NCBI RefSeq assembly: GCF_002563715.1
Contig: NZ_PDJJ01000001.1
Span: forward strand, 3,968,001-4,032,000
Length of the DNA stretch: 64,000 bases
Origin: Isoptericola jiangsuensis
GTDB taxonomy: Bacteria > Actinomycetota > Actinomycetes > Actinomycetales > Cellulomonadaceae
Direction of reading: 5' to 3'
Under the pieces are notes generated by a model. That model saw only the letters and a list, made by a program, of their open reading frames with translations. It searched no databases and had not been told where the DNA came from. The stretch's first letter is position 1; every line of letters begins with the position of its first letter. This document shows positions 1 through 64,000 of this stretch, one piece after another. The position numbers and the translations under genes are program-made.

Positions 1-1
1 C

Positions 2-343
2 ACGTTCGAGGGGCACTTCTTCGGGCGGCAGTTCGCGGACACCGGTGAGGTGATCGCGGTGGAGCGGGCGCGGCTGCTGCACTTCACGCACTTCTCGCCG
101 CTGGGCGACCTGGACGACGTCCCTGAGAACTACCACGAGATCCGCATCACCCTGACGCCGGACGCGGGGGGCACGGCGATCGAGGTGCGGCAGGAGAACA
201 TCCGGACGCAGGAGCGCGCGGACCGGGCGGCACAGAACTGGCGCGGCGCCCTGGCGACGCTCGCGCACTCGGACACCGAGCCGAGCTCGGCGTCGTCGCC
301 CACCGTCGTCGCGTCCGTCGAGGCACCGCCGTCGGGCTCGTGA
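2..343 (+). CDS. SRPBCC/AHSA1-family protein, C-terminal fragment
   Basis: The reading frame is open from the window edge, so the true start lies upstream; the first internal GTG (position 50) is not needed as a start. The visible 113 residues carry features typical of the AHSA1-like SRPBCC (Bet v1/START) fold: an FTHFSPLGD stretch, then a strand with ITLTPDAGGTAIEVRQE, then a C-terminal helix with NWRGALATLAH. These proteins form a hydrophobic ligand pocket; the ligand here is unknown. The last codons overlap the GTG of the next gene by 4 bases, which suggests co-transcription. Family call is from pattern recognition only. Confidence 0.7.
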   Translation, partial: TFEGHFFGRQFADTGEVIAVERARLLHFTHFSPLGDLDDVPENYHEIRITLTPDAGGTAIEVRQENIRTQERADRAAQNWRGALATLAHSDTEPSSASSPTVVASVEAPPSGS

Positions 344-1569
344 GGGGTCGCCGTCTCGCGCTGCTCGCCGTGACGGCCGCGGTCCTCGCGGCGTGCTCCG
401 CCCCGTCGTCGTCCACCGGGACGACGGCTGCGCCGACGCCGTCCGAGACGCCCGGCACGTCACCGTCGTCGAGCGCCTCCCCGTCGACCGCCGCGCGGGG
501 GGCCACGCCGTCGGGCGACACCTCCCCGGGGACGTCGGAACCCGGCGCGGACGTACCGGACGGCTGGTCGGTGGAGCGGAAGGTCGGCCAGCTCCTCGTG
601 GTCGGCACCCCGGCGGACGCCGACACGGTGAGCGACGCGACCCGCACCGCCCTGGTGGACCACCAGGTGGGCGGCGTGTTCCTGCACGGCCGCAGCGAGC
701 GCGGCGTGGACGCCACGCGGGACCTGGTGCGCAGCGCCACGGACCTGGCGCCGGACGGCACGCCGCTGCTGGTCGCCACGGACCAGGAGGGCGGGTTCGT
801 GCAGGTGCTGCGCGGGCCCGGGTTCTCGGAGATCCCGCGGGCGACGGAGCAGGCGACGTGGCAGCGGTCGCGGCTCGTGTCGGAGGCGACGACGTGGGGC
901 GCGGAGCTCGCGGACGCCGGCATCGACCTGAACCTGGCACCGGTGATGGACCTCGTCCCGGCGGCGAACCAGTCGGCGAACGCGCCGATCGGGCACTTCT
1001 CGCGGAACTACGGCAACACGCTGCGCAGCGTGGTGGACGGCGCGACGGCGTTCTCCCAGGGGATGCAGGAGTCCGGCGTGGAGCCCGTGATCAAGCACTT
1101 CCCGGGGCTGGGGCACGTCACCGAGAACACGGACACCACGGCGGGCGTGGTGGACGACACGGTGGGGCCGCGCTCGCGCTCGGTCGAGGCGTTCGGTGCG
1201 GGCGTGGACGCAGGCGCACGGTTCGTCATGCTGTCCCACGCGGTGTACACGAAGATCGACCCGAACGAGCAGGCCACGTTCTCCCCGGCGGTCGTGGGCC
1301 TGCTGCGCGACGACCTGGGCTTCGACGGGGTCGTGATGACGGACGACGTGTCCGCTGCGGCGGCCGTGGGCGACCGCTCCCCCGGCGAGCGGGCCGTGGA
1401 CGCCGTGGCGGCGGGTGTCGACCTCGTGCTGGCCTCCGCCGACCCGACGGTGGTCCCGGAGATGGCGGACGCCCTCGTGGAGCGTGCCGAGGCCGACCCG
1501 GAGTTCGCCGACCGCGTGGACGAGGCGGTCGGCCGGGTCCTGGCCGCGAAGGCGGAGATCGCCGGCTGA
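340..1569 (+). CDS. Glycoside hydrolase family 3 lipoprotein (NagZ-like beta-N-acetylhexosaminidase)
   Basis: The 409-residue protein begins with a lipoprotein signal peptide ending in LAAC (Cys about 19), followed by a Ser/Thr/Pro-rich linker to about residue 70, so it should be anchored outside the membrane. The rest is a single GH3 N-terminal TIM barrel. KHFPGLGH lies at residues 252-259 and corresponds to the substrate-binding and general-acid loop of NagZ enzymes; MTDDVS at 333-338 supplies the likely nucleophile Asp. NagZ enzymes remove N-acetylglucosamine from peptidoglycan fragments, so muropeptide turnover is the likely role. The GTG start overlaps the preceding stop by 4 bases. The C-terminal GH3 domain is absent, as is normal for NagZ. 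Substrate is inferred. Confidence 0.85.
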   Translation: MRGRRLALLAVTAAVLAACSAPSSSTGTTAAPTPSETPGTSPSSSASPSTAARGATPSGDTSPGTSEPGADVPDGWSVERKVGQLLVVGTPADADTVSDATRTALVDHQVGGVFLHGRSERGVDATRDLVRSATDLAPDGTPLLVATDQEGGFVQVLRGPGFSEIPRATEQATWQRSRLVSEATTWGAELADAGIDLNLAPVMDLVPAANQSANAPIGHFSRNYGNTLRSVVDGATAFSQGMQESGVEPVIKHFPGLGHVTENTDTTAGVVDDTVGPRSRSVEAFGAGVDAGARFVMLSHAVYTKIDPNEQATFSPAVVGLLRDDLGFDGVVMTDDVSAAAAVGDRSPGERAVDAVAAGVDLVLASADPTVVPEMADALVERAEADPEFADRVDEAVGRVLAAKAEIAG

Positions 1570-1585
1570 ACCGCGCCGGGACGGG

Positions 1586-1659
1586 GCGAGCCCCCGCCGC
1601 CGGTCGGCGACGAGGGCTCGCGGGACGCCGGGGGTACGCGACGGCGCCGCCGCGTACCC
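1586..1659. terminator. Two hairpins between convergent genes
   Basis: A GCGAGCCC/GGGCTCGC stem (1586-1622) is followed by a GGGTACGCG/CGCGTACCC stem with a 10-base loop (1632-1640 and 1651-1659). They lie between the GH3 gene and the convergent secreted-protein gene, so they probably stop transcription from both sides. No T-tract follows, as is common in GC-rich actinobacteria. Confidence 0.6.
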
Positions 1660-1666
1660 GTCGGCG

Positions 1667-2419
1667 TCAGAGCTTCGGCGTGCCCTGCGAGGCGCCGCCC
1701 ATGACGGTGCTGGTGCCGGGGACGACCACGCGGTACTTGTACTTCTTCGAGGACGTGAACGCGTAGGTCGCACGGCCCTTCGAGTTCAGCTTGACGGTCT
1801 TCTTCGTCTTCCAGACGCCGTCCTTCTTGAACTGGATCTTGACCCACTTGCCCGCGTAGGGCTCCCACGCCTTCGACACCGTGTACTTCTTGACGCCGAC
1901 CTTGACGGTCTTCTTGGCACCCTTGGTGTTGACCTGGATGACGGTGCCGTACTTGGTGAGGTTCCCGTCGATGGCGGACTTCATGTAGAAGGTGCCGCCG
2001 GAGTAGGACGTGTCCTTGTAGGTCTGCTTGGTGCCGTCGTACAGGTCGTGGACGACGCGGACGTTCTTGACCTTGAAGGTCCCGCGGCCCCAGGAGTTCT
2101 TGGCCGTGATGTAGCCGGTGTAGTCCTTGCCGCCGGAGTAGGCGTAGCCCAGCCCGATGTTCGACGCGACCTTGGTGCTGCCGCGGTAGACGTCGCCGAC
2201 GATGTCGACCCAGCCCTCGGTCACGGTGCCCGTGGCCTTGGTCGTGTACTGGTAGTACTTGGTCTTCTCCGCGATGGCGGGGCCGCCGTAGCTGGCCTTG
2301 ACCGTCACCGAGGTGACGTTGATCGGCGAGGTGGCCGCCGACGCGGGTGCCACGAGGGTGCCGAGCAGGAGCGACGCCGCAGCCACGGAGGTGGCGGCGA
2401 GCCGGACGAGAGAGCGCAT
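1667..2419 (-). CDS. Secreted protein of unknown function
   Basis: The 250-residue product has a clear Sec signal peptide (Arg at 2 and 6, hydrophobic core, APASA cleavage site near residue 28). The mature part is rich in Lys, Tyr, Thr and Gly and looks all-beta: an N-terminal half of about 110 residues, then a C-terminal half with KKYTVSKAWEPYAGKWVKIQ and a KGRATYAF...KYKYRV pattern like the Ig-like or cell-wall-associated repeats of actinobacterial secreted proteins. No catalytic motif is visible. AAGGA lies about 7 bases before the ATG. The gene stands alone between a terminator and the phosphate-carrier operon. Function is unknown. Confidence 0.75.
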   Translation of the reverse strand: MRSLVRLAATSVAAASLLLGTLVAPASAATSPINVTSVTVKASYGGPAIAEKTKYYQYTTKATGTVTEGWVDIVGDVYRGSTKVASNIGLGYAYSGGKDYTGYITAKNSWGRGTFKVKNVRVVHDLYDGTKQTYKDTSYSGGTFYMKSAIDGNLTKYGTVIQVNTKGAKKTVKVGVKKYTVSKAWEPYAGKWVKIQFKKDGVWKTKKTVKLNSKGRATYAFTSSKKYKYRVVVPGTSTVMGGASQGTPKL

Positions 2420-2622
2420 GAGTTTCCTTCCAGGGGTACCGGTCCGTGTCGGTCACGAGACGGCGGGCCCTGGGGGCGCGCGGTGCGGGGGGCGGGTCGT
2501 CGACCTGCCGGAGTTCTCGTCCCACGCGCAGCACGGAGCCGCGTCGTCGGCCCGGCTCCTGGCGCGTGCGACATCGGCGAGGCGTGCGACCTGACGCGCT
2601 GGATCTTAGAGGTTCCTGAACG

Positions 2623-2659
2623 CCGACGACACGCCCGTCTGCGTCGGGCGTGTCGTCGG
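2623..2659 (-). terminator. Terminator of the phosphate carrier operon
   Basis: A perfect 15-bp stem (CCGACGACACGCCCG at 2623-2637 pairing with 2645-2659) with a 7-base loop lies 21 bases past the stop codon of the minus-strand small membrane protein gene. Confidence 0.75.
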
Positions 2660-2680
2660 GGGTGCGGGTGTCGCGGCTGG

Positions 2681-2950
2681 TCAGTGACCGCCGGACGCGA
2701 TGAAGACGATGCCGGCGGCGACGGCGCCGACGACGGTGCCGAAGCAGAGCAGCGCGCCGACCATCCGCAGGGGCGACGGGCGGGCGATGACGACGGGGCC
2801 GGTGGGCTCGGTCGTCCTGCCGGTGGCGGGTCGGTCGTCACCGGTGCCGGCGACGAGCCGCAGCCCGAGGGCGAAGAGGGCGGGGAGGCCGGCGCCGACG
2901 ATCAGTCCGGCGACGACGACCTGGCCGAGGGCGGTCCAGTCGATGCTCAC
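2681..2950 (-). CDS. Small two-helix membrane protein downstream of pit
   Basis: The 89-residue protein has one hydrophobic segment near residues 9-35 and another near 62-86, joined by a polar Thr/Pro linker. Its GTG start overlaps the stop of the phosphate carrier by 4 bases (GTGA), so the two should be co-translated. The tight coupling suggests a partner or assembly factor of the carrier, but no known domain is recognisable and that role is inference. Confidence 0.75.
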   Translation of the reverse strand: MSIDWTALGQVVVAGLIVGAGLPALFALGLRLVAGTGDDRPATGRTTEPTGPVVIARPSPLRMVGALLCFGTVVGAVAAGIVFIASGGH

Positions 2951-4206
2951 TTGGTGTCCCCTTCGGAGGGTGCGGCGGAGATGGCGGAGACGACGGCGGC
3001 GCGGCGCTCGTCGACGACGGGGCCGACCTGCGGCTCCCCGGCCTCGCCGGTGGTGGCGACCTCGACCTTGAGCTTGGCGCCCTTGGTCTCGTCCCACTCC
3101 TCGTTGACGTTGCTGTGGTCGACGGGCTTGCGGCGCGACGCGGTCCAGATGGTGAAGGCGACGCCGAGCAGGATGGCGAGCACGATGAGGGTGCCGAGGG
3201 CCCCGCCGATGCCGTGCTGGATCCAGTAGCAGACCGCGCCGACGAGGCCCGCGGCGGGGAGCGTCATGCCCCAGGCGGCGAGCATGCGGCCGGCGACGCC
3301 CCAGCGGACCTTGGCGCCGGGCATGCCCACGCCGGAGCCGAGGATGGAGCCGGTGGCGACGTGGGTGGTCGACAGGGAGAAGCCGAAGTGGCTGGAGAGC
3401 AGGATGACCGCGGCCGAGGAGGTCTCGGCGGCCATGCCCTGGCGGGAGTCGATCTCGACGAGGCCCTTGCCGAGGGTGCGGATGATGCGCCAGCCGCCGA
3501 GGTAGGTGCCGAGCGCCATGAAGAAGGCGCAGGCGAAGATGACCCAGAACGGGACGCTGGAGTCGGCGGGGACGGCACCGGCGGTGATGAGGGCCAGCAG
3601 GATGATGCCCATCGACTTCTGCGCGTCGTTGGTGCCGTGCGCGAGGGAGACGAGGGACGCGGAGCCGACCTGGCCCCAGCGGAACCCGCGGCTGGTGACG
3701 TCCTGCGAGACGCCCTTGGTGAGGCGGGCGACGAGGGCGGTGCCGACGGCGGCGACGCCGATCGCGATGACGGGGGCGAGCAGCGCGGGGACGAGCACCT
3801 TGGACAGCACGCCGGACCAGATGACGCCGGAGGTGCCGGCGGCGGCCAGCACGGCGCCGATGACGCCGCCGACGAGGGCGTGCGACGAGCTCGACGGGAG
3901 CCCGAGCAGCCAGGTCAGCAGGTTCCACACGATGCCGCCGACGAGGCCGGCGAACACGACCTCGAGGTTGATGGCGCCGGCGTCGACCAGGCCCTTGGCG
4001 ATGGTCGCGGCGACGGTCAGGGACAGGAAGGCGCCCGCCATGTTGAGCACGGCGGACAGCAGGACTGCCGTCTTGGGCTTGAGGGCTCGGGTCGCGATGG
4101 AGGTTGCCATGGCGTTGCCCGTGTCGTGGAAGCCGTTCGTGAAGTCGAAGGCCAGCGCGGTCACGACGACGAGCACGAGGAGAAGCGTCTCGGTCACGTT
4201 GACCAT
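2947..4206 (-). CDS. pit: Inorganic phosphate transporter, PiT family
   Basis: A polytopic membrane protein of about 419 residues that should import phosphate, probably as a metal-phosphate complex driven by protons. The N-terminal PiT signature is plain: ALAFDFTNGFHDTGNAMATS near residues 15-34. The matching second repeat has LVSLAHGTNDAQKSMG, and SSSHALVGG is also present; these Asp/Asn/His motifs form the substrate path of the family. The C-terminal 60 residues are cytosolic and polar. I place the start at the ATG at 4206, directly before the first helix; an in-frame GTG at 4251 would add 15 residues that look unlike coding sequence. Overlaps the downstream small membrane gene. Confidence 0.93.
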   Translation of the reverse strand: MVNVTETLLLVLVVVTALAFDFTNGFHDTGNAMATSIATRALKPKTAVLLSAVLNMAGAFLSLTVAATIAKGLVDAGAINLEVVFAGLVGGIVWNLLTWLLGLPSSSSHALVGGVIGAVLAAAGTSGVIWSGVLSKVLVPALLAPVIAIGVAAVGTALVARLTKGVSQDVTSRGFRWGQVGSASLVSLAHGTNDAQKSMGIILLALITAGAVPADSSVPFWVIFACAFFMALGTYLGGWRIIRTLGKGLVEIDSRQGMAAETSSAAVILLSSHFGFSLSTTHVATGSILGSGVGMPGAKVRWGVAGRMLAAWGMTLPAAGLVGAVCYWIQHGIGGALGTLIVLAILLGVAFTIWTASRRKPVDHSNVNEEWDETKGAKLKVEVATTGEAGEPQVGPVVDERRAAVVSAISAAPSEGDTK

Positions 4207-4337
4207 GGTGGGGCCACGAGGAAACCCCAGGTAGACGTATGCCGAGGTCACGCCTCATTATTCCTGCGTTGTTCACCTGCTGTTCATCTTGGGCGCCCGG
4301 CATGCCCGACTCGCCCCGGCGAGGTCACACCGACGGG

Positions 4338-5144
4338 TCACACCGGCGGGCGCAGCAGCGGGGGGTTGAGGAGCGCCGGGACGTCCGCGGCGCCGTCGGC
4401 CAGGCCGCCCGGGCGCACGACGGGGCGCGCCGCCCGGTAGAGGGCGGCGGGACGGCCGGTGCCGCCCGACGTGGTGCGGCCGGTCTCCTCCAGCAGCCCG
4501 GGCGTGCCGGTGGCCTTGCGGGAGAAGTTGCGGGGGTCGAGACGCACGCCCCAGACGGCCTCGTAGACGCGGCGCAGGTCGGTGACGGTGAACTCGTCGG
4601 CGCAGAACGCGGTGGCGAGCGCCGAGTACTCGAGCTTGGAGCGGGTGCGCTCGACGCCGTCGGCGAGGATCCGGGCGTGGTCGAAGGCGAGACCCCCGGG
4701 CGCGGCGGGGCCGGTGCGCTCGGCCGGCCCGGCACCGGCGGGCAGGACGTCGGTGACGGGGTGCCAGGCCGCGGCGGCGGCGTCGGACCCGGCCTCGACG
4801 ACGCCGAAGTGCGGCGCGACGAGCAGGTAGGCGACCGAGAGGACGGGGCCGCGGGGGTCACGGCCGAGCGGCCCGTAGGTGCGGAGCTGTTCGAGGTGGC
4901 CGGGCGGGGTCACGCCGGTCTCCTCGGTGAGCTCGCGCGCGGCGGCGGTCACGAGGTCCTCGCCGGGCAGGACGAACCCGCCGGGCAGGGCGAGGGCGCC
5001 GCGGTGGGGCTCGACGGCGCGCTCGACGAGGAGGACGTGGAGCGCGCCGTCGCGGACGGTGAGCGCGACGACGTCGACCGTGACGGGCAGCGCCGCCGCG
5101 GTGGGCGGCACGGCGTTCGGGTCACGGGTCGGCTCGACGGTCAT
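4338..5144 (-). CDS. NrtR-like Nudix transcriptional regulator
   Basis: The 268-residue protein has a Nudix fold (about 20-150) fused to a C-terminal winged helix (about 165-250), the layout of NrtR-type regulators of NAD and ADP-ribose metabolism. The Nudix box is complete: G56, E62, R70-E71, E74-E75 and G77 fit GX5EX7REUXEEXGU, so hydrolysis may be retained, whereas several NrtR proteins have lost it. The winged helix includes FTVTDLRRVYEAVWG and DPRNFSRK, as in the family. It is divergent from an SPFH gene and an NAD-kinase-like gene, with two matching 21-bp inverted repeats in the shared promoter. I infer that it represses both directions and senses a nucleotide such as ADP-ribose. The ligand is not shown by sequence. 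Confidence 0.88.
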   Translation of the reverse strand: MTVEPTRDPNAVPPTAAALPVTVDVVALTVRDGALHVLLVERAVEPHRGALALPGGFVLPGEDLVTAAARELTEETGVTPPGHLEQLRTYGPLGRDPRGPVLSVAYLLVAPHFGVVEAGSDAAAAAWHPVTDVLPAGAGPAERTGPAAPGGLAFDHARILADGVERTRSKLEYSALATAFCADEFTVTDLRRVYEAVWGVRLDPRNFSRKATGTPGLLEETGRTTSGGTGRPAALYRAARPVVRPGGLADGAADVPALLNPPLLRPPV

Positions 5145-5161
5145 GCGCCCACCCTACCTGC

Positions 5162-5182
5162 TTGATGTCATCTTGACGATAA
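5162..5182. promoter_or_regulatory. Putative operator 1 for the Nudix regulator
   Basis: TTGATGTCA-TCT-TGACGATAA: two 9-base half-sites around a 3-base spacer, 6 of 9 positions paired. Its geometry is the same as the second site 33 bp away. It is close to the regulator's own start (5144). Confidence 0.6.
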
Positions 5183-5194
5183 GTGCGGACGGGA

Positions 5195-5215
5195 TTATCG
5201 TCGTCGTGACGACAA
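5195..5215. promoter_or_regulatory. Putative operator 2 for the Nudix regulator
   Basis: TTATCGTCG-TCG-TGACGACAA: 9-3-9 inverted repeat, 7 of 9 positions paired, 35 bp before the SPFH start codon. It shares TTnnCGTCA/TGACGAnAA half-sites with operator 1. The segment is AT-rich for this genome (ATTAAT follows at 5215-5220), so promoter elements probably overlap it. Confidence 0.65.
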
Positions 5216-5249
5216 TTAATCGTCACCTCGACGAGAACAGGAGCCCGTC

Positions 5250-6305
5250 ATGGCCACCGTCCGCACCTACCCCTGGGTCCGCCACTTCCTCGGCACCCCC
5301 ACCGGGCACGTCGTCCACCTCCGCCGCGGCCGCGTCGTCCACGAGGGCGTCGGCCAGGCCTTCTGGTTCCGGCCCACCACCTCGGTGCTCAGCGAGGTCC
5401 CCGTCGACGACCAGGAGCTGCCCGTCTTCTTCCACGCCGTCACCGCCGACCACCAGGACGTCACCGTCCAGGCCGGCGTCACCTACCGCTACGTCGACCC
5501 CGTCACCGCCTCGCAGCGGCTCGACTTCGCCGTCGACCCCCACGACGGCAGCACGTCGAGCGCGGGCCGCGAGCAGGTCACCGCCATCGTCGGGCGCCTC
5601 GCGCAGAGCCACTCCACCGACCTGCTCGCCACCCTCACGCTCGCCGACGCCATGACCGCCGGTGTCGCCCGCGTCCGCGCGCTCCTGGTCGACGCGCTGC
5701 CCGCCGACCCGCGCCTCGCCGCCACCGGCATCGCCGTCGTCGGGGTCCAGGTCCTCGCCGTCCGCCCCGAGAAGGACGTCGAGCGCGCCCTGCAGACCCC
5801 CGCCCGCGAGCACGTCCAGGCCGAGGCCGACCGCGCCACCTACGAACGGCGCGCGCTGGCCGTCGAACGGGAGCGCACCATCGCCGAGAACGAGCTCGCC
5901 AGCCAGATCGAGCTCGCCACCCGCCGCGAGCGCCTCGTCGAGCAGGAGGGCGCCAACGCCCGCCGCGAGGCGCAGGAGAAGGCCGCGGCGGCCCTGGTGG
6001 ACACGCGGGCGAGCGTCGAGCGGTCGCGGCTGACCACGGAGGCGAAGGCCGCGCAGGTGCGCGAGGTCGGGGCGGCGGACGCCGCGGCCGAGGAGGCCCG
6101 CATGGCGGTGTACGCCCGGGCGGGGCAGGACACGCTGCTCGCCCTCGCCCTGCGGGACGCCGCGCGGTCGCTGCCGAGCGTGCAGAACCTCACGGTCACG
6201 CCGGACCTGCTCACGGGGGCGCTCGGCGCGCTGCTCGCCGGGGTCGGGGGCGCGACCACGGGGACCTCGGCGGCCGGCGGGGGCCCGGCCCGGACGGAGC
6301 GCTGA
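5250..6305 (+). CDS. SPFH/Band 7 domain protein
   Basis: The 351-residue protein has no signal peptide and starts with a beta-rich module (RKGHVVHLRRGRVVHEG-like turn, then VTVQAGVTYRYVDP) that matches the SPFH/Band 7 fold. It is followed by a long charged helical region, about residues 185-280, with heptad-like Glu/Arg/Ala patterns, predicted as a coiled coil for oligomerisation. The C-terminus is Gly-rich. SPFH proteins form ring or scaffold assemblies, usually on membranes; no transmembrane segment is seen here, so this one may be soluble or peripheral. ACAGGAG precedes the ATG. The next gene starts 1 base after the stop, so this gene and the NAD-kinase-like gene form an operon. Its role there is unknown. 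Confidence 0.85.
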   Translation: MATVRTYPWVRHFLGTPTGHVVHLRRGRVVHEGVGQAFWFRPTTSVLSEVPVDDQELPVFFHAVTADHQDVTVQAGVTYRYVDPVTASQRLDFAVDPHDGSTSSAGREQVTAIVGRLAQSHSTDLLATLTLADAMTAGVARVRALLVDALPADPRLAATGIAVVGVQVLAVRPEKDVERALQTPAREHVQAEADRATYERRALAVERERTIAENELASQIELATRRERLVEQEGANARREAQEKAAAALVDTRASVERSRLTTEAKAAQVREVGAADAAAEEARMAVYARAGQDTLLALALRDAARSLPSVQNLTVTPDLLTGALGALLAGVGGATTGTSAAGGGPARTER

Positions 6306-6306
6306 C

Positions 6307-7230
6307 GTGCTGCGCCGCCGCGCCGTCGTCGTCCACCGGCGCACCGAGCTGGACGACCTGCTGGACCGGCACGGCACGCGGGGCCAGGCCGAGTTCTTCC
6401 TGCGCACCCGCGGACGCAGCCTGGCCGACGTGCAGGAGCGCCACGACGCGCTGTGCGCCGCGCGGGCCGCCGTCGTCGCCGCGCTGCCCGCCGACTGGGC
6501 GCGCGCCGACGTGGAGCGGGCGGACCTGCCGCGGTTCCTCGTGGCGCCGGAGGACGTCGTGGTGGTCGTCGGGCAGGACGGCCTCGTGGCGAACGTCGCG
6601 AAGTACCTGCGCGGGCAGCCCGTCGTCGGCGTCGACCCCGAGCCGGGCGTCAACGCGGGCGTGCTGGTGCGGCACACGGTCGCCGCGGCGGCGGCGCTGC
6701 TGCACGGCCTCGACGGCCCCGTCCCGGCCGGGTCGGGCGCTCCCGACCGCGCGGCGCTGCTGCCCGTCGACGCGCTCACCACGGTGCGGGCCGACCTCGA
6801 CGACGGGCAGCACCTCACCGCCCTCAACGAGGTGTTCGTGGGTCACCCGTCGCACCAGAGCGCCCGGTACACGCTGCGGTGCGGCGCGGGCAGCGAGCGG
6901 CAGTCGTCGTCGGGGCTGCTGGTCGCCACGGGCACCGGCGCGACCGGCTGGTGGGCGTCGCTCGCGCACGACCGCGGCGGCCGGACGGCGCCCGGACGCA
7001 CCGACGACCGCCTCGGCTGGTTCGTGCGCGAGGCGTGGCCGTCGCCCGGCACCGGGGCGCGCCTCACCGAGGGCGTGGTGGATCCCGGCGACGCCGTGGA
7101 GCTCACGGTCGCGTCGGACCGCCTGGTCGTGTTCGGGGACGGCATGGAGGACGACCGGCTGGTCGCCTCGTGGGGTCAGCGCGTCACCGTGCGGTGCGGC
7201 GACGACCGGCTGCGTCTCGTGCGTCCCTGA
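6307..7230 (+). CDS. NAD-kinase-like protein, divergent
   Basis: The 307-residue product keeps the order of NAD-kinase motifs but with altered residues. VVGQDGLVAN (GQDG at 89-92) replaces the GGDGT loop, ALNEVFVG (N174-E175) matches the NE/D motif, and VATGTGATGW (about 207-215) replaces the PTGSTAY loop. The first 70 residues are helical and unlike typical NAD kinases. The NAD-binding architecture therefore looks retained, while ATP or polyphosphate use is uncertain because the first Gly of GGDG is followed by Gln. The GTG start follows the SPFH stop by 1 base. A housekeeping NAD kinase presumably exists elsewhere; this copy sits under a Nudix-type regulator and may be a specialised NAD sensor or kinase. 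That is inference. Confidence 0.75.
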   Translation: MLRRRAVVVHRRTELDDLLDRHGTRGQAEFFLRTRGRSLADVQERHDALCAARAAVVAALPADWARADVERADLPRFLVAPEDVVVVVGQDGLVANVAKYLRGQPVVGVDPEPGVNAGVLVRHTVAAAAALLHGLDGPVPAGSGAPDRAALLPVDALTTVRADLDDGQHLTALNEVFVGHPSHQSARYTLRCGAGSERQSSSGLLVATGTGATGWWASLAHDRGGRTAPGRTDDRLGWFVREAWPSPGTGARLTEGVVDPGDAVELTVASDRLVVFGDGMEDDRLVASWGQRVTVRCGDDRLRLVRP

Positions 7231-7240
7231 CGGCCGTCGG

Positions 7241-9511
<2,271 letters not shown>

Positions 9512-9812
9512 CCGGCCAGGGTACGGCGCACCCTCCGGCCGGTCCCCTTGGTCACGGCTCTGCAACGGTTTGCCCGCCACGGCACGCGAAATCGGAGCGT
9601 CTGCCCAGGAATCCACCGGAATTCGACGTCCGTGACGCCTCCCTGTGACGTGCCGGTGTCATCCAGGTCACACCACCTGGATACACTTCCCGGCACGTCG
9701 GCCCGTCGAGGTGTCAACAGGCCGTTCAGCATGCCTGAATCGTCACGGCGAGCCGACGTCGTCCCGGTGCACCCAGGGCGCCTGACCATGAACCGACGGA
9801 GGACCACGTCCG
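9512..9812. promoter_or_regulatory. Divergent promoter region of ptrB and livHMGF with an inverted repeat
   Basis: The 301-bp gap holds ATCCAGG (9661-9667) and CCTGGAT (9676-9682) around an 8-base spacer, extended outside by GTGT and ACAC with one bulged base. A possible -10 element TACACT overlaps the right arm. TGTGACGTG (9645-9653) also occurs at the binding-protein promoter near 17034, hinting at common control of the Liv system. GGAGG at 9798-9802 is the livH ribosome binding site. Confidence 0.5.
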
Positions 9813-11240
9813 ATGACAGCGGACCGACCCACCACCGCGAGCCGGCTGCGCCACCTCCTGGCCGCCGCGACCCTCGCGCTCCTACCGGCCCTGCTCGCCG
9901 CACCACCCGCGACGGCGAGCACCGAGGCCGGGTGCGAACCCGACGACACCACCGCCTGCGTCACCGTCATGGTGCTGACGGAGGACAACGACCGGGTCGG
10001 CGACGTGGCCGTCACGGTCGCCGGCGGTGACTTCAGCGCCGACCTCACGACCAGCGACGAACCCGTCGCCGTGGCCGTGCCCGAGGTCGGCCGCTACACC
10101 GTCACCCTCGACCCCGCCACCCTCCCCGCCGGGCAGCCCCTCCCCGAGGGCGCGCCCGCCGAGGTCGAGGTCACCGCGCAGACCGGCGGCAACGCCCGCG
10201 CGGTGTTCCGCGTCGGGGCCGGGGCCGCCGTCGAGGAGAGCCCCAGCGAGGCCGCCACCACCGCCGGCAGCACCGACAGCACCGACACCGGTGCGCAGGA
10301 GGCCGGTGGCGAGGGCGTCGGCGCAGCCCCCGAGGGCGACGCGTCCGAGCGCGCCTTCTCCTTCGCGCAGGTGTGGCAGCAGATCGGCTCCGGCCTCCGG
10401 TTCGGGCTCCTGCTGGCGCTCGCCTCCATCGGCCTCAACCTCATCTTCGGCACCACCGGGCTGTCGAACTTCGCCCACGGCGAGCAGTTCGCCCTCGGCG
10501 CCGCCGTCGGCTTCATCACGATCAACCAGATGGGCATGCCGATCTGGCTCGGCGCGATCGTCACCATCGCCGCCTGCTCGCTCACCGGGCTCGCCCAGGA
10601 CGCCGGCATCTGGCGCCCCCTGCGCCGCCGCGGCGTCCCCGTCATGCAGCTCATGATCGTGTCCATCGGACTGTCGATCACCCTGCAGTACGTCATCCAG
10701 ATGATGATCGGCGGCGGGTCCGAGCGGATCCTGTCCAGCAACCCCCGGCCGCTCACCCTCCTCGGGATCACCCTCAGCACCGCGTCGTGGGTGTCCATGG
10801 CCGTCGCGCTCGTCTGCATCGTCGGCATCGCGTGGTTCCTCACCCGGACCCGCATCGGCCGGGCCACCCGCGCCGTGTCCGACAACCCGGCGCTCGCGTC
10901 CGCCACCGGCATCGACCCCGACAAGATCGTCCGCATCGTGTGGGTCATGGCGACCGGTTTCGCGGCCCTCGCCGGCCTCATGTGGGGCATCTCGTTCGGG
11001 TCGTTCAACTGGCAGCTCGGCGTGCAGCTCCTGCTGCTCATGTTCGCGGCCGTCACCCTCGGCGGTCTCGGCACCGCGTTCGGGGCCCTCGTCGGCTCGA
11101 TCCTCATCGGGCTCGTCGTCGAGCTCTCCAACCTCGTGATCCCCAGCGACCTGCGCTACGCGTCCGCGCTGGTGATCCTCATCCTCGTGCTCCTGTTCAG
11201 GCCGCAGGGCATCCTCGGCCGCCGCGAGCGGATCGGCTGA
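9813..11240 (+). CDS. livH: LivH-type branched-chain amino acid ABC permease with an extra N-terminal extracellular domain
   Basis: The 475-residue protein is an unusual fusion. Residues 1-36 are a cleavable-looking signal peptide ending in ATAS. Residues about 40-135 form a small beta-rich domain (VTVMVLTEDNDRVGDVAVTV, then PEVGRYTVTLDP) resembling Ig-like or carboxypeptidase-regulatory modules. An acidic Ser/Thr/Gly linker follows to about 182. From about 183 on is a normal LivH permease with eight or so helices, including LIFGTTGLSNFAHGEQF and the coupling-helix region NPALASATGIDPDKI. Ordinary LivH is about 290-300 residues. The extra domain would face outward, where it could dock the binding protein; this is inference. 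First gene of livHMGF. Confidence 0.92.
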   Translation: MTADRPTTASRLRHLLAAATLALLPALLAAPPATASTEAGCEPDDTTACVTVMVLTEDNDRVGDVAVTVAGGDFSADLTTSDEPVAVAVPEVGRYTVTLDPATLPAGQPLPEGAPAEVEVTAQTGGNARAVFRVGAGAAVEESPSEAATTAGSTDSTDTGAQEAGGEGVGAAPEGDASERAFSFAQVWQQIGSGLRFGLLLALASIGLNLIFGTTGLSNFAHGEQFALGAAVGFITINQMGMPIWLGAIVTIAACSLTGLAQDAGIWRPLRRRGVPVMQLMIVSIGLSITLQYVIQMMIGGGSERILSSNPRPLTLLGITLSTASWVSMAVALVCIVGIAWFLTRTRIGRATRAVSDNPALASATGIDPDKIVRIVWVMATGFAALAGLMWGISFGSFNWQLGVQLLLLMFAAVTLGGLGTAFGALVGSILIGLVVELSNLVIPSDLRYASALVILILVLLFRPQGILGRRERIG

Positions 11241-11253
11241 AGGGAGACACATC

Positions 11254-12255
11254 ATGGAAGAGTTCCTCCGCATCCTCACCCAGTCCGTCGGCGAGCTGCT
11301 CGCCCCCGCGACCGCCGCCTACGCTCTCGCCGCGATCGGCCTCAACCTGCACTTCGGGTACACGGGCCTGCTCAACATGGGCCAGGCGGGCTTCATGCTG
11401 CTCGGCGCCTACGGGTTCGGCATCACCGTCATCGCGGGCGGGCCGTTCTGGCTCGGCCTGCTCGTCGCGATCGCCGCCGGCGTGCTGTTCGGCCTCCTGC
11501 TCGGACTGCCCACGCTGCAGCTGCGCGGCGACTACCTCGCGATCGTCACGATCTCCGCCGCGGAGATCATTCGCTGGTTCGGCCGCTCCACCATCTGGCA
11601 GGAGTGGACCGGCGGCGCCTCCGGGCTCCAGGGACGTGACTACAAGGACGCGTTCCAGACCCTGTCGCCGCTGCCCGAGGGCCGGTTCGCCCTCGGTCCG
11701 TTCGAGTACATCAACACCGGCTCCGACTCGTGGTGGACCCGCATCTTCGCGTGGGGCGTCGTCGCGCTCGTCCTGCTGTTCGTGTGGCTCATCACCCGCA
11801 GCCCCTGGGGACGCGTCCTCAAGGGCATCCGCGAGGACGAGGACGCCGTCCGCGCCCTCGGCAAGAACGTCTACTCGTACAAGCTGCAGGCGCTCGTCAT
11901 CGGCGGTGCCATCGGTGCCCTCGGCGGCGTGGTGTTCGCCCTGCCGTCCGCCATCGCGCCGGACTCCATGGGGCGCACCATGACGTTCTTCGTGTGGACG
12001 GTCCTCCTGCTCGGTGGCGCCGCCACCGTGTTCGGGCCCGTCCTCGGGTCGATGATCTTCTTCGCCGCCTACATGTTCATGCGCACCGGCATGCGTGCCC
12101 TCGCGGAGAACACGCCCGTCGGCGAGGTCATCTCCACCACCAACGTGGAGCAGATCGGCGGCATGCTCGTCGGCATCACCCTCATGGTCCTCGTGATCTT
12201 CAGGCCGCAGGGCATCCTCGGGAACAAGAAGGAGCTGGCGTTCAATGTCCGATGA
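11254..12255 (+). CDS. livM: LivM-type branched-chain amino acid ABC permease
   Basis: The 333-residue membrane protein has about ten hydrophobic segments and the LivM hallmark NLHFGYTGLLNMGQAGFMLLGAY near the N-terminus, with GIREDEDAVRALGKNVYSYK as the cytosolic coupling loop. It pairs with LivH to form the membrane channel. AAGGGAGA precedes the ATG, 13 bases after livH. Its 3' end overlaps livG by 11 bases. The length fits the family. Confidence 0.95.
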   Translation: MEEFLRILTQSVGELLAPATAAYALAAIGLNLHFGYTGLLNMGQAGFMLLGAYGFGITVIAGGPFWLGLLVAIAAGVLFGLLLGLPTLQLRGDYLAIVTISAAEIIRWFGRSTIWQEWTGGASGLQGRDYKDAFQTLSPLPEGRFALGPFEYINTGSDSWWTRIFAWGVVALVLLFVWLITRSPWGRVLKGIREDEDAVRALGKNVYSYKLQALVIGGAIGALGGVVFALPSAIAPDSMGRTMTFFVWTVLLLGGAATVFGPVLGSMIFFAAYMFMRTGMRALAENTPVGEVISTTNVEQIGGMLVGITLMVLVIFRPQGILGNKKELAFNVR

Positions 12256-13152
12256 CACGACCACCCTCGCCGTGACCCCCGCGCTCCAGGACGTCGAGCA
12301 CGTCCCCGGGGCCGCGAAGCCCGAACCGATCATCGTCGCCGACGGCATCGTGCGCCGCTTCGGCGGCATGACCGCCGTCGACGTCGAGCACCTCGAGGTC
12401 CAGAAGGGCGTCATCACGGCGCTCATCGGCCCCAACGGCGCCGGCAAGACGACGTTCTTCAACCTCCTCACCGGCTTCGACGCCCCCAACGCGGGACAGT
12501 GGAGCTTCGAGGGCCGGTCCCTGTCCGGCAAGAGCGCCGCGTCCGTCGCGAAGTCCGGCATGGTCCGCACGTTCCAGCTCACCAAGGCGCTGTCGCGCCT
12601 CACCGTGCTGCAGAACATGCTCCTCGCCTCGCCCGGCAACCCCGGCGAACGGTTCATGCTGTCCTGGCTGCCGTTCCTGTGGAAGAAGCACGAGGCCGAG
12701 GCCACCGCCAAGGCCATGGAGATCCTCGCCCGGTTCAAGCTCGACACCAAGGCGCAGGACTACGCCGGCTCCCTCTCGGGCGGCCAGCGCAAGCTCCTCG
12801 AGATGGCGCGCGCGCTCATGACCGACCCGAAGATCATCATGCTCGACGAGCCGATGGCCGGCGTGAACCCCGCCCTCGTGCAGTCCCTGCTCGGGCACGT
12901 CCAGGCGCTGCGCGACGAGGGCATGACCGTGCTCTTCGTCGAGCACGACATGCACGCCGTCCGACACATCTCCGACTGGGTCGTCGTCATGGCCGAGGGC
13001 CGGATCGTCGCCGAGGGACCGCCCGGCACCGTCATGAAGGACCAGGCCGTGGTCGACGCCTACCTCGGCGCCCACCACGACACCGACCTCGGGGACGACT
13101 CGCTCCTCGACCCCGAGGTGCTCGCCCGGCTCGAGGCCGAGGAGGAGAAGCG

Positions 13153-13156
<4 letters not shown>
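12245..13156 (+). CDS. livG: LivG-type ABC ATPase
   Basis: The 303-residue ATPase of the Liv importer has Walker A GPNGAGKTT, signature LSGGQRKLLEMARALM, Walker B IIMLDEPMAGVNP and the His-loop VEHDMHAV. LivG proteins are usually about 255 residues; this one carries about 27 extra residues at the N-terminus and an acidic tail of about 20 at the C-terminus. The start overlaps livM by 11 bases and its stop overlaps livF by 4 bases, so all subunits should be translated together. Confidence 0.95.
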
Positions 13157-13961
<805 letters not shown>

Positions 13962-13962
<1 letters not shown>

Positions 13963-14255
13963 CGAGTCAGCGCAGGTCCGCGCGAGTCAGCGCAGCCCGA
14001 CGGCCGGCACTCCCCCCGAGTGCCGGCCGTCGACGTGTAAGGCCCCGTGGCCCCCGCGAGTCAGCGCACCGCCGCGCGACTCAGCGCAGTCCAGCGCGAC
14101 CCAGCGCAGGCCCGCGCGAGTCAGCACAGTCCAGCGCGAGTCAGCGCACCGCTGCGCGACCCAGCGCAGGCCCGCGCGAGTCAGCACAGTCCAGCGCGAG
14201 TCAGCGCACCGCTGCGCGAGTCAGCGCAGGATTCTGCGACTCGGGGCATCGAGCA
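13962..14255. repeat. 20-bp tandem repeat array 1
   Basis: GCGAGTCAGCGC-type units recur with an exact 20-bp period: two at 13962 and 13982, then, after the livF terminator hairpin, ten in register from 14056 to 14236. Units alternate GAGTCAGCGC, GACTCAGCGC, GACCCAGCGC and GAGTCAGCAC; two 60-bp blocks (14096-14155 and 14156-14215) are nearly identical, so larger duplications also occurred. On the minus strand the unit reads GCGCTGACTCGC, as in arrays 2 and 3. The array fills the space between convergent livF and the DUF559 gene, and no ORF uses it. Confidence 0.9.
13998..14032 (+). terminator. livHMGF terminator
   Basis: A perfect 15-bp stem (CGACGGCCGGCACTC at 13998-14012 with 14018-14032) and a CCCCC loop lie 36 bases after livF, embedded between the second and third units of repeat array 1. 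Confidence 0.8.
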
Positions 14256-14258
14256 GGG

Positions 14259-15314
14259 TCAGCGAGTGCCGATCGCAGCCAGGGCGGCCGGCCGCCCGAG
14301 GGCGGCACGCCGGGAGCGGGAGCACGCACCGTACGCCTCGCGCAGGGTGAGGCCGAGCGCTGACGGGTCGGCAAGGTCGGGCCAGCCGACCCGCACGATC
14401 TCGAACCCCGCGTCGACGAGGGCGGCCTGCCGACGCTCCTGACGACGGCGCACGACGTCCGGGAGGCCGAAGCGGCCGTCGTACTTCACCGCACCGTCGA
14501 ACTCGACGCCGAGCCCGACGTCGGGCCAGCCGAGATCGAGGTACCAGGTGCCCGACGACGTCACGACGGGGAGCTGGCACGCGGGACGCGGCAGGCCGTC
14601 GTCGACGGCGACGAGGCGCACGACCGTCTCGCCCGGGGACCCGGACCGCGGGTCGCACAGGTCGAGCAGCCGCCGCGCCTGGAGCATGCCGCGCTTGCCC
14701 GCGGACGCCGACATGATGCGCGACACCTCGGCCGGTTCGGCACCGAGCCGGAACAGGGAGTCGGCGACGACGAGCGCCCCGGCGGGCTGCAGGGTGCGCA
14801 GGCAGTCGACCAGCGTCCGCTCGGGGGACGTCACGGGGACGCCGTGGACGGTCGTGCGCTCCTGGGGCCGCAACGTGGTGACGTGTCGCCGCACGAGCGG
14901 CTCGCGGGAGCGGGCGACGTGCGGGTTGAACGTGTGGGTGACGTCGACCAGGCACGGCGTGCCGTACGTCCAGGCCCCGAGGAGCCGCGCGGCGGTCGCG
15001 TGGCTGAACCACAGCCGGCTCCGGGACGCGGCGAGGACGCCGCGCGCCTCGGCGAGGAGGGTGTCGTCGTGACCCGGTTCGCCGTCGGCCGCGGAGGGCA
15101 GGAGGACGCCCGGCCGCACCTCTCGCAGGTTCCCCGTCGAGAGCCGCTCGGCGACGTGGCGCGGGTCGGCGCGGGCCGTGTCCACGGGGACCGGCAGGGA
15201 CGGCGGACGCAGCTCGGCGGTGTGCATCCCTGCGAGCGGGGAGCCCGGCTCCCGCAGGTCGGCGAGGATCGTGCTGATCCGACGGATCGCGGGGGCGTGC
15301 AGTGCTTCAGCCAT
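14259..15314 (-). CDS. AbiEi-like / DUF559-type protein
   Basis: The 351-residue protein belongs to a family common in actinobacteria. The N-terminal half (about 45-190) resembles AbiEi-type antitoxin proteins (LSTGNLREVRPGVLLP, then SHATAARLLGAW and GVPVTSPERTLVDC). The C-terminal part (about 235-345) resembles DUF559/Vsr-like endonuclease folds (YLDLGWPDVGLGVEFDG, then RRRQERRQAALVDAGFEIVRVGW). The possible metal ligands are the Asp and Glu of that segment. No partner toxin is adjacent, so a toxin-antitoxin role is not supported by context. It lies inside the liv region, flanked on both sides by 20-bp repeat arrays. Real function unknown. Confidence 0.75.
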   Translation of the reverse strand: MAEALHAPAIRRISTILADLREPGSPLAGMHTAELRPPSLPVPVDTARADPRHVAERLSTGNLREVRPGVLLPSAADGEPGHDDTLLAEARGVLAASRSRLWFSHATAARLLGAWTYGTPCLVDVTHTFNPHVARSREPLVRRHVTTLRPQERTTVHGVPVTSPERTLVDCLRTLQPAGALVVADSLFRLGAEPAEVSRIMSASAGKRGMLQARRLLDLCDPRSGSPGETVVRLVAVDDGLPRPACQLPVVTSSGTWYLDLGWPDVGLGVEFDGAVKYDGRFGLPDVVRRRQERRQAALVDAGFEIVRVGWPDLADPSALGLTLREAYGACSRSRRAALGRPAALAAIGTR

Positions 15315-15457
15315 GTCCCGAGCGTGCCGCCGACGTCAGGCTCCCGGGACGACCGTCGTCGTGCACTGGTGATGCACAGCACCTGTGGACAGCCGCGGAC
15401 CGGCACCGCGCCGTCGGACCGACCGGATCTCCGCTGGTGGCGGATTCGCCACGGGTT

Positions 15458-15578
15458 GCGCTGAGTCGCGGCTCCGAACGCTGACTCGCGGGAGTTCGCG
15501 CTGAGTGAAGAAAGTTCGCGCTGACTCACGAACGCCCGCGCTGACTCGCCGTGAGCTGCGCTGACTCGCGGACCGGGG
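15458..15578. repeat. 20-bp tandem repeat array 2
   Basis: Six units based on GCGCTGACTCGCG recur every 20 bp exactly (CTGA at 15461, 15481, 15501, 15521, 15541, 15561). The first half of each unit is conserved and the second half varies. The array lies between the start of the DUF559-type gene and the terminator of the Liv binding-protein gene. The rest of the 346-bp gap (15315-15457) shows no gene. Confidence 0.85.
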
Positions 15579-15596
15579 ACCCGCGCCGTGAGACGC

Positions 15597-15633
15597 CGGC
15601 GGCCCGGCCACCACAGGGGTGACCGGGCCGCCG
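15597..15633 (-). terminator. Terminator of the Liv binding-protein gene
   Basis: CGGCGGCCCGG pairs with CCGGGCCGCCG (15597-15607 with 15623-15633), with an inner CACC/GGTG extension, 27 bases past the minus-strand stop. Confidence 0.75.
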
Positions 15634-15660
15634 TCAGGACGAACCGAGACGATCAGGCGA

Positions 15661-16959
15661 TCACTCGGTCGTGCCCTCGATCTGCTTCGAGTAGGTGTAC
15701 GTGTTGTCGCCGCCGTACTCGTAGATGCCGATGTACGCCGAGGACGGGTCGTTCTGCTCGTTCAGCGGGCCGATGCCGGACGGGCCGACGTAGGTGATGT
15801 CCTCGCCCGCCTCGATGGCCGCGACGCCGTCCGCGAAGGACGTGACCTCGGTGCCGCCGTTCGCGCCGGAGACCGCCGCGATGTTCTCCGAGATCGTGGT
15901 GCCGTCGGTGGCGCCGCCCTTCACCGCGGCGAGCGCGGCGAGCATGGTGGCGTCGTACGACTCCGCGGAGTACGAGTAGTCGGACAGCTCGCCGTTCTCG
16001 TTCTCGGAGTACCAGCCGTTCAGCAGCTCCTTGAACGAGTCGTCCGCCTGGGCGCCCGGCAGGGTGCCCTGGACACCCTCGAGGGTGCCCGGGTCGAACT
16101 GGTCGCCGTAGTTGGACAGGTTGCCGTCGCAGAAGTACGTGGTGCCGTCGAAGTCCCAGCCCTGCGCGACGAGCTCGTTGACGATCGCGACCGTCTCCTC
16201 GAACGCGATGATGACGATCGCGTCCGGCTCGGCGGCCAGCGCCGCGGTGACCTGCGAACCGAAGTTCGTCTCACCCGGGGGGAACTCCTGGCCGCCACCG
16301 TTGGCGCCGTACACGACCTCGCCGCCGCCGGCCTCGATGGCCGCTGCCGTGTGGTCGCGCAGGCCGGTGCCGTAGGCCTCGTTCTGCACGATCATCGCGA
16401 CCTTGGTGTGGCCGCCGTCGAGGACGAGCGAGCCGAGGGCCGCGCCCTGGACGGTGTCCGGCGGGGCGGTGCGGGCGAAGAACGGACCGTAGCCCGACAG
16501 GTCTGCCGCGGTGTTCGCGGGCGAGATCTGCATGACCCCGGCCTCGGCGAACGTGTCGACGACGGCGAGCGAGACGCCCGACGAAGCCGCGCCGATGACG
16601 GCGGAGACGCCCTTGCCGATGAGGTCGGTCGCGGTCGAGCTCGCCACCGAGGTGTCGGTGGTGTCGCCGGAGTCGCCCCACTCGATGGAGACGTCGTTGC
16701 CGAGCACACCCCCGGCCTCGTTGATGTCCGAGACGGCGAGGCCGACACCGGCGATCTCGGGCGGGCCGAGGAACGCCAGGGTGCCGGTCACCGGGAGGAT
16801 CGTGCCGATGGTCAGCGGCTCCGCGTCGCCACCCTCGGCGGCGCCGGTGGCCTCCGTGGTCGTTTCCTCGGCGGGGTCGTCGGAGGCGCAGGCGGTGAGG
16901 CCCAGGCCGAGGACCGCGGCGAGGGCGATGCCCTTCGCGGCCGTCATGCGTCGAATCAT
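15661..16959 (-). CDS. Branched-chain amino acid ABC transporter substrate-binding lipoprotein
   Basis: The 432-residue protein starts with a lipoprotein signal peptide (LTAC, Cys 24) and an acidic Thr/Glu/Gly linker. A type I periplasmic-binding fold follows: LTIGTILPVTGTLAFLGPP, then ISPANTAADLSGYGPFFART and AESYDATMLAALA. This is the LivJ/LivK pattern, so it should deliver Leu, Ile or Val, or another small amide ligand, to LivHMGF. The ATG at 16959 is chosen because AGGGGAAAC precedes it and the signal peptide begins there. It is separated from livF by 1.7 kb and is on the opposite strand, with a DUF559-type gene between, so it must have its own promoter. Confidence 0.93.
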   Translation of the reverse strand: MIRRMTAAKGIALAAVLGLGLTACASDDPAEETTTEATGAAEGGDAEPLTIGTILPVTGTLAFLGPPEIAGVGLAVSDINEAGGVLGNDVSIEWGDSGDTTDTSVASSTATDLIGKGVSAVIGAASSGVSLAVVDTFAEAGVMQISPANTAADLSGYGPFFARTAPPDTVQGAALGSLVLDGGHTKVAMIVQNEAYGTGLRDHTAAAIEAGGGEVVYGANGGGQEFPPGETNFGSQVTAALAAEPDAIVIIAFEETVAIVNELVAQGWDFDGTTYFCDGNLSNYGDQFDPGTLEGVQGTLPGAQADDSFKELLNGWYSENENGELSDYSYSAESYDATMLAALAAVKGGATDGTTISENIAAVSGANGGTEVTSFADGVAAIEAGEDITYVGPSGIGPLNEQNDPSSAYIGIYEYGGDNTYTYSKQIEGTTE

Positions 16960-17032
16960 GTGTTTCCCCTTCGGGGTCGTGACCTGCACGGCACTCAATG
17001 CCGCATGTAGTGGCGCTGAACGTAGCCCGGTT

Positions 17033-17100
17033 GTGTGACGTGGATGTGACGCAGCGGCCTCCTGGCCCAGATCGTGACGAACCTGTTATCCACGTCACAC
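17033..17100. promoter_or_regulatory. 13-bp inverted repeat at the Liv binding-protein promoter
   Basis: The arms GTGTGACGTGGAT and ATCCACGTCACAC are perfect and lie 42 bases apart, upstream of the minus-strand start at 16959. Paired distant sites suggest looping or two dimers. TGTGACGTG also occurs in the livH promoter region. Confidence 0.55.
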
Positions 17101-18111
17101 GTCGTTCACGTCACTCTCGCCGGATCTGTCAGGAGCGAGCGGCATCGTCACCTCCTGGCGGGTGGCCGGGTGCGAGGAGCGCGAGCGCCGATCCTCCGGA
17201 CCGCACGGTCCCGGCCACCGGGGGTCACCCCGCGGGGTTGCGGACGCGCCACGCCCGACGGGCGGGCACCCCGCCGGGCGACCCCGACGTCGTCGAGGCT
17301 CCCGCGCGACCGCGGCCCGCGAGGCGGCGCAGAGCCCCGCACCCGCAGCCCTCGCGCCCGCGTCCCGGCGGCGCGCTCGTGGCTCGGGTCCCGTCGTCCG
17401 GCCCGCGCCGTGCGGTGCTCGCCGCCGTCCGTCGTCGGACCGGCCGGGCCACGTCGGCCGACCCGGCGGCTCCGGTGCACCGCGCGTGGCGCACCCCCCT
17501 GACCAGGCGTTCCAGCGGTTCCGCCGCCGCGAACGCCCGCGCGGGCAGGGCCCCACCCGGGCCTACGGGTCCGGTGGGAGTCGCTTCCGCGCGATCGTCG
17601 CGGGCCACGCATCTCGCCGGGCCGGGAGGTGACGAGCCCCCGCCGGCACGCGGCCGGACGGCGTCGCGGCCGGGACGTCGCCCCCGATCGGGGCTCCGGA
17701 GGGTGGCGTGACCCGCGCTCCCGCGGGCGACCAGCGCCGCACCACCCACCGCGCGCCGGCCTCCGCCTGTCGACGCGCCCGGACGATCGGGCACCGCCGT
17801 CCCGAGGCCACGTCGCACGCGGGACGGCGTCGCCCGTGACGACGCCGTCCCGTCCCGCCACGGCTCCCCGCGGAGGGCCAAGGAGATCCACGACACCACC
17901 GGCGACGGGTGATACCCGGCTTTTCGTCCCGACATTCGGCCGTCCGTGCTGGTGCGACGTCCCGCGCTCGCGTACCGTGGTGGTCGTTGCAGTGTGTTGC
18001 TCGTACCGGACGGACCCCCGTCCTGCGTCGGCGAGGTGGCGTCGTCAGGATTGACGCCGCCAGTCGGCGGACCTTGGACCCTCAAGAGTTTGACGACGAA
18101 CACCGTGATGC

Positions 18112-18134
18112 GCGCCTCCGACGGGCGGAGGCGC
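18112..18134 (+). promoter_or_regulatory. Stem-loop in the cspA 5' leader
   Basis: GCGCCTCCG (18112-18120) pairs with CGGAGGCGC (18126-18134) around a 5-base loop, ending about 10 bases before the AAGGAG of cspA. Cold-shock mRNAs often carry structured leaders, so this may be a thermosensitive or autoregulatory element. Confidence 0.5.
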
Positions 18135-18154
18135 CACCTCTTGAAGGAGTACCC

Positions 18155-18358
18155 ATGGCCACCGGAACCGTGAAGTGGTTCAACAGCGAGAAGGGCTACG
18201 GCTTCATCGCCCCCGAGGACGGCACCGCTGACGTGTTCGTCCACTTCTCCGCCATCCAGTCCCAGGGCTACCGCACCCTGGAGGAGGAGCAGAAGGTCGA
18301 GTTCGACGTCACCCAGGGCCCGAAGGGCCCGCAGGCGGAGAACGTTCGCCCTCTCTGA
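18155..18358 (+). CDS. cspA: Cold shock protein, CspA family
   Basis: The 67-residue single cold-shock domain is complete. RNP1 KGYGFIAP (13-20) and RNP2 VFVHFSAI (27-34) are present, and the length is standard. It should bind single-stranded RNA and DNA and act as an RNA chaperone. TTGAAGGAGT is a strong ribosome binding site 6 bases before the ATG. Two terminator-like hairpins follow directly. Monocistronic. Confidence 0.97.
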
Positions 18359-18367
18359 CGCTCCTCC

Positions 18368-18390
18368 GACGTCACCCCTGAGGTGACGTC
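18368..18390 (+). terminator. cspA terminator hairpin 1
   Basis: GACGTCACC pairs perfectly with GGTGACGTC around CCTGA, 9 bases after the cspA stop. Confidence 0.7.
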
Positions 18391-18403
18391 CACCGAGCCA
18401 CGC

Positions 18404-18445
18404 ACGGCCCGCGCCCTCCGCCACTCGGCGGGGGGTGCGGGCCGT
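18404..18445 (+). terminator. cspA terminator hairpin 2
   Basis: ACGGCCCGC (18404-18412) pairs with GCGGGCCGT (18437-18445), with an inner CCGCC/GGCGG stem. It forms a stronger second stem after hairpin 1. Confidence 0.7.
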
Positions 18446-18458
18446 CGTCGTTGCTGCG

Positions 18459-18498
18459 CCGGGTGCTCGACCGCCCGGGAACGCGGTCGAGCACCCGG
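18459..18498 (+). terminator. Perfect 16-bp hairpin immediately before the next gene
   Basis: CCGGGTGCTCGACCGC (18459-18474) pairs perfectly with 18483-18498 around an 8-base loop. It ends 13 bases before the ATG at 18512, where it could hide the weak ribosome binding site of that gene or act as a third cspA terminator. Confidence 0.6.
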
Positions 18499-18511
18499 CC
18501 GTTGAACAGTC

Positions 18512-19258
18512 ATGGGATTCCTCGACCGACTCCTCGGCAGGTCCGACGACCGCCACCCGTCCGTGCCCGGCATGACGGGCGGCTCCGTCCCTCGCGGCTA
18601 CTCGTCGCCGACGCAGGCTCCGCGGTGGCAGCAGGGCGCGCCTGCTCCGGCGGCGCCCCGCGACCCCGACGACGTGGCGATCGACCGCTACCGCTACCTG
18701 CTGCGCACCGCGCCGCCGGACGCCGTCGAGCAGGCGCACGCCGAGGCCTTCGCCCAGCTCACGCCCGAGCAGCGCCGTAAGGTCCTGGCCGACCTCGGCG
18801 CCACCGTGCCGCCGGCGGAGCGCGCGACGTCGGACGACCCGCAGTCGCTCGCCCGCATGGCGACCCGCGCCGAGATGCGCAGCCCCGGCACGCTGGAGCG
18901 CACCTTCCGCGGCGGCCCGGGCGGAGCGCCCGGCTTCGGTGCCATGGTCGGGTCGAGCCTGCTCGGGACGGTCGCGGGTGTCGTCATCGGCTCCGCCGTC
19001 GCGAACATGCTGTTCGGTCCCGCGTTCGGCGACCCGACGACCCCCGTGGCGGAGGACGACGCCGCGGCCGCCGGTGAGGGTGACCCCGGCGCCGAGGATC
19101 CGGGCGCCGCGGACGCGGGCGCGGACGTCGGTGGTGACGTCGGAGCAGCGGACGCAGGCGCCGGCACTGACGACAGCCTGTTCGGCGGCTTCTTCGGCGG
19201 TGACGGCGGCGGAGACTTCGGAGGCGACTTCGGCGGCGGCGACTTCGGCGGCTTCTGA
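18512..19258 (+). CDS. Actinobacterial protein with one hydrophobic segment and Gly/Asp-rich tail
   Basis: The 248-residue product has a conserved-looking middle: IDRYRYLLRTAPPDAVEQAHAEAF followed by QLTPEQRRKVLADL (about 50-95). A Gly-rich hydrophobic stretch near 140-172 (MVGSSLLGTVAGVVIGSAVA) is followed by an acidic Ala/Gly/Asp tail ending in FGG/DFGG repeats. Similar proteins are widespread in actinobacteria and sometimes mislabelled as cation-transporting ATPases; no ATPase motif is present here. The ATG follows the 16-bp hairpin, with no strong Shine-Dalgarno. Function unknown. Confidence 0.7.
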   Translation: MGFLDRLLGRSDDRHPSVPGMTGGSVPRGYSSPTQAPRWQQGAPAPAAPRDPDDVAIDRYRYLLRTAPPDAVEQAHAEAFAQLTPEQRRKVLADLGATVPPAERATSDDPQSLARMATRAEMRSPGTLERTFRGGPGGAPGFGAMVGSSLLGTVAGVVIGSAVANMLFGPAFGDPTTPVAEDDAAAAGEGDPGAEDPGAADAGADVGGDVGAADAGAGTDDSLFGGFFGGDGGGDFGGDFGGGDFGGF

Positions 19259-19280
19259 CCGTCGCCGACCCCCGGAGTCA

Positions 19281-19500
19281 GCGCTGACTCACGTCGATGA
19301 GCGCTGACTGGCGGGATCCCGCGCTGACTGGCGCCATCGTGCGCTGACTGGCGGGATCCCGCGCTGACTGGCGAGATCCCGCGCTGACTGACGCCATCGT
19401 GCGCTGACTCGCGGGGATGAGCGCTGGCTGACGCCATCGTGCGCTGACTCACGAGACCCAGCGCTGACTCGCGGGGAAGTGCGCTGACTCGGCGTCGAAG
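19281..19500. repeat. 20-bp tandem repeat array 3
   Basis: Eleven units built on GCGCTGACTSGCG recur every 20 bp exactly (CTGA at 19284 through 19484). Variable halves recur non-adjacently (GGGATCCC at 19313 and 19353; GCCATCGT at 19333, 19393 and 19433), suggesting exchange between units. The last unit runs directly into the left arm of the long hairpin that begins at 19500. The array is in the 380-bp gap between convergent genes. Confidence 0.9.
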
Positions 19501-19595
19501 GTCGGTGGAGGGGGTCGCGCGTCGTCGTCAGACCCGAAGTGGAGGGCCCCCTGGGGCCCGTGAACGCGACGACGCGCGACCCCCCTCCACCGACC
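19500..19595. repeat. Long hairpin element, intergenic copy
   Basis: The left arm (19500-19527, starting GGTCGGTGGAGGGGG) pairs with the right arm (19567-19595), with one extra base in the right arm. The 39-nt core between them (19528-19566) begins TCAGACCC, contains GGAGGGCCCCCTGGGGCCCG and ends in TGAACG. It is the same core type as at 26.6, 29.8, 48.8 and 50.5 kb, but with unrelated arms. It lies between convergent genes and could terminate both. Confidence 0.85.
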
Positions 19596-19638
19596 GGAGC
19601 CCGACAGCGCGACCGACCGGAACCCGACGACGCGACCC

Positions 19639-22600
19639 CTACGGGGTGATGACGGGCGGGCGGGTGAGCAGGGCGTGGAACGCGCCGAGCTGGTGGAGGT
19701 CCGCGACGGAGGTCGGCAGGTAGTCGGTGAGGTGCGGTGAGCGGACGACGACGGCGCACCACTTGCCGCGGGAGACCGCGACGTTGAGGCGGTGACGGTC
19801 GAGGAGGAACGCCATGCCGCGCGGGACGTCCTGCGGGGAGGACGCGGCCATGGTGAGGATCGCGACGGGTGCTTCCTGCCCTTGGAAGCGGTCGACGGTG
19901 CCGACGGGGACGTCGGCGAGCCCGGCGGCGGCGAGGGCGCGGCGCACAGCCCAGACCTGCGCGTTGTAGGCGGCGACGACGATGACGTCGCGTGGTCCGA
20001 GGGGTCGGGGGTGGGCGCCGGGTCCGGGGGTCCAGGGGCGGCCGAGGACGGCTCGGACCTGGGCGACGACCTCGGCGGCCTCCTCGGTGGAGGAGACGGC
20101 GCGGCCGGTGTGCTCGACGAGGATCTCGTGGACGCCGGGGGCGATGCCGTCGAGGTGGCGTCCGGCGGCGGTGGGGTGGGCGTGGAGGCGTCCGGAGTAG
20201 GCGAGGTCGGACACGGCGGCGCAGAGGGCGGGGTGCATGCGTCGGGAGGCGGGCAGGAAGTAGCCGAGGGCGGTCGGGAGGGTCTCGTGGCCGTCGGCGA
20301 GCCAGCCGAGGGCGGAGCCGGCGACGGCCGGGTCGGGGTGGGTGCCCTGGGAGACCTGGGGGAGCTGTTGGGGGTCGCCGAGCAGGAGGAGGCGCTGCGC
20401 GGCGCGTGCGACGGCGACGGTGTTGGCGACGGAGAACTGTCCGGCCTCGTCGATGACGAGGAGGTCGAGGCCGGCGGCGGGCCAGCGGTCGTGGGCGAAG
20501 TCCCAGGCGGTGCCGCCGACGACGCAGCCGTGGGCTTCGTCCTGGGCGGTGTCGGCGAACGCGGCGAGGGCGTCGGCGGTGACGACCTGCCAGGGGACGT
20601 CGTCGGGGCTGCTGCCGCCCTTCTTGGCGATCCGGTCGGCGGGTGTCCCGGCGGCGATCAGGCCGTGGAGGAGGTTCTCGACGACGGCGTGGGACTGCGC
20701 GACGACGCCGACGCGCCAGCCGTCGGCGACGAGGGCGGCGACGACGTCGGACGCGAGGTAGGTCTTGCCGGTGCCGGGTGGGCCCTGGACGGCGAGGTAG
20801 GACCGGTCGAGGCGGCGGACGGCGTCCTGGACGGCGGCGACGAGGTCGGGTTCGCCGTCGGGGCCGGTGGTGGGGACGGGGAGTCCGCCGCGGACGCGGG
20901 GGTCGCGGCGCTGGAGGAGGTCGGTCATGGGACCGGCGGGGAGCCGTTCGGCGGGTGGGACCCCGGCGGCGGTGGCGGTCCGCCAGGCGGTGAGGGCGGT
21001 CTCGGCGGCCTCGGCGGTGGCGCGCTGCTGCGGGTCGGCGGGGACGAACCCGTCGACGGTGATGCCGGAGGGGAGCTGGTGGTGGGGTTCGTCCTTCGCG
21101 CCGACGGCCTCGCGCAGGGTGAGGACGTCGACGTCGCGGCCGCCGTGGGTCTCGCGGCGGACGTCGGTGACGGTGACCTTGTTGTGGGCGCCGCGGACGG
21201 CGCGTGGGCCGATCTCCCCGATGACGGGCGGGCCGGGGGCCTCGTAGAGCAGGTAGGTCCGGACGCCGGGGCGCAGCTCGGACCCTTCGACGGCGGGGGC
21301 CCGGACCTCGAGGACGCGGGAGGGGGTGCGCTTGCCGGGTTCGACCTCCCAGTCCCGCAGGACGCGGCCGGGTTCGAGGGCGGCGGACGACCGCCGGCCG
21401 GGCCACTCCTCGGGGGGCAGCTCGAGGCGCGCGTAGTGCGCCTGCCAGTAGGCCTTGTTCTCGCGGCGGTGGTAGCCGACGGCGGCGCCCAGGAGGCTCA
21501 GGGCGCGGACGGCGGCACGGTCGGCGGGGGTGTGCGGGTGCTCGTGCTCGACGACCTCGCGCACGCGCGCCTCGAGCGCGGCTCGTTCGTCGGGCGGCGG
21601 CACCACGGTGACCTCGAGCGGTGCGGCGACGGCGACCTCGACGGGGCCGACGACGGTGTCGTGGGCGGCGCGCAGCCAGTCGAGCAGGCGCAGGGTGGAC
21701 AGGCAGTCGTACCGGTTGTAGTCGAGGATCTGGGTCCGGTGGCGGGCGGCGGCCTCGTCGTCCCCGGCGGCCAGGAGGTCGACGTACTCGGCGTACTCGA
21801 CGACGGACGTCGCGGCGTCGGTGACGCCGGCGCGCGCCGCCTCGTCGCCCATGTAGAGCGGTTCGAGCTTCTTGATGGAGCGGGAGCGGTGCGAGATCCG
21901 CAGGCCCGTCCGGACGGTCGCGTAGAGGTCGACGAGGACGCCGGAGCGCAGGAGCTCGTCGACCTCCTCCTCGTGGACGCCGTGCCGGGCCGCGATGGAG
22001 AGCAGGTGGGTGCGCTCGTACGCGGCGTAGTGGTAGATGTGCATGTCGGGCCAGCGGCGCCGCCGCTCGGCCATCTGGTCGACGAACGTGACCAGCGCGG
22101 CGGCCTCCTCGGTCATCGTGTCCGCCCACAGGCTGTGGAAGGTGGGGCGGCCCTCGGCGTCGAGGTCGCGCGTGACCCAGCCGAACAGGTAGTCGATGCC
22201 GGAGACGGCGGGGCCGACGTCGCCCGGCGGCACCCACAGGGGGTCGCCCTCGAAGTCGAAGAAGACGTCGCCCTCGCTGGGCGCGGGGAGGCGTTCGACG
22301 GCGCGCGGGTCGGTGAGCGCCCAGCGCAGCTCGGTGGGTCCGTCGTCCCCGTCGACGACGACCGCGCCGTCGCCCGGGTCGGTGCCGAGCTGGAGCCCGG
22401 CCTGGCGCCGCAGCCCCGCGAACCGGTCGGGACCGATCCCGGCCGGTGCCTCGGTGGCGTCGGCGAGCTCCTTCATCGTGGTGATCCCCGCCTCGGCCAG
22501 GCGGGCGCGCTGCGGGCCGTACACGCCCGCGACCAGCAGGACGTCCGCGTGGGCCTCGGCCGCGGCCGCGCAGTCCGGGCAGGCGCCGAGGCGCTGGCAG

Positions 22601-23313
22601 GCGCGGTGGCCGGGCGCGTCCCACGCCACGGGCTCGCCCGCCTCGACGTGCCGGTCCACGAGGTCGAGCAGCCGCGCGCGCCGCGCGCGCAGCACGGGCA
22701 GGACCTCCGCGAGGAGGTGGTTCGTCCGCTCCCCCGTGCCGAGCACGAGGTGCACGTGCTCGGTCGGGTCCACCCCAGCCTCCTGCAGCAGCTCCGCGTA
22801 CGCCGCGACCTGGAGCACGGCCCGCACCTTCTCGCGGCGTGCCAGCTTGGTGTCCCACACCGCGTACCGGGGGCGCCCGTCCCCTGCGACGCCGTCGCGT
22901 ACGAGGAAGTCGGCGCGGCCGAGGAACCCCCCGTCGAACAGCGTCCCCTGGGAGACGACGTCGGCGCCGGCCGCCATCGCGGCGAGCGTCCGCTCGTGCG
23001 CGGCCACCAGGTCGTGGACGGCCGTCCCGGCCGGGGGCTCCGGCTCCACGACACCGTCGCCGAACCGCTCGACGAGGCCGTCCAGCACCGTCCGCTCGTG
23101 GGCCGCCCCCAGGTCGACCGCGCGGCGCAGCATCTCGTCCGGGGCGCGGGGCACCGGCGGGACGCGGCCGAGCACCTCGTCGAGGCGGCGCAGCAGGGCG
23201 TGCTCGCACTCGGCGGCGACCACGAGGTCGCTCGCGGAGAAGACCAGGCGCGGACGGGCCCCCGGCCCGCCGACCGGCCCGCCGGCGTCGTCGTGCGCAC
23301 CGAGGAGGAACAT
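19639..23313 (-). CDS. TM0106-type RecB-like nuclease fused to a superfamily 1 helicase
   Basis: The 1224-residue protein has an N-terminal RecB/PD-(D/E)XK-like nuclease region with GRADFLVRDG...YAVWDTKLARREKV (about 130-170) as the catalytic core and four Cys near CQRLGACPDCA (about 238-250) that could hold a metal or cluster. A middle RNase H-like region starts with VFFDFEGDPLW. A C-terminal DNA2/UPF1-like helicase has Walker A GPPGTGKT (Lys about 850), Walker B VIDEAG, LGDPQQLPQ and a terminal VAVSRGKWC motif. Proteins with this layout are annotated TM0106-family RecB-like nucleases; a DNA repair or nucleic-acid defence role is likely but unproven. Single gene, divergent from the next. Confidence 0.88.
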   Translation of the reverse strand: MFLLGAHDDAGGPVGGPGARPRLVFSASDLVVAAECEHALLRRLDEVLGRVPPVPRAPDEMLRRAVDLGAAHERTVLDGLVERFGDGVVEPEPPAGTAVHDLVAAHERTLAAMAAGADVVSQGTLFDGGFLGRADFLVRDGVAGDGRPRYAVWDTKLARREKVRAVLQVAAYAELLQEAGVDPTEHVHLVLGTGERTNHLLAEVLPVLRARRARLLDLVDRHVEAGEPVAWDAPGHRACQRLGACPDCAAAAEAHADVLLVAGVYGPQRARLAEAGITTMKELADATEAPAGIGPDRFAGLRRQAGLQLGTDPGDGAVVVDGDDGPTELRWALTDPRAVERLPAPSEGDVFFDFEGDPLWVPPGDVGPAVSGIDYLFGWVTRDLDAEGRPTFHSLWADTMTEEAAALVTFVDQMAERRRRWPDMHIYHYAAYERTHLLSIAARHGVHEEEVDELLRSGVLVDLYATVRTGLRISHRSRSIKKLEPLYMGDEAARAGVTDAATSVVEYAEYVDLLAAGDDEAAARHRTQILDYNRYDCLSTLRLLDWLRAAHDTVVGPVEVAVAAPLEVTVVPPPDERAALEARVREVVEHEHPHTPADRAAVRALSLLGAAVGYHRRENKAYWQAHYARLELPPEEWPGRRSSAALEPGRVLRDWEVEPGKRTPSRVLEVRAPAVEGSELRPGVRTYLLYEAPGPPVIGEIGPRAVRGAHNKVTVTDVRRETHGGRDVDVLTLREAVGAKDEPHHQLPSGITVDGFVPADPQQRATAEAAETALTAWRTATAAGVPPAERLPAGPMTDLLQRRDPRVRGGLPVPTTGPDGEPDLVAAVQDAVRRLDRSYLAVQGPPGTGKTYLASDVVAALVADGWRVGVVAQSHAVVENLLHGLIAAGTPADRIAKKGGSSPDDVPWQVVTADALAAFADTAQDEAHGCVVGGTAWDFAHDRWPAAGLDLLVIDEAGQFSVANTVAVARAAQRLLLLGDPQQLPQVSQGTHPDPAVAGSALGWLADGHETLPTALGYFLPASRRMHPALCAAVSDLAYSGRLHAHPTAAGRHLDGIAPGVHEILVEHTGRAVSSTEEAAEVVAQVRAVLGRPWTPGPGAHPRPLGPRDVIVVAAYNAQVWAVRRALAAAGLADVPVGTVDRFQGQEAPVAILTMAASSPQDVPRGMAFLLDRHRLNVAVSRGKWCAVVVRSPHLTDYLPTSVADLHQLGAFHALLTRPPVITP

Positions 23314-23399
23314 GTCCCAGGTCTACCAGCGGCGTCCGACATGGACCTTCGGGGAGGGTTTCCGCCATAGTGGACCGCGCACGCCGCCGAAGGAGAATG

Positions 23400-24299
23400 A
23401 TGACCGCGCGCTTCAACCCCCCGCCAGGCTGGCAGGTCCCCCCCGGATTCCGGCCCGACGCCGGGTGGTCGCCCGACCCCTCGTGGCCGCCGGCACCCCC
23501 CGGCTGGGAGTACTGGGTCGAGGACGAGCCCGCCGCCGCCCGCACCACGGTCCTCACCGGGGCGGCCGCACCGCCGCACCCCGCGGACCCGTCCGCCACG
23601 TCGATCCTGTCGCCCGTCCAGGCACCCCCGAGCGGACCCACCCGGTCCGCGGTGTCCGCGCGGTCGTCGGCCACCCCCCTGCCGACGCCCCCGCCGCCCC
23701 CCGCTCCCCCGGCGCCCCCGCGCGACGCCCACCCCACGGAGCGGTCCACCGCGCCGCTCCCGCCGGACCGTCCGCAGTCCCGCGCCGCCTCCCGTGCCGA
23801 CGGCGCGCCACCGCGCCGCCGGCGGACGCCCACCGGCGTCGTCGCCGGCGTCGCCGCCGCGTGCCTCGCCCTCGGCATCATCATCGGCGCCGTGTTCTCC
23901 ATGGGGCAGACGTCGGACGCCCGGCAGGCCGTCGCCGACGCGGAGCGCGAGGTCGCCGCCGCCGCGGACCAGCAGGAGAAGATCGACGCCGACCGCGCCG
24001 CGCTCGACGAGCGCGCCACCACGCTCGACGAGCGGGAGGACGACCTCAAGGAGCGGGAGACCGCCGTCGCCGAGCAGGAGGCGTCGCTCACCTCCCGCCA
24101 GCAGGAGCTCGACGACCAGGCCGCCCAGCAGCAGGAGCAGCAGGAGCAGCAGGAGCAGGCGCAGAACGGCCAGTGGTTCTACTGGAGCTGTGACGACGCC
24201 CGCCGCGCCGGCGCCGCCCCCATCCAGAACGGTCAGCCCGGCTACCGCGGCGGGCTCGACCCCAACAACAACGGCCTCGCCTGCGAGGACGGCGAGTAG
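23400..24299 (+). CDS. Excalibur calcium-binding domain protein with membrane anchor and coiled coil
   Basis: The 299-residue product is Pro-rich at the N-terminus (about 1-138, including GWQVPPGFRPDAGWSPDP). It has one transmembrane segment near 142-165, then an extracellular coiled coil of Glu/Asp/Arg/Gln heptads (about 170-255). It ends with an Excalibur domain (WSCDDARRAGAAPI, DPNNNGLACEDGE); the DxDxDG-like loop and two Cys are intact, so calcium binding is expected. ATGATG at 23397 offers two starts; the second has better spacing from AAGGAG. It may sense or respond to calcium at the cell surface; the partner is unknown. Confidence 0.85.
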   Translation: MTARFNPPPGWQVPPGFRPDAGWSPDPSWPPAPPGWEYWVEDEPAAARTTVLTGAAAPPHPADPSATSILSPVQAPPSGPTRSAVSARSSATPLPTPPPPPAPPAPPRDAHPTERSTAPLPPDRPQSRAASRADGAPPRRRRTPTGVVAGVAAACLALGIIIGAVFSMGQTSDARQAVADAEREVAAAADQQEKIDADRAALDERATTLDEREDDLKERETAVAEQEASLTSRQQELDDQAAQQQEQQEQQEQAQNGQWFYWSCDDARRAGAAPIQNGQPGYRGGLDPNNNGLACEDGE

Positions 24300-24310
24300 G
24301 AGCCGACCCG

Positions 24311-24350
24311 CCGCCCCGCGCCCCCGAACCCGGTCGGCGACGCGGGGCGG
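24311..24350. terminator. Terminator between convergent genes
   Basis: CCGCCCCGCG (24311-24320) pairs perfectly with CGCGGGGCGG (24341-24350) across a 20-base loop, between the Excalibur gene and the sigma-linked membrane protein gene. Confidence 0.6.
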
Positions 24351-24357
24351 TGCCGCG

Positions 24358-25134
24358 TCACGGCACCAGCGCGACCTGCGCCGTCGTCCCGTCGGCGTAC
24401 GTGACCTGCACGTCGTCGCCGAACGTGTCGTCGCCCGGCGCCCACAGCGCCCACCAGCCGCCGTCGACGGACGCCGCGACCTGTCGGCCGTCGTCGAGCA
24501 CGGCCGTGACCTCGACGACGTCGGCCCCGGCCCGGCCGTACGCGGACGTCACCGCCCCCTCGGCGTCGTCGCCCGTCGACCAGGAGGCCGTGCCGCTCAC
24601 CGCGACGACGAGCTCCCGCGCGGCGGGCTCCGGCAGGGCGGCGCCGACGCTGCTGGACGCGTACACGTCCGCGGGCCCGTCGTCGACGGCGGTGACGAAG
24701 CAGTCGCCCGCCGCGTCGTCGCCCGCCAGGACGACGTACGTGTAGTCGCCGCGGGTCTCCGCGAGCACGGGCGTCAGCGGCACCTGGGTGACGGTGGCGT
24801 CCGCGCCGTCGCCCACGATCGCGGTCGCCGACGTCGGGCAGGCCGCGTCGAGGGCGGTCGCGACCGGGTCGCCGACGGCGTCCGGCACCGGCGTCCACGT
24901 GGCGTACGCCGGTGCGGCGCCCAGCACCGAGCTGAGGGACACCGCGACGCCGACGGCGACCGCCGCGCCCGCCGCCGTCGCGGCCACCACGCCCGGCCGC
25001 GTCCGGCGACGCCCGCGCACGGCCCGCTCGGTCGCGAGGATGTCGTGCAGGGCCGCGTCGTCGGTGCTGCCGGGCGCGCGGACGTGCCGGGCCGGGTCCA
25101 GGCCCGAGAGCTGGTCCATCAGGGGCGACCTCAT
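24358..25134 (-). CDS. Membrane protein encoded with an ECF sigma factor
   Basis: The 258-residue product has a cytosolic N-terminus (1-46) with a short charged helix, one transmembrane segment (about 47-70, VVAATAAGAAVAVGVAV) and an extracytoplasmic domain of about 185 residues. The ATG overlaps the sigma factor stop by 4 bases (ATGA). Position and topology suggest an anti-sigma factor or a signal-responsive partner, but the HxxxCxxC zinc motif of ZAS anti-sigma factors is absent, so the role is inferred from context only. Confidence 0.75.
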   Translation of the reverse strand: MRSPLMDQLSGLDPARHVRAPGSTDDAALHDILATERAVRGRRRTRPGVVAATAAGAAVAVGVAVSLSSVLGAAPAYATWTPVPDAVGDPVATALDAACPTSATAIVGDGADATVTQVPLTPVLAETRGDYTYVVLAGDDAAGDCFVTAVDDGPADVYASSSVGAALPEPAARELVVAVSGTASWSTGDDAEGAVTSAYGRAGADVVEVTAVLDDGRQVAASVDGGWWALWAPGDDTFGDDVQVTYADGTTAQVALVP

Positions 25135-25667
25135 CGGGCCTCCTTCTGCAGGTTGCGCAGCACGTCCGCCGTCCCGCTCGGCACCTCCGACCAGGCGAGC
25201 AGCCGCTTGCGGGCCCGCGTCAGCCGCACCGAGAACGTCGACGGACGGCAGCCCAGCACGGACGCCGCCTGCACGGTCGACAGGCCGTCCCACGCCACCA
25301 GCGCGATGACCTCCCGGTCCGCCGGGTCCAGCAGCTCCCACGCGCGGCGCAGGTCCGCGCGCTCCGCCGCGGCGTCGTCCGTCCCCTGGTGCTCCGCCGT
25401 CGGCTGCTGCTCCAGGCGCACCCCGAGCGCCCGCCAGCGCCCGTGCGTGCGGACCTGGGTGGCCAGCACGTTGCGCGCCACCCCGAACAACCACGGTCGC
25501 GCGTCCGTCGGCACGTCGTCCACCCTCCGCCAGGCCACCAGGTACGTCTCCGAGACGACGTCGTCGACGAGGTCCGCCGTGGCGCGCCGCGCCACGAAAC
25601 GCACCACGTCCTCGTGGTGGTCGACCCACAGCCGCGTCAGGAACCGGCGCGCCTCGGCATCGTCCAC
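25131..25667 (-). CDS. ECF-type RNA polymerase sigma factor
   Basis: The 178-residue protein has sigma region 2 (about 10-75, with DLVDDVVSETYLVAWRR and RPWLFGVARNVLA) and region 4 (about 105-160, LDPADREVIALVAWDGLSTVQAASVLG followed by STFSVRLTRARKRL). It should direct RNA polymerase to a small regulon in response to a surface signal. It overlaps the downstream membrane protein by 4 bases and is divergent from a secreted-protein gene that may be a target. The group of ECF factor cannot be assigned from sequence alone. Confidence 0.92.
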   Translation of the reverse strand: MDDAEARRFLTRLWVDHHEDVVRFVARRATADLVDDVVSETYLVAWRRVDDVPTDARPWLFGVARNVLATQVRTHGRWRALGVRLEQQPTAEHQGTDDAAAERADLRRAWELLDPADREVIALVAWDGLSTVQAASVLGCRPSTFSVRLTRARKRLLAWSEVPSGTADVLRNLQKEAR

Positions 25668-25817
25668 GATCGTCCTCTCGGTCCTTCACCGGGACATTGC
25701 CGGCAGGGGCAGGTCTGCTACACCGTACTGGGAGACAGTTGCCCCGAGCCATACGTTCGCTACCCTCGGGGGCACCGTGCCGCGGCGCCGCGGCCCCGAC
25801 GACAAGAGGAGCTCGGC

Positions 25818-26552
25818 ATGCGCAGGAACCTCGGACAGCGGCTCGCGGCGGGACTCGCGGTGGCCGCGCTCGCCGCCGCCGCAGCGGTCGGCACGGTCGC
25901 CCCGGCCGGTGCCGCGGCCGACAACCTGCCCGGCGTCCCCGCCCCCGGCAGTTCCGACGCCACCTGGCAGGAGTGGGCGCAGCAGGAGCGCGCGGAGGCG
26001 GAGGCCACCGACTGGGCGGCCGACGCCCGCACCCGCGGCTGCACCCTCGTCGAGGCGACCGTGGTCGACGAGGTCGACCCCGCCTACAACGCCGCGATGG
26101 GCGCCCCCGCCGACCTCGTCACCCACCGCGTGGACATGGTCGAGGACTGCCCCGAGACCCCCGCCGGCACCCTGGCCGGCACCCTCGACGGCGGCCTCAC
26201 CCGGTCCGACCGGGTCGCCACCACCGCCATCGGCAGCGGCACGCAGTGCGCGACCACCCACGGGCCCGGCACGATCTGCGTCTACTCCAGCAGCGGCCGC
26301 ATCTACGGCTCCTGGCGGTACTCCGGCGACGGCTCCGTCAGCGGGTTCCTGCGGATCTACCGCATCCCCACCTCGTCCGACGACTGCTACCGGGGCGACA
26401 CCTGGCTCACCGGCCCGTCCGTGACCTGGTCGAGCGGCATGACGCGCTCCATCTCCAAGACGCGCACCACCTACTCGGGCTACTCGGCGCACATCTGGAA
26501 GAAGGTCACCATCGGCCACACCGACTGGGGTCGGGCCTGCGCGAAGCTCTGA
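25818..26552 (+). CDS. Secreted Cys-containing protein of unknown function
   Basis: The 244-residue product has a signal peptide (RR at 2-3, Ala-rich core, PAGAAA near residue 34). The mature domain has six Cys (RGCTLVE, VEDCPET, TQCATT, TICVYS, DDCYRG, GRACAKL), which can form three disulfides. The C-terminal half (SGRIYGSWRYSGDGSVSGFLRIYRI) appears beta-rich. GAGGAG precedes the ATG. It is divergent from the ECF sigma factor operon, suggesting a possible target. No enzymatic motif recognised. Confidence 0.75.
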   Translation: MRRNLGQRLAAGLAVAALAAAAAVGTVAPAGAAADNLPGVPAPGSSDATWQEWAQQERAEAEATDWAADARTRGCTLVEATVVDEVDPAYNAAMGAPADLVTHRVDMVEDCPETPAGTLAGTLDGGLTRSDRVATTAIGSGTQCATTHGPGTICVYSSSGRIYGSWRYSGDGSVSGFLRIYRIPTSSDDCYRGDTWLTGPSVTWSSGMTRSISKTRTTYSGYSAHIWKKVTIGHTDWGRACAKL

Positions 26553-26600
26553 CCTGCTCGGTCGTGTCGTCAGGAGGGCGCGACACGGGCGGGGACGTCC

Positions 26601-26857
26601 GAACGAGGTGTGCGGGTGGGGACCTGCGGTGCGCCGCTCCCAAGCCGTAGCGGAGGCCCCCCAGGGCCCGTTCGAACGAGGTGTGCGGGTGGGGACCTGC
26701 GGTGCGCCGCCGTCAAGCCGTAGCGGAGGGCCCCCTGGGGCCCGTTCGAACGAGGTGTGCGGGTGGGGACCTGCGGTGCGCCGCCGTCAAGCCGTAGCGG
26801 AGGGCCCCCCGGGGCCCGTGAGCGAGGCGGCGCACCGCAGGTCCCCACCCGCACACC
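26601..26857. repeat. Long hairpin element, tandem triple copy
   Basis: A 73-74 bp unit made of a left arm (GAACGAGGTGTGCGGGTGGG...) and a core (CAAGCCGTAGCGGAGGGCCC...) is repeated at 26601, 26674 and 26748. Only the third copy is followed by a right arm: 26754-26785 pairs perfectly over 32 bp with 26826-26857, around a 40-nt core. Copies 1 and 2 end in CCCGTTCGAAC instead of CCCGTGAGCGA. The whole array fills the 323-bp gap between the secreted-protein gene and the convergent ABC ATPase gene, so it probably also terminates transcription. Confidence 0.9.
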
Positions 26858-26875
26858 GCCTCACGGCCTCACCCG

Positions 26876-27685
26876 TCACAGGACGTGCGCGAGGAAGTCC
26901 TTCAGGCGGGGCTCGGACGGTGCGTCCAGCACCTGGGCGGGGGTGCCCTGCTCGACGACGACGCCGTCGTCCATGAAGACGACGTGGTCGGCGACCTCGC
27001 GGGCGAACCCGATCTCGTGGGTGACGACGACCATCGTCATGCCGGACCGTGCGAGGTCCTGCATGACGGCGAGGACCTCGCCGACGAGCTCGGGGTCGAG
27101 GGCGGAGGTCGGCTCGTCGAACAGCATGAGCTCGGGGTCCATGGCCAGCGCCCGGGCGATGGCGACGCGCTGCTGCTGGCCGCCGGAGAGCTGCGCCGGG
27201 TAGTGGTCGGTGCGGTCGGCGAGGCCGACGCGCTCGAGGAGCTCGAGGGCGCGTTCGCGGGCCGCCGCCCTGGACAGCCCGCGGACCTGCACGGGGGCCT
27301 CCATGACGTTCTCCAGCGCGGTCATGTGGCCGAACAGGTGGAACCGCTGGAAGACCATGCCGACGCGGGAGCGCTGCTCGGCGATCTTCTTCGGGTGCAG
27401 GCGGTGCAGGACGTTCTTGTCGTCGCGGCGGTAGCCGAGGAGCTCGCCGTCGATCCGGACCTCGCCGGCGGTGATCTGCTCGAGCTCGTTGAGGCAGCGC
27501 AGCAGGGTGGACTTGCCGGAGCCGGAGGGGCCGAGGACGACGGTGACGGTGCCGCGGGGCACCTCCAGGTCGACGCCGCGCAGGACGTGGACGGCGCCGT
27601 CGCCGTGGCCGAACACCTTGTGGACGCCGGTCACCTGCACCATGGGCTGGTCCGTGCCCGACGTCGGGGTGGGGGTCTCGCTCAC
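26876..27685 (-). CDS. Polar amino acid ABC transporter ATPase
   Basis: The 269-residue GlnQ/HisP-type ATPase has Walker [10 protein letters not shown], signature [17 protein letters not shown], Walker [14 protein letters not shown] and H-loop VVTHEIGFA. It energises an importer with the permease and binding lipoprotein encoded upstream. GGAGGTGA precedes the GTG start, which overlaps the permease stop by 4 bases. A loop of about 10 residues ([16 protein letters not shown]) is inserted after the Walker A region, seen in some family members. Substrate is unknown; arginine, glutamine or cystine are possible. Confidence 0.95.
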
Positions 27686-28674
27686 GGGGTCACCTCCGCG
27701 AAGGGGTCGTCGTGGGTGGTGCCGGCGGCGCGGATGGCCTCCTGGCGGCCGAGGCGGCCGCCGCGCCGACCGTGCGGTCCGCGTCCGCCGCGTCCGCCGC
27801 GTCCGGCGTGGGTGCCGCCGTCGAACCCGCGGCCGTAGTACCGCTCGAGGTAGTGCTGGCCGACCATGAGGACGGACGTGATGAGCAGGTACCACAGGGC
27901 CGCGACGATGAGCAGCGGGATGGGCTGGAACGTGCGGGTGCCGATGGCGCTCGTGGCGTAGGTGAGCTCGAGCGTGAACGGCACGGCGACGACGAGGGAC
28001 GTCGTCTTGAGCATGGAGATCGTCTCGTTGCCGGTGGGGGGCACGATGACGCGCATCGCCTGCGGCAGGACGACGCGGCGCAGGATCTTGCTCTCCTTCA
28101 TGCCGAGGGCGCGGGCGGCCTCGGACTGGCCGGGGTCGACGGACCCGAGGCCGGCGCGGACGATCTCGGCGAGGTAGGCGGCCTCGTTGAGGGCGAGCCC
28201 GATGAGGGCGGCCCAGAACGCCGTGATGACGTCCCGGGTGTCGAACACGAAGAACTCGGGACCGAAGGGGACGCCGAGGCTGAGCCGCGGGTAGAGCACG
28301 GAGATGAGTCCCCAGAAGACGAGCTGGGTGTAGATGGGGGTGCCGCGGAAGAACCAGATGTAGGTCCACGAGACCCAGCGCATGACGGGGTTGTCGCTGC
28401 GCCGCATGACGGCGAGCAGGATGGCGAGGACGACGGCGATCGCCATCGACCCGAAGGTGAGGACGAGGGTCCAGCCGACACCCCGGACCACGTTGACGTC
28501 CCGCAGGTACAGCCAGACGGTGTCCCAGCGGAAGTTCGGGTTGGTGACGAGCGCGTGCGCGACCATGGCGGCGAGCACGGCGACGACCGCCCCGGAGACC
28601 CAGCGGCCGGGCCGGGGTACGGGCCGGGCGTGCAGGGGCTCGGGCAGCGTGCGTCCGGTGGTGTCGGCGGCCAT
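27682..28674 (-). CDS. Polar amino acid ABC transporter permease
   Basis: The 330-residue HisMQ-family permease has helices from about residue 27 and the coupling loop [24 protein letters not shown] that contacts the ATPase. [17 protein letters not shown] and [18 protein letters not shown] are typical family stretches. The C-terminus is Gly/Arg-rich (about 290-315) and longer than usual. It starts 1 base after the binding-protein stop and overlaps the ATPase start. A single permease gene suggests a homodimeric channel. Confidence 0.94.
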
Positions 28675-28675
28675 G

Positions 28676-29596
28676 TCAGAGACCCGGGTCGAGCTCGGCG
28701 GTGGTCAGGGCGCCCTCGGCGTTGCCCCACGTGTCGAGGATCTGGGCGAGGGTGCCGTCGTCCATGAGCTGCTGGAGGGCGGCCTGGATCGCGGCGGCGA
28801 GCTCGTCGTCGTCCTGCGCGACGACGACGCCGTACGGCGCGGCGTCGGTGATGTCGCCGAGGGTCTCGATGGACCCGCCGGCCTGCTCGACGGCGTAGGC
28901 CGTGACCGGGGAGTCGGCGTACATGCCCTGGACCTTGCCGCCGACGAGGTTGGTGGTGACCTCGGCCTGCGAGTCGTACGGGAGGACCTCGATGGCCTCG
29001 GTGCCGTCGGCCTCGCACTGCGCGGACAGCTCGTCGAGCTCGCCCTGCTGCACGGTGCCGGTCTGGACGCCCATGGTGGTGCCGCACAGGTCGGCGGTGT
29101 CGACGCCCTCGGGGTTGCCCGTCTGGACGGCGAACTGCGAGCCGGCGTCGAAGTAGCTGATCATGTGCGCGACCTTCAGGCGCTCGGCGTCGATGGTGAA
29201 GCCGGAGATGCCGACCTCGTACTTGGTGCCGACGGCGGGGATGATCGCGTCGAACGTGGAGGACTCGACCTGCGAGGTGAGGCCGAGGGTCGCGGCGACG
29301 GCGGCGGCGATGTCGACGTCGAACCCGACGGGGGTCTTGCCGTCGGCGTCGAGGAACTCGGCGGGCGCGTAGGTCAGCTCGGCGCCGACGGTGAGGACGC
29401 CGTCCTCGGCGACGGCGTCGGGCATCATCGCGGCGAGCTCCGGGTCCTCGGCGACGGAGGCCGGGTCGAACGCCTCGGCCTCGGCGGCACCGGACGCGGT
29501 GGACGTCGAGCCGAGGTCCTCCGAGGCGGTGGTGCAGCCGGTCAGCAGCGTGACGACGGCGAGCGCGGACAGCGGCAGGGCGTAGCGGGTGCGCAT
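28676..29596 (-). CDS. Polar amino acid ABC transporter substrate-binding lipoprotein
   Basis: The 306-residue protein has a lipobox LTGC (Cys 21) and a type II periplasmic-binding fold: LTVGAELTYAPAEFLD and VGFDVDIAAAVAATLGL near the N-terminal strands, DLCGTTMGVQTGTVQQ in the middle and LDTWGN near the end. This pattern is the SBP_bac_3 family for polar amino acids. It is the first gene of the importer operon, and an AT-rich promoter segment with the palindrome GAATACATATTC lies 77-88 bases upstream. Confidence 0.94.
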   Translation of the reverse strand: MRTRYALPLSALAVVTLLTGCTTASEDLGSTSTASGAAEAEAFDPASVAEDPELAAMMPDAVAEDGVLTVGAELTYAPAEFLDADGKTPVGFDVDIAAAVAATLGLTSQVESSTFDAIIPAVGTKYEVGISGFTIDAERLKVAHMISYFDAGSQFAVQTGNPEGVDTADLCGTTMGVQTGTVQQGELDELSAQCEADGTEAIEVLPYDSQAEVTTNLVGGKVQGMYADSPVTAYAVEQAGGSIETLGDITDAAPYGVVVAQDDDELAAAIQAALQQLMDDGTLAQILDTWGNAEGALTTAELDPGL

Positions 29597-29672
29597 GGCG
29601 TTCTCCCAGGGGTCTCGGGGTGTGCGCCGTGGGTTCCCGGGTCCGAGAAGCGGCGCGCCTATGCAACAGTAT

Positions 29673-29684
29673 GAATACATATTC
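29673..29684. promoter_or_regulatory. AT-rich palindrome upstream of the amino acid importer
   Basis: GAATA-CA-TATTC is a 5-bp-arm palindrome within an unusually AT-rich segment (29661-29684). It likely overlaps the -10/-35 region of the minus-strand importer operon and may be an operator. Confidence 0.5.
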
Positions 29685-29757
29685 GGCGCGGGATCAAACC
29701 GGTGCCCGTGGGATCCGTCACGCCGCCGACCGCGACGGTGCGCATACCGGCACGAAA

Positions 29758-29791
29758 GGGCCGGACCGGCAGCATGCTGCCGATCCGGCCC
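29758..29791. repeat. 34-nt near-perfect palindrome
   Basis: GGGCCGGACCGGCAGCA and its near-complement TGCTGCCGATCCGGCCC meet without a loop; one mismatch in 17 pairs. It lies between the importer promoter and the long hairpin at 29813 and may be part of a terminator for metPS or a cruciform. Confidence 0.7.
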
Positions 29792-29812
29792 CTCGTCGAC
29801 CGACGCGCAGGG

Positions 29813-29908
29813 CGTGGTGCCCGGACCCCTGCGCGCGGTCGTCAGACGGGAAGCGCAGGGCGCGCAGCGCCCGTGAGCGCGACCGTGCGCTGGGGTCCGG
29901 GCACCACG
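29813..29908. repeat. Long hairpin element, diverged core
   Basis: The left arm 29813-29841 (CGTGGTGCCCGGACCCC first) pairs with 29880-29908: 17 perfect outer pairs, then one mismatch, four pairs, a wobble and six pairs. The 38-nt core starts TCAGACGGGAAGCGCAGGGC and ends GCGCCCGTGAGCG, like the copy at 19.5 kb but with the GC apex changed in a compensating way. It lies just past the 3' end of metS. Confidence 0.8.
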
Positions 29909-29948
29909 ACCGACGGGACCAGAGCGCCGTCCGTCCGTCACGCACGGC

Positions 29949-30116
29949 TCACGTGTCGTGGCGCAGGATCTCCGTGTCCTCGCGGTGGTCGTCCTCGCCG
30001 CCGGCGGGGTAGTCGTCCCGCTCGGGCCGGGCGCGCAGGGCGAGGATCGCCACGACGAGCCCTCCCCACACGATGACGAGGGCGACGATCATCATCAACA
30101 GTGCCGAGGTGTTCAT
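29949..30116 (-). CDS. metS: MetS-type small subunit of a methionine/alanine importer
   Basis: The 55-residue peptide has one transmembrane helix (about 6-28, LLMMIVALVIVWGGLVVAILAL) followed by a polar acidic tail. Its size, topology and position directly behind an NSS-family carrier match MetS, which Corynebacterium needs for MetP function. The ATG overlaps the metP stop by 4 bases. Confidence 0.85.
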   Translation of the reverse strand: MNTSALLMMIVALVIVWGGLVVAILALRARPERDDYPAGGEDDHREDTEILRHDT

Positions 30117-31684
30117 CGCGACGCCTCCTTCATGACGGCCGGGTCCTGGGGCGGGTAGGCGGGCCAGACGGTGAACGCCTCCCGGCCGCGCCAGCGGGGC
30201 AGGGTGAACAGGATCGCGCCGACGAACAGCAGCAGCACGGAGCCCCAGCCCGTGATCAGCAGGTAGGTGGTGTCGTAGTCGCCGTAGGGCTTGTCGATGC
30301 GCTCGATCACGTACTGCACGAGCATGATGACGAGCATGACCGGCACGATCACGCCGACGCAGACGTACCACCAGCGCCCGACCTGGGTCGTGGAGACGGC
30401 GTTGAGGTGGTACCGCAGCTCGGGCGCCTTGCGGTAGACCCAGACGACGAACACGCACATGAACACGGCGGACCCGACGATGCCGAGGTTGTTGACGAAC
30501 GCGTCCACGGTGTCGAGCAGGATGAGGCCGGTGGTCGTGGAGAAGCCGAGGACGGACACGACGCCGAGGGTGATGCCCATGCCGAGGGTCGCGGCCCGGC
30601 GGGAAAGCGCGAACTTCTCCTGGAGCGCCGCGGACACCACCTGGAGGATCGAGACCAGGGAGGTGAAGCCCGCCATGACGAGCGACCCGAAGAACAGGGC
30701 GCCGAAGAAGGCGCCGGCGGGCATCTGGGACACGATCGTCGGGAAGGTGACGAACGCGAGGAGGACGCCCTGGAAGTTGAGGTCGGCGACCGTCACCCCC
30801 TCCTGGGCGGCCAGGAAGCCGAGGGCGGAGAACACGCCGAGCCCGGCGAACAGCTCGAAGCCGGAGTTGGAGAACGCGACGACGAGGCCGGGGCTCGTCA
30901 TGTTGGCCTTGCGGGCCCGGTACGACGAGTACGTGATCATGATGCCGAACGCGACGGACAGCGAGAAGAAGATCTGGCCGTAGGCCGCGATCCACACGCT
31001 GGCGTCGCCCAGCCTGCTCCAGTCGGGCGTGAACAGGACGTTGAGGCCGTCGACGGCGCCCTCGAGGAACAGCGAGCGCACGACGAGGATGCCGAACGCG
31101 ACGACGAGCAGCGGGATGAAGACGACGTTGGCGCGCTCGACGCCCTTGACGACGCCGGCGGCGAGGACGGCGATGACGGCGACCCAGACGATGACGAGCG
31201 GGATGAGCACGGCGGCGACGAAGTCGAAGGTGAACCAGGGGTCGGCGCCGCCGACGTCGGCGAGCTGGAGGTGCTCGCCGACGAAGAAGGAGGCGGCGTC
31301 GTCGCCCCAGTCGAGGCCGAACGAGTAGACGAAGAAGCTGCCGGCCCAGGCGACGACGACGGCGTAGTAGACGGCGATGAGGATGCAGATCATCACCTGG
31401 AACCAGCCGAGGGACTCGAGCCAGCCCTTGACGCGGCGGAAGGCCTGGGGGGCGCCGCCGCGGAAGCGGTGCCCGAGGGCGTAGTCGAGGAAGAGGATGG
31501 GGATGCCGGCGGTCAGCAGCGCGACGAGGTAGGGCACCATGAAGGCGCCGCCACCGTTCTCGTAGGCGACGCCGGGGAAACGCCAGATGTTTCCGAGGCC
31601 CACGGCGGAGCCGATCGCCGACAGGATGAATCCCACCTGTCCGGTGAACTGCTCGCGCGGGGCGGCCTTGTGTTCAGCACTCAC
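30113..31684 (-). CDS. metP: Sodium-dependent amino acid transporter, NSS family (MetP-like)
   Basis: A 523-residue carrier with about 12 helices and the N-terminal NSS sodium/substrate motif FILSAIGSAVGLGNIWRFPG near residues 17-36, followed by ENGGGAFMVPYL. It should import methionine and perhaps alanine with sodium, together with MetS. The GTG start at 31684 puts MSAEHKAAPREQF in front of helix 1; AAAGG lies upstream. An open frame extends to 31741, but that part is basic and unlike the family. No SAM riboswitch is evident in the short leader. Confidence 0.92.
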   Translation of the reverse strand: MSAEHKAAPREQFTGQVGFILSAIGSAVGLGNIWRFPGVAYENGGGAFMVPYLVALLTAGIPILFLDYALGHRFRGGAPQAFRRVKGWLESLGWFQVMICILIAVYYAVVVAWAGSFFVYSFGLDWGDDAASFFVGEHLQLADVGGADPWFTFDFVAAVLIPLVIVWVAVIAVLAAGVVKGVERANVVFIPLLVVAFGILVVRSLFLEGAVDGLNVLFTPDWSRLGDASVWIAAYGQIFFSLSVAFGIMITYSSYRARKANMTSPGLVVAFSNSGFELFAGLGVFSALGFLAAQEGVTVADLNFQGVLLAFVTFPTIVSQMPAGAFFGALFFGSLVMAGFTSLVSILQVVSAALQEKFALSRRAATLGMGITLGVVSVLGFSTTTGLILLDTVDAFVNNLGIVGSAVFMCVFVVWVYRKAPELRYHLNAVSTTQVGRWWYVCVGVIVPVMLVIMLVQYVIERIDKPYGDYDTTYLLITGWGSVLLLFVGAILFTLPRWRGREAFTVWPAYPPQDPAVMKEASR

Positions 31685-31776
31685 GGGGCACACACCTTTC
31701 GTGCTGCGTCGTCGCCGGTCAAACTGCTCGCCCTCGATCATGCGTGACGCAGGTCACGCTGGCACGTCGAGGTGCA

Positions 31777-31825
31777 CGTCAGGGCTCTGTGACGGCCGCC
31801 ACGCGGCGAGAAACTCGCCCTGACG
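31777..31825 (-). terminator. Candidate terminator downstream of the alditol oxidase gene
   Basis: CGTCAGGGC (31777-31785) can pair with GCCCTGACG (31817-31825); a competing tight stem GGCGAG-AAA-CTCGCC lies at 31805-31819. They sit just past the minus-strand stop at 31843. Confidence 0.5.
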
Positions 31826-31842
31826 CCCGTCTCACGATGTGG

Positions 31843-33096
31843 TCACCCCAGGAGTTCGCGCAGGTAGCCGCCGTGCAGGCGACCGTCGGGGTCGAACCGC
31901 GCGGCGAGCGCCCGGAAGTCCTCGAAGCGGGGGTAGAGCTCCCGCAGCGCGACGGGGTCGAGCGCGAACAGCTTGCCCCAGTGGGGCCGCGCGCCGAGCG
32001 GCAGCAGGGCCTCCTCCAGCAGCGGCAGGACGGCGGCGACGTCCTCGCCGCGGGGGTGCCACGTGAAGTGCAGGGCCACGGAGTCCTCGTCGAACGGGCT
32101 GAGCCACAGGTCGTCCGCGGCGACCGTGCGCACCTCCGACGTCTGGAGCAGGGGCGCCACCCGCGGGGCGAGCCGGCGCAGCGCCACGATCGCCTCGACG
32201 GCGTGCCGACGCGGCAGCAGGTACTCGGACTGGAGCTCGTCGCCGGCCGACGGCGTGAACTCGAGCCGGAAGTGGCTGAGCCGCTCGTGCCACGGGCCCG
32301 CCACGCCGAGCTGCGGCGTGCACGCCACCGGGTCGACCCCGGGCAGGGGGTGCAGCTCGGTCGTCGCCCAGCCCAGGCCCGGCAAGGGCTCGGGGCGCTC
32401 CCCGACGCCGTCGTCCACCCGGGACTTGAACCAGACCTGGCGCACGGAGCGTTCGGCCCACGACGTGAACAGGCTGACCGAGTACGCCGCCCCGGTGAGG
32501 GTGTCGAACGACCCGAGCACCGTCTCCCACGGCACGTCGACGGCGACGTCCTGCCGGACGGCGAACGTCGGGGACGTCGCGAGCTCGACGCGGGTGACGA
32601 CGCCGAGCGCGCCGAGGGAGACCACGGTGCCGCCGAACACGTCCGGGTGCTCGGCGCGCGTCACGCGACGCAGCTCCCCGGCGGTCGTCATGACCTCCAG
32701 GCCGACGACGTCGCCCGCGAGGCAGCGGTTGGCGTCGCCGGAGCCATGGGTGGCCGTGGCGACGGCCCCTGCGACGGAGATGTGCGGCAGGGAGGCCAGG
32801 TTGCCGAGCGCGCGGCCCTGGGGGTGCAGCGCGCGCGACACCTCGCCGTACCGCAGCCCGGCGTTGACCGACACGACGCCGGTGGCGGGGTCGAGGTCCA
32901 CGGCGGGGCGGCCGTCGTCGAGCCGGTCCACCTGGACGTGCACGCCCGTGGTGTCGGCGACGTCGTTGAAGGAGTGCCGCGACCCGAGCGCCCGGACCGG
33001 TCCGGAGCCCTCGAGGGCGGTGGCCAGCTCGTCGAGCGTGGCGGGTCGGCGCAGGTCGGTCGCGGAGTACGTGAGGTTGCCCGCCCAGTTCAGCAT
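31843..33096 (-). CDS. Alditol oxidase, FAD-linked (AldO/xylitol oxidase type)
   Basis: The 417-residue flavoprotein has the same length as Streptomyces alditol oxidase. The N-terminal FAD_binding_4 domain contains VRALGSRHSFND; His41 is the expected covalent attachment site for FAD. THGSG and LGALGVVTRV are further flavin-contact motifs, and the C-terminal domain ends with YPRFEDFRALAARFDPDGR, typical of the family. It oxidises polyols such as xylitol or sorbitol with oxygen, giving an aldose and peroxide. It begins 4 bases from the stop of an upstream winged-helix gene, so they form an operon. Substrate choice within polyols is unknown. Confidence 0.92.
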   Translation of the reverse strand: MLNWAGNLTYSATDLRRPATLDELATALEGSGPVRALGSRHSFNDVADTTGVHVQVDRLDDGRPAVDLDPATGVVSVNAGLRYGEVSRALHPQGRALGNLASLPHISVAGAVATATHGSGDANRCLAGDVVGLEVMTTAGELRRVTRAEHPDVFGGTVVSLGALGVVTRVELATSPTFAVRQDVAVDVPWETVLGSFDTLTGAAYSVSLFTSWAERSVRQVWFKSRVDDGVGERPEPLPGLGWATTELHPLPGVDPVACTPQLGVAGPWHERLSHFRLEFTPSAGDELQSEYLLPRRHAVEAIVALRRLAPRVAPLLQTSEVRTVAADDLWLSPFDEDSVALHFTWHPRGEDVAAVLPLLEEALLPLGARPHWGKLFALDPVALRELYPRFEDFRALAARFDPDGRLHGGYLRELLG

Positions 33097-33100
33097 CCGA

Positions 33101-34231
33101 CTAGCCTGCCACGCGTCGCCGCAGGTGGGCGGTCAGGTCCGCGGTCGCGTCGGCGAGGGCGACGCGCTCGGCGGGCGTCGGGTCGCGCTGCCACTGCACG
33201 TCGAGCACGAGGGGGCCGTCGTCGGGGAGGCGGGCGGGCCAGCGCCAGCGGGCGGCGCGACGCCCGTCGAGCAGCAGGGTGTGGAGGAACGCGCCCGTCC
33301 GGTCGGGCTCGGGGGCGCGAGGGTCCGCCAGGACGTGCCGGGACTCGCCGTAGGAGCAGACGATCTCGTCGTAGGCGCACAGGAGGTCCGCGACGGGGGC
33401 GCCGTCGGCCGCGCGCCGGTCCTGCCCGGCGACGGCGGACGTCGTCACGAGCGTCAGCCCGTCGAGCCCGTCCGCGCCGGGCACCTCGACGACCTCGCCG
33501 ACGTCGAGCAGCACCGCCAGCCCGGCCCGCAGCTCGGTCAGGGTGAGGCCGCTCCACTGCGCGAGGTCCTTGACGGTCGCGTACGCCCGCCCGGGCAGGT
33601 ACCGGCGCCACAGCTCCAGGACGGCGGACGGCCGGTCGAACGTCGCGCCGAGCGGCCCGTAGCCGGGCGGCACCCGGTCGTCGAACAGGGCGTAGGTGTG
33701 GCGGCCGTCGGCGGGCGGCCCGCTGACGACGAGGCGCCGCAGCTCGGCGTGCATGAGCACGTGGGTGAGGACGATGCCCGGGGCGTCCGGGGCGAGCACG
33801 CCGCGTGCCACGAGCGCGGCGGCGAGGTCGTCCCGGGTGCGCGGGCCGGCGGCGAGCAGGTCCAGCAGCGCGCCGATCGCGGGCTCCGGGCTCCCGAGCC
33901 CCCAGGACCGTTCGGTGGACGCCATGACGCGCCCCACCCGGGGCGCGGTGAGCTCCAGCAGCCAGCGGACGTCGTCCCGCGCCACGAGGTGCCAGGTGGG
34001 CCGCAGGACGTGGGTACGCAGCACGCGCCCGTCGTCGAGCACCGCGAGGTCGGGCCCGCCACGCCGGGCGGGGGCGAGCCGCCGGTCGAGGCCGTGCAGC
34101 GTGGGCCGCAGCTCCTGGCCCTGCACGGCCAGCAGGTACCGGACGGCACCCGCGACCTCGGGCAGGTCGGGGTCGCGCAGCCGCTGGGCGTGCAGCCGCG
34201 CGGCGAGGACCCGGGCGGCGTCGACGCTCAT
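33101..34231 (-). CDS. AlkZ-type winged-helix DNA-binding protein (HTH_42)
   Basis: The 376-residue protein resembles the YcaQ/AlkZ-like family of tandem winged-helix DNA glycosylases: AVQGQELRPTLHGLDRR near residues 32-48, then LRTHVLRPTWHLVARDDVRWLLEL, and YATVKDLAQWSGLTL in the middle. The QxQ-type catalytic motif of AlkZ is represented by VQGQ (35-38). Family members unhook DNA interstrand crosslinks or lesions; others have no known role. The gene sits 4 bases upstream of alditol oxidase, an odd pairing. The start at 34231 is an ATG; an earlier GTG-type frame to 34291 is less likely. Confidence 0.8.
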   Translation of the reverse strand: MSVDAARVLAARLHAQRLRDPDLPEVAGAVRYLLAVQGQELRPTLHGLDRRLAPARRGGPDLAVLDDGRVLRTHVLRPTWHLVARDDVRWLLELTAPRVGRVMASTERSWGLGSPEPAIGALLDLLAAGPRTRDDLAAALVARGVLAPDAPGIVLTHVLMHAELRRLVVSGPPADGRHTYALFDDRVPPGYGPLGATFDRPSAVLELWRRYLPGRAYATVKDLAQWSGLTLTELRAGLAVLLDVGEVVEVPGADGLDGLTLVTTSAVAGQDRRAADGAPVADLLCAYDEIVCSYGESRHVLADPRAPEPDRTGAFLHTLLLDGRRAARWRWPARLPDDGPLVLDVQWQRDPTPAERVALADATADLTAHLRRRVAG

Positions 34232-34327
34232 GCCCCCACCCTGCCACCGGCCACCGACGGGCGTGCGGCGACGGGCGTCGTCGTCCCGCACGGGCCACGG
34301 ACGGCACCCGCGCGGGCCGACGACCGG

Positions 34328-35857
34328 TCAGGCGAGCGCCAGGGCCACCGTGACGTACGAGTGCGCGGGCAGCTCGACCTCCAGGCCGCGGGGGTGCGGG
34401 CGCACCGTGCCCAGCGGCGCGGGCGCGACGGCGTCGGGCCGGTCCGCGGTGTTGTGCGACGACGTCTCGGGCGCCGCGAGCACGGTGGCGACGTGCCCGG
34501 TGACCTCGCGCCCGCGCAGGTCGAGCACGAGGGTGCGGGGGGCGTCGGCGTCAAGGTTGGTCAGGGAGACGAGCGCGGCGTCCTCCTTGACGGAGGCGGA
34601 CGCGGACACCAGCGGGAGGGTGCCGCCGTCGACCTCGCGGGCGGGCACGTCGCGCAGGTGCACGGCGAGGGAGTCGGCGTCGTGGTGGGGGGTGTTCATC
34701 GCGAACACGTGGTAGGTGGGGGTGCGGACGAGCGCGCCGGTGTCCGGGTCGGTGAGCAGCATCGCCTGGAGCACGTTGACGGTCTGGGCGATGTTCGTCA
34801 TGACGACGCGCTCGGCGTGGCGGTGGAACGCGTCCAGGTGGACGGACGCGACGAGGGCGTCGCGCAGGCTGTTCTGCTGGTGCAGGAAACCGGGGTTCGT
34901 GCCCGGCTCCACGTTCCACCAGGTGCCCCACTCGTCCACGACCAGCCCGACCCGGCGGGCGGGGTCCCAGCGGTCCATGACCTGGCCGTGCCGGGTGAGC
35001 AGCTGGTCCATGACGTTCGCGCGGTGCAGGGCGCGGTACCACTCGTCCTCGGTGAACTCGGTGGCCGACCCCTTGTCCTGCCAGGTGCCGGTGAACGTGT
35101 AGTAGTGCAGGGAGAGCGCCTGGAAGGGGGCGGCGGGCGTGCCCGCCGCCGCGGGGTCGTCGAGCGGGTCGAAGGACCGCATGAGGGTCTCGGTCCAGTG
35201 CAGGTCGTGGTCGGAGGCGCCCGCGGCGATGCGGTAGACCTCGTTGCCGGCGTGGTCGCGCACGTAGGTGGCGTACTGGCGGGCGAGCGAGGCGAACTGC
35301 TCGACGCGCAGGTTGCCGCCGCAGCCCCAGGCCTCGTTGCCGAGGCCGAAGAACGGCACCTTCCAGGGTTCGTCGCGGCCGTGGGCGCGGCGCAGGGCGG
35401 CCATGGGCGAGTCGTCGGCGCGGGTGAGGTACTCGATCCACTCGCTCATCTCCTGCACGGTGCCGGAGCCGACGTTGCCGCTGATGTAGGCGTCGGCGCC
35501 GAGCAGCTCGCACAGGTCCATGAACTCGTGGGTGCCGAACGCGTTGTCCTCGACGACGTCGCCCCAGTGCGAGTTGACCATCCGCGGCCGGTCCTCGCGG
35601 GGGCCGATGCCGTCGCGCCAGTGGTAGTCGTCGGCGAAGCACCCGCCGGGCCAGCGCAGGTTGGGGATCCGCAGGGCGCGCAGCGCCTCGACGACGTCGG
35701 TGCGGATGCCGCGCACGTTCGGCACGTCGGAGTCCTCGCCGACCCAGAAGCCGCCGTAGATGCAGCGGCCGAGGTGCTCGGCGAAGTGTCCGTAGACGTG
35801 GCGGGAGATGCGGGGGCCGGGGAGGTCGAGGTCGATGACGGCCGTCGTCGTGTCCAT
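34328..35857 (-). CDS. Alpha-L-arabinofuranosidase, GH51
   Basis: The 509-residue intracellular enzyme has no signal peptide. The acid/base Glu175 is in GNEAWG and the nucleophile Glu309 in VVDEWGTW, which match the GH51 catalytic pair. The sugar-binding stretch [21 protein letters not shown] opens the protein, and [15 protein letters not shown] is also typical. It releases arabinose from arabino-oligosaccharides taken up from plant hemicellulose. The ATG at 35857 lies 10 bp from a perfect LacI-type palindrome, shared with a divergent LacI regulator gene. Three extra in-frame residues from a GTG at 35866 are possible but unlikely. Confidence 0.95.
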
Positions 35858-35866
35858 ACCGGCCAC

Positions 35867-35878
35867 TTTATCGATAAA
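35867..35878. promoter_or_regulatory. LacI-type operator
   Basis: TTTATCGATAAA is a perfect 12-bp palindrome with the central CG typical of LacI-family operators. It lies between the GH51 start (35857) and the LacI gene start (35902), so the regulator probably controls both directions. Confidence 0.8.
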
Positions 35879-35901
35879 CCCGAGAGTCGGGAAGCGGTAG
35901 C

Positions 35902-36930
35902 GTGAACCCTGTGAGACCCACCATGAGCGACGTGGCCCGCGCCGCCGGCGTGTCCGCGATGACCGTCTCCAACGTCCTCAACGGACGCCGCCCCGTGGGC
36001 GACGCCACCCGTGCCCGCGTCGAGGCCGCCGCCGCCGAGCTCGGCTACGAGCTCAACCTCACCGCCCGGCACCTGCGCGCCGGACGCACCGACACCGTCG
36101 CGCTCGTCGTGCCGCGCCTCGACCACCCCTACTACGGGGAGCTCGCCGCCCGGCTCTCCGGACTGCTCGAGGCCGACGGCCGCCACCTCGTCGTCGAGCA
36201 GTCCGGCGCGAGCCGCCAGGGCGAGCTCGCCGCCCTGGCGCAGGCGCGCTGGCAGCTCTACGACGGCGTCCTGCTGTCCGTCGTCGGCATGACCGCCGCG
36301 GACCTCGACGCCGTCCGCACGTCCGTGCCCCTCGTGCTGCTCGGGGAGCAGCAGATGCCCGCCCGGCACGACCACGTCCTCATGGACAACGTGGGCGGCG
36401 CACGCCTCGCCACCGCGCACCTGCTGGCCCGCGGCTGCCGCCGCGTCGCCGTCGTCGGGGGCTCCGACCCCTCCCCCACCGCCGGGATGATGCCCGCCCG
36501 CACCGCCGGCTGGATGGCCGCGCACCAGGCGGCGGGGCGCACCCCCGACCTCGCCCTGGTCACCCCCGCGCCCCACGTCGACCTGGCCGCCGGGCGCGCG
36601 GCCGTCCGGCGGCTGCGCGCCGACGGCGTCGCGTTCGACGGGGTCTTCGCCGTCACCGACACCCTCGCCACCGGCGTCCTCGCCGGCCTCGCCGAGGCCG
36701 GGCTGCGCGTGCCCGACGACGTCCAGGTCGTCGGGTTCGACGCGCTCACCTCGAGCGAGTTCACCGTGCCCGCGCTGACCACCGTCGACCCGGGTCACGA
36801 CGACATGGCGCGTGCCGCGCTGCGGCTCCTCGCCGGGCAGACCCGCCCCGGCGACCCGCGCCGCGCCGGCGAGCACGTCGTCGCGCCCGTCCGGCTCGTC
36901 GAGCGCGGCACCACCCGGCCGCGGACGTGA
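35902..36930 (+). CDS. LacI-family transcriptional repressor
   Basis: The 342-residue protein has a LacI helix-turn-helix ([21 protein letters not shown], residues about 8-28) with the hinge region [16 protein letters not shown], then a periplasmic-binding-like sensor domain with [26 protein letters not shown] and [19 protein letters not shown]. It should repress the divergent arabinofuranosidase and release on binding arabinose or an arabino-oligosaccharide. Three nearby starts are possible (GTG 35902, GTG 35911, ATG 35923); the first follows GGGAAG. Confidence 0.92.
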
Positions 36931-36966
36931 CGAGCGCCCGCCCGGCGGACCGGGCGGGCGCTCGTC
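36929..36966. terminator. Bidirectional terminator, perfect 17-bp stem
   Basis: GACGAGCGCCCGCCCGG (36929-36945) pairs perfectly with 36950-36966 around CGGA. It overlaps the stop codon of the LacI gene and lies before the convergent STAS gene. Confidence 0.85.
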
Positions 36967-36982
36967 GCGCGGGCGGGCGAGG

Positions 36983-37360
36983 TCAGGCGCCGGCGGCCTG
37001 CTCCTCGCGCAGCACGGGGATGCGACCCCCCATGCCGATCATCTCCAGCACCTCCGTCACCGCCTCGGACGGTTCCAGCAGGTGCACGGGCGCGCCCGTC
37101 TCCTGACCCAGCATGTACAGCTGCAGGATGAACGCGACGCCCGACGAGTCGAGGAACGTCACGTCCCGCGCGTCCACCACGAGCGGCGTCTGCGCCGGTC
37201 GGGAGACGACGGCGGTCATGGCGTCGCTCGCCGCCTCACGCAGCGCGGCGTCCACCTCGCCCCACAGGGTCAGGTAGGTCGCATCCTCCTGGTGCTGGCA
37301 GGAGATCCCGGATCCTGCGTCCGGGTCGGCCTCGAGTTCCGAGGTGCGGTCGGTGTCCAT
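36983..37360 (-). CDS. STAS-domain anti-sigma factor antagonist
   Basis: The 125-residue protein is a single STAS domain: TYLTLWGEVDAALREAASDA, then PLVVDARDVTFLDSSGVAF. Ser72 or Ser73 in LDSSG is the phosphorylation site used by SpoIIAA/RsbV-type antagonists to switch partner binding. No kinase/anti-sigma gene is adjacent, so its partner is encoded elsewhere. It has its own promoter region of about 130 bases. The first 20 residues are acidic and extra. Confidence 0.88.
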   Translation of the reverse strand: MDTDRTSELEADPDAGSGISCQHQEDATYLTLWGEVDAALREAASDAMTAVVSRPAQTPLVVDARDVTFLDSSGVAFILQLYMLGQETGAPVHLLEPSEAVTEVLEMIGMGGRIPVLREEQAAGA

Positions 37361-37496
37361 CGGGATGGCTGCTCCAGTCGTGCCGTCGGCGGCAGGGCGG
37401 CTGTCGCCCCCCGGTTCCGACAGCCACTGATCGAGTGTTCACCCGCGGCGGCGATCCGTCCAGTGGGACACGTCGACGCGACGGGGCGGTGCCACG

Positions 37497-37991
37497 TCAG
37501 TCCTGTGAAGGTTCACGGTCGGTCACGTCCGCCACCTGCGCACCGAGGACGCGCAGGAGGTCGTCGGCGTCCATCGCCGCCGAGACGCCGTGACCACCGG
37601 CTCCGACCGACACCGTACCCCGTCCGGCGACGGTTGCGTCGGCCACCACCGGCCACGGTCGTGTCGAGCCGAACGGGGTGATCGTCCCCCGCTCGTACCC
37701 GGTCACCTCGCGGGCCACGGCGGCGTCCGGCATCGACAGCCGGTTGACGCCCAGCAGCGCCCGCAACCGGGGCCAGGAGATGGTCCGGCCGCCGGGCACG
37801 AGGACGAACAGGTAGTCGTCCACGCCCCGCCGCACGACCAGCGACTTGAGGATCTGGTCCGGCTCCAGGCCACGTGCGGCCGCCGCCTCCGCCAGGGAAC
37901 GCACCGGCCCGTGCCGGGTGATCCGGCTCGGCACGCCCGCGGCCTCCAGCGCCTCGCGGGCGCGCCGTTCCGGCTCGGTCTCGGTGGTCAT
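37497..37991 (-). CDS. YbaK/ProX-type aminoacyl-tRNA deacylase domain protein
   Basis: The 164-residue protein matches the YbaK/EbsC fold: LEPDQILKSLVVRRGVDDYLFVLVPGGRTISWPRLRALLG with the catalytic-type Lys in ILKSL (about 49), and a GTITPFGSTRPWPVVADATV segment. Such proteins hydrolyse mischarged tRNAs such as Cys-tRNA-Pro. It is in a minus-strand operon with DUF2087 and a D,D-carboxypeptidase gene, each overlapping the next by 4 bases. The tRNA substrate cannot be told from sequence. Confidence 0.88.
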   Translation of the reverse strand: MTTETEPERRAREALEAAGVPSRITRHGPVRSLAEAAAARGLEPDQILKSLVVRRGVDDYLFVLVPGGRTISWPRLRALLGVNRLSMPDAAVAREVTGYERGTITPFGSTRPWPVVADATVAGRGTVSVGAGGHGVSAAMDADDLLRVLGAQVADVTDREPSQD

Positions 37992-38326
37992 CCGTCCTCC
38001 CGCAGCACCCGGTCGGCGAGCTCCCGGACGTCGGGGTCGTCGTCGTGCTCCGTGCGTTCCGTGCGCCAGTACTCGGCGCCGTCGCGCGTCCGTGAGACGA
38101 GCCCGAGGTCCACCATCGCGCGGCGCAGGCCCACCGGGTCCCGCGCGAGGACGGCCAGCCGGTCGGTGAGCTCCCGCTCCGTCACCGGGTCGAGCAGCCG
38201 CGGCAGGGCGATGGTGGCGAGGTAGCGGGTCACGGCGACCTTGTCCCGCCACCGGCGGGGCGTGCGCTCCAGCCGGCCGTCGGAGAGGAACCGTCGGGGG
38301 TCGCCGACGGGGGCGCCCTCGGTCAC
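37988..38326 (-). CDS. DUF2087 domain protein
   Basis: The 112-residue protein fits DUF2087: [33 protein letters not shown], then [25 protein letters not shown]. The pattern looks like a small winged-helix regulator. The start overlaps the stop of the upstream D,D-carboxypeptidase gene and its own stop overlaps ybaK. Function unknown. Confidence 0.85.
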
Positions 38327-40488
38327 TCTCCCTCGCCCGTGCCGTCCTCGACGTCGTCGCCGTCGGACTCCGACCGGCCGGCCGTCGTGCCCGCCGTGAC
38401 GTCGCCGGTGCTGCCGGTGCCGTCGTCCGGGTCACCGGTGTCGCTCGGCGACGGCGTGGGCTCCGGGTCGGGGGACGTGGACGGCGACGGGTCGGTGCTC
38501 GGTGACGGGCTCGGCGCGGGCGTCGGGTCGGTGCTCGGCGACGGGCTGGGCGTCGGGGTGGCGGAGGGCGACGGCGACGGGCTGGGCTTCGTCGACGGGC
38601 TCGGCGACGGCGTCGGCGTGACCGACGGGGTCGGCTTCGGCGTCGGCTCGGGGGTGGGCTTCGGCGTCGCCGTCGGCTTCGGAGTCGGCGTCGGGGTGGC
38701 CTGGGCCGTCGGCTGCTTGCCGCCGTCACCCTTCGTCCCGGCGTCGTCCTTGCCCTTGCCCTTGCCGCCCGCGTCCTTGTCGGCGTCCTCGTCCCGGTCG
38801 TCGCCGGCGGGCCGCACCGTGGGCGTCGTGCCGCCGGTCGTGCCGGTGCCGCCGCCACCGGCGGTCCAGCCCGACCCGTAGTCGGCCGGGGCGCGGTCCG
38901 GAGCGGGACCGGCCGCGAAGAACTCGAAGTGCCACGGCTCCGGCTTGCGCCCGTCCGGGCGTGCCCAGGTGGGGTTGTCCCAGCCGTAGTCCGGGCCGTG
39001 CACGCGCAGCCACGCGTACTCGGCGGACGTCCCGCTCGAGATCGGGGTCGACAGGTCGAGGGCGAGGCCCCAGCCGTGGTTCGACGTGCCCGGCACCGCA
39101 GCGAGCGTCGGCTTCGCCGCCCGCACCGCGACCTGCGCGTCGTACGAGCGGTACGAGTCCGTGATGGGGATGTCCGTGCCGAACTCGGCCCGGTAGGCCG
39201 TGTTCAGCGCCTCCAGCTGCACCGCCGCGTCGCAGCGCAGCAGGTGCCACGTCGCCCAGGGGACCTGGCACAGCACCGACGCCGGGATGCGACCGTTCGC
39301 GTACCCCGCCGTCGTCCCCGCGTAGCGGCTCACCACCGACTGCAGCGCGTCCGCGAGACCCGGGGCGGCGAGCCCGATCGGGAGGCCGTCCGCCGTCACC
39401 GGGAGCCCCTCGTCGTTGACGAACGTCCCGTCCGGCAGCTGCGTCACCGCGGGTCGCAGGTCCAGCACGTACGACGCGGTGGCGGGGTCGAGGAGCGTCG
39501 TGAGGTTCGTCGCGGCGATGACGACGTCGTCGAACGTCACCGCCTCCTCCGTGTGCTCGTGGCCGGAGGACTCGTCGTCGGCGGGGCCGTCGGTCGCGAC
39601 GCCCGGCGCGGCGGTCCCGTCCGCGGCGTCCGCCGTGCCGGTCGGCGGACCGGCGTCGGGGCCGGCCGCGAGGTCGTCGGCCAGGGAGTCCGTGAGCGAC
39701 GACGACCCACCACCGAGGTCCGGCTGGACCACGCGCGAGATCGTCGAGGCCGCGCTGAAGGTGTCCGTGGCGTCGTCCTCGGAGCCCGCGCCCGTGCCGG
39801 GCGGCGGCCCCAGCGGCGGCACGTCGAGGTCGGGCACGTCCTGCGTCCCGGCGCCGCCCGTCGTCCCGGTGCCGTCCAGGGTGCCGAGGCCGTCGAGGGT
39901 CCCGGTCGCGCCGGGATCGGCCTCCGCCGGCGGGCGCAGCGGGGACGGCCCGGTCGGGTCGGTGGCCTCGGGCGCGGCGTCGTCGGCTCCCGGGACGCCC
40001 GCACCGGCGGCGGTCCCCGACGGACCGGCGACGTCGGCACGCACCGTCGGGAGGCCGACCCGCGGCTCGACCAGCGCGTCCTGCTGGGACACGTACGTGA
40101 CCAGCAGCAGACCCAGCTCGGCCGCGGCCTGCCGGACGTCGGGCGCCTGGGACCGGCCCGCGTCGGCCGCGGCGGCCTCGGCCCGCTCGACGGCGTCGAG
40201 GACCTGCGCGACGGTGCTCGGCCCCGACGCGGCCGCGGACCCCACGACGGGCACGTCCGGCGTCCCGTCGACGGGCAGCGGCTCGGTGAAGTCGGGGTGG
40301 GTGCCGAACGAGCTCCACGGCACCGCCGCCGCGGACAGCGACATGAAACCGCAGGCCAGGGCGATCGTCAGACCACCGGCGACGAGGGTGCGCCGCACGG
40401 GGTGGTGGTCGCGGACGGGCGTCACGGCCGGGCCGGACGGCGCGGTGACGCCGAGCTCGTCCGGAGCGTCGTTGTCGTCGACCGTCAC
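38323..40488 (-). CDS. D-alanyl-D-alanine carboxypeptidase, M15B (VanY type), with Pro/Thr/Ser-rich tail
   Basis: The 721-residue protein has an N-terminal membrane segment (about 30-50), a long acidic Gly/Thr/Pro linker (100-290), a catalytic M15 domain (about 405-530) and a C-terminal Pro/Thr/Ser-rich tail (about 585-700). The zinc site is visible as [11 protein letters not shown] (His471, Asp478) and EPWHFEF (His520, with Glu nearby). It trims peptidoglycan stem peptides at the cell surface. The tail, written in codon repeats such as PTPSPSPST, is typical of wall-spanning linkers. The GTG start has AAAGG 6 bases upstream. The stop overlaps the DUF2087 gene by 4 bases. Confidence 0.9.
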
Positions 40489-40620
40489 GTCAAACCTTTC
40501 CCGGAGCACCCGTGCTGGCGGTCGCATCTTCGCACACGAAGGTGTCGCCCATCACAACTGTGCGGGACGCGGCCGCGAACCGCCAGCCCTGGAGCGGCTG
40601 AACCCGTGCAGACTGGTGGC

Positions 40621-41409
40621 ATGGACCGGCGACCTGCGGACACGCCCGCCCGCATCGACCTCAACAGCGACCTGGGCGAGGGGCTCGGGCCCTGGCGGCT
40701 CGGCGACGACGAGCGCCTGCTCGACGTCGTCACGAGCGCCAACGTCGCCTGCGGCTTCCACGCCGGCGACCCGGCGACGATGCACCGCACCGTGCGGGCC
40801 GCCGTCGAGCGCGGCGTCACCCTCGGTGCGCACGTCGCCTACCGGGACCTCGTCGGGTTCGGCCGGCGACGGATGGACGTCCCGAGCGAGGAGCTGCGGG
40901 CCGACGTCGTCTACCAGCTGGGGGCCCTCCAGGCCGTCGCCGCGGCCGAGGGCGGCCGGGTCGCCTACGTCAAGCCCCACGGCGCCCTCTACAACACCGC
41001 GGCCGTGGACCCCCGCGTCGCGGCCGACGTCGCGGCGGCCGTCGCCGCCGTCGACCCGTCGCTCGTGCTGCTGGGCCTGCCGGGCAGCGTCGCCCTGGAC
41101 GCCGCGGCGGACGCGGGCCTGCCGGTGGCGACCGAGGCGTTCGCCGACCGCGGGTACACGCCCGAGGGCCGCCTCGTGCCCCGGGGTGAGCCCGGCGCCG
41201 TGCTGCACGACCCCGAGGAGGTCGCCCACCGCATGCTGCGGCTCGCCACCGACGGCGTCGTCGAGGCCGTCGACGGCACGGTCGTGAGGGTCCGCGCCGA
41301 CTCCGTGTGCGTCCACGGCGACACCCCCGGCGCCGTGCGGATGGCCGTGCGGGTGCGCGCCGTCCTCACCTCCGCGGGCGTCGACCTGCGCCCCTTCGTG
41401 GACGCCTGA
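40621..41409 (+). CDS. pxpA: 5-oxoprolinase subunit A (LamB/YcsF)
   Basis: The 262-residue protein has the LamB/YcsF hallmarks: [14 protein letters not shown] at 12-25, [16 protein letters not shown] near 38-53, [17 protein letters not shown] and [11 protein letters not shown]. With PxpB and PxpC it hydrolyses 5-oxoproline to glutamate using ATP. The stop is 2 bases from the start of the fused PxpBC gene. Divergent from the carboxypeptidase operon. Confidence 0.95.
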
Positions 41410-41411
41410 GC

Positions 41412-43100
41412 ATGCGGATCCTCGCCGCGGGCGACGACGCCGTCCTCGTCGAGTGCGCGTCCGCCGCCGAGGCGGTGTCGCTCCACCGGTCGCTGACGGA
41501 CCGGCCCGTGCCCGGCGTTGGACCGACGGTCCCCGGCGCACGCACCCTGCTCGTCCACCACGACCCCGCCCGGCACGACCGCGCCGCGCTCGCGGCGCTG
41601 CTCGCCGCCCGTCGCGCCGCCGACGACGCCGCTGCCAGGGCCGCCCCCGGGCGGGTCCTGGAGGTGCCGGTGGTGTACGACGGCGAGGACCTGGGCGACG
41701 TGGCGGCGCTGCTGGGGACGTCGGTGGACGAGGTGGTGCGGCGGCACGCGGCGGCGACGTGGACGGTCGCGTTCATGGGGTTCGCGCCCGGGTTCGCGTA
41801 CCTCACGGGGTCGGACCCGAGGCTGGTGGTGCCGCGCCGGGACACGCCGCGCACCCGGGTGCCGGCGGGGTCGGTGGCGCTGGCGGGCGCGTACGGCGGT
41901 GTCTACCCGCGCGAGGGGCCGGGCGGCTGGCAGCTCGTGGGGTGGACGGGGTTCCCGCTGTGGGACCTGGACAGGGAGCCGCCGGTGGCGTGGGCGCCGG
42001 GCGACCAGGTGCGGTTCCGGCCGGTGCGGGAGGTCGCGGTCGGGCCGCGGTCCGCTCCGGCACCGCGGGGCGGGGCGGGGCGGTCGGCGGACGAGGGGGC
42101 GGGCGGCACGTCGGGCGGCATGTCGCGCGGCACGTCGGGCGGCGGCGCCGCGGTCGAGGTCGTGGACCCGGGCGTGCAGGCGCTCGTGCAGGACGCCGGT
42201 CGCCCCGGGCTGGCGGACCTGGGCGTGGGGGCGGCCGGCGCGGCCGACCCCCGCAGCCTGCGGGCCGCGATCCGGGCCGTGGGCGGGCGCCCCGACGACG
42301 CGGCGCTGGAGTCCCACGGCGGTCTGCGGCTGCGGGCGCGTGGTCGCGTGGTGGTGGCGGTGGCCGGGGCGGCGGCGCCGGTGAAGGTCAGGTCGGCGGA
42401 CGGGGAGCCCCGCGCGGTGGCCCCCGGGCGGGCCGTGCTCCTGCGCGACGGGGACGAGCTCGCGGTGGGGGCCGTCGCGCGGGGGCTGTCGCTGCACGTG
42501 GCCGTGCGGGGCGGCGTCGCGGTGCCGCCCGTCCTCGGGTCGCGGTCCACGGACCTGCTGGGCGGCATCGGGCCCGCACCGCTGGTGGCGGGCACGGTGC
42601 TGCCGGTGGGCGCGGCGGCGGGCGACGCCGTGGCCCTCGGCGACGTGGGCGCTCCCCTGACGGGCGACCTGCCCGCGCCGGGCGACGTCGTCCAGCTGCC
42701 CGTGACGCTCGGTCCGCGGGACGACTGGTTCACGGCCGACGCGCTGCGGCTGCTGCTCGCCCAGGAGTGGGAGGTGACGGCACTGGCGGACCGGGTGGGC
42801 ACGCGGCTCCACGGCGCCGTCCCGCTCGAGCGGCGCCCGGAGGCGCAGGGGCGCGAGCTGGCCAGCGAGGGCGTCGTCACCGGCGGGGTCCAGGTCCCGC
42901 CGAGCGGGCAGCCCGTGCTGTTCGGGCCGGACCACCCCCTGACCGGCGGGTACCCGGTCGTCGCGGTGGTCACGTCCGTGGGCCGCCGGCTGCTGGGCCA
43001 GCTCCCCACGGGGGCGCGGCTGCGGTTCGTCGCGGCCGACCGTGACCAGAGTGTGGAGGAGCCGGCGGACGTGGACACACGATCTCGACAGGATCTGTGA
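41412..43100 (+). CDS. pxpBC: 5-oxoprolinase subunits B and C, fused
   Basis: The 562-residue protein joins the two remaining subunits. Residues about 1-215 are the KipI/PxpB domain (FMGFAPGFAYLTG and PRTRVPAGSVALAGAYGGVYP), with a Gly/Ser-rich linker near 218-250. The KipA/PxpC cyclophilin-like domain follows (VVDPGVQALVQDAGRPGLADLGV, SHGGLRLRARG, and GGVQVPPSGQPVLFGPDHPLTGGYP). Fusion of B and C is common in actinobacteria. It is the second gene of the pxpA operon. Confidence 0.95.
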   Translation: MRILAAGDDAVLVECASAAEAVSLHRSLTDRPVPGVGPTVPGARTLLVHHDPARHDRAALAALLAARRAADDAAARAAPGRVLEVPVVYDGEDLGDVAALLGTSVDEVVRRHAAATWTVAFMGFAPGFAYLTGSDPRLVVPRRDTPRTRVPAGSVALAGAYGGVYPREGPGGWQLVGWTGFPLWDLDREPPVAWAPGDQVRFRPVREVAVGPRSAPAPRGGAGRSADEGAGGTSGGMSRGTSGGGAAVEVVDPGVQALVQDAGRPGLADLGVGAAGAADPRSLRAAIRAVGGRPDDAALESHGGLRLRARGRVVVAVAGAAAPVKVRSADGEPRAVAPGRAVLLRDGDELAVGAVARGLSLHVAVRGGVAVPPVLGSRSTDLLGGIGPAPLVAGTVLPVGAAAGDAVALGDVGAPLTGDLPAPGDVVQLPVTLGPRDDWFTADALRLLLAQEWEVTALADRVGTRLHGAVPLERRPEAQGRELASEGVVTGGVQVPPSGQPVLFGPDHPLTGGYPVVAVVTSVGRRLLGQLPTGARLRFVAADRDQSVEEPADVDTRSRQDL

Positions 43101-43137
43101 CGGACGACGCAGCGCGGATCGTTCCGGAGCGGGCACA

Positions 43138-43620
43138 ATGTCCGGCATGACGTCGACGACGACCTCCCCCCGGGTGAACGGCACCTCGCGCCTCGCCGCG
43201 GCCGGCCTGCTGGCCCTCGCCATGATGCTCACGGGGTGTTCGACGGCCGTCGACGTCCAGCAGTTCATCGCCGACGCGCAGAGCCAGGCCGAGGCGATCG
43301 ACGAGGACATCCAGGAGCTCGAGGAGCAGGTCACCGGCGTCCCCGCCGAGCTGCAGACCCAGGTCACCGACGCCGTCGCGTCCGCGCAGGCCGCGACCGA
43401 CGAGGCCCGGACCGCGCTCGACCAGGCCGCCACCGCCGAGGACGGCGCCGTCGTCGCCCTCGAGGACGCCCAGGTCGCCCTGGAGGCCGCGAGCGCCGAG
43501 GTCAGGCACGTCACCGAGCAGGCGCGGGAGAACGGCGCCGACCAGGTCGCGGACCTGCTGGCGCAGCTCCAGGAGCAGATCGACGCGCTGCGCGGCGAGA
43601 CGGAGAGCGCCGCCGGCTGA
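43138..43620 (+). CDS. Coiled-coil lipoprotein
   Basis: The 160-residue product has a lipobox LTGC (Cys 34) and a mature region of Glu/Gln/Ala/Asp heptads forming one or two long helices (about 40-155). GGAG lies 8 bases before the ATG at 43138; a second ATG at 43147 is possible. It resembles surface lipoproteins with alpha-helical bundles, but no family is recognised. It follows pxpBC by 37 bases and may be read through from it. Confidence 0.75.
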   Translation: MSGMTSTTTSPRVNGTSRLAAAGLLALAMMLTGCSTAVDVQQFIADAQSQAEAIDEDIQELEEQVTGVPAELQTQVTDAVASAQAATDEARTALDQAATAEDGAVVALEDAQVALEAASAEVRHVTEQARENGADQVADLLAQLQEQIDALRGETESAAG

Positions 43621-43647
43621 CCCGCCCGCGTCGTCCCCGCCGCTCCG

Positions 43648-44928
43648 TCAGGGGTGCGCGAGCCACTCCCGGGCGGCGGCCACGAGCAGCGCGACCCCCA
43701 GGTCGAGGGTCGGCTCGGGCACGGGGGCGAAGAACGGCGAATGGTTCGGGGCGACGCCGTCGGGCAGGTTCCCCATGCCGGTGGCGGTCGACAGGTCGAA
43801 GCCCTCGAAGAGCGCGGTGTCGAACCCCCCGAGGTTCCAGTAGACGAGCGGGACTCCCGCGGCGGTCGCGAGGTCGCCCACGTCCTCCGAACCGGGCAGC
43901 GGCGGCATCGCGATCAGCGCGGGGGTGCCCCCGGCGGCCTCGATCGTGCCGCGGTGCGCCTCCAGGGTGCGCGCGAGGACGGCGCCGGTGCGGTGCGAGG
44001 CGTCCGGGTCGTTGACCATGAGGTGGAACGTCGCGATGCCCTCGTGCTCGGGGTCGAGCGGTGCGCCCGACGCCGCGGCCTCGGCGGCGACGATGCGGTG
44101 GATCGCGGCGAGCACCCGCTCCCGCACGCCCGCGTCGAACGTGCGCACGTTGACCAGCAGCTCGGCGCGGTCCGGGATGATGTTCGCCTGGGTCCCGGCG
44201 CGCACCGACCCGACGGTGACGACCGCCTTCTCCCCCGCCCCGACCTCGCGGGACACGATGCCCTGTAGCCGCTGGATGGTCGCGGCCGCCATGAGGACGG
44301 GGTCGACGGTCGCCTCCGGGCTGGAGCCGTGGCCGCCCCTGCCGTGCAGGGTGATGCGCTCGGAGTCCGTGGCGGCCATCGCCGTGCCCGGCGTGAGGTT
44401 GACGACCCCGACGGGCAGCGGCATGACGTGCTGGCCCAGCACGACGTCGGGCGTGCCGACGCGGTCGAACAGGCCGTCGTCCACCATCGCGCGGGCGCCG
44501 CCACCCACCTCCTCCGCGGGCTGGAACAGCGCCAGGACCGTGCCGGACCACTCGGTGCGCCGGGCCGCGAGCTCCGCCGCGGCCCCCAGCAGGCACGTGA
44601 CGTGCACGTCGTGGCCGCACGCGTGCATCGTGCCCGTGGCATGGCCGTCCGGGGTGACGGCGGTGTCCGTGGACGCGTACGGCAGCCCCGTGCGCTCCGT
44701 GACGGGCAGGCCGTCCATGTCGGCGCGCAGCAGCACGGTCGGCCCGTCGCCGCTGCTCAGCACCCCGACGACGCCGGTCCCGCCCACGCCCTCGTGGACG
44801 TCGTAGCCGAGACCGCGCAGGCGCTCCGCGACGATCCCCGCCGTCCGGCGCTCGGCGAACGCCAGCTCGGGGTGGGCGTGCAGGTCCGTGTAGATCGCCG
44901 TCAGCTCGGCGGTGCTCAGTGCGCTCAC
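43648..44928 (-). CDS. M20-family amidohydrolase
   Basis: The 426-residue metallo-enzyme shows HAHPELAFAERRTA, LLRADMDGLPV, MHACGHDVHVTCLLG and FQPAEEVGGGARAMVDDG with the metal-binding Cys/His/Glu residues, and a lid domain (about 190-300). The family includes aminobenzoyl-glutamate, hippurate and N-acyl-amino-acid hydrolases. The GTG start at 44928 is preceded by GAGAGGA. Single gene, convergent with the lipoprotein gene 28 bases away. The exact substrate is not known. Confidence 0.93.
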   Translation of the reverse strand: MSALSTAELTAIYTDLHAHPELAFAERRTAGIVAERLRGLGYDVHEGVGGTGVVGVLSSGDGPTVLLRADMDGLPVTERTGLPYASTDTAVTPDGHATGTMHACGHDVHVTCLLGAAAELAARRTEWSGTVLALFQPAEEVGGGARAMVDDGLFDRVGTPDVVLGQHVMPLPVGVVNLTPGTAMAATDSERITLHGRGGHGSSPEATVDPVLMAAATIQRLQGIVSREVGAGEKAVVTVGSVRAGTQANIIPDRAELLVNVRTFDAGVRERVLAAIHRIVAAEAAASGAPLDPEHEGIATFHLMVNDPDASHRTGAVLARTLEAHRGTIEAAGGTPALIAMPPLPGSEDVGDLATAAGVPLVYWNLGGFDTALFEGFDLSTATGMGNLPDGVAPNHSPFFAPVPEPTLDLGVALLVAAAREWLAHP

Positions 44929-45015
44929 CCGCCCATCCTCTCGCCGTGGGGACTCGCGGCGGGGCATCGAGGCGCGGTGTTGCGTACGTTCGGCGCCTCC
45001 CCGAGGGTGGGACCC

Positions 45016-45294
45016 GTGCCCGACGACCCGCCCCTCACCCTCCGCATCGGTCCCGACGAGCTGGTCGTGCGTGACCGGTACGAGTCCGCCAGCATCGTCA
45101 ACGACATCCTCATCGGCGTGTGGTTCGTGGTCGGCAGCGCCCTGTTCTTCGGCTCGGCCACCGAGACGGCGGGCACGGTGCTGTTCCTCGTCGGCAGCGT
45201 GCAGATGCTGCTGCGCCCGGGGATCCGGCTGGCGCGTCGCGTCCACCTCCGTCGCATCGGCAGCGTGCACGCCGAGACCGCGCGCGACTTCTGA
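45016..45294 (+). CDS. YrhK-like small membrane protein
   Basis: The 92-residue protein has a polar N-terminus, then two hydrophobic helices (about 30-50 and 57-72) in the pattern VNDILIGVWFVVGSALFF...TAGTVLFLVGSVQMLLRPGIRLARRVHL. This is the YrhK domain of unknown function. The GTG at 45016 after GGGTGGGA is chosen; an upstream GTG at 44980 would add 12 residues. Divergent from the amidohydrolase gene. Confidence 0.8.
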   Translation: MPDDPPLTLRIGPDELVVRDRYESASIVNDILIGVWFVVGSALFFGSATETAGTVLFLVGSVQMLLRPGIRLARRVHLRRIGSVHAETARDF

Positions 45295-45341
45295 CCACCG
45301 CGGTCCTCCCGGTGTCGGCGGCCCCTGGACCGGTGGACGCC

Positions 45342-46187
45342 TCAGTCGGGGTCGGTGGGGTCCAGCGGCGCGTCGGGGGCCAGGTTGACCACACCGCGCC
45401 GCCAGTGACCCACCACCGTGGACCGGTCCGGCCCGACGCCGCGCGCCCGCCAGTGGCGCCGCACGGGCACGAGGTCTCCCGCCTCGCCGTACGCCACGAT
45501 GAGCTCGTCCGGCTCCGGGACGCCGAGGGACCGGACGGCGTCCGCGAGCTGCCCCGGGCCGTCGGTGCGGTACAGGATCTCGACGTCGGCGCCGTCGAGC
45601 TCGTCCTCGACGAACGCCTCGTCGACGTCGTCGCCGATCTCCACGATCGCCGTCACCCGGACGTCGGGCCCGACGGCCGCGACCCACCGCGCGGCCGCGG
45701 GCAGGCCGGTCTCGTCCACCGCCAGCGTCAGGCGGCCGATCCCCGCGGGGACCCCGAGGCTCGTCCCGGGACCGACGAGCACGACCTCGTCCCCGGGGGC
45801 CGCGCGGCCCGCCCACGCCGAGGCCGGGCCGTCGTCACCGTGCAGCACCCAGTCCAGGTCCACCTCGGTGACGCCGTCCACCGTGCGGGCCGCACGGACC
45901 GTCAGCTCCCGCGAGATCGACACCACCCCGGCCGGGCGCTGGACCCCGCCGTCCGCCGCGAGCGTCGGCGCGTGCAGCACCCCCGTCGCCGGGTCCGGCA
46001 GGAACACCTTGACATGGTCGTCCGGCCCCGGGGCACGCAAGGCCCCCAGCGACGACGACGACGCCGGGTCCGCCCCCTCGACGTCGCGCAGCGTCGTGCG
46101 CACGATCGTGCCCGCCACCCGCCGCACGGCGTGGACGCGCGCACGGCGCGGGATCAGGTCGAGGTCGGTGCGGGGTCGGGTCGTCAC
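45342..46187 (-). CDS. Siderophore-interacting protein (SIP family flavoprotein)
   Basis: The 281-residue protein has the two-domain layout of the ViuB/SIP family: an N-terminal FAD-binding beta-barrel (about 15-135, with DDHVKVFLPDP and SREL) and a C-terminal NAD(P)H-binding part (about 140-275, with DETGLPAAARW and YGEAGDLVPVRRHWR). It should release iron from ferric siderophores by reduction in the cytosol. The FAD motif is partly degenerate compared with ViuB. The GTG start at 46187 follows GGTGGA. No siderophore genes are nearby. Confidence 0.85.
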   Translation of the reverse strand: MTTRPRTDLDLIPRRARVHAVRRVAGTIVRTTLRDVEGADPASSSSLGALRAPGPDDHVKVFLPDPATGVLHAPTLAADGGVQRPAGVVSISRELTVRAARTVDGVTEVDLDWVLHGDDGPASAWAGRAAPGDEVVLVGPGTSLGVPAGIGRLTLAVDETGLPAAARWVAAVGPDVRVTAIVEIGDDVDEAFVEDELDGADVEILYRTDGPGQLADAVRSLGVPEPDELIVAYGEAGDLVPVRRHWRARGVGPDRSTVVGHWRRGVVNLAPDAPLDPTDPD

Positions 46188-46263
46188 CGCTCGATTCCAC
46201 CACGAGGAGCACGCACCGTCCGTGTCCTGGCGCCGCGACGACCTGCTCCGCCACACTGTGCCC

Positions 46264-46695
46264 ATGAGCGACCGTCAGCAGCCCTACGAGGGGTACCAGC
46301 CGCCCGCGTACACCGGCTACACCGGCCAGGACACCCCGCCGGCGCCCGCCTGGACGGGCACCCCCGGCGACCCGTACGCGAGCGCCCCCGGGCCGCACGC
46401 CACCTACCCCGCGGCCCCCGGCTACGGCGCCCCCGCCTACCCGCAGCAGCCGACCGACCCGCCCGGCCGCACCCTCGGCATCGTCGGGTTCGTCCTCGCG
46501 TTCGTCATGCCCCTCGCCGGGATCGTCGTGTCCGCGCTGTCGCTGTCCGAGTCCCGCAAGGCGCAGGCGCCCAACGCGCTCGGCACCTGGGGGCTGTGGC
46601 TGTCCATCGCGTTCACGGTCGGCGGGCTGCTGCTGTTCCTCGGCTACTTCGCCCTCGTCTTCGCCACCGCGGGGCTCGCCCTCACCACCTCCTGA
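46264..46695 (+). CDS. DUF4190-type membrane protein
   Basis: The 143-residue product has a Pro/Tyr/Gly-rich cytosolic region (1-68, YQPPAYTGYTG) and two or three hydrophobic helices (about 70-95 and 108-140). GIVGFVLAFVMPLAGIVVSALSLSESRK is the DUF4190 pattern. Function unknown. Divergent from the SIP gene. Confidence 0.8.
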   Translation: MSDRQQPYEGYQPPAYTGYTGQDTPPAPAWTGTPGDPYASAPGPHATYPAAPGYGAPAYPQQPTDPPGRTLGIVGFVLAFVMPLAGIVVSALSLSESRKAQAPNALGTWGLWLSIAFTVGGLLLFLGYFALVFATAGLALTTS

Positions 46696-46789
46696 CGACG
46701 CCGCGACGGCACGGACGGGGACGGCGCGCCACGACCGTCCCGCGTCGGCTGCGGATAACGGTTTGCGCGCCCTGGGAGAATGGTTCGCC

Positions 46790-49700
46790 GTGAGCACCGA
46801 CCCCTCCCCCGCCGTACCGTCCCGCACGGGCGACGACGCCTCCGCCCGCCGCCGCGAGGACGGCGCACGCCCGGCAGCCGGCGCAGGCCAGGAGGACGGC
46901 CGACCCGCCGGACGGGGCGACGGCCGACGCCGCCGCGGACGTCGTCAGGGTCAGAGCGGCCGGCGCGGCGGGCCCGCCCGGGTCAGCCGCGAGCAGCTCG
47001 ACAGGGCGGCCGCCATCCGCGCCGCCGTCGAGGTGCCGCCCATCACCTACCCGGAGCAGCTCCCCGTCTCCGCGCGCCGCGCCGAGATCGCCGACGCGAT
47101 CCGCGACCACCAGGTCGTCGTCGTCGCCGGCGAGACCGGCTCCGGCAAGACCACACAGCTGCCCAAGATCCTCCTCGACCTCGGGCGCGGCCGCGCCGGG
47201 CAGATCGGGCACACCCAGCCCCGCCGGATCGCCGCCCGCTCCGTCGCCGAACGCATCGCCGAAGAGCTGGGTGGCGAGCTGGGCGGCGTCGTCGGCTACC
47301 AGGTGCGGTTCACCGACACGTCCAGCGAGGACACGCTCGTCAAGGTCATGACGGACGGCATCCTGCTCGCCCAGATCCAGCGCGACCCCGACCTCCTCGC
47401 CTACGACACCATCGTCATCGACGAGGCCCACGAGCGGTCCCTCAACATCGACTTCCTGCTCGGGTACCTGTCGCGGCTGCTGCCCCGCCGCCCCGACCTC
47501 AAGCTCGTCATCACGTCCGCCACCATCGACTCCGCCCGGTTCGCCGCGCACTTCTCCCCGTCGCACCTCGCCGAGATCGGCGGAGCCCCCCAGGCCGTCG
47601 TCGACGTCCTGCCCGACGCCGCGCCCGTCGTCGAGGTCACCGGACGCACCTACCCCGTCGAGATCCGGTACCGCCCCCTCACCCCCGACCCCGACCCCGC
47701 CGCCCCCGCGAAGAAGAAGGGGGAGGAGAAGGACCTCGTCATCGGCATCGTCGAGGCCTGCGACGAGCTCATGCGCGTCGGACCCGGCGACATCCTCGTG
47801 TTCCTCTCCGGCGAGCGGGAGATCCACGACGCCGCCGACGCCCTCGAGGGCCACCTCAAGGAACGCGTCCGCGACGTCAAGCACCCCCAGCACGTCGAGA
47901 TCCTCCCCCTGTACTCCCGGCTGTCCGCCGCCGAGCAGCACCGCGTCTTCCAGTCGCACCCCGGCCGCCGCATCGTGCTGTCCACCAACGTCGCCGAGAC
48001 GTCCCTGACCGTGCCCGGCATCCACTACGTCGTCGACCCCGGCACCGCCCGCATCTCCCGCTACTCCAAGGCGACCAAGGTGCAGCGGCTCCCCATCGAG
48101 CCCGTCAGCCAGGCGTCCGCCAACCAGCGGTCCGGCCGCTCCGGGCGCGTCGCCGACGGCGTCGCGATCCGCCTCTACTCGGCCGAGGACTTCGCGTCCC
48201 GCCCCGAGTTCACCGAGCCCGAGATCCTGCGGACCTCCCTGGCGTCCGTCCTGCTGCAGATGATCTCCGTCGGCGTCGTCACCACCCCCGACGACGTCGC
48301 GAAGTTCCCGTTCGTGGAACCCCCGGACACCCGCGCCGTCCGCGACGGCGTCCAGCTCCTCACCGAGCTCGGCGCCCTCGGCCGCCGGCACGGGCGCGAC
48401 GGCACGGCGTCGAACGACGTGCACCTCACCGACATCGGCCGCACCCTCGCCCGCCTCCCCATGGACCCCCGCCTCGCGCGCATGGTCATCGAGGGCGCCC
48501 GCCTCGGCGTCGCCCACGAGGTCGCGATCATCGCCGCCGCCCTGTCCATCCAGGACCCGCGCGAACGCCCCACCGAGTCCCGCGAGCAGGCCGACCAGCT
48601 CCACCGCCGGTTCACCGACCCGACGTCCGACTTCCTCACCTACCTCAACCTGTGGGAGTACCTGCGCGAGCAGCAGCACTCCATGGGTTCGTCGGCGTTC
48701 CGCCGCCTGTGCAAGGCGGAGCACGTCAACTTCCTGCGCTTCCGCGAGTGGCAGGACGTCGTCGCGCAGCTCCGGTCCATGGCGAAGCAGCTCGACATCG
48801 ACATCTCGTACCAGCCCCGCACACGTCCGGTGGTGTCCGAGGGTGTCGACGCGCCGCCTCGCTCACGGGCCCCAGGGGGCCCTCCGCTACGGCTTGACGG
48901 CGGCGCGTCGACACCCTCGGACACCACCTCGGCGACGCAGCCGGACGGTCGACGATCCGCTCCCCCGGCCGGTGCTGCGACAGACGGTGGGGAGACGCAG
49001 GACTGGCGGCGCGTCTGGGACGGGGACACCGTGCACCGGGCACTGCTGAGCGGCATGCTGTCGCAGATCGGCATGCAGGACACCGGCGAGATCAAGGCGT
49101 CGTCGGTGGCGCACCTGCGCGGCGAGGCGCGCGCCCGCGCGCTGCGGCAGGCCGCGAAGCGGGCCCGCAACGAGTACCTCGGTGCCCGCGGGGCGCGGTT
49201 CGCGATCTTCCCCGGCTCGCCGCTGAGCAAGAAGCCGCCCGAGTGGATCATGGCCGGCGAGCTCGTCGAGACGTCCCGGCTGTGGGCGCGCGACGTCGCG
49301 AGGATCCAGCCGGAGTGGGCCGAGGCCCTGGCCGGGGACCTCGCCAAGCGCACCTACTCCGACCCGCACTGGTCGACGAAGCAGGGCGCCGCCATGGCCA
49401 CCGAGAAGGTGCTGCTGTACGGCGTGCCCGTCGTCGCCGACCGGCCCGTGCTGTACGCCCGGGTCGACCCCGAGGCCGCACGCGAGATGTTCGTCCGCCA
49501 CGCCCTCGTCGAGGGGCAGTGGACCACGCACCACCGGTTCTTCGCCGAGAACCGGCGCCTCCTCGCCGAGGCGGAGGAGCTCGAGGCCCGGTCCCGGCAG
49601 CGCGGCCTCGTCGCGTCCGAGGACGACCTGTTCGCCTTCTACGACGAGCGCGTCCCCGCCGACGTCGTCAGCGCCCGCCACTTCGACACCTGGTGGAAGC

Positions 49701-51565
49701 AGGCGCAGCGGGACACCCCCGATCTGCTCACCTTCACCCTCGACCAGCTGGTCGACGCCGACGCCGTGGACACCGCCGCGTTCCCCGAGACGTGGACCCA
49801 GGGCGAGGTCACCCTGCCCCTCACCTACCAGTTCTCCCCCGGGACCGACGCCGACGGCGTCACCGTGCACGTCCCCGTCTCCATCCTCAACCGGGTCTCC
49901 CCCGCCGGGTTCGACCGCATGGTCCCCGGCCTCCTCGACGAGCTGTGCGTCGCCACCATCCGTTCCCTGCCCAAGGCCGTGCGCCGCGAGCTCGTCCCCG
50001 CCCCGGACGTCGGCACCGCCGTCGCCGACTGGATCCGCGCGAACACCCCCGCCTGGGCGGACATGACGCGCGCCGGGGAGATGGCGCCGCCCTTCCACGT
50101 CGAGTTCACGCGCGCCGTCCGCGCCCTGCGCGACGTCGTCATCGACGACGACGTGTGGGACGCCGAGCGCGTCGAACGCCTTCCCGCGCACCTGCGCATG
50201 ACGTTCCGCGTCGAGGGCGCGCCCGCCGCCGACACGGCAGCGAACGGACGCCCGGCCAAGGGCCGGGGCCGACGTCCGGGCGGTGGCCGCGGCCGCGGCG
50301 CGCCGGCATCGAGCGAGCCCGTCGTCCTCGGCGAGTCGAAGGACCTGCTGTCCCTCCAGAAGCGGTTCGCCGCCCAGGCGGAGGCCGCCGTCCGCGCCGC
50401 GGTCAAGGGCGCTGTCGGGCTGGCGCTCGACGAGGCGCGGGCTGCGTCCTCCGGCGCACCGGGCGTGACCGACGAAGCGACGAAGGTGGCGGGTGCGGGT
50501 GTCGGTGCGCCGCCGTCAAGCCGTAGCGGAGGGCCCCCTGGGGCCCGTGAGCGAGGCGGCGCACCGATGGCCGCACCCGCCACCGACCCCACCAGCGTCG
50601 TCCGCGAGGAGGCAGGGCTGACGACGTGGCCGTCGTCGCTCGTCGACGGCGTGCTGCCCGACGCGGTGTCGACGGACCTCGGGGGCGGCGTCGTGGTGCG
50701 CGGGTACCCGGCGCTCGTCGAGGAGGCAGGTGCCAAGGGCTCCGGATCCGGCGCCGCGCCGTCGGTGGCGCTGCGGGTCCTGGCGGACGTGACCGAGCGG
50801 GACGTCGTGCACGCGCGCGGGGTGCGACGCCTGCTGCTGTCCGAGACGGCGCTGGCGACCGGCCGCGTGTCGTCGCGGTGGTCAGGGAACCAGGCGCTGA
50901 CGCTCGCGGCGGCGCCCTACCGGAACACCGACGCGCTCGTGGCGGACCTCCAGCTGGCTGCCGTCATCGCGCTGACCAGCCCGGACGCCGACAAGGCACC
51001 GGGGACGCCGACCGGCGGACCGGACGCTGTACAGATCAGGGACGCCGAGTCGTACAAGGCGGCGCTGACGTTCGTCCGGCAGCACCTGGAGGACGAGGTG
51101 CACCGGGTCGTCGGGCACGTCGTCGCCGCGCTCACGGCCTGGCGCACCGTCGAGGGCGAGGTGCGGGCGTCGTCGTCCCTGGCCCTGCTCAACACGCTGC
51201 AGGACGTCCGCGAGCACGTCGCCACCCTGGTCCACGCCGGGTTCGTGTCCGCGACGCCGCCACGGCGGCTGCCGCACCTCGTGCGCTACCTGCGGGCCGA
51301 CTCGTACCGGCTCGACAAGGCGCAGGCCAACCCGGTCCGCGACGGCGAGCTCGCCTGGCGCATCCGGGACGTGACCGGCGTGTACGAGCAGGCGCGTGCC
51401 ACGTACGCGGCCGGGGCGCCCGACCCCGCCCGGGCCGCCGAGCTGGCCGACGTCCGCTGGCTGCTGGAGGAGCTGCGGGTCTCCCTGTTCGCGCAGCAGC
51501 TCGGCACCGACGGCTCCGTCAGCGAGAAGCGCATCCGCAAGATCCTCAGCCCCGGCGGCTGGTGA
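46790..51565 (+). CDS. hrpA: HrpA-type DEAH RNA helicase carrying two in-frame hairpin elements
   Basis: The 1591-residue DEAH/RHA helicase has Walker A GETGSGKTT (114-122), DEAH (211-214), SAT (243-245) and QRSGRSGR (446-453), followed by HA2/OB-fold regions and a C-terminal DUF3418-type domain. HrpA enzymes rescue stalled ribosomes and remodel mRNA; E. coli HrpA is about 1300 residues. Part of the excess here comes from Arg/Gly/Asp-rich termini and from two copies of a long hairpin element, at residues about 680-713 and 1234-1264, each read through in frame without stops. They fall in likely linkers. The GTG at 46790 is chosen; the 9 codons upstream look non-coding. Confidence 0.93.
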   Translation: MSTDPSPAVPSRTGDDASARRREDGARPAAGAGQEDGRPAGRGDGRRRRGRRQGQSGRRGGPARVSREQLDRAAAIRAAVEVPPITYPEQLPVSARRAEIADAIRDHQVVVVAGETGSGKTTQLPKILLDLGRGRAGQIGHTQPRRIAARSVAERIAEELGGELGGVVGYQVRFTDTSSEDTLVKVMTDGILLAQIQRDPDLLAYDTIVIDEAHERSLNIDFLLGYLSRLLPRRPDLKLVITSATIDSARFAAHFSPSHLAEIGGAPQAVVDVLPDAAPVVEVTGRTYPVEIRYRPLTPDPDPAAPAKKKGEEKDLVIGIVEACDELMRVGPGDILVFLSGEREIHDAADALEGHLKERVRDVKHPQHVEILPLYSRLSAAEQHRVFQSHPGRRIVLSTNVAETSLTVPGIHYVVDPGTARISRYSKATKVQRLPIEPVSQASANQRSGRSGRVADGVAIRLYSAEDFASRPEFTEPEILRTSLASVLLQMISVGVVTTPDDVAKFPFVEPPDTRAVRDGVQLLTELGALGRRHGRDGTASNDVHLTDIGRTLARLPMDPRLARMVIEGARLGVAHEVAIIAAALSIQDPRERPTESREQADQLHRRFTDPTSDFLTYLNLWEYLREQQHSMGSSAFRRLCKAEHVNFLRFREWQDVVAQLRSMAKQLDIDISYQPRTRPVVSEGVDAPPRSRAPGGPPLRLDGGASTPSDTTSATQPDGRRSAPPAGAATDGGETQDWRRVWDGDTVHRALLSGMLSQIGMQDTGEIKASSVAHLRGEARARALRQAAKRARNEYLGARGARFAIFPGSPLSKKPPEWIMAGELVETSRLWARDVARIQPEWAEALAGDLAKRTYSDPHWSTKQGAAMATEKVLLYGVPVVADRPVLYARVDPEAAREMFVRHALVEGQWTTHHRFFAENRRLLAEAEELEARSRQRGLVASEDDLFAFYDERVPADVVSARHFDTWWKQAQRDTPDLLTFTLDQLVDADAVDTAAFPETWTQGEVTLPLTYQFSPGTDADGVTVHVPVSILNRVSPAGFDRMVPGLLDELCVATIRSLPKAVRRELVPAPDVGTAVADWIRANTPAWADMTRAGEMAPPFHVEFTRAVRALRDVVIDDDVWDAERVERLPAHLRMTFRVEGAPAADTAANGRPAKGRGRRPGGGRGRGAPASSEPVVLGESKDLLSLQKRFAAQAEAAVRAAVKGAVGLALDEARAASSGAPGVTDEATKVAGAGVGAPPSSRSGGPPGARERGGAPMAAPATDPTSVVREEAGLTTWPSSLVDGVLPDAVSTDLGGGVVVRGYPALVEEAGAKGSGSGAAPSVALRVLADVTERDVVHARGVRRLLLSETALATGRVSSRWSGNQALTLAAAPYRNTDALVADLQLAAVIALTSPDADKAPGTPTGGPDAVQIRDAESYKAALTFVRQHLEDEVHRVVGHVVAALTAWRTVEGEVRASSSLALLNTLQDVREHVATLVHAGFVSATPPRRLPHLVRYLRADSYRLDKAQANPVRDGELAWRIRDVTGVYEQARATYAAGAPDPARAAELADVRWLLEELRVSLFAQQLGTDGSVSEKRIRKILSPGGW
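48829..48928. repeat. Long hairpin element inside hrpA, copy 1
   Basis: GGTGGTGTCCGAGGGTGTCG... (48829-48858) pairs perfectly over 30 bp with 48899-48928. The 40-nt core between them is the exact reverse complement of the core in copy 2 and of the 26.7 kb array type. It is read as DAPPRSRAPGGPPLRLDGGA within the helicase. Confidence 0.92.
50489..50580. repeat. Long hairpin element inside hrpA, copy 2
   Basis: The left arm 50489-50514 and right arm 50555-50580 pair at 23 of 26 positions; the three mismatches are adjacent. The 40-nt core (50515-50554) is identical to that of copy 1 but in the opposite orientation. It is read as APPSSRSGGPPGARERGGAP. Confidence 0.9.
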
Positions 51566-51570
51566 CCGCC

Positions 51571-51600
51571 GCCTGCCGCCGGGCCGACCCGGCGGCAGGC
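51571..51600 (+). terminator. hrpA terminator
   Basis: GCCTGCCGCCGGG pairs perfectly with CCCGGCGGCAGGC around CCGA, 6 bases after the stop. Confidence 0.85.
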
Positions 51601-51655
51601 CCGCCGGTGGGCACGCCGACCCAGGTGGTCACCGGGAGCGCACTACGGTGACGCC

Positions 51656-52396
51656 ATGCCGTTCACCCCCGCCCACGCAGCCGTCGTGCTGCCGCTCCGG
51701 CGGCTCGGCCTGCCGCTCAGCGCCCTGGTCGCGGGTGCCACGGTGCCGGACACGCCGATGTTCCTGCCCGGCCGCCCCGGCTACGACGTCACCCACAGCC
51801 TCTGGGCGGTGCTGACCCTGGACGTGCTGCTGGCGTCGTTCGCGGTCTGGCTGTGGTTCGCGATGGTGCGGGACGCGTACGCGGACGTCACGCCGTGGGT
51901 ACGGGACCGGGTCCCGGCGCGGGCGCGGCTCTCCGCCCGGCAGTGGACCCTCGTGCCGGTGGCCGCCGTGCTGGGCGCGCTGACGCACGTCGTGTGGGAC
52001 TCGGCGACGCACGAGGGTCGGCCCGTCGCGGAGACTGTGCCGTGGCTCGCGACCGAGCACGCCGGGATCGCGGGTGCGCAGTGGGCGCAGTGGGCGTCCG
52101 GCGTGCTGGGCCTCCTGGTCGTCGTGGCGTACACGGTCCGGTGGCTCGCCAGGGAGCCGGTCGCACCGCGGGCGTCCCGGGTGTCCCGGCCGCTGGCCTG
52201 GTTCCTCGTCGCCCCGGCGGCGGCCGTCGTCGCGGGGACCGTCGCCCTGGCCGGTGCGGACGCCCTGCACCACGGTGCCGTGGGCGCCGCCGTCGCGGGC
52301 GTCCAGGGGCTGGTGCTCGCCGCGGCCGTGACGGGGGCGTGCTGGCACCGTGTCGTGGCGCGCGCCAGGAGGCCCCGGCCGGCGGGGGTCGCATGA
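51656..52396 (+). CDS. DUF4184 family membrane protein
   Basis: The 246-residue protein starts with MPFTPAHAAVVLPLRRLGLPLSALVAGATVPD, the DUF4184 signature, with HVVWDSATH later as a second conserved His/Asp block. Five or six hydrophobic segments follow. The family resembles membrane-bound metal-dependent hydrolases (YfhO/YdjM-like) with His/Asp residues, but no activity is established. Single gene. Confidence 0.85.
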   Translation: MPFTPAHAAVVLPLRRLGLPLSALVAGATVPDTPMFLPGRPGYDVTHSLWAVLTLDVLLASFAVWLWFAMVRDAYADVTPWVRDRVPARARLSARQWTLVPVAAVLGALTHVVWDSATHEGRPVAETVPWLATEHAGIAGAQWAQWASGVLGLLVVVAYTVRWLAREPVAPRASRVSRPLAWFLVAPAAAVVAGTVALAGADALHHGAVGAAVAGVQGLVLAAAVTGACWHRVVARARRPRPAGVA

Positions 52397-52577
52397 CGCG
52401 ACGTCCGGACGCCTCCGGCGGGTCCGCGTCGACACGGCATCCGTCCAGCGCGCGGCGCGCGGCCGGTCAGATGGGCCGGACTTTTCGTGCGGCGCGTCAG
52501 GACCTACGGTCGAAGGACGACCTGGACAGCACGCCGCCCTGCGCTGCGGCCGGGGCCCTCGCCGACAGGAGGCCACC

Positions 52578-53099
52578 ATGCGCATCACCGCCGAGCAGGG
52601 CGACATCACCACCGCCACGACCGAGGCGATCGTCAACGCGGCGAACTCCACGCTGCTGGGCGGGGGCGGGGTGGACGGCGCGATCCACGCCGCGGCCGGT
52701 CCGCGGCTGCTGGCGACATGCCAGGAGCTGCGCCGCTCCACGCTGCCGGACGGGCTCGACGTCGGGGACGCCGTCGTGACACCGGGCTTCGACCTGTCCG
52801 CGGCCTGGGTGGTGCACACGGTGGGCCCGAACCGACACCGCGGGCAGACGAGTCCGCGCCGCCTCGCGTCCTGTTTCACACGGTCGCTCGACGTCACCGC
52901 GGACGCGAAGGCCCGTACGGTCGCGTTCCCCGCTGTGGGCGCCGGCGTCTACGGCTGGGATCCGGCCGACGTCGCCCGGATCGCCGTCGACGCCGTCCGC
53001 ACGTGGCACGGTGAGAACCCGGCCGCGATCGACGAGGTCCGCTTCGTGCTGTTCACCGCCGACGTCCTGGCGATGTTCGAGGCGGCGCTGACCGCCTGA
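52578..53099 (+). CDS. Macrodomain protein, O-acetyl-ADP-ribose deacetylase type
   Basis: The 173-residue single macrodomain has EQGDITTATTEAIVNAANSTLLGGGGVDGAIHAAAGP at the N-terminus with the catalytic-type Asn/Asp and Gly loop, and FPAVGAGVYGWDPADVA in the second phosphate loop. Family members bind ADP-ribose and deacetylate O-acetyl-ADP-ribose or remove ADP-ribose from proteins. CAGGAGG precedes the ATG. It is not adjacent to the Nudix/SPFH cassette but may share its metabolite. Confidence 0.93.
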   Translation: MRITAEQGDITTATTEAIVNAANSTLLGGGGVDGAIHAAAGPRLLATCQELRRSTLPDGLDVGDAVVTPGFDLSAAWVVHTVGPNRHRGQTSPRRLASCFTRSLDVTADAKARTVAFPAVGAGVYGWDPADVARIAVDAVRTWHGENPAAIDEVRFVLFTADVLAMFEAALTA

Positions 53100-53125
53100 C
53101 GACCTGGCGGCGACGAGTGTCGCTC

Positions 53126-53851
53126 TCAGTTCTCCCCGTGGCGCGACCGCAGACGGCCCAGCGCCAGTCCGGCCACCACGAGGAACGTGAGCAGGACCGC
53201 GGTCACCGCGGTCACCATCGCCGCCTGCGCGGAGACGACGGCGGCGCCCACCGTGGCCACGCCGCCGAGGACGAGGACGAACGCCGCGGCCCGGTAGGCG
53301 GGCCCGAGCGCGGCCCGGAAGCGCTCGACGCGCCCGTCGAACCGCCCGCCGGGCGCCGCCAGGGGCAGCGCCGCACCCAGGCAGACCAGGAGGACGCCGA
53401 CAGCTCCGGCCACCGCCTGCTCCAGGGGGAAGTCGTCCCCGGTGTGCTGCGAGACGAGGCCGACGTGCAGGACGAGCAGGACGATCGACAGCCCGCCGAG
53501 CGTCCAGCTGAGGACGCGTCGCGCCCGCTCCGGATCGCGCTCCTGGCCGAGCGGCGTGCGGTGGAGGAGCTCGTGGTCGAGGCGGGGGACGACGGACAGC
53601 AGGGCCGTCAGCCCGAGCAGCGCCAGCGGGAGGGCGACGGCCGTGACTGCGCGGCTCGACACGCTCTCGCCGTGCCGTCCGTCGGCGGCGCGCGTGACGA
53701 TCTCGGCGGACATCTCCGGCCAGGCGACGATCGAGGTCGTCACCATCGCCGCGACGGCGGCCAGCGCGATCGCGGCCCCGGGCCAGGGGATCATCAGCCA
53801 CGGCGGTGCGGTGTCGCCCGGGGCGTCCGGGGTCCTGTGCGTCGTGCTCAT
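53126..53851 (-). CDS. SdpI/DUF1648-like membrane protein
   Basis: The 241-residue protein has six or so hydrophobic segments. Helix 1 is followed by a loop ending in SSRAVTAVALPLALLGLTALLSVVPRLD, which resembles the DUF1648 module of SdpI. The C-terminal part has three or four more helices, as in SdpI. In Bacillus, SdpI is an immunity protein that also sequesters the ArsR-type repressor SdpR; here the upstream gene is an ArsR-family regulator overlapping by 4 bases. No toxin gene is adjacent, so the function may be generic. Confidence 0.65.
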   Translation of the reverse strand: MSTTHRTPDAPGDTAPPWLMIPWPGAAIALAAVAAMVTTSIVAWPEMSAEIVTRAADGRHGESVSSRAVTAVALPLALLGLTALLSVVPRLDHELLHRTPLGQERDPERARRVLSWTLGGLSIVLLVLHVGLVSQHTGDDFPLEQAVAGAVGVLLVCLGAALPLAAPGGRFDGRVERFRAALGPAYRAAAFVLVLGGVATVGAAVVSAQAAMVTAVTAVLLTFLVVAGLALGRLRSRHGEN

Positions 53852-54204
53852 CGGATCGGCTCCTCTCGCTCGTCCGTGGCGGACGAGGCGTCCTCGGGGT
53901 CGTCGGGGCCCGTGGCCTCCTGCTCGCGGCGCAGGGCCATGAGGGCCAGGATCGCCTCGTCCACGAGGCTCATCCGGAGTCGGTACTGGATCTCGGTACC
54001 GCGTCGGCGGGACTCGACGAGCCCGGCCTGCCGGAGCACCTTGAGGTGCCCAGACAGGGTGCTGGGGCCGATCGCGAGCGCCGCGCCGATGTCGCCGGCG
54101 CGGACGAAGTCCCGGTCGCGCAGGTAGCGCAGGATCTCGCGCCGCCCGCTGTGCGCGAGCGCGGCGAACAGTCCGCTCGCCGCTTCTTCGTTATTTCGCG
54201 TCAC
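53848..54204 (-). CDS. ArsR-family regulator (SdpR-like)
   Basis: The 118-residue winged-helix protein has SGLFAALAHSGRREILRYLRDRDFVRAGDIGAALAIGPSTLSGHLKVLRQAGLVESRRRGTEIQYRL. The metal-binding Cys pattern of ArsR is absent, as in SdpR. I choose the GTG at 54204 because TACTAT (54216-54211, minus strand) is a good -10 element 6 bases before it, which gives a leaderless message. An inverted repeat TATTTCG/CGAAATA overlaps that start, consistent with autorepression. The acidic tail (about 95-118) is extra. Confidence 0.88.
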   Translation of the reverse strand: MTRNNEEAASGLFAALAHSGRREILRYLRDRDFVRAGDIGAALAIGPSTLSGHLKVLRQAGLVESRRRGTEIQYRLRMSLVDEAILALMALRREQEATGPDDPEDASSATDEREEPIR

Positions 54205-54216
54205 ACCGAAATAGTA
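54192..54216 (-). promoter_or_regulatory. Leaderless promoter and operator of the ArsR-family gene
   Basis: TATTTCG and CGAAATA with an 8-base spacer (54192-54213) overlap the GTG start at 54204; the minus-strand -10 TACTAT is at 54211-54216. A dimer bound here would block initiation. Confidence 0.65.
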
Positions 54217-54570
54217 CAGGAGGGCCGGACCAGCCCCTCGCTCGCGCATCGGCGACCAGTTTGTTAGGTTTCCTTCCATGACTCCTCGGCGCCGTGCCGG
54301 CAGGGGCCAGGCCGTGCTGCACCCGAATGCGGATACGAAAAGGCTTTTCATTCCTCGAATGATCGCAGAATGAGATCGGGTGGATATCGGCAGCGTCCGA
54401 GGATAGTGTCCGGAATGCCTCACCCAGGGATGGGCCGGTCGGGTCGGAGAAGTCGTCGACAAGGGACCACCGTCCCGCAGCAGCATTCTTCGTGCTGCCC
54501 TCCTCTCCTTTTCCACGGCGCGTCCGGCCCATGCGAGAAGACCATCGTCGCCAGGACCGGAGAGCCACCG
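54205..54570. other. Leader region of the glycosyltransferase operon, no gene seen
   Basis: The 366-bp gap is less GC-rich than its surroundings, especially 54330-54420 (GATACGAAAAGGCTTTTCAT, GGATATCGG). AAAAGGCTTTT at 54337-54347 is a small inverted repeat. An open frame in phase with the glycosyltransferase extends back to 54370 and includes SSCCPPLL and GPCEK, but it lacks a ribosome binding site and is best read as leader. Confidence 0.5.
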
Positions 54571-55497
54571 ATGAGCACCGTCGAGATCAGCGTCGTCATC
54601 CCCACCTACAACCGTTCCCTCCTCCTGCGGCACACGCTCGACGCGCTGCGCCGTCAGACCCTCGACCGCGACCTGTTCGAGGTGATCGTCGTCGACGACG
54701 GCGGCAGCGACGACGCCGAGGCCGTCGTCGCGGAGTTCGCTGACGTCCTCGACGTCACGTACTTCTGGCAGGAGGACGCCGGGTTCCGCGCGGGCAAGGC
54801 CCGCAACATCGGCACGGCCATCGCGTCCGGGAGGTACGTCGTGTACGTCGACACCGGCGTGCTGCTCGCGACCGGCACCCTGGCCGCCCACCTGCGGATC
54901 CACCGCGATTCCACGTACCCGACGGCGGTCGTCGGGTACGTGTACGGCTTCGAGGTCGACCCCTCGATGGACGGCGTCATGGCCGCCGTCGACCACGCCG
55001 ACGCCGACGCCACCATCGCGCACCTGCACGCCGCCGGGGCGCTCGACGTGCGCGAGCGCCAGTACGCCGAGCTCGGCGACGCGATCGGCTCCTGGCCCGC
55101 GCCGTTCGACGTGTTCTGGACCTGCCACGCCTCCGCCGAGCGGTCCGAGCTGCTGCGGGCGGGCCTGTTCGACGAGTCGTTCACGAGCTGGGGCGGGGAG
55201 GACGTGGACCTGGGCGTGCGCCTGTTCCAGCTCGGCGACCGGTTCGTCATGGACCGGTCGGCGCGGTCGTTCCACTGGCCGCACGCGAAGGAGGTCAGCG
55301 ACCTCAAGGAGTCGTCGGCGACCGCGGCGGAAAGAATTCACCGCAAGTACGACCTGTGGACCACGAGCTTTTACGGAAAGGACCTCCAGAACGAGAAGTA
55401 CTCGCTCAACAAGGTGATCCTCATGGACGTGGAGCGCAAGAGCGGGAATCGTCCCGCGTCGTCGGCGACGGCCGGCCCGGAAGGGTCGGACGCCTGA
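54571..55497 (+). CDS. Family 2 glycosyltransferase
   Basis: The 308-residue GT-A enzyme has VVIPTYNRSLLLRHTLDALRRQ and EVIVVDDGGSDD at the N-terminus, QEDAGFRAGKARNIG as acceptor loop, YVDTGVLLA in place of the DxD motif (Asp-Thr-Gly), and a C-terminal GGEDVDLGVRLFQLG like galactosyltransferase family 7C regions. GGAGAG precedes the ATG. It overlaps an acyltransferase gene by 1 base, and a MATE exporter follows. The product is probably a glycosylated small molecule or surface glycan; donor and acceptor are unknown. Confidence 0.9.
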   Translation: MSTVEISVVIPTYNRSLLLRHTLDALRRQTLDRDLFEVIVVDDGGSDDAEAVVAEFADVLDVTYFWQEDAGFRAGKARNIGTAIASGRYVVYVDTGVLLATGTLAAHLRIHRDSTYPTAVVGYVYGFEVDPSMDGVMAAVDHADADATIAHLHAAGALDVRERQYAELGDAIGSWPAPFDVFWTCHASAERSELLRAGLFDESFTSWGGEDVDLGVRLFQLGDRFVMDRSARSFHWPHAKEVSDLKESSATAAERIHRKYDLWTTSFYGKDLQNEKYSLNKVILMDVERKSGNRPASSATAGPEGSDA

Positions 55498-56147
55498 TGC
55501 CGGTCTACTACGAGAACCACTACCTGACCCGGCCCGACTGGCCGGTCACCGGCGGCTCGGTGGCCGCCACCCTCACCGCGCACGGCGTGACGGTGGGTGA
55601 CGGCACGGTGTTCTGCGACGTCCCCCGGGTCGCGTTCACCCACGCGACGGACCTGGAGGCGGGCGTCCCGGCAGCGGGTCGCCGGGCCTTCCGCGGGGCG
55701 ATCACCCTCGGGGCGGGCTGCTACGTCGAGTCGGGGGTCGCCCCGGCGTTCCCCAGCCAGCCGGTCAAGCTGTCGTCGATCAAGGTGAACGACGGCCCGC
55801 CGGGACGGATCGTCGTCGGCGACCGGGTGGTGCTCCAGGGTGTCGCCGTGGTCGCGTACGACCTGGTGGAGATCGGGGACGACGTGATCTTCGGGCCGAT
55901 GGTGACGGTGATGGACTCGAGCGGCCACCCGCTGCGGGGGCGGGGCGAGCCCGGCGAGGCGGCCCGCACCCGGTCGGCGCCGGTCCGGATCGGGGCGGGC
56001 GCGTGGATCGGCGCGGGCGCCACGATCCTCAAGGGTGTCGAGATCGGCGCGGGCGCCGTGGTGGGCACGCAGAGCGTCGTCCACGAGTCCGTCCCGGCGG
56101 GCGCCGTCGTGGTCGGCAACCCGGCGCGCGTCGTCAAGCGGCTGTGA
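55497..56147 (+). CDS. Left-handed beta-helix (hexapeptide) acyltransferase
   Basis: The 216-residue protein shows hexapeptide repeats in the second half (VVLQGVAVVAYDLVEIGDDVIFG, then IGAGAWIGAGATILKGVEIGAGAVVG and NPARVVKRL), typical of maltose/galactoside O-acetyltransferases. His in SSGHPLRG is the expected catalytic base. The N-terminal 80 residues are extra. The ATG overlaps the glycosyltransferase stop (TGATG), and its own stop overlaps the MATE start by 4 bases. Confidence 0.88.
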   Translation: MPVYYENHYLTRPDWPVTGGSVAATLTAHGVTVGDGTVFCDVPRVAFTHATDLEAGVPAAGRRAFRGAITLGAGCYVESGVAPAFPSQPVKLSSIKVNDGPPGRIVVGDRVVLQGVAVVAYDLVEIGDDVIFGPMVTVMDSSGHPLRGRGEPGEAARTRSAPVRIGAGAWIGAGATILKGVEIGAGAVVGTQSVVHESVPAGAVVVGNPARVVKRL

Positions 56148-57511
56148 TCGGCACGCTGACGGGCCCCACCGCCCGCCAGCTCTGGCGCATCGCCGTCCCG
56201 GTGACGCTCCAGACGGTCGTGTTCTCCTCGAAGAGCATCGTGGACGCCGCCATGCTCGGCTCCCAGGCGGAGGTCGACGTCGCCGCGATCGGCATCGCGG
56301 GCCGGGCGACGTTCGTCGTGACGATCTTCCTCGTCGGGTTCACCATCGGCGGCGCGCAGGTCGGGGCTCAGGTCTGGGGGCGCCGGGACGCCGACCGGGA
56401 GCGGCCGCTGCGCCAGACGGTGTGGCTGACCTGGGCGACGGCGAGCGTGTGCGGGCTGCTCGCCTGCCTGGCGTTCCTCACCGTGCCGGAGCAGGTGGTC
56501 GCCCTCGGGACGGACTCGCCGACCGTGGTCGGGCGCGGCGCGGAGTTCCTCCGGGTCGTCGCACCGACGTTCCTGCTGTTCTGCTGGACGTCGTCGGTCG
56601 CGGCCGGGCTGCGCGTCATGCGGCAGCCGGGCGTCGCGACCCTGTGGGCCGTGGCGGGCGTCGTGCTGAACGTCGGCCTCAACGCGGTGCTGATCTTCGG
56701 CCTGCTGGGGGCGCCCGCGCTCGGCATCGTCGGCGCGGCGTACGGCACGCTCGCGAGCGCCGTCGTCGAGACGGCGGGCCTGGCGCTGCACCTGCGGCTG
56801 CGGCGGCACGCCCTGTCCCGGTTCCCGCGGGCGGAGCTGCGGGCGATCCGCGCCCCGCAGGTGCGGCGTCTGCTGACGCTGTCCCTGCCCGCGGCGGGCA
56901 ACAGCACCCTGTGGGCGCTGGGGTCGTTCGCGTTCTACGCCCTGGTGGGCAGCACGGGCCTGTCGGCCGCGGCGGCGCTGGCGGTGCTGTCCCCCGTCGA
57001 GTCGCTGGCGCTGGCGTTCACGATCGGGCTGGCGAACGCCGCCGCCGTGGTCGTGGGCGGCAGCATCGGCGCGGGCGACCTCACCGGCGCGTACCGGCAG
57101 GCGCGGCTGCTGGTCGCGGGGAGCGTCGTCGTCGGGCTCGGCACCGCGGTGCTCACGTGGGCGCTGAAGTCACCGCTGCTCGCGCTCTTCCCCGAGCTGT
57201 CACCCGCCACCCGCGACCTCACGGGCGACATGTTCGACCTCATGGCGGCCGGGTTCGTCCTCAAGAGCGTCGGCATGGTCATGGTGCTCGGCGTGCTGCG
57301 CGCCGGCGGCGAGGTGCGGTTCTGCCTGCTGCTCGACGCCGGGGCGCAGTGGGGACTGCTGCTGCCCGTCGCGTGGCTGCTGCGGGACGTCGCCGGGGCG
57401 TCCGCCCTCGTCCTGTTCGCCGTGCCCCTGCTGGAGGAGGCCGTGCGGATCGTCGTCGCGGGCGCGCGCATCCGGTCGCGGCGGTGGTTGCGCGACCTGG
57501 TCGTCACCTGA
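56144..57511 (+). CDS. MATE-family exporter
   Basis: The 455-residue protein has 12 hydrophobic segments in two repeats: GTLTGPTARQLWRIAVPVTLQTVVFSSKSIVDAAMLG opens the first, and LLTLSLPAAGNSTLWALGSFAFYALVGS opens the second. It is the last gene of the operon with the glycosyltransferase and acyltransferase, so it probably exports their product or an intermediate. GTG start overlaps the acyltransferase stop. Confidence 0.92.
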   Translation: MIGTLTGPTARQLWRIAVPVTLQTVVFSSKSIVDAAMLGSQAEVDVAAIGIAGRATFVVTIFLVGFTIGGAQVGAQVWGRRDADRERPLRQTVWLTWATASVCGLLACLAFLTVPEQVVALGTDSPTVVGRGAEFLRVVAPTFLLFCWTSSVAAGLRVMRQPGVATLWAVAGVVLNVGLNAVLIFGLLGAPALGIVGAAYGTLASAVVETAGLALHLRLRRHALSRFPRAELRAIRAPQVRRLLTLSLPAAGNSTLWALGSFAFYALVGSTGLSAAAALAVLSPVESLALAFTIGLANAAAVVVGGSIGAGDLTGAYRQARLLVAGSVVVGLGTAVLTWALKSPLLALFPELSPATRDLTGDMFDLMAAGFVLKSVGMVMVLGVLRAGGEVRFCLLLDAGAQWGLLLPVAWLLRDVAGASALVLFAVPLLEEAVRIVVAGARIRSRRWLRDLVVT

Positions 57512-57543
57512 CCCGGACGTCGCCCCCGCGACCCCGCGGACGC

Positions 57544-57603
57544 GACGAGCGTGCCGGGAGACTCCTCGTCCACAGGCTGCGAGGAGCTCCTGGCACGCTC
57601 GTC
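57544..57603. terminator. Hairpin between convergent MATE and permease genes
   Basis: GACGAGCGTGCC (57544-57555) pairs with GGCACGCTCGTC (57592-57603), continuing as CTCCTCG/CGAGGAG with a single bulge and an 11-base loop. The foot ACGAGCGTGC is shared with the hairpin at 63523. Confidence 0.75.
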
Positions 57604-57618
57604 GTACGGACGGACCGG

Positions 57619-59106
57619 TCAGCGCTTCGGGTAGCCCGCCTGCGGCTTGTCGGTGTCGAGGTCCTCGACGTGCTCGAAGTGGATCTTCTCGTGCTTGGCC
57701 GTGCGGCGGTACAGCCAGGTGAAGAACGACAGCACGAGGCCGACGGCGACGAGCGCGCCCGCGATGAGGTACTGCTCCTGCTGCTCGGCGCTGCGCGCCC
57801 AGGGCCCCGCGAGGAACGCGCACGTGAGCGCCCCGACGACGGCCAGCGGCGTCCACGTGCGGAAGTGCTGGTGCTCGACGGGCCGGCGGCGCAGCACCAG
57901 CAGGGCGACGTTCACCACGGTGAACACGACGAGCAGCAGCAGCGACGTCGTGCCACCGAGCAGCGCGATCGCGTCGGACCCGGCCTCGGTGCCGCTCTGG
58001 CGCACCACGTAGGTGATCAGGCCGTAGGAGATGAGCGTGGTCACGACGATCGACACCCACGGCGTCTGCCGGGTGCGGTGCACGCGGCCGAACGCGCGCG
58101 GCAGCACCCCCTGGTTGGCGAGCCCGTACAGCAGGCGCGACGCCATGAGCATGTTGATGAGCGCCGAGTTCGCGACGGCGAACATGCCGATGAACGGGAA
58201 GATGACGTCGAACGGCAGGTTCGGGGCGCCCGCCGCCACCACCTGGGTCAGCGCGGACGCCTTCGTCGGGTCGGTGAGGTCGCCGACGGGCACCAGCGCC
58301 ACCGCGGTGATGGCGACCGCGACGTAGATGAGCCCGGTGACGGACAGGCCGGTGAGCATGACCCGCGGGAAGTCCTTGACGGGGTCCTTGCACTCCTCGG
58401 CCATGTTGACGGAGTCCTCGAACCCGACCATCGCGAAGAACGCGAGCGTCGTTGCGGCCGTGACGGCGAGGAACACCGACTTGTCGTCGCCCGACTCGAA
58501 CACGACGACGCGCGAGAAGTCCGCACGCCCCTGGGTGACGCCCCACAGGCCGACGAAGATGACGAGCAGCAGACCCGACAGCTCCACGAGGGTGAGCACC
58601 ACGTTCGCCTTGACGCTCTCCCCCACGCCGCGGAAGTTCACCAGGGCGACCAGCGTCATGAACCCCAGCGCGATGAGCAGCAACGGCGTCGAGCCGTCCG
58701 CCATCCCCAGGCCGAACCCGTCGTTGAGGAACCCGGCGAACGCGTTGGACGCCGTGGACGCCGACGTGATCCCCGAGCTCATCACCATGAACGCGACGAC
58801 GAAGGTCACCAGGTGGATGCCGAACGCCTTGTGCGTGTACAGCGCCGCACCGGCCGCCTGCGGGTACTTGGTGACGAGCTCCAGGTACGAGAACGCCGTG
58901 ATCGTCGCGACGACGAACGCGATGAGGAACGGCGCCCACGCCGCACCCCCCACCTCGCCGGCGACCTGCCCCGTCAGGGCGTACACGCCCGTGCCGAGGA
59001 TGTCCCCGACGATGAACAGCAGCAGGAGCTTGCGCCCCATGACTCGCTTCAGCCCGGGCTCGGCGGGGTCGCCGCTCTGCTCGGGTGCCTCGGTCGTCCG
59101 GCTCAT
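57619..59106 (-). CDS. APC-family amino acid permease
   Basis: The 495-residue carrier has 12 helices. GRKLLLLFIVGDILGTGVYALTG holds the family's unwound helix 1, and FFAMVGFEDSVNMAEECKDPVKDFP the conserved helix 6-8 loop. The C-terminal tail (about 470-495) is polar. GGAGG precedes the ATG. Single gene with a terminator at each end. Substrate unknown. Confidence 0.92.
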   Translation of the reverse strand: MSRTTEAPEQSGDPAEPGLKRVMGRKLLLLFIVGDILGTGVYALTGQVAGEVGGAAWAPFLIAFVVATITAFSYLELVTKYPQAAGAALYTHKAFGIHLVTFVVAFMVMSSGITSASTASNAFAGFLNDGFGLGMADGSTPLLLIALGFMTLVALVNFRGVGESVKANVVLTLVELSGLLLVIFVGLWGVTQGRADFSRVVVFESGDDKSVFLAVTAATTLAFFAMVGFEDSVNMAEECKDPVKDFPRVMLTGLSVTGLIYVAVAITAVALVPVGDLTDPTKASALTQVVAAGAPNLPFDVIFPFIGMFAVANSALINMLMASRLLYGLANQGVLPRAFGRVHRTRQTPWVSIVVTTLISYGLITYVVRQSGTEAGSDAIALLGGTTSLLLLVVFTVVNVALLVLRRRPVEHQHFRTWTPLAVVGALTCAFLAGPWARSAEQQEQYLIAGALVAVGLVLSFFTWLYRRTAKHEKIHFEHVEDLDTDKPQAGYPKR

Positions 59107-59193
59107 GGCCGACCTCCTCGTCCACCTGGTCCCGGATGTCGGGATTCCGTCGTCCATGAAACCCGCCGACGCGGGATCGCGCGCGTCGAGCGG

Positions 59194-60018
59194 TCAGCGA
59201 CGCCGGCGGAACGCCGCGGCGGAGGCCGCCGCGAACACCGCCGACAGGCCCACGCACCAGGCGACGGCGAGCACGATCGTGTCGGTGAGGGCGTCACCCG
59301 TGGGAGCCCCGGGCGTGCCGCCCACGAGCAGGCCCCGGACGGACTCGATGACCGGGGTGACGGGCTGGTGCTCGGCGAACCCGCGCAGCCAGGTCGGCAT
59401 GGACTCCACGGGCACGAACGCGCTCGACACGTACGGCAGGAACATGACGACGAACGTGAAGCCGCTCGCGGCGTCGGGCGAGCGGACGAGGACGCCCACC
59501 AGCACCGCCGACCACGTGATGGCGTGCAGGAACAGCACGAGGACGCCGATCGCGCCGAGCCACCCGGCGACGTCGGCGGTCGGTCGGAACCCGACGGCCC
59601 ACGCGACGGCGAAGACGATCGCCGTGGTGAGGAGGTTCTTCACCAGGCTGGCCGCGACGTGCCCCGCCAGGACGGTCCACGCGACGACGGGCATCGACCG
59701 GACGCGGTCGATCATGCCGCCCGACATGTCGCGCTCGACGAACAGGGCGGTGCTGGCGGCGCCGAACCCGGCGGCGAGCAGGATGATGCCGGGCGTCGCG
59801 TAGGTGATGTACGACGTGCCGACGTCCATCGCCCCGCCGAACACGTACGTGAACATGAGCAGGATGACCACCGGCAGGACGGCCGCCGTGATCATGGAGT
59901 CGACGTCGCGGACCGTGAGGCGGACGGCACGCGCGGCCATGGCCCCGAGGTCGGCGACGAGGCCGCGCACGGCACCGACGGGGGCGTCGGAACGGGCGGG
60001 CAGGGTGAGCGCGGTCAT
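59194..60018 (-). CDS. ABC-2 type (DrrB-like) permease
   Basis: The 274-residue ABC-2 permease has six helices, with DVDSMITAAVLPVVILLMFTYVFGG and GMIDRVRSMPVVAWTVLAGHV (coupling region). It forms an exporter with the overlapping ATPase gene. The pair resembles DrrAB drug exporters. Overlaps the ATPase stop by 4 bases. Confidence 0.93.
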   Translation of the reverse strand: MTALTLPARSDAPVGAVRGLVADLGAMAARAVRLTVRDVDSMITAAVLPVVILLMFTYVFGGAMDVGTSYITYATPGIILLAAGFGAASTALFVERDMSGGMIDRVRSMPVVAWTVLAGHVAASLVKNLLTTAIVFAVAWAVGFRPTADVAGWLGAIGVLVLFLHAITWSAVLVGVLVRSPDAASGFTFVVMFLPYVSSAFVPVESMPTWLRGFAEHQPVTPVIESVRGLLVGGTPGAPTGDALTDTIVLAVAWCVGLSAVFAAASAAAFRRRR

Positions 60019-61067
60019 GCCGCCACCTCCGTCGCGGTCCGGGCGGACGCGGGCGCGGCACCGTCGTCGTCCGGCGGGCCGTCACCCCCGGACCGGGCGG
60101 GGTCGACGCCGCGGGCGTGCCGGCCGGTCAGGGTGAGGAAGACGTCGTCGAGGGTAGGGGCGGTGAGGTCCCAGCGCAGCGGGGTGACGTCGGTGGCCTC
60201 CACCCGGCCGAGGAGCTCGCGCACCCCGCCGACGCTGCCGTCGGTGGGCACGCGCACACGGACCGCGCTCTCGGTGACCACGGGGACCCCGGCGGCCCCG
60301 AGCGCGCGCACGACCCGGTCGGCGTCGTCGGCGTCGGCCAGCACGAGGTCGAGCCCCGCCTCCCCGACGCGCCGCTTGAGCTCGCCCGGGGTGCCCTCGG
60401 CCGCGACCCGGCCGCCGTCGACCAGGGCGACGCGGTCGGCGAGCCGGTCGGCCTCCTCCAGGTACTGGGTGGTGAGGAACAGGCTGGTGCCCTGCGCGAC
60501 GACCTCGCGCACGACCTCCCACAGCGCGAGGCGGGAGCGGGGGTCCAGGCCGGTGGTGGGCTCGTCGAGGAACAGCACCTCGGGACGCGTGACGAGTCCG
60601 GCGGCCAGGTCGAGGCGGCGGCGCATGCCGCCGGACCACGTGCCGACCTGCCGGTCGGCGACGTCGGCGAGGTCGAACGCGTCGAGGAGGTCGAGGACGC
60701 GTGCCTGCGCGGTGCGCTGCGGCAGGTGGGAGAGCCGGGCCATCATCGCGAGGTTCTCGCGGCCGGTCTGCTTGTCGTCGACGGCCGCGTGCTGGCCGGT
60801 GAGGCTGATGCGCTCGCGGACGTGCCGCGCCTGGGTGACGACGTCGTACCCGGCCACCGTGAGCCAGCCGGAGTCGGGCGGCAGGAGGGTGGCGAGGATG
60901 CGGACGGTGGTGGTCTTGCCGGCACCGTTCGGGCCGAGGAGGGCGAGGACCTCGCCGCGGTGCAGCGTGAGGTCGACGCCCCTCAGGACGGTCTTGCGCC
61001 GGCGGCCGGTGCCGTAGGCCTTGGTGAGGGCCTCGGCGCGGACGACGACGTCGGCGGGGTCGGTCAT
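60015..61067 (-). CDS. DrrA-type ABC exporter ATPase
   Basis: The 350-residue ATPase has Walker A GPNGAGKTTT, signature WSGGMRRRLDLAAGLV, Walker B VLFLDEPTTGLDP and H-loop (FLTTQYLEEAD, with Gln replacing His as in DrrA). The C-terminal 100 residues carry the DrrA-type VATDVTPLRWDLTAPTLDDVFL motif and a disordered tail. AAGGAG lies before the ATG. It is divergent from the TetR gene, with a 21-bp palindrome between them, so it is probably regulated by it in response to an exported compound. Confidence 0.94.
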   Translation of the reverse strand: MTDPADVVVRAEALTKAYGTGRRRKTVLRGVDLTLHRGEVLALLGPNGAGKTTTVRILATLLPPDSGWLTVAGYDVVTQARHVRERISLTGQHAAVDDKQTGRENLAMMARLSHLPQRTAQARVLDLLDAFDLADVADRQVGTWSGGMRRRLDLAAGLVTRPEVLFLDEPTTGLDPRSRLALWEVVREVVAQGTSLFLTTQYLEEADRLADRVALVDGGRVAAEGTPGELKRRVGEAGLDLVLADADDADRVVRALGAAGVPVVTESAVRVRVPTDGSVGGVRELLGRVEATDVTPLRWDLTAPTLDDVFLTLTGRHARGVDPARSGGDGPPDDDGAAPASARTATEVAA

Positions 61068-61118
61068 GGTGACTCCTTCGATCTGCGTCGGCAACAAACT
61101 GTTTATGGTCTACGCGTT

Positions 61119-61139
61119 ACTGTGGATGCTATACACAGT
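61119..61139. promoter_or_regulatory. TetR-type operator
   Basis: ACTGTGGAT and its partner ATACACAGT form a 21-bp near-palindrome (8 of 10 pairs) in the divergent promoter. TATACA within it is a possible -10 for the TetR gene. The region from 61091 to 61139 is AT-rich. Confidence 0.7.
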
Positions 61140-61218
61140 GCGTGGGGGCGCGTCAAGAGCCGCGTCTCGCGCCACGTCGCGGCCCCGCGACGGACACCCA
61201 CCCCCGGGGCAGGGCACG

Positions 61219-62088
61219 ATGGACCCGATGAGCACCGACCCGACCGACCTCACGATGCAGCGCCTCTGGGGCCGCCAGCCCCGCCCCCGGCGCGGCCCCA
61301 AGCCCGCGCTCAGCGCCGAACGGATCGTGGAGACCGCCTTCGAGCTCGCCGAGGCCGACGGGCTCGACGCGGTGTCGATGGCACGCGTCGCCGAGACCCT
61401 CGGCTGCTCCCCCATGGCGCTCTACCGCCACGTCAGCAGCAAGGACGAGCTGCTCGTGCTGCTCACCGACCGGGTCGCGGCGCTCCTGCCCGACCTCACG
61501 CCCGGGCTCGGCTGGCGCGCCGGGCTCGAACGGTGGACCCGCCTCCAGATCGAGCTCGTCGTCGCGCACCCCTGGTACCTCGACCTGCCCCTGGCCACCG
61601 CGCTCCCCGGCCCGCACCGGCTGCGCTGGTTCGACCAGGCGCTCGAGGCGCTGTCCGGCGTCCCCCTGCCGTTCGACGAGAAGCTCGGCATCCTCGGGCT
61701 GCTCGCCCAGCACGTCCTCGGCGAGGCGCAGGTGCAGGTCGACACCCGCCGTGCCGCCGTCGCGACGGTGCGGGCCACCACCGGCGTCGCACCCGACGTC
61801 CCCGACGCCGACCTCGACCCCGACGCCGTCGACCGCGCCAACCTCTACTACGACTTCGAGAAGCTCCTCACCAGCCTGGCGACCCCCGAGCACTACCCCC
61901 ACCTGTTCGCGGCCGCCGCGGCGTGGGACCCGCAGGACGCTCCCCCCGCGAGCCCCACGGACGACATCGCGTTCGGGATCGGCGTCGTGCTCGACGGGAT
62001 CGAGGTGTACCTCCGGCGCCGCACCGGCGGGGCCGTCGACAGCCCCGTCCCCGCACCCGCCGATCCCGACCGACCCCCCACCACCTGA
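61219..62088 (+). CDS. TetR-family repressor
   Basis: The 289-residue protein has a TetR helix-turn-helix (ALSAERIVETAFELAEADGLDAVSMARVAETLGCSPMALYRHVSSKDELLVLLTD, about 36-90) and a TetR_C-type ligand domain. It is longer than usual at both ends, with a Pro-rich tail. It likely represses the divergent DrrAB-type exporter genes. ATG at 61219 or 61228. Confidence 0.92.
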   Translation: MDPMSTDPTDLTMQRLWGRQPRPRRGPKPALSAERIVETAFELAEADGLDAVSMARVAETLGCSPMALYRHVSSKDELLVLLTDRVAALLPDLTPGLGWRAGLERWTRLQIELVVAHPWYLDLPLATALPGPHRLRWFDQALEALSGVPLPFDEKLGILGLLAQHVLGEAQVQVDTRRAAVATVRATTGVAPDVPDADLDPDAVDRANLYYDFEKLLTSLATPEHYPHLFAAAAAWDPQDAPPASPTDDIAFGIGVVLDGIEVYLRRRTGGAVDSPVPAPADPDRPPTT

Positions 62089-62228
62089 CGAACCGGACCC
62101 TTCCATGGCGCAACATCGCAGGTCACAGGCTTGCGCGTGTCACTGGAGCCCGGCCGTCCCGATAGGGCAGGGTGGGGTACGAACGGCCCCGCCTACGCAG
62201 GGCCGCCCGGCGACGGAGGTGCCCGCAG

Positions 62229-63506
62229 GTGCGACGGACGGTGGTCACAGGGATCGGGGCGGTCACGCCCCTCGGCCTCACGCTCGACGAGACGTGGCAG
62301 GGGTTGCGCACCGGCCGGTCCGGGGTGGGCGCCCTCGACGCCGACTGGCCCGCCGACGTGCCGGTCCGGATCGGGGCGCTCGTCGACGACCGGTTCGCCG
62401 ACGCCCTCCAGGTGCGCGAGCAGCGGCGCACCGACCGCGGGGAACAGCTCGCGCTCGTCGCCGGCCGGCAGGCCTGGGACGACGCGGGCGCCCCCGACGT
62501 CGAGCCGGAACGCCTCGGCGTCGCGATCGGCACCGCCAACGGCGGGTTCGGCACCACGCTGCGCCAGCACCTGCTCCTCAAGGAGCAGGGGCACCGCGCC
62601 GTCAGCCCGCACGCCGTCACCATGGTGATGAACAACGGCCCCGCCGCCTGGGTGTCGATCGACCTGGGCGCGAAGGCCGGGGCGCGCGCCCCCGTCAGCG
62701 CCTGCGCCGCCGGCGTCGAGGCGATCCTCGCCGCCCGGTCCATGATCCGCGACGGCGACGCCGACGTCGTCGTCTGCGGCGGCGTCGAGGCCACGGTCGT
62801 CGACCTGTGCGTGTCCGCGTTCGCCCGCTCCCGCGCCATGTCGACCCGCAACGACGAGCCCGAACGGGCGTCCCGACCCTTCGACGTCGCCCGCGACGGC
62901 TTCGTCATGGGCGAGGGCTGCGTGCTGCTCGTCCTGGAGGCCGAGGAGCACGCCCGCGCGCGCGGCGCCCGCGTCCGGGGCGTGGTCGAGGGCGGCGCCC
63001 TCACCTCCGACGCCCACGACATCGTCGGCGGCGAGCCCGGCAACCAGGCGCGCACCGTCGGCCTCGCCCTCCGCTCCGCGGGCCTGACGCCCGCCGACGT
63101 CGGGTTCGTGCACGCCCACGCCACCTCCACCCCCGCCGGCGACGTCAACGAGGCCCGCGCCCTGCGCGCCGTGTTCGGCGACCCCCCGCCCGTCACCGCC
63201 ACCAAGGCGTCCACCGGGCACCTGCTCGGCGCGTCCGGACCGCTCGGCGTCCTCGCGGCGCTCGGTGGGCTGGGTGGTCTCGCGAGTCCCGGGAGCCGCA
63301 GGGGGCCGACCGGCACCGCAGGGCTCGACGCTCCGGGGGCGTCCGGGGACGCCGTCGTCCCGCCGACCCTCAACCTCGACGACCTCGACCCGCAGATCGA
63401 CCTCGACGTCGTCACCGCCGCCCGCCCGACGACGGCACGGCACGCCCTGGTCGACGCGTTCGGGTTCGGCGGCCACAGCTCCGCCCTGGTGCTGTCACGG
63501 GACTGA
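62229..63506 (+). CDS. Stand-alone beta-ketoacyl synthase (FabF-like)
   Basis: The 425-residue enzyme has the full Cys-His-His triad: Cys159 in VSACAAG, His297 in HAHATSTP and His331 in STGHLLGASG. GEGCVLLVLE and FGFGGHSS are also normal. It extends acyl-ACP chains by condensation, but no ACP, ketoreductase or other fatty-acid gene is next to it, so it may serve a lipid or secondary metabolite made elsewhere. A Gly/Pro-rich insertion (about 345-375) interrupts the region before NLDDLD. GGAGG precedes the GTG at 62229. Confidence 0.92.
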   Translation: MRRTVVTGIGAVTPLGLTLDETWQGLRTGRSGVGALDADWPADVPVRIGALVDDRFADALQVREQRRTDRGEQLALVAGRQAWDDAGAPDVEPERLGVAIGTANGGFGTTLRQHLLLKEQGHRAVSPHAVTMVMNNGPAAWVSIDLGAKAGARAPVSACAAGVEAILAARSMIRDGDADVVVCGGVEATVVDLCVSAFARSRAMSTRNDEPERASRPFDVARDGFVMGEGCVLLVLEAEEHARARGARVRGVVEGGALTSDAHDIVGGEPGNQARTVGLALRSAGLTPADVGFVHAHATSTPAGDVNEARALRAVFGDPPPVTATKASTGHLLGASGPLGVLAALGGLGGLASPGSRRGPTGTAGLDAPGASGDAVVPPTLNLDDLDPQIDLDVVTAARPTTARHALVDAFGFGGHSSALVLSRD

Positions 63507-63522
63507 CCCCGACCCCCTGGAC

Positions 63523-63588
63523 GCAACGAGCGTGCTGGGTCGGTACCTCAAACCGTGGTTTGAGGTACCGACCCAGCACGCTCGTTGC
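63523..63588. terminator. Perfect 32-bp hairpin between convergent genes
   Basis: GCAACGAGCGTGCTGGGTCG... (63523-63554) pairs without mismatch with 63557-63588 around a 2-base loop. It lies between the ketoacyl synthase gene and the convergent peptidase gene. The foot ACGAGCGTGC is the same as in the 57.5 kb hairpin. Confidence 0.85.
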
Positions 63589-63609
63589 AGCAGAGAGGGG
63601 GGACAGGCG

Positions 63610-64000
63610 TCAGCTCAGGCCGAACGCCCGCACCACCTCCTGCGTGACCGCGTTGCCCGCGTCGTCGTGCGCCGTCGTGCGCAGCGACACCGACCCGCCA
63701 CCCTTCGGGGTGCTCAGCTGCGCGGTCCAGTCGTCACCGGAACGCTCGACGGTCACGGGCGACCACGTGGCGCCCTCGTCGTAGGACACCTCGAGGGCGA
63801 CGTCCGTCACGGTGCCCGCGCCGACGGCGCCCACCGGGTGCGCGACCTCCAGGCCGACCGTCGTCCGGCCGCCGGCACGCACGGTGCCGTCGAGACCCGT
63901 CGCGACGTCGTAGCCGATCCCGAGCAGCGGCAGCGTGCCGACGTCGGCACGGTCGGTGACGAACGTCCACGCCGACGCGGTGCGTGTCGACCAGGCCCAC
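63610..64000 (-). CDS. C-terminal part of a secreted protein, probably a subtilase (S8)
   Basis: The frame is open to the window edge, so the gene continues beyond it. The visible 129 residues carry TASAWTFVTDRADVGTLPLLGIGYDV, then a domain with YDEGATWSPV and VSLRTTAHDDAGNAVTQEVVRAF. This is the beta-rich tail found at the end of large actinobacterial S8 serine peptidases. The catalytic domain is outside the window, so the call rests on the tail only. Confidence 0.6.
   Translation of the reverse strand, partial: WAWSTRTASAWTFVTDRADVGTLPLLGIGYDVATGLDGTVRAGGRTTVGLEVAHPVGAVGAGTVTDVALEVSYDEGATWSPVTVERSGDDWTAQLSTPKGGGSVSLRTTAHDDAGNAVTQEVVRAFGLS

Follow-up and report, generated by a model that had tools for sequence, protein, structure and literature searches.

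We found that the two hairpin segments lying in frame within hrpA are members of a dispersed family of ~100-bp hairpins carried by Isoptericola and its relatives. The family is notable for the near-constant length of its arms and for the in-place inversion of its long core. On balance, with somewhat better than even confidence, we interpret it as a dispersed hairpin family with a role at RNA 3' ends, whose arms are kept, and whose core is flipped, by template switching. The hairpins seem to form an undescribed family within a known sort of repeat and do not look like a novel class of mobile DNA. A search by sequence strings, organism and feature words, which covered titles and abstract openings and left most subscription journals outside, returned no published description of these hairpins that we recognised. 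Below, the window is the whole 64,000-nt stretch of DNA that was analysed, G000 is the genome containing it, and other G numbers denote the genomes of relatives, G012 being that of the sister species.

The hrpA ORF (46763-51565, plus strand; start codon uncertain) is an open frame with Pfam matches (DEAH helicase, OB_NTP_bind, DUF3418) and contains both hairpins. The first (site 1, 48829-48928, minus strand) has its core at 48855-48901 on the minus strand; the second (site 2, 50485-50584, plus strand) has its core at 50512-50558 on the plus strand. Both cores match the 47-nt sequence GCCGTCAAGCCGTAGCGGAGGGCCCCCTGGGGCCCGTGAGCGAGGCG with 0 mismatches, bearing out the claim of a preliminary description that an identical core occurs twice in hrpA in opposite orientations. 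Its account of the arms stood for site 1, where 30 of 30 bases pair; its span for site 2 was too narrow and omitted outer paired bases, and the arms there form 30 pairs with 3 mismatches (27/30). Both segments are, as it had stated, stop-free in the hrpA frame, and they are located in linkers, which it had called likely. This read-through is unremarkable, because four of the six frames of the core are free of stops (by eye). On RNA folding, the hrpA hairpins gave z scores of -10.5 and -8.2 relative to shuffles, and the four copies folded ranged from -5.9 to -10.5.

The core also occurs in intergenic DNA near 26.6 kb, again as described earlier. A third copy of GCCGTCAAGCCGTAGCGGAGGGCCCCCTGGGGCCCGTGAGCGAGGCG (26783-26829, plus strand, 1 mismatch) lies in a hairpin between convergent genes (26756-26855, plus strand), 21 nt from the 3' end of the minus-strand gene; G012 and G008 have no hairpin there. 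It is preceded by two truncated tandem copies (26597-26743, plus strand), units of 73-74 bp that hold the left arm, core and inner stem and are missing the right arm. At up to 3 mismatches, these three copies of GCCGTCAAGCCGTAGCGGAGGGCCCCCTGGGGCCCGTGAGCGAGGCG are the only ones in the single-contig, 4.04-Mb G000 genome. A 24-nt piece of GCCGTCAAGCCGTAGCGGAGGGCCCCCTGGGGCCCGTGAGCGAGGCG matched the window five times, the two additional matches being the truncated copies (at 26639 and 26712). Chance can be ruled out as the origin of the repeated core, since 0.00 such matches were expected (100 shuffles) and reversed-pattern controls gave 0. The window holds two related hairpins: one at 19498-19597 (plus strand) has the common intergenic core type (..TCAGACCCGAAGTGGAG-stem-GTGAACG..) and an indel that breaks the pairing of its arms, and one at 29811-29910 (plus strand) has the inner-stem variant GGGCGCGCAGCGCCC; the G012 element at the same place as the latter has largely different arms (16/26 alike).

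Several other features adjoin these hairpins. Arrays of short repeats around GCGCTGACTCGCG occupy intergenic gaps next to hairpins, at 19258-19497 in the window and at loci L111, L113, L126 and L177; one single-arm hairpin site of G012 also stops at a repeat of this kind. A short palindrome at 26560-26590, CGTGTCG..CGACACG around TCAGGAGGGCG, precedes the tandem copies at 26.6 kb and resembles an intergenic-type element that has collapsed. The 29.8-kb element is immediately preceded by a conventional-looking terminator hairpin (29757-29796, GGGCCGGACCGGCAGCATGCTGCCGATCCGGCCC), which has a counterpart in G012. Searches for tRNA, tmRNA and Rfam families returned 0 matches in the window, and Rfam run over 19-30.5 kb gave sub-threshold hits only (among them F6 on the 19.5-kb element, 26.5 bits against the 46 needed, E 0.31). 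We reject identification of the hairpin as a tRNA, a tmRNA or a known Rfam RNA, as nothing in the window exceeded a gathering score.

The elements share one layout: a stem of ~30 bp, an asymmetric conserved internal loop (about GTCAnnCCGnAGnGGAG / GTGAnCG) and a short GC-rich inner hairpin. In a set of 70 elements, orthologous copies included, 65 had arms of 28-32 bp; in a set of 27 picked by core sequence alone, 26 had arms of 27-33 bp. Because the core-only set behaves alike, the constancy is not an artefact of the model. The outer stem covaries strongly: 25 of its 28 pairs were changed on both sides, and the share of cells that pair, 89.7%, greatly exceeds that in shuffles and slid controls. 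Palindrome-cleaving nucleases are a possible limit on arm length, and a ceiling from such nucleases together with a floor from function would fit the near-constant length.

The arms differ among copies and nevertheless share features that argue against their being made anew at each site, as the preliminary description had supposed: besides the constant length, they show positional preferences, and some copies share arms. At one position, 23 pairs away from the loop, 62 of 69 elements have G; 64 of 70 have a purine-rich 5' arm, and many arms end in CCnCCGC-like sequence. Copies at five G000 and four G012 places align along their arms, with GAAGG at the left edge and CCGG at the right edge in 8 of 9. 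Among 20 G000 copies (190 pairs), one pair is alike at all 18 outer arm bases, where shuffles reach at most 15, and four further pairs reach 15/18; most other arm pairs are not demonstrably alike in ungapped comparison. The two hrpA arms, which had been called unrelated, are not clearly so: beyond the 8 innermost bases they agree at 15 of 22 positions, with p 0.0018 in an ungapped shuffle test but p 0.11 in a gapped one. Against the 26.8-kb arm, the hrpA arms gave non-significant p values when ungapped (0.58 and 0.26) and gapped values of about 0.04 for both. No terminal sequence of the kind that marks a MITE was common to the copies inspected.

We searched for the family with three probes. 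A pattern of the two loop halves (AGCCGTAGCGGAG, GTGAGCGAG) found 19 stretches among 84,980 species genomes, in Isoptericola, Promicromonospora, Antribacter, Cellulosimicrobium and Miniimonas; it matched 16 of the 221 genomes of the bacterial family, and its reversed control matched 0. A covariance model (R1) built from 25 elements, for which presence alone was used per genome because at most 18 candidates (10 in the wider sample) were scored in each, matched 41 of the 221 at E<=0.001; in an order-wide sample, matches at E<=1e-4 came from 11 of 396 genomes, 9 of the same family and 2 of another. The model also revealed a second core type, GTCAGACCCGAAGTGGAG-stem-GTGAACG, which is the commoner one in Isoptericola. 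A pattern of the inner stem, at up to 2 mismatches, matched all 18 genomes of the genus, 33 times in G000, 36 times in G012 and 1-7 times in each of the 16 others (reversed control 0; a few of the 2-mismatch matches may be chance). The dispersed family that the preliminary description anticipated does exist, with a conserved core and differing arms.

Inner stems differ between species. In G000 they are nearly uniform, 28 of 29 exact pattern matches being GGGCCCCC(T/C)GGGGCCC; G012 mixes this form with CGCCCCCTGGGGCGC, and several other species have GGGCGCCCTGGCGCCC. Such species-specific types (GGG..CCC near-uniform in G000, mixed with CGC..GCG in G012) suggest concerted change among dispersed copies.

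We next consider position. With gene calls from a purpose-made codon-usage gene finder, 99 of 113 elements (orthologous copies included) are intergenic and 14 lie in ORFs. When intergenic elements are read in the plus orientation, 83 of the 99 have the 3' end of a minus-strand gene to their right, at a median distance of 41 nt; the other 16 have no called gene 3' end on the expected side, and 3 of these stand at a locus edge. In convergent gaps, 67 of 70 elements are nearer to that minus-strand gene. Where a stretch has two intergenic elements, their order is minus then plus in 12 of 12 cases, the arrangement that one hairpin per convergent gene would give. This fixed relation to the gene end points to a role at the RNA 3' end. 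We infer that the hairpins, once transcribed, terminate transcripts or stabilise their 3' ends in the U-poor manner found in GC-rich bacteria. Stable, U-poor hairpin 3' ends have been described in Streptomyces (PMC8269248, available part), and the family resembles the U-lacking (I-shaped) ends presented there: a stable GC-rich stem soon behind the stop codon, close to where the transcript or gene ends, with little or no U tract. Unlike those ends, which in the same part of that source are defined by structure alone, the present family has a conserved apical sequence, and its part in termination is putative.

The hrpA sites in other species provide the clearest view of core inversion. Alignment of hrpA orthologues confirmed that empty sites exist: the site-2 element is present in 8 of 18 Isoptericola genomes (G000, G002, G008, G009, G011, G012, G016 and G017) and absent from 10, with three genomes in which search words did not delimit the site (G011, G014, G012) read separately. 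In the hrpA tree, a branch with 98/98 support splits the carriers from the ten species lacking the element, so that a single gain (or a single loss) would be the simplest reading. The core is antisense to hrpA in seven of the eight carriers and sense in G000, and the arms of G000 and G012 align (shuffle p 0.0025). Since the arms are homologous and the cores opposite, the core has been inverted between its arms. The view that opposite orientations signal separate insertions is not supported, the site being orthologous in eight species with the core inverted in one.

Site 1 is more varied. Its core is on the minus strand in G000 and G012 and on the plus strand in G009, and G001, G004 and G014 have a different palindrome there; in the 5 of 18 genomes in which the site was not delimited, a core search gave no second core match. 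Beyond the inner 8 bases, the site-1 arms of G009 and G012 are weakly alike (p 0.025), and those of G000 and G012 are not significantly so (p 0.65). The palindromes in G001, G004 and G014 (L061, L073, L063), like one in a linker of G009 (L172) discussed below, belong to a second kind with arms of ~14-15 bp, some with a GGTAT(A/G)-like core.

To see how arms change, we compared the stems of 16 element pairs (412 stem pairs), 14 between G000 and G012 and 2 within Promicromonospora, the latter judged orthologous by the resemblance of their arms and of their unaligned flanks. Of the 20 G000-G012 pairs, 4 had been excluded beforehand for indels or strongly different arms (L112 and three window pairs), and 2 were dropped by the script. 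Stem pairs differed in 54 of 412 cases. Of these, 37 are Watson-Crick in both elements and changed on both sides, 21 of the 37 by transversion, although some of the transversions counted may be alignment shifts; the other 17 are not Watson-Crick in one or both elements, 8 of them as G.T. In a separate count of mismatched stem cells, G.T accounts for 25 of 59, no clear excess over the single-transition expectation.

These observations suggest template switching as the likeliest mechanism for the upkeep and flipping of the hairpins. At the replication fork, a palindrome that is already present would be open to template switching: one arm would template the other, so that arm sequence could change with self-complementarity kept, and copying of the spacer in inverted order would flip the core in place. 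Core conservation, arm variation and opposite orientations could in this way arise without a transposase. Under this mechanism one would expect changes to be paired whatever their type, spacers to be inverted, and coding DNA to be affected as well; we found paired arm changes (37/54), copies within genes and one clear spacer inversion with the arms kept, at hrpA site 2. Homogenisation of arms and inversion of spacers by template switching have been reported, with bacterial data favouring transversions (PMC8604942), and stem and loop changes of this sort are known in RNA genes, where loop inversions are rare (PMC8794818), as far as the available parts of these sources go. The family resembles the template-switched short inverted repeats in these accounts in arm homogenisation, spacer inversion and occurrence in coding DNA as well. 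It differs from the cases they describe, in which inverted spacers are a few bases long, in its ~40-nt spacer, its ~30-bp arms and its being a dispersed bacterial family.

Some results sit less easily with template switching. Published spacer or loop inversions involve a few bases, here about 40, and we have a single clear core inversion. The differences between G000 and G012 in the site-1 arms (p 0.65) and at 29.8 kb (16/26 alike) exceed simple arm drift, and some orthologous arms retain mismatches (hrpA site 2; a G000 copy in a second gene, below). Selection for pairing could, moreover, also give compensated changes. By that account a structured 3'-UTR RNA, with mismatches selected against and no special mutational process, would be enough, and both the strong stem covariation and the fixed orientation behind genes agree with it. 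Such selection should, however, proceed by way of G-U pairs and favour transitions; the lack of G-U enrichment and the 21 transversions among 37 double changes therefore count against it. Nor would RNA selection lead one to expect that copies in coding frames stay paired, or that one core is inverted. We regard RNA-level selection alone as possible but unlikely.

Eight of the 14 ORF copies are in hrpA of several species; the others lie in gcvP (glycine dehydrogenase), a gene for an alpha/beta-hydrolase/AMP-ligase fusion (which we take to be oleBC-like), an ABC exporter subunit, an RNase H/AAA protein and a pfkB-like kinase. We propose that ORF copies may be tolerated because they fall in linkers. 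Among 19 gcvP orthologues given, from which 16 linkers were extracted, the model found the element in G019, G023 and G183; the linker of G057, a genome that the covariance model does not match, has a look-alike with another core (by eye). In these four genomes, which belong to three genera, the hairpins of one gcvP linker have different cores. Where other genera hold hairpins, the gcvP linker of G022 (L140) has another palindrome (CGCAACGTCCGAGCTCCGTGG..CCACGGAGTGCGGACGTTGCG), outside this family. In the oleBC-like linker of 18 Isoptericola (by eye), the core is in one orientation in 6 genomes and in the other in 1; single genomes have a deletion scar (G006, with parts of both arms), an apparent remnant and a different palindrome, and 8 have none of these. 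The G000 copy in this linker is the one that retains arm mismatches.

The differing cores of the gcvP linker, together with inner stems that are near-uniform in G000, mixed in G012 and different elsewhere, hint that the core itself may be a minimal selfish cassette: it would replace the loops of existing hairpins by gene conversion or template switching and sweep through a genome, leaving the arms site-specific. We think this rather improbable.

Gain and loss were assessed between G000 and G012. For 23 G000 elements an orthologous G012 stretch was available; a counterpart is present in 20 cases and missing in 3, so turnover does occur but is not fast. One of the three is the 26.8-kb element, where 323 bp separate the stop codons in G000, 12 bp in G012 and 27 bp in G008; this site, empty in both relatives compared, agrees with the earlier view of a dispersed element with sites that lack it. 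At the other two, one site retains a single arm and one element is absent.

The preliminary description had proposed that a mobile core inserts and makes its arms by inverted duplication of flanking host sequence. Four comparisons lend this some support: the outer arms in gcvP end in conserved LPA codons that the opposite arm complements (4 genomes, 3 genera; by eye); the site of one G000 element retains a single arm in G012; the oleBC-like linker of G010 resembles one G004 arm; and right-arm codons of site 1 in G009 resemble the linker of G008 and G011, both without the element (by eye). But each of two of these has another reading. In G012 the single-arm site stops at a TGCGCTGACT repeat, which could be the trace of a deletion, and the G006 oleBC-like linker is a deletion scar; the gcvP codons overlap the CCnCCGC-like ends of arms. 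Near-constant arm length and arms common to copies at different places are also contrary to flank copying. At 26.8 kb, the 32-nt arm gave no better match than shuffled arms: of 200 shuffles, 190 and 196 reached its score against the two empty sites, and 140 did so against its own flanks. This comparison goes against the claim that arms are copied from neighbouring host sequence, although the element may have been lost in both relatives. Altogether, we consider flank copying very unlikely.

We give still less credence to a REP-like non-autonomous transposon moved by a RAYT (Y1 tyrosine) transposase. The family has traits of the GTAG- and CGTC-tagged REPs as the available part of PMC3733652 describes them: dispersed palindromes, positions 3' of genes and between convergent genes, and intragenic copies, some in frame and including RNA helicase genes. 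By the same description, however, REPs have stems of 5-13 bp and an unpaired terminal GTAG or CGTC, unlike the present elements, which have ~30-bp stems, no terminal tag and a single orientation to the nearest upstream gene. The ends here are site-specific arm sequence, and GTAG and CGTC strings lie in or beside the loop in the elements inspected. Of the 221 family genomes, 2 have Y1_Tnp (PF01797); neither is among the 41 that the model matches, and on this ground we reject RAYT-driven movement.

Rickettsia palindromic elements (RPE) are palindromes that lie in frame inside unrelated proteins. Compared by description, the present hairpins are like them in having in-frame copies in unrelated genes that are absent in relatives. 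They are set apart, again by description, in being mostly intergenic and oriented, with a conserved core and co-varying arms. RPE are mentioned in the available part of PMC3733652. Selection of the coding insertions for a peptide added to HrpA, suggested by the retention of site 2 in all 8 species of one clade, is extremely unlikely, as the peptide varies with orientation (APPSSRSGGPPGARERGGAP vs APPRSRAPGGPPLRLDGGAP), the arms encode different residues in different species and other proteins carry similar inserts.

Our results indicate that two sister genomes offer tens of parallel hairpins each, both genic and intergenic, through which the homogenisation of arms and the inversion of a ~40-nt spacer can be tracked. 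The part that template switching plays in the upkeep of perfect bacterial hairpins thereby becomes directly testable, and for a group of high-GC bacteria the family indicates a likely 3'-end signal.
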